From an uncultured bacterium (GTDB lineage Bacteria; Patescibacteriota; Minisyncoccia; Phycocordibacterales; CAIJYI01): a stretch of 36,251 bases of DNA. Each line of letters begins with the position of its first letter. Within the stretch, counting starts at the first letter, position 1. The stretch spans positions 1-36,251 of the forward strand of contig CAIJYI010000038.1 in assembly GCA_903824855.1 (NCBI GenBank), in the 5' to 3' direction. Shown here in pieces: positions 1 to 36,251 of the stretch. The position numbers and the translations under genes were made by a program. The notes under the pieces were generated by a model. It was not told the DNA's origin. It made no database searches and was given only the letters and a program-made list of their open reading frames with translations.

Positions 1-588
1 AATACTGTTCTTAACGACATAACAATCGACAAGGACTATTTGGAGGTTGCACTTGAGTACTTGAACGACAAACAGAAGCGTGCAGGAGACGAAGAAACCG
101 TCTGTCGGGAGGCATTGCAACTGTCTTATGACAATTGTCAGGTACGACTAAAAAATCTCAATAGGGAATTTACCTCACCGCAAAACGCAAAGCATGATAT
201 ATATACGCCAGAAGAATATCTCGAACAGAAGAAAGATATATTAAACGAAAGACGTAAAATTGAAACGGCACTTGGTGGAATCAAAGATAACTTTGATAAG
301 GTTATTGAGGCTACAGCGAGAACTTTTACCTTCTGCACATTCGCCTCCATACATTTCAACAAAGGGACTCTTCAAGACAAGCGAACGATACTGTCCACAA
401 TCGGCTCGAACCTAACTTTAATCGACAAAAAAGTCTTTATTGAACGCGTACATCCGCTTTTGCTTATTGAAAATGAACTACATTCACAGAAGGCCATTTT
501 AAGCCCGCTCGAACCTAAAAAGAAGGGCTATAACAAAGAAAGAGAGGCAACATTTGTCGCCTCTCTTCCTAGCTGGCTCCGCGGGTAG
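1..588 (+). CDS. Large serine recombinase, C-terminal coiled-coil part (5' truncated by window edge)
   Basis: Frame is open from base 1 (NTVLNDITIDKDYLEVALEYLN...). The segment FTFCTFASIHFNKGTLQDKRTILSTIGSNLTLIDKKV resembles the C-terminal region of large serine recombinases. The last codons overlap the tRNA terminator and the 3' end of the tRNA. Confidence 0.75.
   Translation, partial: NTVLNDITIDKDYLEVALEYLNDKQKRAGDEETVCREALQLSYDNCQVRLKNLNREFTSPQNAKHDIYTPEEYLEQKKDILNERRKIETALGGIKDNFDKVIEATARTFTFCTFASIHFNKGTLQDKRTILSTIGSNLTLIDKKVFIERVHPLLLIENELHSQKAILSPLEPKKKGYNKEREATFVASLPSWLRG
540..567 (-). terminator. Intrinsic terminator of the tRNA-Asn transcript
   Basis: On the minus strand: GAGAGGC-GACAAATGTT-GCCTCTC followed by TTTCTTTG, just downstream of the tRNA CCA end. 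Confidence 0.65.
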
Positions 589-908
589 GATTCGAACCTA
601 CGACCAATCGGTTACACTTGTCCTTGTGTTAACACAGGGGGTGGACTATATCATCTCCATGTTTGTCTTGCGACAAATTTAGGGGCGAGGCGCTTCGGGC
701 TGAAATGTTTTTTCAAATATTTCAGGCCTACTCCCTTGCGGGATAGTCTCTGAACCTGCCTTGAACTTTCGATCAAGGATTGGCTGCTGATTGCCCTCGG
801 TTTGAACCGGTCGGGTTTCCAGCAATTCACCTCGTTCTTCGATCCGCCTTTCGACGGAAAGCTGCAACTAACTTACAGCCGATTGCTCTACCACTGAGCT
901 ACCGCGGA
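574..908 (-). tRNA. tRNA-Asn(GUU), interrupted in the anticodon by a group I intron; exons 875-908 and 574-614 (minus strand)
   Basis: Minus strand: TCCGCGG TA GCTCAGTGGTAGAGC A ATCGG CTGT|intron|TAA CCGAT TGGTC GTAGG TTCGAAT CCTAC CCGCGGA GCCA. All stems pair, the joined anticodon is GTT, and CCA is encoded. Confidence 0.93.
615..874 (-). other. Self-splicing group I intron (~260 nt, no credible internal ORF) between anticodon positions 35 and 36 of tRNA-Asn
   Basis: P1: exon GGCUGU pairs with intron GCAGCU, with U.G at the splice site. P10: 3' exon UAAC pairs with intron GUUA. Core: UUGCUGGAAACCC...GGGCAAUCAGCAGCCAA (P4/P5), GUUCAGAGACUA and GAUAUAGUCC (P7), P8 hairpin UCCCgcaaGGGA. The intron ends in G. 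Confidence 0.93.
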
Positions 909-1021
909 ATGTGGTATGACGATATTATTGTGTCAGACAGAAGTATCTTTCTGATACCTTGAGATTTTAGCAAAGATGTGAGGAAAATGCAACAAGCATC
1001 AGTTTCTTATGGTATACTCAT

Positions 1022-1357
1022 ATGTATATGCCAGAAACAAGAACATATGCGGATCGCGCAGAATATTTAAAAAAAGCTGTCTCGAAACGGAGAAAGAAAC
1101 TTCGAGAAATGGCTCGGGAATACAGCGGTAATAAGTGTGCTATTTGTGGCTATAATAAAAGCCCCAGGGCTTTAAGTTTTCATCATAGGGATCCAAAGAA
1201 AAAAGATTTTGGATTATCAGCGAGAGGGCTTACTCGTTCGTGGGATAAAATACGAGAGGAAATTGATAAATGTGTCCTTCTGTGTGCAAATTGTCACATG
1301 GAAGTTCATGATGGAATTTCGATACTCCCGAAAAAAATAAAAACGACTAATTTGTGA
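1022..1357 (+). CDS. Small HNH endonuclease-like protein
   Basis: CAICGYNKSPRALSFHHRDPKKKDF...CVLLCANCHMEVHDG: CxxC / HHxxP / CxxCH layout of HNH nucleases. TATACT box at 1013-1018. Confidence 0.8.
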   Translation: MYMPETRTYADRAEYLKKAVSKRRKKLREMAREYSGNKCAICGYNKSPRALSFHHRDPKKKDFGLSARGLTRSWDKIREEIDKCVLLCANCHMEVHDGISILPKKIKTTNL

Positions 1358-1439
1358 TACTTTACAAAATCATAATTATGTGATAATATAAAATTCGTTG
1401 GTAATTGTTATTGTATTATCTGTTTTAAGGAAATATTTT

Positions 1440-2156
1440 ATGTCACAGGAATTAATTTTACTTTTGATTACGGCGGCGACGCTTGGCTTTGTCCATACGT
1501 TGGCGGGGCCTGACCATTATTTACCTTTTATTGTTATTTCAAAAGCGAAAAAATGGTCTCCCGGGAAAACCGCTTGGATTACGTTTCTTTGTGGCCTTGG
1601 GCATGTTTGCAGTTCTATTTTGATTGGCACTGTCGGTATTGCTTTCGGAATCGCAATACTGAAGGTTACCGCGTTTGAATCAATTCGGGATAATGTTGCC
1701 GGGTGGATGCTCTTCGGATTCGGGCTTGCATATTTTGTTTATGGCTTGCAGAAGTCTTGGAAAAGACGACCTCACGTTCACGAACATCTTCATGATGATG
1801 GAGAAATTCATAAGCACACACATACACACGAAGAAGAACACGCACACGTTCATATTCGTCCGGGCGAAGAAGCGAGTATTACTCCGTGGATACTATTCAG
1901 TATTTTTGTTTTCGGCCCATGCAAGATTTTGATTCCATTACTTATGTATCCGGCCGCGGAAGCAAGCGTTCATGCGACAATTCTCGTTGCGTTAGTATTC
2001 AGTCTTGCGACCGTTGGAACAATGATGACGATTGTCATGCTTGGTACATACGGATTCCGTTCCGTTCATCTTCCTCTTTTGGAACGAAACGTTGAAGCGG
2101 TTGCAGGTTTCTCAATAATGCTCTGCGGTGCAGCGATTCAATTTCTTGGACTGTAG
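1440..2156 (+). CDS. Polytopic membrane protein with His-rich loop, RcnA/NicO/UreH-like (probable divalent-metal transporter)
   Basis: GPDHYLPF motif in TM1, His-rich cytosolic-type loop HVHEHLHDDGEIHKHTHTHEEEHAHVHI. ATG at 1440 is preferred over 1398 (AAGGAAA upstream). Confidence 0.6.
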   Translation: MSQELILLLITAATLGFVHTLAGPDHYLPFIVISKAKKWSPGKTAWITFLCGLGHVCSSILIGTVGIAFGIAILKVTAFESIRDNVAGWMLFGFGLAYFVYGLQKSWKRRPHVHEHLHDDGEIHKHTHTHEEEHAHVHIRPGEEASITPWILFSIFVFGPCKILIPLLMYPAAEASVHATILVALVFSLATVGTMMTIVMLGTYGFRSVHLPLLERNVEAVAGFSIMLCGAAIQFLGL

Positions 2157-2163
2157 CACTTTT

Positions 2164-2198
2164 TAAAACCCTCGTCTTTGCGGGGGTTTTTATTTTTG
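2164..2198 (+). terminator. Intrinsic terminator
   Basis: AAAACCCTCGTCTTTGCGGGGGTTTTTATTTTT hairpin plus T-run. Confidence 0.75.
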
Positions 2199-2212
2199 AT
2201 ATAATATAAATC

Positions 2213-3007
2213 ATGTTAGAAAACTTTTTTGGTTCAAAGGAGAAAGAATTTCCCGGAAGTTCATTAAATACTTTGAAATCAGAGCACTTGAAAGAGGGTG
2301 TTCGTCCGATTATTGCGGCGGTGGGCACTTTTGGTGACTTTCGTGATGATAATGGAGATATTCTCAATAAAATCTACAACCAATCCGACAATATGAAAAA
2401 TACTGAGGATGTCGATTATTACGCAAAGTTGAAAGATTCACAAAATAAAAATTTTAAACATCCATTTGATAATTCATACGTCATTTCATCAATAAACGAA
2501 AAAGACAAAGTATCTTGGGCTTATAAAAATTGCACAGGTGTGGTAGTTTCCGGGATAGATAAACAAACATTAAAAAATGTTTCTTTTTTAAGTCATCAGG
2601 ATCCGGACTTTTTTTTGGTTTCGGAAAGTTATGCAAATAATACACAGATGTTTCTGAAAGACATACAAGAAAATATTATAGAAATGAAAAAAAATTGTCT
2701 CCCCGGGACAATTGATGCCGCAATCTTTGGAGGTAATTATTTTATCGATGATGACGAACGAAAAAAAGCGTATCTTAAGTCTATTGAGACATTATCATCC
2801 GGTATTTCGGAGCTTCTTGGTTTCACTCCACCAGTTATTGTGGGCCCAAAAATGGTCCACGGAGGAAGTGATAATGTTTATTTTGATAACGAGAATAGAA
2901 GATTGTATATTGTCAGACCCGAAACAGGAAATTCAACGTCAGAAAGTTATCTTCCGAAAGATATAAAAAAACAGGAAAAAATGTGGCAAAAAAGAGATTT
3001 CGAATAA
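2213..3007 (+). CDS. Conserved hypothetical protein, possible CheD/CNF-like cysteine deamidase fold (copy 1)
   Basis: NCTGVVVSGIDKQTLKNVSFLSHQDP...GTIDAAIFGGNY resembles the CheD order Cys...His...FGG. Paralogous to the next ORF. Confidence 0.7.
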   Translation: MLENFFGSKEKEFPGSSLNTLKSEHLKEGVRPIIAAVGTFGDFRDDNGDILNKIYNQSDNMKNTEDVDYYAKLKDSQNKNFKHPFDNSYVISSINEKDKVSWAYKNCTGVVVSGIDKQTLKNVSFLSHQDPDFFLVSESYANNTQMFLKDIQENIIEMKKNCLPGTIDAAIFGGNYFIDDDERKKAYLKSIETLSSGISELLGFTPPVIVGPKMVHGGSDNVYFDNENRRLYIVRPETGNSTSESYLPKDIKKQEKMWQKRDFE

Positions 3008-3021
3008 TAATCTAAATATTT

Positions 3022-3957
3022 ATGCTTGAAAAAAATTTATCGTCCGAAAAAATGGAAGAGCGAGAAATAAATACTCTCAAATCTGAGCATCTTAACGAGG
3101 GAGTAAAGCCTATCATTTTTTGTGTCGGTACGATTCAAGATTTTCAGAATGATCCCGGTCCTGTTCGAAAAATAGATCGACCCGGAGATGATGAAAATAT
3201 CGCAAATGTAGATTATTGGGCGAAGCATAAAAAATTGATAAGTGAAAATTTTAAAAATGCGAAATATCAATCTTATGTTATTTCTCCCGCTGATGAGAAA
3301 AATAAAATTTCAAAATCCTACAGAGATTGCACGGGGGTAGTGCTTTCGGGAATAGATAAAGAAACAAATAAGGCAATTTCCATATTGACACACCAGGATC
3401 CTACGTATTTTTTGGCTGATGAGTCACATGCAAATAAATTCTTTTCGGATCTTGAAGAAAGAGTTATCGAATTGAAAAAACGCTGTGTCCCGGGAACCAT
3501 CGATGCCGGTATTTTTGGGGGTAATTATGCCGTCTCTGATAAATATGACGATCGGTGGGATGATGAGGCAAGCAATGAGCAATTTCGAGAAAATCATTAT
3601 GACTCAATTACATCGATATCAGATGAACTCTTCGACATGCTTGGTTTTGAACCCGTTATTTTTACGGGACCTAAGACAAATACGGAAGGGGATAGTAACG
3701 ATGATGTTTTTTTTGATAATGAAAATAGACGATTATATATAGTGCGTCCGGAAGTCGGGAATGTTACCACAGAAAGTTATCTTCCAAGTGATGTAAATAA
3801 ACAGAGTAAAAAATGGGAGGACGAATGGGAGGCGAGCCGGCTTGTTACCGTGAGAGAAGAAGAAATGCAGAGATTAAAAAATGAAGCGGAGGATAAGAAA
3901 AAGACAGAAACGCTTTACGCAAAGATTATGTCAACATTCTTTTCCAAAAAGAAATAA
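3022..3957 (+). CDS. Conserved hypothetical protein, paralog of 2213-3007 with an added charged C-terminal tail
   Basis: Shared LKSEHLxEGVxPII, DCTGVVLSGIDKETNK...LTHQDP, KKRCVPGTIDAGIFGGNY and FFDNENRRLYIVRPExGNxTxESYLP. Confidence 0.7.
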   Translation: MLEKNLSSEKMEEREINTLKSEHLNEGVKPIIFCVGTIQDFQNDPGPVRKIDRPGDDENIANVDYWAKHKKLISENFKNAKYQSYVISPADEKNKISKSYRDCTGVVLSGIDKETNKAISILTHQDPTYFLADESHANKFFSDLEERVIELKKRCVPGTIDAGIFGGNYAVSDKYDDRWDDEASNEQFRENHYDSITSISDELFDMLGFEPVIFTGPKTNTEGDSNDDVFFDNENRRLYIVRPEVGNVTTESYLPSDVNKQSKKWEDEWEASRLVTVREEEMQRLKNEAEDKKKTETLYAKIMSTFFSKKK

Positions 3958-3967
3958 TTAAAAAATA

Positions 3968-3998
3968 TCCGCCACAAGAATGATGTGGCGGTTTTTTG
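3968..3998 (+). terminator. Intrinsic terminator
   Basis: CCGCCACaagaatgatGTGGCGG + TTTTTT. Confidence 0.85.
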
Positions 3999-4105
3999 TG
4001 TCGTCAGAGTATCAGTGTTTTGTCAAAAAAAGTGAATTTTAACCTTACGGCTTTGTTTTTTGTTATCATTTGATTTTTGTTATTGTTCGCGATATTATTA
4101 AAGGT

Positions 4106-5986
4106 ATGGAAAAACTCATTAACGCTACGATTAATTCGGAACCCCCTCGGTTTCTGAAGAAATCATATTCTGATGTTAAGCACATTATAAATCTTATTCA
4201 AAAAGAAAAACGATTGCTTCCGATTGCTGTTGTTGTGGCCGTCCTTTTTTTTCTCGTGCATGAGGCGCGGAGTTTCAAAGGGATTGATGCTCTCGGAATG
4301 GGAATTAGTCTTCTTGCCGGCCTCTCAATTTTTCTCTACGGAATGTCGAAAATGGAAAGTTCCCTCGACCGACTTGCCGGTAACCGTGTAAAGAAAATGT
4401 TGGAGAGTGCGACAAAAACAAAAATCTCAGGAGTTGCTACGGGAGCTGCTGTTACGGCACTTGTCGGCTCATCCTCTATCACTACGGTTATCCTTATCAA
4501 CCTTGTATCAACGAGTATCTTGTCATTTGCCCGATCTGTTCCAGTAATTTTTGGAACGAATATCGGCTCGACCATTACTCTTCAGTTGCTTGCCTTTAAT
4601 GTCGATGCGATTATTCCATATTTTCTTGTTCTCGGGTTTTTGATTTTGTTTCTGAATAAGAGTAATAAAAGATGGTACAGTATCGGAAATATCGTTTTTG
4701 GTCTGGCCCTTATTTTCTTCGGACTATATCTTATGAAGACGGCAATGATTCCGCTTCGTAATTTTGAACCGTTCCGCATTTTGATGACGTCCATGGAAAA
4801 TCCATTCTTTGGAATGCTCATCGGATTTATCTTTGCCGGCCTTATTCAGTCCAGCGCAGGAACCGTCGCTATCGTTATCGCCCTCGCAGCCAACGGATTG
4901 GTCACACTTCCTGCCGGTATTGCTCTCATTCTCGGAGTTCATATCGGAAAATGCAGCACAGCGCTTTTAGCCGGAATCGGGAAAAACGGCCTTGCCATGC
5001 GCGTTGTTGTCGCAACCGTGATATTCGCAGTAACGAGTTCTCTCGTGTTTATTTTCTTTATTCCTGAACTTACTTTTGCTGTCCGGGCGATTGGAGGCAG
5101 TATTCCGAGACAGATAGCGAATGCTCACACAATTTTTAATGTTCTTGCCGCAATAGTATTCCTTCCTTTTACCAATCAATTCACCGCTCTCGTGGAAAGA
5201 ATTGTTCCGGCAAAAAGGACTAAAGAAGAGGAAGAATCTATTCCCAAATATTTACGAACAGAAGAAGAAATTCACAGTCCGATGGGAGTCTATTTCGGAC
5301 TTTTGGGAATCAAGCAAGAATTACACAGAATGGGAACAATCGTCATGGATATGTATCAGGATGTTTTACATGCCATGCTCCACGGCACAGATGAAGAATT
5401 AGAGAAAATTGAAAAACGTGATAAAAGCGTCGATGCTCTCTATGACTGTATTTATGAGAACATTATGATTATCAATCTTGTCGACAAATCAGAAGAGCAG
5501 CAAGAAATTTTAGAAAAACTTGAACGATTCGGTGATGAACTTGAACGTGCCGGCGATACCGTAAAAAGATTGGCGCATTATGGAATGGAGAGAATTGATA
5601 AGGAAGTTGAAATCAGTCCGGGGACTCAGCAAAAAATTACCGAAATGCACGGGCTTATTCACGAACAGTTTATGCGCTTACTTAATATCATTTCGGGGGT
5701 CATGTCTAAGGAAGAGCGAGTGAGTACCGAAAAAGAAATTATTGATGAAAGAAACCTTATCCTCAAAAGAAACGAAGAGAATATTCAATATCTTACGAGA
5801 ATTCGAGGGGAGGGTGAAATGCCTTTCCGTATTGAAGCATTCAAGGTTGAACGTGACATGATTCGTTATATGGCGAGATTCTATAAAAAGATTCACCACA
5901 TGGCATCACTTCATCTTTCAAATTATTCAATGGAAAGAGAAGGGGACGAAGAGGAGACTCTCGTTTCTGAAGCTGAGAGCGAATAG
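4106..5986 (+). CDS. Na/Pi-cotransporter family protein with C-terminal PhoU-like domain
   Basis: Repeated GSSSITTVILINL / QSSAGTVAIVIALA Na/Pi-cotransporter motifs with GTNIGSTITLQ, and a helical PhoU-like C-terminus. ATG 4106 preferred. Confidence 0.85.
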   Translation: MEKLINATINSEPPRFLKKSYSDVKHIINLIQKEKRLLPIAVVVAVLFFLVHEARSFKGIDALGMGISLLAGLSIFLYGMSKMESSLDRLAGNRVKKMLESATKTKISGVATGAAVTALVGSSSITTVILINLVSTSILSFARSVPVIFGTNIGSTITLQLLAFNVDAIIPYFLVLGFLILFLNKSNKRWYSIGNIVFGLALIFFGLYLMKTAMIPLRNFEPFRILMTSMENPFFGMLIGFIFAGLIQSSAGTVAIVIALAANGLVTLPAGIALILGVHIGKCSTALLAGIGKNGLAMRVVVATVIFAVTSSLVFIFFIPELTFAVRAIGGSIPRQIANAHTIFNVLAAIVFLPFTNQFTALVERIVPAKRTKEEEESIPKYLRTEEEIHSPMGVYFGLLGIKQELHRMGTIVMDMYQDVLHAMLHGTDEELEKIEKRDKSVDALYDCIYENIMIINLVDKSEEQQEILEKLERFGDELERAGDTVKRLAHYGMERIDKEVEISPGTQQKITEMHGLIHEQFMRLLNIISGVMSKEERVSTEKEIIDERNLILKRNEENIQYLTRIRGEGEMPFRIEAFKVERDMIRYMARFYKKIHHMASLHLSNYSMEREGDEEETLVSEAESE

Positions 5987-6005
5987 TTATTATTAATCAC
6001 CATTC

Positions 6006-6986
6006 ATGGAATATTTAATATTTTTTGTTTTAGTTATTTTATCGGCTTTTTTCTCGAGTGCAGAGACTGCTTATTTCAGTATTCGTCACAGCCAGATCCG
6101 CATAATGCAGGAGCATAAGAAAAAGAATTCAGATTTAGTTCATCGTTTAAAAGATGATCCTGAACGGCTTCTTATCACTATCCTTATCGGTAATAATATA
6201 GTCATATTCGCTTCAGCTTCCTTTGCTACTATTTTTGGGATTAATCATTTTGGACCTGTTGGAGCCGGAATCGCAACATTAGTAGCAACATTCGTGATGC
6301 TTATTTTTGGAGAAATTTTTCCAAAAACTATTGCCATTGTTCACTATATGTCGATGACCTGCCTCTTTGCTAAACCGCTCAATTTTTTTGTTATTCTCTT
6401 TTCTCCGATAACATGGTTTCTTTTAAAAATTCATCACTTCTCCAATAAACTATTGAAGGCCAAAAAACAACCTCTTGTTAGTGAGGAAGAGATTCGCGCA
6501 ATGAGTCGTCTTGGAGTTGAGCATGGGGCAATAGAAAAAGAAGAGCAAGAGATGATAGAGAAAATTTTCCGATTTGATGATGTTAAGGTCGGCGATATAA
6601 TGACGCCTATGCACAAAGTTGAAATACTCGATGGTGACGTTCCTGTTGAACAGATTGCTTATTTTGTATCTCAATCGGGATTCTCAAGATTTCCCGTACA
6701 TAATGGTGGGACTGCGGAAAAAATTGTCGGTTATGTTCATGTGAACGACATCATGAAAGCACTCAATTCTGACGATCGAGAAAAACCGGTTATAGAACTT
6801 ATTACTCCGATAAAATGTGTAAGCTCCGAGCGAACCGTCGATAGTATTTTCCGAAGTATGCAAAAAAGTCGACATCATTTGTATCTGGTATTCGATGATA
6901 AAAATAAACATGCCGTCGGTATTGTAACAATGGAAAACGTTCTGGAAGAAATAGTCGGTGAAATTAAAGACGAGACGGACGACTAA
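6006..6986 (+). CDS. CNNM/CorC (DUF21 + CBS pair) hemolysin-family membrane protein
   Basis: SAFFSSAETAYFSIRHSQIR, GEIFPKTIAI, SEEEIRAMSRLGVEHGAIEKEEQEMIEKIFRFDDVKVGDIMTPM, ENVLEEIVGEIKDE. Confidence 0.9.
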   Translation: MEYLIFFVLVILSAFFSSAETAYFSIRHSQIRIMQEHKKKNSDLVHRLKDDPERLLITILIGNNIVIFASASFATIFGINHFGPVGAGIATLVATFVMLIFGEIFPKTIAIVHYMSMTCLFAKPLNFFVILFSPITWFLLKIHHFSNKLLKAKKQPLVSEEEIRAMSRLGVEHGAIEKEEQEMIEKIFRFDDVKVGDIMTPMHKVEILDGDVPVEQIAYFVSQSGFSRFPVHNGGTAEKIVGYVHVNDIMKALNSDDREKPVIELITPIKCVSSERTVDSIFRSMQKSRHHLYLVFDDKNKHAVGIVTMENVLEEIVGEIKDETDD

Positions 6987-6990
6987 AAAA

Positions 6991-7012
6991 GTTCATCAAG
7001 TTTATAAAGTTA
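6991..7012. repeat. Solo copy of the motif forming the inverted repeats at 10451 and 10902
   Basis: agttcatcaagtttataaagtt versus agttcatcaagttataaagttt at 10451. Confidence 0.5.
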
Positions 7013-7039
7013 CGGATAAAAAAGAAAAGTATATAAAAA

Positions 7040-7074
7040 AACCGTTCCGCATTGTGCGGGACGGTTTTGTTTTT
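7040..7074. terminator. Bidirectional intrinsic terminator between convergent genes
   Basis: AAAAAACCGTTCCGCattgtGCGGGACGGTTTTGTTTTT. Confidence 0.8.
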
Positions 7075-7878
7075 CTACATAAAGATCGGAAGTAAGGAGA
7101 AGTAACCGTAAATTGCATGAGTCCATGCGACGGTTGCAAAACCTTTTCTAATATATACATATCCTAAAAAAGCACCGGACATAAATCGAAATAAAAATCC
7201 TCCAAGAGTGAACGGATTGGCGGGGTCATTTATGTATCCGAAATAACTTCCTAACTGAGGAAAAAAATGAAAGTAATGTATTTCCGCAAAAGCAAAAGAT
7301 GATATCGAAAGTGCAATAATGCAGGCCGTTTCATATTTCAAGGATGTTTTTTTTAATCCCCAAAGAATTCCGCCGAGCAGAATCATTCTGCACAGAAACT
7401 CTTCAAGAAATCCCGCTCCGCTCTTCATCCCCAACAATAAAGGTAACATGTACAGAGAATGATGTGGCGCATCAGGAACGCTTGGTTGCATCAAGGAAAC
7501 AATAAAAGCTGCTCCTAGTAATGCTCCTGCATAAGGAAGCGATCTTTTTATGGTCTGAATTATATCACTGAATTGCGGACTCATTAACGGATACTCTTTT
7601 TTTTCACGCAGATAAACCACGAAAATAAAAGCAATCCAAAAAATAGCAATGAAGCCGTCAGGGAAGAGACCAAAAAGGGTCGTCATTTTTCGTATGATTA
7701 GTTCACTAGTCAAAACCATATCCATTTGACTGAAGTCTAAAATAGAAGTTGTTTTTGTAATTGCGTAGTGAAGAAAGAGGGGTATGGTCGCATAGAGACC
7801 ATAGATGATTGAGTGAAAGAATGTTTTATCAGAATGAAATATGCTTATTCCACTCTTTTTTTCACCTTCATTTTCCAT
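7075..7878 (-). CDS. CPBP-family intramembrane metalloprotease-like protein
   Basis: FLEEFLCRMILLGG (EExxxR), EIHYFHFFPQ and AWTHAIYG motifs. ATG 7878 follows GGAGGAAAATCA. Confidence 0.75.
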   Translation of the reverse strand: MENEGEKKSGISIFHSDKTFFHSIIYGLYATIPLFLHYAITKTTSILDFSQMDMVLTSELIIRKMTTLFGLFPDGFIAIFWIAFIFVVYLREKKEYPLMSPQFSDIIQTIKRSLPYAGALLGAAFIVSLMQPSVPDAPHHSLYMLPLLLGMKSGAGFLEEFLCRMILLGGILWGLKKTSLKYETACIIALSISSFAFAEIHYFHFFPQLGSYFGYINDPANPFTLGGFLFRFMSGAFLGYVYIRKGFATVAWTHAIYGYFSLLPIFM

Positions 7879-8007
7879 TGATTTTCCTCCTTTGTGAAGT
7901 GAAAAGAACCTATTTTTAAAGTACTTTAAATTAAGGTTTCTGTCAAATTTTTCATGCATCCCTGGGCCCTTTAATTTTTAATTGCAGAAAATATGTACCT
8001 CATTTAT

Positions 8008-8077
8008 CGTCATTCTGGACTTGATCCGGAATCCACGTCGTTTATCCGTGGATTCCAGATCGTGGTCTGGAATGACG
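8008..8077. repeat. REP-like imperfect palindrome, copy 1
   Basis: cgtcattctggacttgatccggaatccacg-tcgtttatc-cgtggattccagatcgtggtctggaatgacg. Confidence 0.85.
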
Positions 8078-8145
8078 GACGGAGGGGGTGAGGAGTTGCA
8101 TTTTTGTAGCGTGACTATTTTAGTAAAGTGTGATATAGTTTTTTT

Positions 8146-9114
8146 ATGTTAATTGATGAAGTAACCATACGAATAAAGGCAGGGCACGGCGGAAAAGGCG
8201 CTGTGGCTTTTCAGAAGATTAAATTTGCTCACGGCCCGACCGGAACGGCGGGTGGTGCCGGCGGTTCAGTCTTTGCTGAAGGTGTTTCCGACTTGGGGGC
8301 GCTTAATCAACTGCGTTTTAAAAAGGATGTTTCTGCAAAGAAAGGAATGGACGGACGCTCACAATTCCGCGATGGAGAAGACTCAGAAGACGAAATTGTA
8401 AAAGTTCCGGTTGGAACGGTTATTCACAATTTAGATACGGGAACAGACGTAGAAGTTACTCATGTTGGAGAGAAAATCTGTATAGCTAAAGGAGGAAGAG
8501 GCGGAAGGGGTAATTTTCATTTTCGCTCATCCACAAATACCACCCCGAGAGAATGCGAACCGGGATTACCGGGTGAGGAATTTACCATACGGTTTGAACT
8601 CAAACTCATCGCAGACATCGGACTTATTGGTTTTCCTAATGCCGGTAAATCCAGCCTCTTAAATGAACTTTCATCAGCAAAAGCCAAAGTAGCAAATTAT
8701 CCCTTCACCACCCTTGAACCAAACCTTGGCGCATATTACGGTCTGATTATTGCCGACATTCCCGGTCTTATCGAAGGAGCTTCAGAAGGGAAAGGTCTTG
8801 GAATAAAATTCCTTCGCCATGTGGAAAGAACTCGCGTACTTTTCCATCTTGTTTCCGCCGAATCAGAAGATCCTGCAAAAGAATATGAAGCGACCCGCAA
8901 TGAACTGGAAAAATATAATCCCGAACTTTTAAAAAAGAAAGAATATGTTTTTCTCAGCAAGATTGATACCATACCGCCTGCAGAAATGAAAAAGAAACTC
9001 ACGGCGCTCAAAAAGAAAAACAAGAACGCCATTGCTCTATCCGTTTTGGATTCTGAGAGTTTGAAAGAAGTGAAAAAAATTCTTGCGGAAGTAGAAAAAG
9101 AAAAAGAAGTTTAG
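8146..9114 (+). CDS. obgE: GTPase Obg/CgtA
   Basis: Obg fold (DEVTIRIKAGHGGKGAVAF...GGRGGRGN) followed by G domain GFPNAGKSSLLN, DIPGLIEGASEGKGLG, LSKID. Confidence 0.95.
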   Translation: MLIDEVTIRIKAGHGGKGAVAFQKIKFAHGPTGTAGGAGGSVFAEGVSDLGALNQLRFKKDVSAKKGMDGRSQFRDGEDSEDEIVKVPVGTVIHNLDTGTDVEVTHVGEKICIAKGGRGGRGNFHFRSSTNTTPRECEPGLPGEEFTIRFELKLIADIGLIGFPNAGKSSLLNELSSAKAKVANYPFTTLEPNLGAYYGLIIADIPGLIEGASEGKGLGIKFLRHVERTRVLFHLVSAESEDPAKEYEATRNELEKYNPELLKKKEYVFLSKIDTIPPAEMKKKLTALKKKNKNAIALSVLDSESLKEVKKILAEVEKEKEV

Positions 9115-9130
9115 TATGAAATAAAAAAAA

Positions 9131-9162
9131 GGATGAAATTAATTTTCATCTTTTTTTATTCT
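9131..9162 (+). terminator. Intrinsic terminator
   Basis: GATGAAATTAATTTTCATC + T7. Confidence 0.7.
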
Positions 9163-9170
9163 AAACGGGA

Positions 9171-10457
9171 TTATGATACCTCTCCCAACATAGGGATTCC
9201 GATATGTCTCCTACCTGTTTCGCCTTTTAGGAGGAATTGGACTCTTTGCACCTTTTCTCCGCGTTCATTTTTATGGGCCGGATTATTCATGGCAAGAAAA
9301 CTTGAACCGAGAAAAATGGTATGTTTGCCGTATTTTTCATCCATTTTATCAATTTGCAGATATACTTTTTTCATCGCGTCAGCCTGCAGTGTTCCTCCAA
9401 AAAGATCGGGTTGAGAACATTCTCCCGATGCGAGTTTGCTAAGGACGACGCCGGTGCTTCGATAGAGAACACCTTTTGAATATACCTCATCAAAGTTATT
9501 GCGTACGATATCGAGTATTTCTTTGGGAATATTTGTATTTCGGGAAAGTTTTATTTCAAGTCCGAAATGTTTAAAATCCTGCGTTTTTAAGAAGAAAGAA
9601 ATTTCCTTTGAAACAAGTCCGTGACGCCGTGCTTTGATGCAGGCATTTTCTATATTTTTTGATAGTTCCGAAAAAACAAAATCTCTTTCTCTAGAAGGCG
9701 GGGTGAAGGTCTTTGTTTTACTAATGGATTGATAATCATTTTTTTCTTCGGTAGAAAGAGAGAACACAGATTCTCCTCGGAGTTCTTTCCAAATTTCTTT
9801 ATGCGGTTTTGTAAGTTTTTCGTTAATCCACCACTCGGGCTTTTCAATAAACTGAAGAGCCGTTTTTATTCCGTGTGCAAGAAGAAAACTTTCTGTTTGC
9901 GGGCCAATACCCCAGATTTTTCCAATTGGTGTACTATCGAGAAAGCGGGGAATCATGTCGGTATGAATAATAGTTAGACCTGACGGCTTTTTCCATTTTG
10001 AACCAAGCTTTGCCAGTACTTTTGTCGGGGCGAGGCCGACGGAAAATGTCATTCCGAGTTCTTTATCGAGATCGTATTTTATGCGTTCGGCCATATCTTC
10101 GTAAGTCATTCGAAGTGAACGGCGAAGACCGGTGAGTTCCGCAAAACATTCGTCGATACTATACTCTTCAACGGCGGGAGTGTATCTTCTCACAATGGAA
10201 AACATGCGTTTTGAATATAGACTGTATGTCTCGTAATCGGAAGGAAGAATTATCGCCTGCGGGCAAATTTTTTTTATTTCGTATATGGTCATTCCTCGCT
10301 TTATTCCCATGGCTTTTGCTTCGTAGGTAAGAGCGGTCGCCATTCCGCGTTCTTTTCCAACGATGACGGGTTTTCCTCGGAGTGCCGGATTCTTCGCGAC
10401 CTCGCAACTCGCAAAAAATGCATCTCCGTCAATATGTAAGATTGCTTTGGAGTTCAT
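9171..10457 (-). CDS. dinB: Y-family DNA polymerase (DinB/UmuC type)
   Basis: ILHIDGDAFFASCEVAKNPALRGKPVIVG, EEYSIDECFAELTG, GLAPTKVLAKLGSKWKKPSG, GIGPQTE. Confidence 0.92.
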   Translation of the reverse strand: MNSKAILHIDGDAFFASCEVAKNPALRGKPVIVGKERGMATALTYEAKAMGIKRGMTIYEIKKICPQAIILPSDYETYSLYSKRMFSIVRRYTPAVEEYSIDECFAELTGLRRSLRMTYEDMAERIKYDLDKELGMTFSVGLAPTKVLAKLGSKWKKPSGLTIIHTDMIPRFLDSTPIGKIWGIGPQTESFLLAHGIKTALQFIEKPEWWINEKLTKPHKEIWKELRGESVFSLSTEEKNDYQSISKTKTFTPPSRERDFVFSELSKNIENACIKARRHGLVSKEISFFLKTQDFKHFGLEIKLSRNTNIPKEILDIVRNNFDEVYSKGVLYRSTGVVLSKLASGECSQPDLFGGTLQADAMKKVYLQIDKMDEKYGKHTIFLGSSFLAMNNPAHKNERGEKVQRVQFLLKGETGRRHIGIPMLGEVS

Positions 10458-10483
10458 CAAGTTATAAAGTTTATCAAGTTCAT
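10451..10483. repeat. Left 33-bp inverted repeat of the four-helix-bundle cassette
   Basis: agttcatcaagttataaagtttatcaagttcat; reverse complement matches 10902-10934 at 31/33 positions. Confidence 0.9.
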
Positions 10484-10532
10484 AAAGAGCGAATGGCGAC
10501 AGGGTCTTTTTTTGGTTCTCACTTTTTTGAGT

Positions 10533-10877
10533 TTATAGTGTTTTTATTAATCCGGATAATAGTCTGGATATTTCTGTTGATGAATACGTCAATTTTTCAA
10601 ATTCTTGATTTGAGATATATTTTAATTTTAATGCAATGTATAACATTGAACGAACTTCACCACAAGAACCTTTTGAAATATATAAAAACTGCTTAAATTC
10701 TTTATTGCTTCTCCTTTCATATCCTTCAGCTATATTATTTCCAATACTTATTACTGCTCTTTCTATCTGATTTTTGAAGCTAAAGTCTTTGTTGTTTTTG
10801 AACATATTATAAATGTAAAGAGCTAAATCTTGTGATTTTTGCCATGACAGAATATCTTCAAATTTTTCAATTTTCAT
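10533..10877 (-). CDS. Four-helix-bundle protein (23S rRNA intervening-sequence protein family)
   Basis: KFEDILSWQKSQDLALYIYNMFKN...FKNQIERAVISIGNNIAEGYERRSNKEFKQFLYISKGSCGEVRSMLYIALKLKYIS, typical of this family. Confidence 0.93.
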   Translation of the reverse strand: MKIEKFEDILSWQKSQDLALYIYNMFKNNKDFSFKNQIERAVISIGNNIAEGYERRSNKEFKQFLYISKGSCGEVRSMLYIALKLKYISNQEFEKLTYSSTEISRLLSGLIKTL

Positions 10878-10901
10878 TTTTTTTATTCTGTGCAGTACTT
10901 G

Positions 10902-10934
10902 ATAAACTTGATAAACTTTATAACTTGATAAACT
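10902..10934. repeat. Right 33-bp inverted repeat of the four-helix-bundle cassette
   Basis: ataaacttgataaactttataacttgataaact. Confidence 0.9.
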
Positions 10935-10936
10935 CT

Positions 10937-11500
10937 TTAGTATTTGCGTATTACGGCTTTTACGACGGCGGCGATTCGTAGATTACTGCGTGGAAATATC
11001 GGTTGATATTTTGCATTTGCGGCTTCGAGGTAGGGCATACCATTTTTTTTACGTAGATATTTCATCGTCCAACCACCATCGACTTCTGCGATAACTATTT
11101 GGCCTTCTTTTGGTGAAGAAGTGCGCTCGACGAGAACGGTATCTCCTTCGATAATCCCCGCATCTTTCATGGAATCGCCTTTCACTTTTAACATATAAGT
11201 GGACTCTTTATTTGGTATGAGATATTCATCAAGTGACATGGTGTCGATAAGCTCTTCTTCGGCGGCGGAAGGGAAGCCGGCTTCGACGAGTCCGAGTATT
11301 TTTATATCGTAAAAAAGCGTTCCGGGAAGAAGGTGTCCCGTTTTGTCTTTATCAAGAAAATTTTGTTCTCTTAATTTTGAAATAATTCGAACCGCGGAAG
11401 TTTTAGACTTCGCATCAAGTAGATGGGTGATTTCGGAAATTGAAGGCATCCTTTTCTTTCCCTGATAAAAAGCTTTAATCTTTTGTTTGATATTTTCCAT
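10937..11500 (-). CDS. lexA: LexA-family SOS repressor
   Basis: N-terminal HTH-like region, cleavage-type VEAGFPSAAEEE, catalytic GDSMKDAGI and WTMKYLRK. ATG at 11500. Confidence 0.9.
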   Translation of the reverse strand: MENIKQKIKAFYQGKKRMPSISEITHLLDAKSKTSAVRIISKLREQNFLDKDKTGHLLPGTLFYDIKILGLVEAGFPSAAEEELIDTMSLDEYLIPNKESTYMLKVKGDSMKDAGIIEGDTVLVERTSSPKEGQIVIAEVDGGWTMKYLRKKNGMPYLEAANAKYQPIFPRSNLRIAAVVKAVIRKY

Positions 11501-11506
11501 ATCTCC

Positions 11507-11535
11507 AGTATATGTGTACGAATGTACACAGTCAA
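11507..11535 (-). promoter_or_regulatory. lexA promoter with palindromic candidate LexA operator filling the -35/-10 spacer
   Basis: Minus strand TTGAC[TGTGTACATTCGTACACA]TATACT. 17-bp spacer; 7+7 bp perfect inverted repeat TGTGTAC-N4-GTACACA (11513-11530). Confidence 0.8.
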
Positions 11536-11570
11536 GAAAAACGGTGTATAAGTCAAAAATACTCAATAAA

Positions 11571-11596
11571 AAAGCCGGCAAATATTGCCGGCTTTA
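11571..11596 (-). terminator. Intrinsic terminator of the UDP-sugar dehydrogenase gene
   Basis: AAAGCCGGCAAATATTGCCGGCTTT with flanking A/T runs. Confidence 0.75.
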
Positions 11597-11605
11597 AAAA
11601 ATATT

Positions 11606-12469
11606 TCAATCACTATCACCATATACACCTTTCAGTAAATCCAAATCTTTTCCGCTGGATTTAAGAAGATGATTGTTTTTCTTTTCGAGGGCTCGAAGTG
11701 CTTCGACGCCGAAAGCATCTTGCATTTCTTTTTCATAAAGATTGGCGAAGGCAGCAAAGTCTTTTATAAAACAATGTCCTCCGGCACCTCGTCCACTTTT
11801 GTGAACGGGATCCAGATGGGTATCTCCAATCCTTGGGTCTGCTCTCATTGCATCGCGAACCGTTTCGTAATCTACGTCCGGAAATTTTTTTGCAAGATCA
11901 TGAAACATGTTTGCAAAAACAACCTTAACATAGAGAAAACAATTACCGCCGTACTTTATGAATTCCGCTTCTTCAGAGGAACAAATAAGTTGATAAGGCG
12001 CTTTAGGAGAAACCTCAAGCACTTTTTCCGCGGCGATTCTGTATTTTTTCGTATCTTTTGGAATGCCGACAATCGTTCTCTTTGGATATTTTGTATCTTC
12101 CATAGCCCTGGCTTCTTCAAGAAATTCAGGCGAATGAACAATCAAAATATCGGGAAATTTTTGTTGAAGTTGTGATGTTGTTCCCGGAATCACCGTTGAT
12201 TTAATGACTGCAATTTTTCCTTTTCCTACAAGAGGTAGTACCTTTTGGAGAATTGCATCACTGAAGCCATCCGGAGTTGTTGGTGTTGGAACAGCGATAA
12301 AGACAATGTCGCACTTCGCGATTTTATTTTTATTCTTACAATACGGTTCCTCATTGGCATAACGAATGACGTCATAACCACGTTCTTCAAAGTTGTCGGC
12401 ATAATTTTTTCCTATCCAACCTTGACCGATAAATCCAATTTTTGGATTTTTTGTTTTTTTCATATTCAT
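11606..12469 (-). CDS. UDP-glucose/GDP-mannose dehydrogenase-family protein, short form
   Basis: IGFIGQGWIGKNYADNFEERGYDVIRY, VPTPTTPDG, KSTVIPGTT, HSPEFLEEARAMED, EAEFIKYGGNCFL, GRGAGGHCFIKD. Ends shortly after the central domain. Confidence 0.85.
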   Translation of the reverse strand: MNMKKTKNPKIGFIGQGWIGKNYADNFEERGYDVIRYANEEPYCKNKNKIAKCDIVFIAVPTPTTPDGFSDAILQKVLPLVGKGKIAVIKSTVIPGTTSQLQQKFPDILIVHSPEFLEEARAMEDTKYPKRTIVGIPKDTKKYRIAAEKVLEVSPKAPYQLICSSEEAEFIKYGGNCFLYVKVVFANMFHDLAKKFPDVDYETVRDAMRADPRIGDTHLDPVHKSGRGAGGHCFIKDFAAFANLYEKEMQDAFGVEALRALEKKNNHLLKSSGKDLDLLKGVYGDSD

Positions 12470-12511
12470 TATAACTCCTTCTATCGGGGGCAGGTTTCAA
12501 TAGTTTTTATT

Positions 12512-13144
12512 TTAGTGAATGAATCCTCTTTTAGAGAGGTACATTCTCCTTGTCAGAATAATGACAACGAACGTGCCGTTTACTAATGCAATACACAAAG
12601 GGAAAATTAATGTGGTAATACTGTATGCGCCAAGTGCCGCAATGGCAAAAAAGAATTTTAAGAAACTTAATATCCACATCCAAACGGTTTCTCTGAACGG
12701 ATTTATCCACCCTCGTTTCCACGTAGGGTAAAATGCGATGATGTCAGCAGTCGAAACAATGATAACCGGTAGAATTAATCCGTGTGATATTCTCCACCAG
12801 ATTATTGCTGCCAGTGCGCCAATAAAACAAACCCAATCATTCCATTCCGGTTTTGTTTTTTTGCAAAAAAGTGCATATAAAGCGAGGGCGGTACTGTTTA
12901 ATGCAGTAATACCTGTCGCTGCTGCACCCCACATGGCTCCGCTTTCAATTTGTGCATAAAATCCAAAGCTTATTATTATGGCTATCGGAACCCAGGTAAA
13001 AAGGCTGGGCTTATTGCCGTTCTGGAAAATAATATTATTCCAATAAAAAACATATCCAACCAAACCAATGAGAACTCCGATACCACCGAGGATTGTTTTG
13101 GGGTTTTCCGTTATAAACGAGATAATCGCGCTATAATATTCCAA
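12512..13144 (-). CDS. Polytopic membrane protein of unknown function
   Basis: Multiple hydrophobic helices. TTG start at 13144 preceded by GGGAGAGAAAAA is preferred. Confidence 0.6.
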   Translation of the reverse strand: MEYYSAIISFITENPKTILGGIGVLIGLVGYVFYWNNIIFQNGNKPSLFTWVPIAIIISFGFYAQIESGAMWGAAATGITALNSTALALYALFCKKTKPEWNDWVCFIGALAAIIWWRISHGLILPVIIVSTADIIAFYPTWKRGWINPFRETVWMWILSFLKFFFAIAALGAYSITTLIFPLCIALVNGTFVVIILTRRMYLSKRGFIH

Positions 13145-13270
13145 TTTTTCTCTCCCAAAATAGTGATGAATCAATGTTCATTTCTGACACAATAGTACAG
13201 TAATTCTCGAATAAGTCAATTTTATAAACTCCCATGTTTATGTAAGGTTTTTGTGGTAAAATATTTACAT

Positions 13271-14416
13271 ATGAACCAACATGAACAATCTTCGTATCTT
13301 TCCGAAAAAGAATATGCAAGCGATGAAAGTGTAGTACTTTCGGAGAAGCAGGACGATAGTGCTTTTTCTGAAGAATGCCAAAATCCGGAAAAAATTCCGG
13401 ACGCGCTTTCTCGATTGAAGGTGATAAAAAACCTGCGTTTTATTTCGGGAAACTCTATGGATAATCCGGAAAGAGAAAAAGAGAGAATGACGAAATTGGA
13501 GTATCACGAATCTCATCCAAATCCGCACGGAGTAACTATGGGAATCGAAATTGAAATACCTGAAGAATCGGTTCTTCCTGAAGAGGCAAAAAGTTGGAAT
13601 AAAGGGGAGAAGAAAAAATATTTTTATGAGATGAAAGAAAAATATGCCGAGACCGAAAAGATGGGGGTTCCCGCGGGTAAGGATCATTTTTGGGAATTTG
13701 CAAATTCTCCCGTACAATATCCGGCAACTCTCTCTCGAGAAGTACAGGCGCTTATCGGTATGGGGTTGATTAATCCTGATTATGATAAATTTCCATTACA
13801 TCTGACGCTCGGCGGTATTTCGTTTTCTCCTGACAAGAACGACATCAGTGCTCACGTTCTCGCTCGTGTGCTCGATGCGACCGGTTGGGTGACCACCGGA
13901 GACCGGCTCATCGCACCTTATACAGACCCCGATTCGAACTGGACTTCTCATGATTCACTTTCTGGAATTCGAGAAAGAGGAACTGAAAATATTATTCCCA
14001 TGGAAGGCCGAAATAGCAAAACCGCGGTGGAGTATCGCACCCCATTGTTTAGCTCTCTGTTTGGTTTGGATAGATATTTACACAGTATGTATTATCTTGG
14101 TTCGGCACTTCGCGCGTATCAAGAGCAAAAAAAGGATGACCCGGTGGAAAAACAATTATCAAAAATTTGGCGTGTTTTTTCAGGGAAATGTGAGTCTGTT
14201 TTTGAGGATTACGGATTAAAAAGTCCGGGGGAATTATGGACTCTCGACACGGAAAATCCTGATGAGCATTCTCCGTTCAAAGAACTCTCAAAAGTTTTAG
14301 AAAAAGCGGAAAAGGATCCCGAAAGCAAAGAAGCGAAATTTATTCATGAAGTCCGCGAGCTTATCATCTCAACGCGTGCGGAAATAAAAGAGCTTTTTGA
14401 AAAGAACGAGAAATAA
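13271..14416 (+). CDS. Putative amidoligase-like / COOH-NH2-ligase-fold protein
   Basis: Order GIEIEIPE...DHFWEFANSPVQYP...LHLTLGGIS...AVEYRTPLF resembles the GvElE / ElvSP / HvHv / iEfR arrangement of amidoligases. Confidence 0.45.
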   Translation: MNQHEQSSYLSEKEYASDESVVLSEKQDDSAFSEECQNPEKIPDALSRLKVIKNLRFISGNSMDNPEREKERMTKLEYHESHPNPHGVTMGIEIEIPEESVLPEEAKSWNKGEKKKYFYEMKEKYAETEKMGVPAGKDHFWEFANSPVQYPATLSREVQALIGMGLINPDYDKFPLHLTLGGISFSPDKNDISAHVLARVLDATGWVTTGDRLIAPYTDPDSNWTSHDSLSGIRERGTENIIPMEGRNSKTAVEYRTPLFSSLFGLDRYLHSMYYLGSALRAYQEQKKDDPVEKQLSKIWRVFSGKCESVFEDYGLKSPGELWTLDTENPDEHSPFKELSKVLEKAEKDPESKEAKFIHEVRELIISTRAEIKELFEKNEK

Positions 14417-14418
14417 TT

Positions 14419-15717
14419 ATGAGAAAAATAACACATCAAACCGTTGTTCGAGAAAATGATTTTTTGCGAATGCTGACGAGCATTCGAGTCGGAACATTTC
14501 TTGCTTGGCGCGATATTAAACGCGCAAATATTTGGACCACACTACTCATAATTTTTGTTATGACGGTGACTTTTTTAAATCTCGTTGTTGTTAGTGGTAT
14601 TTTAGTCGGACTCATTGAAGGCGCTGTTGTTGCTCAGAAAGAACACTATACAGGCGACGTTATTATATCGCATCTTCGACAAAAAAATTATATTGAACAG
14701 AGTACTGATATTGTTCGTTATTTGCATTCCTTACCTTCAGTGCAAGATGTTAGTGCCCGTTATATTCAAGGAGGAAGTATAGAAGCAAACTATAAAACAA
14801 AAGTGCGTGCGTCAGATATTACTGATAATGCCCCGGCTCTTATTGCCGGTATTTCGCCTTTTGATGAAAATTCTGTAACCGGTATTTCACATACGTTAAT
14901 TGACGGAAAATATTTGGATGAAGGAGATTATGATAAAATTCTCGTCGGAGCAAGTTTGCTCTATAAATACACTCCTGTTGATACGCCAAGCTTGCGTACT
15001 CTCGAGAATGTTGAAGTTGGAAGTAAAGTACGCCTCAATATCGGCGGTTTTGTCCGGGAGGTTACCGTGAAAGGAATTTTGAAGAGTAAGGTGAGCGAAG
15101 TAGATAGCCGTATTTTTATGACAGACACACAACTTCGCGGGTTGATTGGAAGAACAGACCTCAATGCCGATGAAATTGTTGTTAAATTGAAACCGGGAGC
15201 TGATCCTTCCTATGTAAAAAATCAGCTTACAAATTTAGGATATGCTAATCTCGCAAAGATTCAGACAAGCGAAGAAGCTCAACCAAAATTTTTGAAGGAC
15301 ATGAAAGATACTTTTAATTTACTCGGTAATGTCATTGGAACCATCGGACTTGTCGTCGCATCAATAACAATTTTCATTATCATTTTTGTAAATGCAATTA
15401 CTCGCAGAAAATATATCGGAATCATGAAGGGGATAGGTATCGACTCGGATGCGATTGAGTTGTCGTATATTATGCAAGCATTTTTTTACGGAATTTTTGG
15501 TTCAGCTATTGGTCTTGGTATTATTTTTGGATTCCTGAAACCATATTTTGCAGCGAACCCGATTAACTTTCCGTTCAGTGACGGTATATTGGTGGCCGAC
15601 CCCATGGGGGTAATGGTGCGTGTCGGAGTGCTCATGCTTGCGACAGTTATCGCAGGGTTCATTCCCGCTAAAATCGTAGTTCGTCAAAATACATTAGACG
15701 CTATTCTCGGAAGATAA
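14419..15717 (+). CDS. ABC transporter permease (FtsX/LolC/MacB-like)
   Basis: N-terminal TM, large periplasmic-type region, then three TM helices with RRKYIGIMKGIGIDSDAIELSYIMQAFFYGIFGSAIG. Confidence 0.88.
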   Translation: MRKITHQTVVRENDFLRMLTSIRVGTFLAWRDIKRANIWTTLLIIFVMTVTFLNLVVVSGILVGLIEGAVVAQKEHYTGDVIISHLRQKNYIEQSTDIVRYLHSLPSVQDVSARYIQGGSIEANYKTKVRASDITDNAPALIAGISPFDENSVTGISHTLIDGKYLDEGDYDKILVGASLLYKYTPVDTPSLRTLENVEVGSKVRLNIGGFVREVTVKGILKSKVSEVDSRIFMTDTQLRGLIGRTDLNADEIVVKLKPGADPSYVKNQLTNLGYANLAKIQTSEEAQPKFLKDMKDTFNLLGNVIGTIGLVVASITIFIIIFVNAITRRKYIGIMKGIGIDSDAIELSYIMQAFFYGIFGSAIGLGIIFGFLKPYFAANPINFPFSDGILVADPMGVMVRVGVLMLATVIAGFIPAKIVVRQNTLDAILGR

Positions 15718-15725
15718 TTATATTT

Positions 15726-16412
15726 ATGATTATAGTAAAAGGACTCAAAAAAACATATAAAATTGGAAGCACAGAATTACCCGTTCTTCGTGGTATTGAT
15801 ATGCACGTTGAAAAAGGAGAATTCGTTTCCATAACAGGTCGTTCCGGTTCCGGGAAAAGTACACTCTTGTACCAGCTTGGCCTTCTTGATTATCCAAATT
15901 CGGGCAGTATTATTATTGACCGCATGGAAACCTCTGAGCTTACTTCCTCTGAACGCACCAGTATGCGTCTGATTGAACTTGGTTATGTGTTTCAGGATTA
16001 TGCTCTTTTACCGTCATTGACGGCTGTTGAAAATGTAATGGTGCCTATTCTCATGCTTTCCCTCAGTAAAAAAGAAGCACATAAAAAAGCCAAACATGCT
16101 CTTTCGTTGGTCGGGCTCTCCGAACGCCTTAATAGTCTTCCAAGTCAGCTTTCCGGAGGGGAACAACAGCGCGTTTCTATTGCACGTGCGATTGGTTTTG
16201 AACCGAAAATTCTTTTTGCCGATGAACCGACCGCAAATCTTGATACTGAAACGTCAAAAATGGTTCTTGATATTTTCTTGCAGTTAAATGCACTTGGACA
16301 GACTATTGTTATGGTGACTCACGAAAAAGATTATGCGATGTTAGCCGATAGAATTCTCACTCTTTCAGACGGGGTAATCAGTGAAACTAAAATTGGGAAA
16401 AAAAAGAAGTAA
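15726..16412 (+). CDS. ABC transporter ATP-binding protein (LolD/MacB type)
   Basis: Walker A GRSGSGKST, LSGGEQQRVSIARA, Walker B ILFADEPTANLD. Confidence 0.95.
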   Translation: MIIVKGLKKTYKIGSTELPVLRGIDMHVEKGEFVSITGRSGSGKSTLLYQLGLLDYPNSGSIIIDRMETSELTSSERTSMRLIELGYVFQDYALLPSLTAVENVMVPILMLSLSKKEAHKKAKHALSLVGLSERLNSLPSQLSGGEQQRVSIARAIGFEPKILFADEPTANLDTETSKMVLDIFLQLNALGQTIVMVTHEKDYAMLADRILTLSDGVISETKIGKKKK

Positions 16413-16429
16413 TATTAACTATTAAAAAA

Positions 16430-16454
16430 CCCGCTCCGAAAAATCGGAACGGGG
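16430..16454 (-). terminator. Intrinsic terminator between convergent genes
   Basis: Minus strand CCCCGTTCCGATTTTTCGGAGCGGGTTTTTTAA. Confidence 0.7.
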
Positions 16455-16464
16455 GGATGGAAAA

Positions 16465-17376
16465 TTATTCCATCGAGATTTTTTTTAATGCTGATTCTAT
16501 TGATCGGGAAGAAATCATTCCCGATTGTTGTGTAATTCCGCCATTACTATCTTCTTTTGAGAGAGTTGTCATGCCTAGAACTTTGAAGTCTAGGAGAGAA
16601 ACAACAGGTCCTCCTGAATTTCCTGAATTAATTGGTATTATCATGTGGATGTAATTTGTGCGTCCGGACATAAATGTATTAAATCCGAGAATTCCTCTGG
16701 TTAGCGTAAAAGGAAGATACAGAGGGCAGCCCATGGTGATAATCGGTTCGTCAGGTAAAACATAAGGACCTTTTCCTGAAATAACAAACCCGTTGATAAT
16801 ATTCGGTGAAGCGGAACGAAATTCCACCGGTACAAATTTATCAGGCAAACTTGTTGTTGAATCAATTTTTGTTTGATCCACTTTTAAGACAGCCATATCC
16901 ATATCAGGCACGATTGAGAAAACAGAAACCGGAAATGAGTGGTCTTTTGAGTCTGTTAAAGAATATTCAACATCAAAACGAGTTTTTCCTTTCACCCATG
17001 CCGGAGGATTTTCTCCCGACAGAGTTTTTTCTGTGCATAAATCGATTGCCTTTTTCGGGTCAATCACATGTTTATTCGTAACGAAATATCCTTTTTCACT
17101 CACGGTGAATGAGGTCCCGATTCCCTGCGAGCAAGAATGTTTTGTTTCCTCATTAGTAACAGTATTTTTGCTCAAGATATAAACATCCATTTTAAGATAA
17201 AACGTTGAAGGAGAGAGTATCTCTCGTGCGTGTGCCGTTTCCTGGAATTCTGAAATCGCGTGGCTGTTTATTGGTGTGGATACTGACCCCCATGGTCTTC
17301 CGATATAATAGACAAGTACGACGGCAAGAATAATTCCGAGTATATTTAAAAGCGGTGTCCAGAAATATTTGTTCAT
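16465..17376 (-). CDS. Membrane-anchored trypsin-like (HtrA/S1C-like) serine protease without evident PDZ domain
   Basis: N-terminal TM; catalytic motifs TNKHVI, DMAVLKV, INSGNSGGPVV. AGGAGAAATTATATG start. Confidence 0.85.
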   Translation of the reverse strand: MNKYFWTPLLNILGIILAVVLVYYIGRPWGSVSTPINSHAISEFQETAHAREILSPSTFYLKMDVYILSKNTVTNEETKHSCSQGIGTSFTVSEKGYFVTNKHVIDPKKAIDLCTEKTLSGENPPAWVKGKTRFDVEYSLTDSKDHSFPVSVFSIVPDMDMAVLKVDQTKIDSTTSLPDKFVPVEFRSASPNIINGFVISGKGPYVLPDEPIITMGCPLYLPFTLTRGILGFNTFMSGRTNYIHMIIPINSGNSGGPVVSLLDFKVLGMTTLSKEDSNGGITQQSGMISSRSIESALKKISME

Positions 17377-17500
17377 ATAATTTCTCCTTTTCTGTGTGTG
17401 AAATAACTGAAGACTAAGATAAAGCTACACAACATATTGCTATTTGTCAAATTTCTTTGCCTTGTGTGTTTGCTTTGTTTTTTGTTATTATTTTAGATAT

Positions 17501-17980
17501 ATGAGACATAAACATATTTATATTATTGCCGCAGTTCTTCCTCTTTTGATGGGGGTAATTATATTTCTTGGAACATTTTCAAAACCGAATACACCACCTC
17601 CAATAATGATGGAGGATGGAAGTGATATAACCGGATTATCAAAACTGGTGACAGTGAATGACTATATATATGTGACGAGTTTGAAGGAGGGTGAGATCAT
17701 TCAAAGTCCGCTTACGGTAAAAGGATTTGCAAGAGGTACTTGGTATTTTGAGGCGTCCTTTCCCGTAAAAATTGTAGACTCAAAAGGGAACGTTTTGGGT
17801 CAATCACCGGCACAGGCAGAATCGGATTGGATGACTGAGCAGATGGTTCCATTTTCCGGAACGATAGAATTCACCGCGAAGGAAGGAGAAAAAGGCGAAG
17901 TTATTTTCGAGAAAGATAATCCGTCAGGTCTTCCTGAGAATGCAGGAGAACTTCGCATACCGATAATATTTGGAAAGTAA
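17501..17980 (+). CDS. Secreted/anchored protein with Gmad2-type immunoglobulin-like domain
   Basis: N-terminal TM then VTSLKEGEIIQSPLTVKGFARGTWYFEASFPVKIVDSKGNVLG... Confidence 0.8.
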   Translation: MRHKHIYIIAAVLPLLMGVIIFLGTFSKPNTPPPIMMEDGSDITGLSKLVTVNDYIYVTSLKEGEIIQSPLTVKGFARGTWYFEASFPVKIVDSKGNVLGQSPAQAESDWMTEQMVPFSGTIEFTAKEGEKGEVIFEKDNPSGLPENAGELRIPIIFGK

Positions 17981-18019
17981 GAATATCAAAAAAGTTAAAA
18001 ATATTGTATAATATATCAT

Positions 18020-19090
18020 ATGACCTTAATTTTAGGCTTCGTATTATTAATAATAGTAATAATTATTATGGCAGGAACAAACGCCGAAACCAATCAAGAA
18101 GTAAAAATGAAATCTTCTCCAAAAGATGTCTTTCTTCATATTTTGATGATAGGCACGCTTTATGTGAGTACTTTCATGTTTTCATCTCTTTGGTTTGATT
18201 ACGTGAATTTTTTATTTCCCGATAAATTGAATTACAATTATCGCGCGATACTTGATGGAATCCTTGTTGGAACATCGACACTTATCGTCGTATTTCCTGT
18301 ATACCTTCTTACTGCTTGGTTGCTTGAAAAAGAGATTAAACAAATTCCTGAGAAGAGGGAATTGCGTGTTCGTAAATGGCTCGTCTATCTCACATTGTTT
18401 GCCGCCGCGATTGCCGTCATCGTTGAAATCGTCCGACTCGTTTACAATTTCCTCTCCGGTGAACTTACTATGAATTTCTTTCTTAAGATTCTCATTGTTC
18501 TCATCGTTGCAACCTTCACGTTTGGATATTATTTATGGGATGCCAAAAGGGAAGTCGGCTCAGTAAGTATGATTCCAAAGTATCTCGCTTATGCGACAGG
18601 ATTCATCGTCCTCGTCAGTTTTGTATTGAATTTTATTCTCATGGGATCTCCGGCAAGCCAGAGAGCCGTGAAATTTGATGATCAGCGTGTTTCAGATTTG
18701 CAAAGTATTCAATATCAAATAATCAGCCATTGGCAACAAAAAGAATCTTTGCCTTCTAATCTTTCGGCTCTTTCCGATAGTATTAGCGGATTTACCGCAC
18801 CGACGGATCCTGATACACGCGCACAATATGAATATTCAATTAAAGGTCCGCTCTCTTTTGAACTCTGCGCGACATTCGGGGCAAAAAGCATTGTGACAGG
18901 AGCACCCGACAGAGTGTACTCTACACCGGCAGAAAAACTCGGCGTTAATGCTCCTATTGAAAGTTGGTCACATGAAGCGGGACATTTCTGCTTCACGAGA
19001 ACTATTGACCCGGAGATTTATAAAATCAACAAGCCGCTCCCGGTGATTATTCAGAACACAACTACTCCTGCCGTAGTACCGGTTAAATAA
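18020..19090 (+). CDS. DUF5671-like multi-TM membrane protein with soluble C-terminal domain
   Basis: SSPKDVFLHILMIGTLYVSTFMFSSLWFDYVNFLFPD...; C-terminal SQRAVKFDDQRVSDLQSIQYQIISHWQQKESLPSNLSAL. Confidence 0.75.
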   Translation: MTLILGFVLLIIVIIIMAGTNAETNQEVKMKSSPKDVFLHILMIGTLYVSTFMFSSLWFDYVNFLFPDKLNYNYRAILDGILVGTSTLIVVFPVYLLTAWLLEKEIKQIPEKRELRVRKWLVYLTLFAAAIAVIVEIVRLVYNFLSGELTMNFFLKILIVLIVATFTFGYYLWDAKREVGSVSMIPKYLAYATGFIVLVSFVLNFILMGSPASQRAVKFDDQRVSDLQSIQYQIISHWQQKESLPSNLSALSDSISGFTAPTDPDTRAQYEYSIKGPLSFELCATFGAKSIVTGAPDRVYSTPAEKLGVNAPIESWSHEAGHFCFTRTIDPEIYKINKPLPVIIQNTTTPAVVPVK

Positions 19091-19099
19091 TATTGAATA

Positions 19100-19131
19100 A
19101 AACAACCCCGCACATGGCGGGGTTGTTTTAT
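19100..19131 (+). terminator. Intrinsic terminator
   Basis: AACAACCCCGCacatgGCGGGGTTGTTTTATT. Confidence 0.85.
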
Positions 19132-19133
19132 TG

Positions 19134-19162
19134 TTGACAGATTATATTTAATGGTGTATAAT
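19134..19162 (+). promoter_or_regulatory. Perfect-consensus sigma70-type promoter
   Basis: TTGACA (19134-19139), 17-bp spacer, TATAAT (19157-19162). Confidence 0.88.
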
Positions 19163-19222
19163 ATATATGTATCCGTAAATGGATACTTGTTTTTTAAGGC
19201 CTAAAAAAAGGAGGCATATGAC

Positions 19223-19417
19223 ATGAAAAGAGTGTTCCGTTATGTTCAAAAAAGAAGTGCATTTTTTGAAAGTATAGTATTGGTTTGGATGCTTGCCGTT
19301 AATGACGGAGATCATAGACATCGAATGTCTCGCACGACATTCCAAGCGCCACCAATCTCTAATCAAAGAAAACACAAACAAAAGGTAATTCACCTTTTGC
19401 CTTGGGAAGAAGAATAA
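19223..19417 (+). CDS. Small basic protein of unknown function (64 aa), monocistronic
   Basis: Consensus promoter upstream, AAGGAGG SD 8 nt before ATG, terminator downstream. Confidence 0.65.
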   Translation: MKRVFRYVQKRSAFFESIVLVWMLAVNDGDHRHRMSRTTFQAPPISNQRKHKQKVIHLLPWEEE

Positions 19418-19436
19418 TACGGAGTTAAACACACGG

Positions 19437-19463
19437 CGGGTCAGCAATGACCCGTTTTATTAT
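19437..19463 (+). terminator. Intrinsic terminator of the small gene
   Basis: CGGGTCAgcaaTGACCCG + TTTTATTATT. Confidence 0.85.
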
Positions 19464-19589
19464 TGAGTTTGTCGTTGTTTATTAAATATGCGTAATAATA
19501 GGGCATATTCCCAAAAGCTTCCCTTTTTTTCGTTTTTATGTTATTATATATTCACATTTCCCGATGCGGGATTTTTTTTAATAAATTTT

Positions 19590-21377
19590 ATGGAAATCAG
19601 AAATATTGCAATTATCGCTCACGTCGACCATGGAAAAACAAAACTGACTGACTCAATTATGAAGCAGACAGGAATGTTTCAGGAAGGCGAAAGTATGGAC
19701 TCAAACGCGCTCGAACAAGAGCGTGGCATAACCATATATTCAAAAAATACCGCAACCTATTATAAAGGAACAAAAATCAACATTGTTGATACTCCCGGGC
19801 ATGCCGACTTCGGTTCAGAAGTTGAGCGAGTTCTCCGTTCCATCGACTGCGTTCTTTTGGTGGTTGATGCTCAAGAAGGCCCGATGCCTCAGACACGTTT
19901 TGTTCTCAAAAAATCTTTAGAGCTTGGACTTAAACCGATTGTCGTCATAAATAAAATCGACAAACCTGCCGCTGACCCTGACAAATGCGAGGAAGATGTT
20001 CTTGAACTTTTTATGGAACTCGGCGCTTCTGATGAACAATGTGATTTTACCGTTGTGTATGCTATCGGAAGAGAAGGAATCGCGAAGATGAAACTTGAAG
20101 ATGAGTCAAAAGATTTGACTCCGCTTTTGGATACCATTTTGCGTGTCGTCCCTGCCGCGAAATCAGACACAACACTCCCGCTTCGCGCACAGCCATTTAA
20201 TCTCGGATATGACAATTATTTAGGACGTCTTGCTATCATGCGCGTCTATGAAGGAATTATCAAATCCGGTGATATCGTTCAGGCAAAAAATGTCGAAGGA
20301 AAAACTCATAGCGGAAAGGTGACAAAACTCTTTTCATTCAAAGGTGTTGGACGTGAAGAAATCGCTCAAGCCGAAGCCGGAGACATTGTTCTTATGGCCG
20401 GTCTTCCTGATATTTATATCGGAGAAACGGTTTGTATGTCTCCTGACACTGAACCGTTGCCTGCTATTAAAGTAGATGAACCGACTATTTCCATTAATCT
20501 CTTGGTTAATAATTCTCCGTTCGCCGGACGGGAGGGAAAATTTGTTACGTCACGTCAGATTCGCGAAAGGCTCGAAAGGGAACTTGAGATTAACGTCGGT
20601 TTGAAAATCGATTTCTCCGAGATTGAAACGATTCGTGTATACGGACGCGGCGAATTACATGTTTCTATTTTGCTCGAAAATATGCGAAGAGAAGGATATG
20701 AACTCCAAGTTTCTCAACCTCAGGTTATCGTAAAAAATATCGACGGAGTGAAGAGTGAACCATTTGAAGAAATTACCGTTGACGTTCCTACCATCTATCA
20801 AGGTGTTGTTATTGAAAAACTCGGCAATCGCGCTGTTATCATCGTGAATATGAAGCAACACGAAAATACTTCCCGCATCACATTCGAAGGACCGACTCGC
20901 GGATTACTCGGATATCGCAATCAATTTATTGTCGATACAAAAGGACTTGGAATTATGGCGAGTCGTGTCATCGGATTCAGACCGTGGGCGGGAGAAATTA
21001 AGAAACGTTCGACCGGTTCTCAGGTTTCAATGATTGCCGGAAAAGTTGCCGGCTATGCACTCTGGAATTTCCAGGAACGCGGAACGTTGTATATCGACCC
21101 GGGCACAGAAGTATATGAAGGTATGGTAATCGGTAACGCTTCAAAAGGAGATGATATGATTGTAAATCCCGTCAAAGGAAAAAATCTTACCAATGTTCGT
21201 TCCTCCGGAAATGACGAAGCTATCGTTCTCACTCCTCCGTATCGTTTGGATATTGAACGCGGTCTCGAAGTCATGGCGGAAGATGAATACTTGGAAATTA
21301 CCCCGAAGAATGTCCGCCTCCGTAAGATGGGATTGACCGAAAATGAAAGATCAAAAATGAAACGAAATACTATTTAA
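19590..21377 (+). CDS. typA: GTP-binding protein TypA/BipA
   Basis: [64 protein letters not shown] 19590 replaces the longer ORF-track start. Confidence 0.96.
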
Positions 21378-21426
21378 GAGGTTCAACCTCCGGGACAGAA
21401 TTTAAATATGTGTTGTAATAGAAAAA

Positions 21427-21455
21427 CAGCCCCGAATTAATTCGGGGCTGTGTGT
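21427..21455 (-). terminator. Intrinsic terminator of the ADP-forming acyl-CoA synthetase gene
   Basis: Minus strand CAGCCCCGAATTAATTCGGGGCTGTTTTTC. Confidence 0.8.
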
Positions 21456-21471
21456 TTGTGTTAGACGAAAA

Positions 21472-24015
21472 TTAGCTTTCGTCGGTTGTGTAGTCTATCA
21501 GAGCTTCCAAAAGAAGTTTCTGAACAATATCAATGAGCGAAGCGCTTTCGGTAAAAAGTTTTTGCTTTGCGGCAAAAGAGTTTTTTACTTTTTTCACTTC
21601 TATCATTCCGACGAGTGCATCATTAAGAGTTGCGATGAAAATCATTTCTTTCGCATAATCAATATTTGTAATGCGAGAAATCTCATCGCTCGGTAAATGA
21701 TATGATCGAAAGAGAGCATCATCCTCTTGCGCTACAGAGCGAACCTTAATGGGGAAAGAAAAATATCTTTCCTTAGATTCTTTATTGTATTGGTGAGGAT
21801 ATGGACGTATTGCAGGAAACCCTTGTTTTCCTTCGGGGTGAAGTTCAATACGGGCATCAAGCGCAACAATTTCTTTATCAGACGCAAAGAGCGGGTTGAT
21901 ATCGCATTCGGAAATTTCAGGATAATCCGTTACCAGACGTGAAAGATTTACCAAAACTTCGGTAATTTTTTCTAAGTCTGCGGAAGCTTTTCCTCTCGCA
22001 CCTTTCAGTGCTTTGAAGATTTTTGTTTTTTCCATAATATTCCGTGCAGAAATACTGTTTAAAGGCGGTATTGCTATCGCTTTGTCTTTCAGAATTTCAG
22101 TGAGCGTTCCGCCCCAACCGAACATAATTACCGGACCCCATTGAGGATCGGTTTTTGTTCCAAGAATGACTTCGTATCCGTCAGATAATTTTATCATCGG
22201 AGAAACGGTGACTCCCTGAAAATGTTCAGCACCGATTTTTTTCGTAACATCTTCCCGTATTTCGCGGAAAGCGTTTGCGACTTCATCGTCGTTATGAAGA
22301 TTTAACTTAACTCCGCCGACATCGGTTTTATGACTGATGGTTTTGGAATAAAGTTTTACCACTACGGGGTAGCCAATATCTTTGGCCGCATAGACCGCAG
22401 TTACTTCTGTTTCCGCTAACGTTGATGTGACCGTTGGAATTCCATAAGATGAAAATACTTTCATCGCTTCGTCTGTCGTTAGGGCAGTACGTCCATCGGC
22501 ACGAACTTGAGCGAGTACGTTTTTCACTTCACCGCAACAAGGAGAAAAAGGAATTGCTTTTGGAACCTTTTTTATTTCCGTTGCCAGTTTTTGCCCTTCA
22601 ACTAAATATTGAATTGCACGAACGGCTTGGTCGGGGTCGTTGATGTTTGGAATATTCGCATCGCAAAGAATATCGCGCGCTTTTTTCATAAGTCCATCAC
22701 CAAGTTTCCAATCGTCGCCACCCATAAAGCTCGCAACTACCGGTTTACCATTTCCAACTTCTCGAATTGTGTCAGCAATAGCTTGCGCTACGTGATCGGG
22801 TCGAACAGTTATAATGGCAGCCAATGTGACGTGAAGAATATCCACTTCAGGAGCTTCCAATAAAATCTTTGTTGATTCGCCGTATTCTTTTGAACCGACA
22901 CCACCGGTCATATCGATAGGGTTGCCGTGACTCCAAATTGGAGGAAGCACCTTATTGAGTTTTTCCAGAGTTTCAGTTGAAAGTTCGGTTAATTTACCGT
23001 GAGCCGTTGCAAATGCATCGGTCGCGATAACACCTGGACCGCCTGCGTGTGAAAGAAGAGCCACCTTTTCTTGTCCTTCCGCAAGTTTTATCTTATCGGA
23101 AAGTAGCATAACGTTGTAGAAATCCGCGATGGAATCTACTCGTGGTATGCCGGCTCTTTGCATCGCCGCTTCAAAAACATCATCAGATCCGACGAGCGAA
23201 CCTGTGTGAGATTTTGCCGCAGCACCTGCCGCTTCTGTTTTGCCCGGTTTTATAACCGCAACAAATTTTCCTGCGTCGCGAAGCATTTTTGCCGCACTCA
23301 TAAAATCACGAGCATCATTTACTGTTTCCATATACATGAGGACGCTCTCAGTGAGAGGGTCGGTCGCTGCAAAGGCAAGTAAATCGTTCATGTTAACATC
23401 TGCGCCTGAGCCGATACTTACGACTCGGCTAAAACCAAAATGTTGAGTGAGCGCTTGGCATGCTACAGGAGCAGCCATACCTCCACTTTGAGTGAAGAAT
23501 GCTACTGAACCTTTTGGCGGTTGAGAACAAACGAATGTCGGATTGAAGTTGTGATGAGGGGAAATGACACCGAGACAGTTTGTCCCGACAAGTCGTATTC
23601 CTTTCAATGCTTCAACAATTTTTCTTTCGCGTTCTTTTCCTTCAGGACCGGCTTCAGAGAAACCGGCAGTCGGCATGACGATGGCTTTTACACCTCTTTT
23701 GTGACACTGTTCGATTACTTTTATAATCGATTCATAATGTGCCGCGCCGATGGTAATAACAACGCAGTCAATTTTTTCTTCCGGAATTGAGAGAATATCA
23801 GGATAAGCCTTTATCCCGAGAACTGTTTCTCGTTTAGGATTTATCGGATAAACTTTTCGTCCGTCTATCGCTCCGGCGAGTAAGTTTTCAAACATACCGC
23901 GGGTAACAGCAGGGACGCCGGGAGAATTTTCAGATTCTGATGCGCCTACGTGTGCAACAATCATGGGGTTGAATAATTCATTCAAACCATTGGTATTTAG
24001 ACCTTTTTTAGACAT
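21472..24015 (-). CDS. ADP-forming acetate/acyl-CoA ligase (fused alpha-beta) with a short GNAT-like C-terminal extension
   Basis: CoA-binding region, catalytic-His-type KSHTGSLVGSDDVFEAAMQRAG, LSHAGGPGVIATDA, ATP-grasp VVKLYSKTISHKTDVGGVKLNL, GWGGTLTEIL, DINPLF. SD AGGAGG before ATG 24015. Confidence 0.92.
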   Translation of the reverse strand: MSKKGLNTNGLNELFNPMIVAHVGASESENSPGVPAVTRGMFENLLAGAIDGRKVYPINPKRETVLGIKAYPDILSIPEEKIDCVVITIGAAHYESIIKVIEQCHKRGVKAIVMPTAGFSEAGPEGKERERKIVEALKGIRLVGTNCLGVISPHHNFNPTFVCSQPPKGSVAFFTQSGGMAAPVACQALTQHFGFSRVVSIGSGADVNMNDLLAFAATDPLTESVLMYMETVNDARDFMSAAKMLRDAGKFVAVIKPGKTEAAGAAAKSHTGSLVGSDDVFEAAMQRAGIPRVDSIADFYNVMLLSDKIKLAEGQEKVALLSHAGGPGVIATDAFATAHGKLTELSTETLEKLNKVLPPIWSHGNPIDMTGGVGSKEYGESTKILLEAPEVDILHVTLAAIITVRPDHVAQAIADTIREVGNGKPVVASFMGGDDWKLGDGLMKKARDILCDANIPNINDPDQAVRAIQYLVEGQKLATEIKKVPKAIPFSPCCGEVKNVLAQVRADGRTALTTDEAMKVFSSYGIPTVTSTLAETEVTAVYAAKDIGYPVVVKLYSKTISHKTDVGGVKLNLHNDDEVANAFREIREDVTKKIGAEHFQGVTVSPMIKLSDGYEVILGTKTDPQWGPVIMFGWGGTLTEILKDKAIAIPPLNSISARNIMEKTKIFKALKGARGKASADLEKITEVLVNLSRLVTDYPEISECDINPLFASDKEIVALDARIELHPEGKQGFPAIRPYPHQYNKESKERYFSFPIKVRSVAQEDDALFRSYHLPSDEISRITNIDYAKEMIFIATLNDALVGMIEVKKVKNSFAAKQKLFTESASLIDIVQKLLLEALIDYTTDES

Positions 24016-24061
24016 TTTCTGCCTCCTTTTCAAATTTCAAACTACCAAAATATCCGATGTC

Positions 24062-24090
24062 ATCCTATCACTCTTATTGATAAATGTCAA
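24062..24090 (-). promoter_or_regulatory. Promoter of the ADP-forming acyl-CoA synthetase gene
   Basis: Minus strand TTGACA-17-TAGGAT. Confidence 0.6.
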
Positions 24091-24111
24091 ATAAATATAT
24101 AAGTACTAGTT

Positions 24112-24183
24112 CATCATTCTGGACATGATTCAGAATCCACGTTGTTCGGACGTGGATTCCAGATCGCGGTCTGGAATGACGGA
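24112..24183. repeat. REP-like imperfect palindrome, copy 2
   Basis: catcattctggacatgattcagaatccacgttgttcggacgtggattccagatcgcggtctggaatgacgga. Confidence 0.85.
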
Positions 24184-24212
24184 TGAGGAGCTGTGAGTCG
24201 ACGTAAAAAAAC

Positions 24213-24238
24213 ACCCCGAAATTAATCGGGGTGGGTTC
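24213..24238 (-). terminator. Intrinsic terminator of the nfn operon
   Basis: CACCCCGAAATTAATCGGGGTG hairpin, minus-strand T-run. Confidence 0.7.
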
Positions 24239-24258
24239 ATTTAATACACGCCGGTGTA

Positions 24259-25719
24259 TTAAGTTATTGGCTTAAACTCTTCAGATGTTGGCCATTGCCA
24301 TTTATCTTTGAGATATTGGTCAATCGTGCGGGCTGCAGTTTTTCCGTCGCCCATTGCGAGGATAACGGTTGCGCCACCACGTGCGGTATCACCGCCTGAC
24401 CAGACGCCGGGAATAGAAGTTCTTCCGTGATCGTCAACTCGTAAGTTTCCGATTTTCCCGTATTTAATTTCGGGAATTGCGCTTTGGATTACTGTGTTTG
24501 GTTTTTGGCCAATCGCGGTAATAACCAATTCGGCTGGAATGATAAATTCTGATCCGGGGATTATTATTGGACGTTTACGTCCGGAGGCATCGGCCTCTCC
24601 CATTTTTGTACGTACGCATCTTACGCCGGCAACTTTTCCTGCTTCGCTCAAAATTTCGAGTGGCGCGACTTGTTCTTGGAGAGTAACCCCTTCTTCAAGT
24701 GCGTGCTCAATCTCAACTTTACGAGCGGGCATTTCTTCTCGTGTACGACGGTAAGCAATAGTGATATTTGCATCACCATATTTTTCCATACCGACACGTT
24801 TTGAAGAACGTGCTGCGTCCATTGCTACGTTACCGCCTCCGAAAACGACGACGTTTTTGAAATCGGTAAGGTGTGTTTCGTAAGAAGGGTCATAACCATG
24901 CATCAAGTTGACGCGGGTTAGCCATTCGTTTGCGGTCATGCTACCGGGTCTGTCTTGTCCCGGAATTCCGAGAGTTGAAGGTTCACCGGCGCCGGTCGCA
25001 AAGAATACGGCATCGTAGTCAGCTAAAAGTTCGGGGATAGTTTTTTTATCAATGAACATGTCGTTGATAAGTTCTATTCCGCCAAAGCTAAGAATATAAT
25101 CCACTTCATTCTTCACAATTTTTTTAGGAAGACGAAATTCGGGAATACCGTACACGAGTACGCCACCGGGAAGATGGAATGCTTCAAACATCGCAACGCG
25201 GTGTCCGTGCATTCTCAAATATGCGGCAGCTGTCAGACCGGCAGGACCGGAACCGACGACGGCGACACATTTTCCTGTGTCAGGCATCAATGATGGAACT
25301 CTTGGTCCGCCATGATCTCTTTCCCATTCCCACAAGAAGCGTTCAATCGCTCCGATAGAAATAGATTCGCCTTTTTTACCGAGTGAACATCCCAACTCGC
25401 ATTGTACGTTTTGCGGACAAACGAGACCGGTTATTCCAAAAAGAATGTTGCTTTGTCGATACATATCGACCGCTTTTTGATACCATCCTTTTTGAACAAA
25501 TTCCAAAATTCTTGGAACGGGAACTTCAACGGGGCAAAGTGAAATACATGCTTGCCGTTTATCTTGCAAACAGCGTGACGCTTCTTTGCAGGCGGCTTCT
25601 TCGCAGATACCTGTTTCGACTTGCTTCCAGTTTTTATTTCTTTCATCAGCCGGAAGCGTTGGCATTTCTGGACGACCGAGCTGTGCAGGGCGCCTTGTTG
25701 TTTTTTCTTCTTCGCTCAT
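24259..25719 (-). CDS. nfnB: NADPH-dependent glutamate-synthase-like flavoprotein; probable NfnB (large) subunit of ferredoxin:NADP transhydrogenase
   Basis: Fe-S cysteine motifs CRQ/CP-type, two Rossmann motifs VVGSGPAGLTAAAYLRMHGHRV and VVFGGGNVAMDAARS, GVWSGGDTARGGATVI. 4-bp overlap with the next ORF. Confidence 0.88.
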   Translation of the reverse strand: MSEEEKTTRRPAQLGRPEMPTLPADERNKNWKQVETGICEEAACKEASRCLQDKRQACISLCPVEVPVPRILEFVQKGWYQKAVDMYRQSNILFGITGLVCPQNVQCELGCSLGKKGESISIGAIERFLWEWERDHGGPRVPSLMPDTGKCVAVVGSGPAGLTAAAYLRMHGHRVAMFEAFHLPGGVLVYGIPEFRLPKKIVKNEVDYILSFGGIELINDMFIDKKTIPELLADYDAVFFATGAGEPSTLGIPGQDRPGSMTANEWLTRVNLMHGYDPSYETHLTDFKNVVVFGGGNVAMDAARSSKRVGMEKYGDANITIAYRRTREEMPARKVEIEHALEEGVTLQEQVAPLEILSEAGKVAGVRCVRTKMGEADASGRKRPIIIPGSEFIIPAELVITAIGQKPNTVIQSAIPEIKYGKIGNLRVDDHGRTSIPGVWSGGDTARGGATVILAMGDGKTAARTIDQYLKDKWQWPTSEEFKPIT

Positions 25720-26660
25720 GATTGCGCTTCCTCTTGCAGAGAATACTTACTGTATTCGATTGTTTTTCTGAATTGTTCGAGGGCTTGGGCTTCTTGCGTT
25801 CTGAATTGGTTTAATCTCAATTTGAGAGTAGCCCAATCAATAGTGTTGCCGTCAACTTCAGGGCCGTCTACACATAAACGAAATGTTTTTTCGCCGACGT
25901 TGTATTGGCATCCGAAGCACATTCCTGTGCCGTCTATCATCATCGCAACAGCGCTGGCAATATAGTGTACATTGCGAGGTTTTGTTTCTGTTGCAAGAAC
26001 TTCTAGCATAGGGAGTGGACCGACACCGAAGACGTGAGAAAGTTGTTTAGCTTCTCCCAAATAATCCATAAGTGCGATAAAAGGAGGAGTTACTCTTCCT
26101 TGAATACGACCTTCTTTTATTTCGCCTTCTTCGATACAAACAATTAACTTATCAACGTATGGACGAATTTTTTCTTCCCAGAATAGGAATTTTTCTTCGC
26201 GTGCACCGAGGATAAGAATGATTTTATTTCCGGCTTCTTTCAAAGCGCGAACGACGGGGAACATAGGAGCGACACCGACACCGCCGGCGACGCAAAGAAT
26301 GGTTCCGTCATATTTTTTAATTTCAGACGCAACACCGAGAGCACCACGAACAGAATAGAGTGTATCGCCGACTTCGAGGGCAGCCATTCTCATAGTTGAA
26401 ACACCAACTGCTTGAAATACAAGAGTGAGTGTTCCTTTTTCTTGATCATAGTCTGCAATAGTGAGCGGTACTGATTTACCTTTTTCATGAACAATAACGT
26501 TCACGAATCGTCCGGGTTCTGCGGTGTGTATTGCTCTTGGAGCATACACGCCTATTTCATATATTTTTGGGGCCAATCGTTTTTTCCAGAGAATGGTATT
26601 CTCAGGATAGAGCATTGGCGCTGCCAAAAGTTCACGAATAGTTGGCTTTTGGTGTGACAT
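25716..26660 (-). CDS. nfnA: Sulfide/dihydroorotate-dehydrogenase-like FAD/NAD-binding protein; probable NfnA (small) subunit
   Basis: VPLTIADYDQEKGTLTLVFQAVGVSTMRM, VAGGVGVAPMFPVVRAL, DGTGMCFGCQYNVGEKTFRLCVDGPEVDG. Confidence 0.88.
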   Translation of the reverse strand: MSHQKPTIRELLAAPMLYPENTILWKKRLAPKIYEIGVYAPRAIHTAEPGRFVNVIVHEKGKSVPLTIADYDQEKGTLTLVFQAVGVSTMRMAALEVGDTLYSVRGALGVASEIKKYDGTILCVAGGVGVAPMFPVVRALKEAGNKIILILGAREEKFLFWEEKIRPYVDKLIVCIEEGEIKEGRIQGRVTPPFIALMDYLGEAKQLSHVFGVGPLPMLEVLATETKPRNVHYIASAVAMMIDGTGMCFGCQYNVGEKTFRLCVDGPEVDGNTIDWATLKLRLNQFRTQEAQALEQFRKTIEYSKYSLQEEAQS

Positions 26661-26802
26661 GATTCCTCCTTTGTTTTGAGGGTAAAATGGAATTTTTTTG
26701 TATCATTTTGTCAAAAAACTCTCTATAACGCTTGTTCTTTAGAAACAAGTTCCTGACTATCTTGTACCACAAAGTTTGAGATTGTGCAAGGGGTGTAGCT
26801 GT

Positions 26803-26872
26803 CGTCATTCTGGACTTGATCCAGAATCCACGTTGGCCGGACGTGGATTCCAGATCGCGGTCTGGAATGACG
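26803..26872. repeat. REP-like imperfect palindrome, copy 3
   Basis: cgtcattctggacttgatccagaatccacgttggccggacgtggattccagatcgcggtctggaatgacg. Confidence 0.87.
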
Positions 26873-26897
26873 GACTGGTGTTGTGTTATGTCTAATT

Positions 26898-26928
26898 AAA
26901 AAAACCGACATGAATTACCATGTCGGTG
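26898..26928 (-). terminator. Intrinsic terminator of the aminotransferase gene
   Basis: ACCGACATGaattacCATGTCGGT with T-run on minus strand. Confidence 0.75.
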
Positions 26929-26934
26929 TTGTTG

Positions 26935-28160
26935 TTATTTAGCAACGGCTTCTTTAAGAACCTTCGCTAAACGTTTAATACCTTCTTCGTTTTTTCCGGA
27001 TTATTGTAGGAGAAGTTAAGGCGCATAGTATGCAAACCGTCTTCAACTTTATTCGGATAAAATGCAACGCCGGGAACATACGCAACTCCATTTTCAATTG
27101 CTTTCTCGAAAATTTCGGTGGTATTTACGATGCTAGGAACGGTAACCCAGAGGAAGAGACCTCCTTCGGGGCGAGTCCAGATAACATCTTTCGGCATATG
27201 TTTGTCCATCGCGGTCAACATTGCGTCGCGACGTTCCTTGTAAAGAACGCGAACATTTGCAACGTGATCTTTTAACATTCCGCTGGTGTAGATTTTATGA
27301 ACAGCCATTTGCAGAAGCATACTGGTGAATAAGTCAGAACTTTGTTTCGCCAAAACATTCTTGCTGATAACCGCTTCCGGTGCCACGACCCAAGCGCAAC
27401 GAAGGCCCGGTGCCAATGTTTTGGAAACTGTTCCAAGATAGAATGTATTATCTTTTGCTAATGATACGATTGGAGCGACATCTTTTCCTTCATAACGAAG
27501 ATTTCCATATGGGTCATCTTCAATAATGAAGACACCATATTTTTGTGCAAAATTTGCCAGCTCTTGTCTTCGTTCCAAACTCATTGTTACACCGCCCGGA
27601 TTTTGAAAATTCGGAAGAGCATAAATAAATTTGAAATGATGTTGTCTAAAAAGTTCAGGAAGTAAATCTGTACGCATGCCTTCTTTATCTATCGGGACGG
27701 TACAATATTTTGCTCCATGGAAAGTCCATGTTTGCAAAGCTCCGAGGTAAGTCGGGCCTTCTGTACAGACGACCGTTTTTTCATCAACGAAAAGACGACC
27801 GACCATATCCAAACCTTGTTGCGCGCCATTAGTAATAATGACATTGCCGACTTCGGCAGGAACTCCATATTTGCGCATACTTTCGCAAAGATATTCTTTG
27901 AGAGGTATGTAACCTTCAGTGGTACCGTATTGGAGGGCTTTTGTGCTTTCTTTTTCGAGTACTTCATTGAAGGCCGCTTTTATTTCAGTAACGGGGAACG
28001 CTTCAGGGGCAGGCAAACCGCCGGCGAGTGAAATTATTCCGGGCTGATTGGTAAGCGTCAGCAAATCGCGGATAGCGGAACTTTTTAAATAGGGAACACG
28101 ACCGGCATAACGGCTGTCCCAATCTATGAGTGTTGATTTTTTTTGGTTTTCTTCAGACAT
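26935..28160 (-). CDS. PLP-dependent aminotransferase, fold type I (LysN/aminoadipate-aminotransferase-like); apparent 1-nt frameshift near the C-terminus at 26990-26995
   Basis: YALPNFQNPGGVTMSLERRQELANFAQKYGVFIIEDDPYGNLRYEG, GTVSKTLAPGLRCAWVVAP. The ORF in the track ends at 26967; adding one A restores EKNEEGIKRLAKVLKEAVAK* to 26935. Confidence 0.88.
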
Positions 28161-28299
28161 TTTTCCTCCTTATAGAAGAATTGAATCAGTAAAGACCGTT
28201 GTCAAAAAACAGCCATTCCACACTTCTTTTACCATACAATTGAAAAAATGACAAGGGCTGTTGTTTCGCTGGTCAGGAATGGTAACTAAGATAAAAAAA

Positions 28300-28323
28300 A
28301 GCCCCGATATAAAATCGGGGCTA
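28300..28323 (-). terminator. Intrinsic terminator of the por operon
   Basis: AGCCCCGATATAAAATCGGGGCT with minus-strand T-run. Confidence 0.8.
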
Positions 28324-28344
28324 TGAATTATTTGTTAATTGAAA

Positions 28345-29337
28345 TTATGAACCGTATGGTTCGCAATCTCTTCTTAACTCTTTCCATTTGTGATCAACTC
28401 TTCTTTGATACGCTGCAACTTTTGCAGGATCAGTGAGAAGATCTTTAAATCTTAGTTGGCTCTTTAGCCATTCTTCGATTGGGTGTACATCTTGTCGTAT
28501 CTCACCACCTTTCCAATATTCAACATATCGTTCGGGTAAATAATCAAGATACCAAACATGTTCCTCGCCAATCTTTCTTACGTGATGAAGCGGGATAACT
28601 CCCGTTTCAATTCCGATGTCACCGATTTCTCGAGCTTTATCAGCAGGATAACCCCAACCGCGAGGACAAGGAGAAATGCATTGTAAAAATGCAGGTCCTT
28701 CTCTTCCGGCTTCAAATGCTTCCTTCGCTTTGTGTTCAATGTCGTGAGGCCACAATGTTGAAAGTGTGGTCATCGCAGCATAAGTAGTCGCAGGTTGGCA
28801 AAGAGCAAGACGAATCAAGTCTTTACCTTGAGCATTTGGTGAAGTAAGAAATCCCTTTGGAGTGGTTGTTGTGTGTGAACCTTTCGGTGAAGTACCGGAA
28901 GATTGCGTTCCTGTGTTTTGATATCCATTATTGTCATAACAGAGATAAACACCGGGGTCGCCACGTTCTAGCCATCCAAGTAAGGAACCCAGACCGATAT
29001 CCGCAGTAGCACCGTCGCCGGCGATACCGAGAACTTGAACATCATTCGTACCTTTTGGTAAACGACCTTTGTTTTTAAGTGCGGTGTAAGCCGCTTCCAT
29101 GCCAGTCATCGCTCCACCCGTTGTTTCAAAAATAACGTGTGTAAAATTTATTTTCCACGCAGTGAGCGGGTAAATATATTGTGCGACGATACTGCAACCG
29201 GAAGCTCCGACAACGATAACTTGTTTCGGATTCGCTGCACCTAAAACGGTAGGTTCAATCGTTTGATTGATGGTACAACCGGCACAAGCCGCTTGACCGT
29301 TGCCGAGTGGGCAAAATTTTTCTTCTTGGTTACTCAT
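28345..29337 (-). CDS. porB: Pyruvate/2-oxoacid:ferredoxin oxidoreductase beta subunit
   Basis: CAGCTI, VIFETTGGAMTGMEAAYTALKNKG, TPP-binding GIAGDGATADIGLGSLLGWLERGDPGVYLCYDNNGYQNTGTQSSGTSP. Confidence 0.94.
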   Translation of the reverse strand: MSNQEEKFCPLGNGQAACAGCTINQTIEPTVLGAANPKQVIVVGASGCSIVAQYIYPLTAWKINFTHVIFETTGGAMTGMEAAYTALKNKGRLPKGTNDVQVLGIAGDGATADIGLGSLLGWLERGDPGVYLCYDNNGYQNTGTQSSGTSPKGSHTTTTPKGFLTSPNAQGKDLIRLALCQPATTYAAMTTLSTLWPHDIEHKAKEAFEAGREGPAFLQCISPCPRGWGYPADKAREIGDIGIETGVIPLHHVRKIGEEHVWYLDYLPERYVEYWKGGEIRQDVHPIEEWLKSQLRFKDLLTDPAKVAAYQRRVDHKWKELRRDCEPYGS

Positions 29338-30545
29338 ATTGAGTCTCCTTTTTCTACGCCAACCCATGTTGAACGAATATCATCGTGCCATTTTTTGGGT
29401 GATTTCAAAGATTGGATAATTTCCAAAGCTTGTTCCACTGTAAGAACGCGTCCGCCTAAACTATCAATAAAACTTCGAACAAAAGGTGCCCGAGTTGTAT
29501 TGGTGAGTGAAGTTGCAACGTCTTCGCAGAGTGGAGGCATGGCTGATCCGTAAACGCCGGAACGATCCAATACCGCAACCGCTTTTTTTCCTTGAAGTGC
29601 TTTTCGAACCAAATCCACAGGGAATGGTCTGAATGAAACGACACGCAGTGCGCCGACCTTTTCGCCGTTTGCACGTGCTTGTTTTACCGCTTCTTTAACA
29701 GTACCAAAACGTGAACCCATGGTAACGATGGCATAGTCCGCATCTTCCATTTCATATTCTTCAATAAAAGAATGAACAGGCCAGAAGTTTTTGGAATAAA
29801 AATCCGTTGCTTCTTTGATAACAGTTGGAGCTTTCTCCATAGCATCAACGAGTGCGAATTTTGCTTCCATGAATGCATTCGGAAGCACGAGGCCGCCGGT
29901 TGCATGTGGATGTTCCATATCAAGCATTGAACAAGGTCTGTGGTAGATTCCTAAATATTTACGAAACTCCTCAATACCTTTTTCATTCAAGATTTTATTA
30001 ATAACAGTCGTGTGACTGATTTCAAAACCATCGTAGTTTACCCAAACAGGAAGTTGTATTCTTAAGTCTTCGCCTATTTTAAAAGCGAGGAGAGTAAAGT
30101 CGTAAACTTCTTGCGCGTTTTTCGCGAAGAACATGATAGCTCCGGAATCCCGGAACGGCATGACGTCGCTATGACCAGCGTGGATGTTGATCGGAGCTGA
30201 AATTTCACGGTTAGCCGCGATAATAACAACAGGGCAACGAGCACCGGGCATCGCGTGTAAAAGTTCAGACGCATACGCTAGACCTTGAGAACAGCTTGGC
30301 CCTGCAACTCGAGCACCGCATTGGCTCGCTGTGTAGCAAGCTGAGAATGCTTCAATTTCGCCATGTAATACGCGAACTTCACCGGGAAATTCTCCCGATC
30401 TTTTGAATTCCGCTACATGTTCTGAAACTTGAGTTGATGGGGTGATTTGATATACGGCAACAACGTCAGTGTCCGCGTGGACAATCGCTTTTGCCGCCAT
30501 AAGATTTCCGTCTCCGGGTTGTATGACATACTTTTTGTCAGTCAT
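29334..30545 (-). CDS. porA: Pyruvate/2-oxoacid:ferredoxin oxidoreductase alpha subunit
   Basis: GDGNLMAAKAIVHADTDVVAVYQITPSTQVSEHVAEF, GPSCSQGLAYASELLHAMPGARCPVVIIAANREISAPINIHAGHSDVM. Confidence 0.94.
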   Translation of the reverse strand: MTDKKYVIQPGDGNLMAAKAIVHADTDVVAVYQITPSTQVSEHVAEFKRSGEFPGEVRVLHGEIEAFSACYTASQCGARVAGPSCSQGLAYASELLHAMPGARCPVVIIAANREISAPINIHAGHSDVMPFRDSGAIMFFAKNAQEVYDFTLLAFKIGEDLRIQLPVWVNYDGFEISHTTVINKILNEKGIEEFRKYLGIYHRPCSMLDMEHPHATGGLVLPNAFMEAKFALVDAMEKAPTVIKEATDFYSKNFWPVHSFIEEYEMEDADYAIVTMGSRFGTVKEAVKQARANGEKVGALRVVSFRPFPVDLVRKALQGKKAVAVLDRSGVYGSAMPPLCEDVATSLTNTTRAPFVRSFIDSLGGRVLTVEQALEIIQSLKSPKKWHDDIRSTWVGVEKGDSI

Positions 30546-31522
30546 TATTTTGTCTCCTTTTCAGGAACCATGTGAATAGCTTTGCTTGGACATACCGTTA
30601 CGCATGCCGCACAGCCTTTGCAGTGGTCGTAATCAATGCCGACAACTTTTAGTAATCCATTTTCACCTTCTTCGGTAAGAATGGAATTGTCGTTGCACGC
30701 TTGTGCGCAAGATAAACAGTGAATACATTTATCAAGATCCAATATCGGCCGTTCCGTTCTCCACGTACCGGTCTTATTAACCTGGAAATTTCCAGTCGCA
30801 GGAACTGAACCGCCGGGCAATATATCTTGCCATGCTATTTTTTTCGGTAGAACAACTTCTTCCCAAGGGATGTCTGTTCCTCTTCCGTCAAATTCTAACG
30901 TTTCAGCAAATCCGCGTTCCATCGCTCTTTGGTTTGTGCTTACCACTTTGTGTCCTTTTTCTTCATAAGTTGTTTCAATGGTTTTATTCATTGATTCTAA
31001 AGTGAAGAAAGGGAAGATGTGGAGAAGCGCACCCAAGATGGTGGTGTTCGGATGGCTACGTTTTGTTTTTAGTTCTTCTCTTGCAATTCTTGATGCATCT
31101 ATTGTGACAACGCGATGTGGTCCGAGTTTGAGTTCGCGAGCGATCTCTTCCGGAGTTTTATTCGTGTTGATTAAATAAATCGTGTCTTTGTGTGTACCTT
31201 GAATGAGTATTCCTCTGGCAATAGAGGGGTCAACAATAATGATGACGTCCAATTTTACCGGAGTGTAGAATACTTCGATAGGGTCTCTTCCTATGCGGTT
31301 ATAAACGCGTATAGGTTCGCCTTCTTTTGCGGCACCAAATATTGGGGCACTAGTCGCATCATATTCTTGGCCTTGTTCGACCAAATGAGCGACGAGTTCG
31401 GTCAAGATAGCCGAAGCGCCTACTGCGCCTTGGTTACCGCGTCCGTGCCAAACAATTGTTACCGGTGGCATATTCGATTCTAACTTGTCAAAGTACGATA
31501 TTTTGGCTTTTTGTTGGTTCAT
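30545..31522 (-). CDS. porG: 2-oxoacid:ferredoxin oxidoreductase gamma-delta fusion
   Basis: Gamma domain IVWHGRGNQGAVGASAILTE...FGAAKEGEPIRVYNRIG, then two 4Fe-4S motifs CIHCLSCAQACND and CKGCAACVTVCPSKAI. AAGGAGG SD. Confidence 0.93.
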   Translation of the reverse strand: MNQQKAKISYFDKLESNMPPVTIVWHGRGNQGAVGASAILTELVAHLVEQGQEYDATSAPIFGAAKEGEPIRVYNRIGRDPIEVFYTPVKLDVIIIVDPSIARGILIQGTHKDTIYLINTNKTPEEIARELKLGPHRVVTIDASRIAREELKTKRSHPNTTILGALLHIFPFFTLESMNKTIETTYEEKGHKVVSTNQRAMERGFAETLEFDGRGTDIPWEEVVLPKKIAWQDILPGGSVPATGNFQVNKTGTWRTERPILDLDKCIHCLSCAQACNDNSILTEEGENGLLKVVGIDYDHCKGCAACVTVCPSKAIHMVPEKETK

Positions 31523-31684
31523 CTTTAAACCTCCTTAAATTCAATTTCCGAAAAGTCTCCGTATCCGTCATACCATAAAATAGTGGTATTAGTCAAGTGG
31601 TTTTGGCTTTTTTGTAGTTCTTTGTCGTAATCGCCATTTTTCCTCGCCCGATGCCAGGTTTCATCGGTATTGGAACGTTTCGTA

Positions 31685-31809
31685 TCGTCCGTCTGATTCG
31701 TCTCGTCCGTCCGTATCGTTAGTGAGCCGTTTCGTCCTTTTCCCGGGTTTTTGGGCGCGCCCGCCCAACCTTCGTTGCGCCAACGAAAAAGGGAAAAGGA
31801 CGAAACGGC
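31685..31809. repeat. Structured intergenic element: degenerate TCGTCCGT-type tandem repeats plus a 19-bp perfect inverted repeat
   Basis: gccgtttcgtccttttccc (31726-31744) and gggaaaaggacgaaacggc (31791-31809); inner hairpin ttcgttg-cgc-caacgaa (31771-31787) and palindrome gggcgcgccc. Confidence 0.8.
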
Positions 31810-31884
31810 GAACGTCGGTTTATTCATTGGAAAATCTCTCAAAAAAACGGTATACTGGAATTCTCCCATAGCGGAGAAAAAACT

Positions 31885-32967
31885 ATGAAAATTTTTGTCA
31901 TTGTCGACACATTAAATCAAAGCGAAGTGAATGAATACCTTCTGGAAGAAGTGCTTTTTTTGAGAACGCAAGATATTGATGTGCGTTTCATTACTCTCGG
32001 TAAAGAAGATCCGAACAACACACTCTACAGTGAAAATCGCTTTACCAAAGAAAGTTTTATGACTGTCCCATATCGTCATTGGTGGAATATCCAAGATTGG
32101 AAAAACTTTAAATTGTTCATGGTAAACGAACAGCCGAATTTGGTTATTACCTGCGGAAACAAGGCAGACTTTTTCGGTCGTCTTGTCGCATGGGAAACCA
32201 AAGTTTCCAAAATTTTTGTTTTTGCTCATGATGTTTTTGAAATCGCGCAAAGAAAAAAACATTTTTATGACGGCTTTTTGTCTCGTATAACCGACCGATA
32301 TATTGTTTGCTCTGATGAGGCAAAAAATAAGCTTCTCTCAAATGGTATCCCGAATAATAAAATAACTCTTCTTTATGATGGAATAGTTTTTCAGAAATAC
32401 GGACAACCGATATCTACGAAAATAAGACAACAAGTCGGGTTATTGCCGGATGATTTCGCTTTTATTTGTGCCACCTCTCTCACACCCGAAAGTGGTGTCG
32501 ACGTTTTGCTTCGCGCTTTTGCGAGAGTAGTGGGAGGAAAGCTTATAATTTTTGGTGACGGACCCGAAAGAAAAAGTCTCGGCGCACTTTCTATTCGCCT
32601 TGAATTAAGTGAGAGAGTTATTTTTCTTTCAACATTTGATGATATTCCGGGGCTCCTTTCTTCTTCAAATGCGATGATATGTCCTTCAAAAAAAGGAGAG
32701 TTTTCGCCCTCGATTATCCATGGGTTGCTTTCAGGTCTCCCCGTAATTGCCACCGATTCTCCCGAGGTAAGGGAATTAGTTAAAGACAATGAAAACGGAA
32801 TCATCGTAAGAAGACAGGATTCCGAAAATTTGGCGGAAGCAATAAATCACGTGATGTTTGATAGAAGTCTTTATGAAACCCTAAAAGGGAATACTAAAAA
32901 TAATCTTGCCAAGTTTTCACTCTCATCACACGCAGCAAAACTTCTCTCACTCGCACAAAAAAAATAA
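31885..32967 (+). CDS. Glycosyltransferase, GT4-like
   Basis: GVDVLLRAFARVVGGKLIIFGDGPERKSL, MICPSKKGEFSPSIIHGLLSGLPVIATDSPEVRELV. Confidence 0.88.
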   Translation: MKIFVIVDTLNQSEVNEYLLEEVLFLRTQDIDVRFITLGKEDPNNTLYSENRFTKESFMTVPYRHWWNIQDWKNFKLFMVNEQPNLVITCGNKADFFGRLVAWETKVSKIFVFAHDVFEIAQRKKHFYDGFLSRITDRYIVCSDEAKNKLLSNGIPNNKITLLYDGIVFQKYGQPISTKIRQQVGLLPDDFAFICATSLTPESGVDVLLRAFARVVGGKLIIFGDGPERKSLGALSIRLELSERVIFLSTFDDIPGLLSSSNAMICPSKKGEFSPSIIHGLLSGLPVIATDSPEVRELVKDNENGIIVRRQDSENLAEAINHVMFDRSLYETLKGNTKNNLAKFSLSSHAAKLLSLAQKK

Positions 32968-32989
32968 TTTTCAAAAAATCCCATTTTTT

Positions 32990-33063
32990 CGTCATTCTGG
33001 GCTTGACCAGGGAATCCACGTTCACCGCTCGCAACATAGATTCTGAATCAAGTTCAGAATGAC
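32990..33063. repeat. REP-like imperfect palindrome, copy 4 (diverged)
   Basis: cgtcattctgggcttgaccagggaatccacg...gattctgaatcaagttcagaatgac. Confidence 0.75.
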
Positions 33064-33082
33064 AAAAACAAATTTATTTCGT

Positions 33083-33155
33083 CGTCATTCTGGGCTTGAC
33101 CCGGAATCCACGTTCACCTCTCACACCATAGAGTCTGAATCGAAATCAGGATGAC
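33083..33155. repeat. REP-like imperfect palindrome, copy 5 (diverged, tandem with copy 4)
   Basis: cgtcattctgggcttgacccggaatccacg...gagtctgaatcgaaatcaggatgac. Confidence 0.75.
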
Positions 33156-33201
33156 AATAATCATAGATTGGTGATATTATAGAACAGAAAACAATATTTT
33201 A

Positions 33202-34323
33202 ATGAAACACAAAATCTGCTATATTTTACCCGAATATCGGGAGGACAGCGCTACGCACTTTTCATACATCGGAAGTCTTTTGAACGAAGCAAACAAGGAA
33301 CTTGAAACATATCTCATTATTGAAAAGGGGAATTATCCAAGAGCGAATTTCGGCTGTGAAAAAATATTACTCATTGATTCGAGTAATATTCTCTTTCGCG
33401 CAATAAAACTTTTTTCTGTTTTTATTAATGCAAGGAAAAATGGCTATCGTGATTTTTATGTGCACTATTCTTTTCTCTCCGCCATAATTGCATCGCTTAT
33501 TGCACGGCCGACAGGAGGAAGAGTTTTTTATTGGAACTGTGGAGAACCTTGGAAATATAAGCGATTTTTCTTTCGCGAAATCTTTGAACGCCTTGCCTAC
33601 AAGCTGGTAACTTTTCTTGTAACCGGTACTGAAAAACTCGGAGGGGAATACACTGTTCATTACGGCATTTCAGCCAAAAAAATTAAAATTCTTCCAAATT
33701 GGGTAGATACCGAACGATTCAAAAATATTCCCGATAAAGAACTGCTTCGTGAAGAATTTGATATTCCTGAAGGGAAGAAGGTTATTTTCTTTGCGCATCA
33801 TTTATCTCGAAGAAAAGGTTCGCGTATAATACTTCCGGTTGTCAGAGATTTGCTCGCTATCCGAAAAGATTTTTATATGATTGTCGCGGGGTCCGGTCCT
33901 GACGAAATAAATCTTCGTGACCGTGTGCGAGGATCATCAGTAATTTCTCCGTATGTCAGATTTGTGGGTGCCATTCCAAATAAGGAAATTCAAAAATATT
34001 TTGGAGTTGCCGATATTTTCTTTATGCCGTCTCAAGAAGAAGGTTTTCCCAGAGTGATTCTAGAAGCGATGTCAGCCTCTGTTCCAATAGTCGGAAGCGA
34101 TGTAGGTTCCGTAAAAGAAATCGTCCCGCCCTCACTTTTGCCCTACATTATAAACTCAATTGAAGCCAAAGATTTTATACAACCCCTAAACGACCTCCTT
34201 TCTCTAACCCCGACGGAGCTAGCTCAAATAAAATCCACTCTCGCCACAAAAGCCAAAGAATACAACACCCAAACCGTCGCCCAAAAATTCACCCAACTTT
34301 TCACCAAGGGTAGTCCTAAGTAA
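33202..34323 (+). CDS. Glycosyltransferase, GT4-like
   Basis: ILPNWVDTERFKNI, GKKVIFFAHHLSRRKGSRIILPVV, FFMPSQEEGFPRVILEAMSASVPIVGSDVGSVKEIV. Confidence 0.92.
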   Translation: MKHKICYILPEYREDSATHFSYIGSLLNEANKELETYLIIEKGNYPRANFGCEKILLIDSSNILFRAIKLFSVFINARKNGYRDFYVHYSFLSAIIASLIARPTGGRVFYWNCGEPWKYKRFFFREIFERLAYKLVTFLVTGTEKLGGEYTVHYGISAKKIKILPNWVDTERFKNIPDKELLREEFDIPEGKKVIFFAHHLSRRKGSRIILPVVRDLLAIRKDFYMIVAGSGPDEINLRDRVRGSSVISPYVRFVGAIPNKEIQKYFGVADIFFMPSQEEGFPRVILEAMSASVPIVGSDVGSVKEIVPPSLLPYIINSIEAKDFIQPLNDLLSLTPTELAQIKSTLATKAKEYNTQTVAQKFTQLFTKGSPK

Positions 34324-34330
34324 AAAAAAT

Positions 34331-34366
34331 AAAAAACCGATTCGCCTTCACGAACCGGTTTTTTAA
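34331..34366. terminator. Intrinsic terminator; related sequence repeated at 34860-34893
   Basis: AAAAAACCGATTCGCcttcacGAACCGGTTTTTTAA. Confidence 0.75.
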
Positions 34367-34394
34367 TATGATTTTTACACCCCCCCCTTTTTTT

Positions 34395-34796
34395 TTATTT
34401 CCCGCGGAGTTTAATTGATTTGTATGTGATGAGGATAAGGGAGAGAAGGAAATAAAAAGCTAATGAAGATATCGCGACCGATTCTTTTTCAAAAGGGCTA
34501 TACTCTGAGTGGATCCAAGGATTTACAATGACTAAAAATATATGGATAAATAAATACACACAAGTAAATTTTTTCCATAAAAAGAATACCTCTTCTTTTG
34601 TCCAATATATTACTAAACTGAAAATAAAGATTGGAACAAAAATGGAGCATATTAAAAAAATATATGCGCTAACACACGGCATCGTTAATTCATATTCACA
34701 ACGGTTAATGGGTGTATTAAAAGATAAAAATACAGAACCGATAGAAATTAACGTTCCGAGCGCGCTAATCAATGTAATATTTTTTTTATTTAACAT
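34395..34796 (-). CDS. Small multi-TM membrane protein (paralog A)
   Basis: Hydrophobic helices, C-terminus LSLILITYKSIKLRGK shared with paralog B. Confidence 0.65.
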   Translation of the reverse strand: MLNKKNITLISALGTLISIGSVFLSFNTPINRCEYELTMPCVSAYIFLICSIFVPIFIFSLVIYWTKEEVFFLWKKFTCVYLFIHIFLVIVNPWIHSEYSPFEKESVAISSLAFYFLLSLILITYKSIKLRGK

Positions 34797-34808
34797 AATA
34801 TATATTTT

Positions 34809-34861
34809 CTAATACAATACTTTAATCATACCACCTTCAACCTTTCATTCAACTAAATGAA
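34809..34861 (-). pseudogene. Duplicated remnant of the 3' end of the downstream-coordinate secreted-protein gene
   Basis: Minus-strand translation FHLVE*KVEGGMIKVLY* versus intact VHLIELKVEGGMIKVSY*. Confidence 0.7.
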
Positions 34862-34923
34862 AAACCAATTCGCCTTCACGAACCGGTTTTCTTATATGAT
34901 TTTTACAACCCCCCCCTTTTTTT

Positions 34924-35337
34924 TTATTTCCCGCGGAGTTTAATTGATTTGTAAGTGATGAGAATAAGGGAGATTGTCGTATAAATTATAGTTAAATAGA
35001 AGGCCATTGCCATTTTATCTACCGCTAGATAAGAGTCCTGTTTCCATGAAGAAAAAAGAATAATTAAAAAATAAATAAAAAAATACAAAAGAGTAAATTT
35101 TTTCCAATAAATATAAATTTCATCCCTCAGAAAACAAACGACTATACTGAAAAAAAATAATGGAAAAAAAACAAATAACAAATCCAATGTAAAGATCCCC
35201 AGACAGGCAGTAAATTGTGAATTAATAAAGTCGCAATATCTTGGGTCCCATCGAAAATTTATTTGTAAATTCCATAATATAATAAAAGCAAGTACCCCAA
35301 TAAAGCTCACCCCCAACACTATTTTTTTAGTTAACAT
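34924..35337 (-). CDS. Small multi-TM membrane protein (paralog B)
   Basis: Similar length, topology and WKKFT motif to paralog A; C-terminus ISLILITYKSIKLRGK. Confidence 0.65.
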   Translation of the reverse strand: MLTKKIVLGVSFIGVLAFIILWNLQINFRWDPRYCDFINSQFTACLGIFTLDLLFVFFPLFFFSIVVCFLRDEIYIYWKKFTLLYFFIYFLIILFSSWKQDSYLAVDKMAMAFYLTIIYTTISLILITYKSIKLRGK

Positions 35338-35348
35338 AATATATTTTT

Positions 35349-36251
35349 TTAATATGATACTTTAATCATACCACCTTCAACCTTTAATTCAATCAAATGA
35401 ACACCCGATAACTTTTCTTTTGTCGGCCTCAAATCAAATTCATCGCCATCATCATTGTCATCGAGATCAACCGGCTTTGTCATTACCGTCGTTACGTTGA
35501 TTTTTGGTCGGTAATGAGTTTCAACTGCTGAATTTTCCGTTTTTACATACGAAGCCAGAGGTTTAAATGCAGGCTCCTTTTTACCTCCAATCGTCCATTT
35601 ATAAGTCAGTGGAATTGGATTTTTTGTAATACTAATCCCATTTTGTTTAATGGAAGAAATAATCATTTCAATTTTATTCGCTTTTGTTTTGTATTTTGAG
35701 AAAAATAATTCTGTCGTATTTCCTGCTTGGTCTGTTATCACAGAAGATTTAGTTGATGATATTATGGTTGTTGCCGAATAATTATCTTTTCCGATAATAT
35801 TAAGCGTTTTCTTATCAATATCAAATGAAATCGAAACATCTGGCGGTGTTACGTCATATACTGTTTCTTGGTTTGGTTTTGGAATCATTGATACATCAAT
35901 GATTCCATCTCCGTTGAAGTCAATTTTAAGAGGTGAAGAGATATCGCCATTTATTGGGGTATCGAAAAATACTTGCGTGCCAATCTGTGAAGGTATCGCG
36001 GAAAAAGATGTTGTTTCGAGAATAGTATCACCTTCCTTTTTTTGAATATCGAGAGCGAAACTTCCTGAATCATATCCGATAAGTGATAAATGCTGAGCGA
36101 AATCAGCGGGAGCTATAATATATTTTGAGTCCCCGATTTCGCGATAATAGGTGCCGGGAATATTTGTTTCGGGTTGGTTTGTTGCTGTGGAAATCCCCGT
36201 GTGGTTTCCTTGGGAATCGTAGAGATTAAGAGAGAGTGGTGAATGGAGTGC
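35349..36251 (-). CDS. C-terminal part of a large, probably secreted/surface protein (runs off the window)
   Basis: Frame is open to the window edge: ALHSPLSLNLYDSQGNHTGISTATNQPETNIPGTYYREIGDSKYIIAPADFAQHLSLIGYDSGSFALDIQ...FNGDGIIDVSMIPKPN; beta-rich extracellular character. Confidence 0.75.
   Translation of the reverse strand, partial: ALHSPLSLNLYDSQGNHTGISTATNQPETNIPGTYYREIGDSKYIIAPADFAQHLSLIGYDSGSFALDIQKKEGDTILETTSFSAIPSQIGTQVFFDTPINGDISSPLKIDFNGDGIIDVSMIPKPNQETVYDVTPPDVSISFDIDKKTLNIIGKDNYSATTIISSTKSSVITDQAGNTTELFFSKYKTKANKIEMIISSIKQNGISITKNPIPLTYKWTIGGKKEPAFKPLASYVKTENSAVETHYRPKINVTTVMTKPVDLDDNDDGDEFDLRPTKEKLSGVHLIELKVEGGMIKVSY

Follow-up and report, generated by a model that had tools for sequence, protein, structure and literature searches.

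A predicted self-splicing group I intron in the only tRNA-Asn gene found in a patescibacterial genome, with a displaced and probably cognate homing endonuclease gene

The window, by which we mean the whole 36,251-nt stretch of DNA analysed here, contains a tRNA-Asn(GUU) gene (908..574, minus strand) in which a group I intron of 260 nt separates U35 from U36. Judging from the sequence comparisons below, it is very probable that a self-splicing intron resides in the only tRNA-Asn gene found in the genome and that a displaced, probably cognate, homing endonuclease gene lies beside it.

The split tRNA-Asn gene and its ribozyme fold

Plain tRNA finders miss the split gene, as the original prediction had warned they might: run without introns, ARAGORN calls no tRNA in the window. 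Once introns are permitted, the program reports a tRNA-Asn(gtt) gene whose intron measures 260 nt, and its exons, when joined, form a perfect 75-nt cloverleaf with a GUU anticodon; the split gene, the intron length and the splice after U35 that had been proposed were recovered to the nucleotide. The elements of the gene and of the intron core are as follows.

875..908, minus strand: 5' exon of tRNA-Asn(GUU), acceptor strand to U35 (sequence; ARAGORN with introns)
615..874, minus strand: group I intron, 260 nt, no ORF, terminal G (Rfam; covariation; folding energy)
574..614, minus strand: 3' exon of tRNA-Asn, U36 to the encoded CCA (sequence; ARAGORN)
537..570, minus strand: intrinsic terminator-like hairpin directly after the tRNA gene
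860..865, minus strand: internal guide sequence GCAGCU, 3' strand of P1, pairing with exon GGCUGU at 880..875; CUGU/GCAG pairs invariant in 48/48 introns
830..834, minus strand: 5' strand of P3, CGAGG, pairing with CCUCG at 690..686; compensatory changes at 3 of 5 pairs
819..824, minus strand: 5' strand of P4, UGCUGG, pairing with UCAGCA at 790..785; compensatory changes at 5 of 6 pairs
744..748, minus strand: 5' strand of P7, GACUA, pairing with UAGUC at 648..644; invariant, 100% of cells paired

The Rfam search that had been proposed as a check returned a single match in the window, to Intron_gpI (RF00028), which covers 884..622 over the full model length with 74.2 bits (E 3e-17; gathering score 50), and the folding-energy z-score of the intron is -3.0. 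The structure drawn from the window was evaluated on an alignment of 48 introns of relatives with their exon ends. In this alignment 85.7% of cells are paired, compared with 35-46% when the structure is slid, and the covariation score is 0.397 against 0.139 +/- 0.006 for shuffled and 0.06-0.12 for slid controls. Compensatory changes occur at 41 pairs and are found in P2, P3, P4, P5, P6a and P9, while the P1 core and P7 are invariant. The U.G pair at the 5' splice site is present in all 48 relatives and the terminal G in 82 of 82 introns. By its model match, its P3-P7 core, the U.G pair and the terminal G, the predicted insertion is a group I intron.

P1 (GGCUGU/GCAGCU), the U.G pair, P7 (GACUA/UAGUC) and the terminal G are all present as originally described. 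The same prediction placed the splice sites by two independent pairings, P1 and P10, and the comparison supports just the first: P10 as it had been drawn pairs in only 26-41% of cells across the 48 relatives, in an alignment where the P1 loop aligns poorly; in this form it is not conserved, and it was dropped as a general feature. What places the predicted splice sites is, instead, the continuity of the exons together with two invariant features, the CUGU/GCAG core of P1 and the terminal G. In the minus-strand transcript, the ribozyme would bind GTP, cut after U35 at the U.G pair in P1 and join U35 to U36, which would yield a standard tRNA-Asn.

An HNH endonuclease gene next to the intron

Beside the split gene lies a second feature, which the original prediction did not include.

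1022..1357, plus strand: HNH endonuclease gene standing on its own (111 aa), divergent from and upstream of the tRNA, 113 nt from its 5' end; a member of the family that supplies the P1-loop endonuclease in related tRNA-Asn introns

When a P1-loop HNH protein was used as query against the genome, it matched the window at 1028..1345 (plus strand) with 58% identity (E 7.5e-40), and the window protein scores 26.2 bits against PF01844 (Pfam cut-off 21.4). Its 111 aa are free of stops and the catalytic HH and NxxH are conserved; pairwise pN/pS against relatives is 0.22-0.29, with synonymous sites near saturation.

Related introns of about 520-710 nt carry the HNH ORF in the P1 loop. There the reading frame passes through the guide sequence GCAGCU, so that the C-termini of the P1-loop proteins read GITQLP or a variant of it. 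No such ORF is present in the window intron, and the window protein ends in GISILP, as would be expected if the constraint imposed by the guide had been lifted. Among 144 non-redundant split loci, the HNH gene is inside the intron in 57 and outside in 8, and none was seen in 79 (flanks are short at some loci); three further outside copies (L213, L302 and L303) were recognised by eye. An endonuclease gene thus adjoins an ORF-less intron in the window and at 10 other loci. All 11 of these genes are upstream of the split gene by no more than 180 nt, and none is downstream; five are divergent (the window, L133, L186, L207 and L213) and six codirectional. At L294 (1504-1892, in genome G154), an HNH gene stands directly upstream of an intact, intron-less tRNA-Asn. 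A single site thus presents, across relatives, introns with an endonuclease inside, beside or absent, as well as an endonuclease beside an intact gene, so that gain, loss and relocation of a homing endonuclease are directly testable in one gene.

We read the intron as a member of a mobile family that is specialised for the tRNA-Asn anticodon and whose full-length form carries an HNH homing endonuclease gene in the P1 loop. The rows nearest to the window HNH protein in the HNH tree are the P1-loop copies L222 and L171, and L222 also holds the closest intron to that of the window outside its genus (75%), with L171 (74%) among the next. Most likely the intron arrived together with the HNH gene, as a single element, and the latter would have left P1 afterwards. 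We infer that splicing takes place in the cell and that the HNH protein is active as an endonuclease, its likely target being intron-less tRNA-Asn genes; repair of a cut gene would copy intron and HNH gene together in a joint homing event, and the intron would shield the host's own tRNA-Asn gene from HNH cutting. The pair looks like a parasite in an essential gene.

A more specific scheme is collaborative homing on an essential, single-copy tRNA gene in cellular bacteria. Here the HNH family would shuttle between the P1 loop and a free upstream site and spread the intron from outside, with the intron protecting its own gene. We offer this scheme tentatively, as a serious possibility that falls short of an even chance. 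The precedent, as given in the available passages of PMC6083498 (citing Zeng 2009), is F-CphI and the psbA intron of cyanophage S-PM2, in which, as in the window, the endonuclease gene adjoins the intron-bearing gene and does not lie within it. Unlike that system, the window has a cellular tRNA gene and a predicted HNH protein whose closest relatives sit inside the same intron.

It is also possible, though somewhat doubtful, that a functional intron is accompanied by a domesticated or decaying relic, an HNH gene that left the intron and has ceased to play a part in homing. Resolution in the HNH tree is weak, and the tree neither shows nor rules out a single origin of the outside arrangement; the outside copies are scattered over it with 9 changes, as repeated escapes would give. 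The vestige of a guide-encoded C-terminus in the free copy (GISILP compared with GITQLP) would fit a relic. So would the same-genus genomes G001 and G002, which have the intron and gave no HNH match at the cut-off used; the intron therefore persists without HNH there, and in G001 both the upstream neighbour and the split tRNA are shared with the window. However, a decaying gene accords poorly with the intact ORF, the retained catalytic residues and the low pairwise pN/pS, and the location of the gene beside its presumed target site in 11 loci argues against a relic as well. Our preferred reading is still a displaced, probably cognate, homing endonuclease, which may drive homing from outside as F-CphI does in a cyanophage.

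The tRNA-Asn flank may also serve another type of endonuclease. GIY-YIG ORFs were observed upstream of split tRNA-Asn at L064 (1127-1486, in G001), L170, L139, L168, L174, L146, L234, L143 and L305. Lying on the same strand, they either run up to tRNA-Asn or stop no more than about 80 nt short of it, and the stop codon of the G001 ORF falls inside the tRNA.

Sole copy and distribution of the split gene

The genome is a 1.1-Mb draft in 45 contigs with an estimated completeness of 100%, and the group I intron model matches it nowhere but at the window intron. Its 16S sequence looks patescibacterial. The original prediction had named an intact second tRNA-Asn(GUU) as one of the findings that would overturn it. 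The genome gives 51 tRNA matches, which include both halves of the split tRNA-Asn (checked by ARAGORN and by eye), and there is no second tRNA-Asn among them, so that the split gene is the sole copy in the assembly. Since the only tRNA-Asn found depends on the intron, the intron, and with it the tRNA-Asn gene, almost certainly splices. Within a large bacterial group that is mostly uncultured, an essential gene for which no spare was found would hence rely on a ribozyme.

Three other tRNA matches were unusual. In G000, a tRNA-Gly(CCC)-like gene (contig 15:12178-12256) and a tRNA-Gln(CUG)-like gene (contig 23:198-277), each with an odd T arm, stand just before a normal copy of the same tRNA, and a weak match near a contig end (contig 12:21835-21900) resembles a tRNA 3' half after unrelated sequence.

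The survey of tRNA-Asn in relatives that had been called for recovered the same split widely. In the order, 16 of 119 genomes, that of the window included, have tRNA-Asn split at the same site; intact tRNA-Asn occurs in 79 of the 119 and in none of the 16 split genomes (P about 2e-9). In a phylum sample of 389 genomes, 73 carry the split gene (at least 55 bits) and 221 an intact one, with 8 genomes flagged for both compared with about 41 expected (P about 4e-19). Matches to the R1 model below about 55 bits were left out of these counts; those inspected were intact tRNA-Asn or other split tRNAs, e.g., fMet. The 8 of 73 split genomes flagged for both weaken the notion that the two forms strictly exclude each other: G206 has a genuine second, intact tRNA-Asn beside the split one. 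In G390 at least one intact flag is false, one intact-pattern match being the start of the intron.

This distribution bears on whether the window gene might be a dead or poorly splicing copy, with asparagine codons read by a second tRNA-Asn missing from the assembly. With 45 contigs an intact tRNA-Asn could lie in a gap, but we consider this very improbable given the estimated completeness and the absence of a second copy from the matches, the mutual exclusion of split and intact copies across the phylum, and the intact ribozyme core and exons. An archaeal-type or protein-spliced tRNA intron, for which the location in the anticodon loop would speak, has next to no likelihood in view of the full-length Intron_gpI match, the group I core with covariation, the position after U35 and not 37/38, and the invariant terminal G.

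A pattern scan of GTDB gave at least 120 stretches with the split site, mostly from Patescibacteria. Among the matches listed, the same split is also found in Omnitrophota, Elusimicrobia and Marinamargulisbacteria (Margulisbacteria), as well as in a few MAGs under other labels, for which misbinning is possible; the 5' exon is complete in 69 of the 80 stretches listed. Some host assignments made by ARAGORN with introns (Thr, Leu and others) were rejected where the exons read CUGU + UAA, i.e., Asn.

tRNA-Asn had been described as an unusual host. This is true of the literature found, but not of genomes (16/119 in the order, 73/389 in the phylum), as group I introns commonly occupy this site in Patescibacteria. 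We found no paper in which tRNA-Asn is named among the hosts of bacterial group I introns, in a search whose coverage largely excluded subscription journals. Known bacterial tRNA introns, such as those in tRNA-Ile(CAU) of Azoarcus, Acidovorax and Burkholderia and in tRNA-Arg(CCU), resemble the window intron in being group I ribozymes of 200-300 nt in the anticodon loop, with U.G at the 5' splice site and a terminal G. In contrast to these, the window intron has tRNA-Asn(GUU) as its host and is cut after U35, and the tRNA-Asn intron occurs mostly in Patescibacteria and Omnitrophota and has a full-length form with HNH in P1. Some CPR tRNAs have been stated, without further detail, to carry group I introns (PMC8172020). 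The available passages of Tsurumaki 2024 (PMC11270868) report abundant self-splicing insertions with LAGLIDADG or GIY-YIG endonucleases in CPR rRNA genes; like the window intron, these insertions affect genes for structural RNAs in this group of bacteria, but those passages concern rRNA genes only and lack the term tRNA, whereas the window presents a tRNA gene.

Other hosts and settings were also noted. In order relatives, tRNA-fMet is interrupted by a group I intron, apparently after U33, at L070, L074 and L079, and tRNA-Phe at L059 and L077. The phage introns seen up to 2014 were in protein-coding genes (review, PMC3984707). Two IMG/VR viral contigs, L312 and L315, carry tRNA arrays that include a GUU-anticodon tRNA split in the same way.
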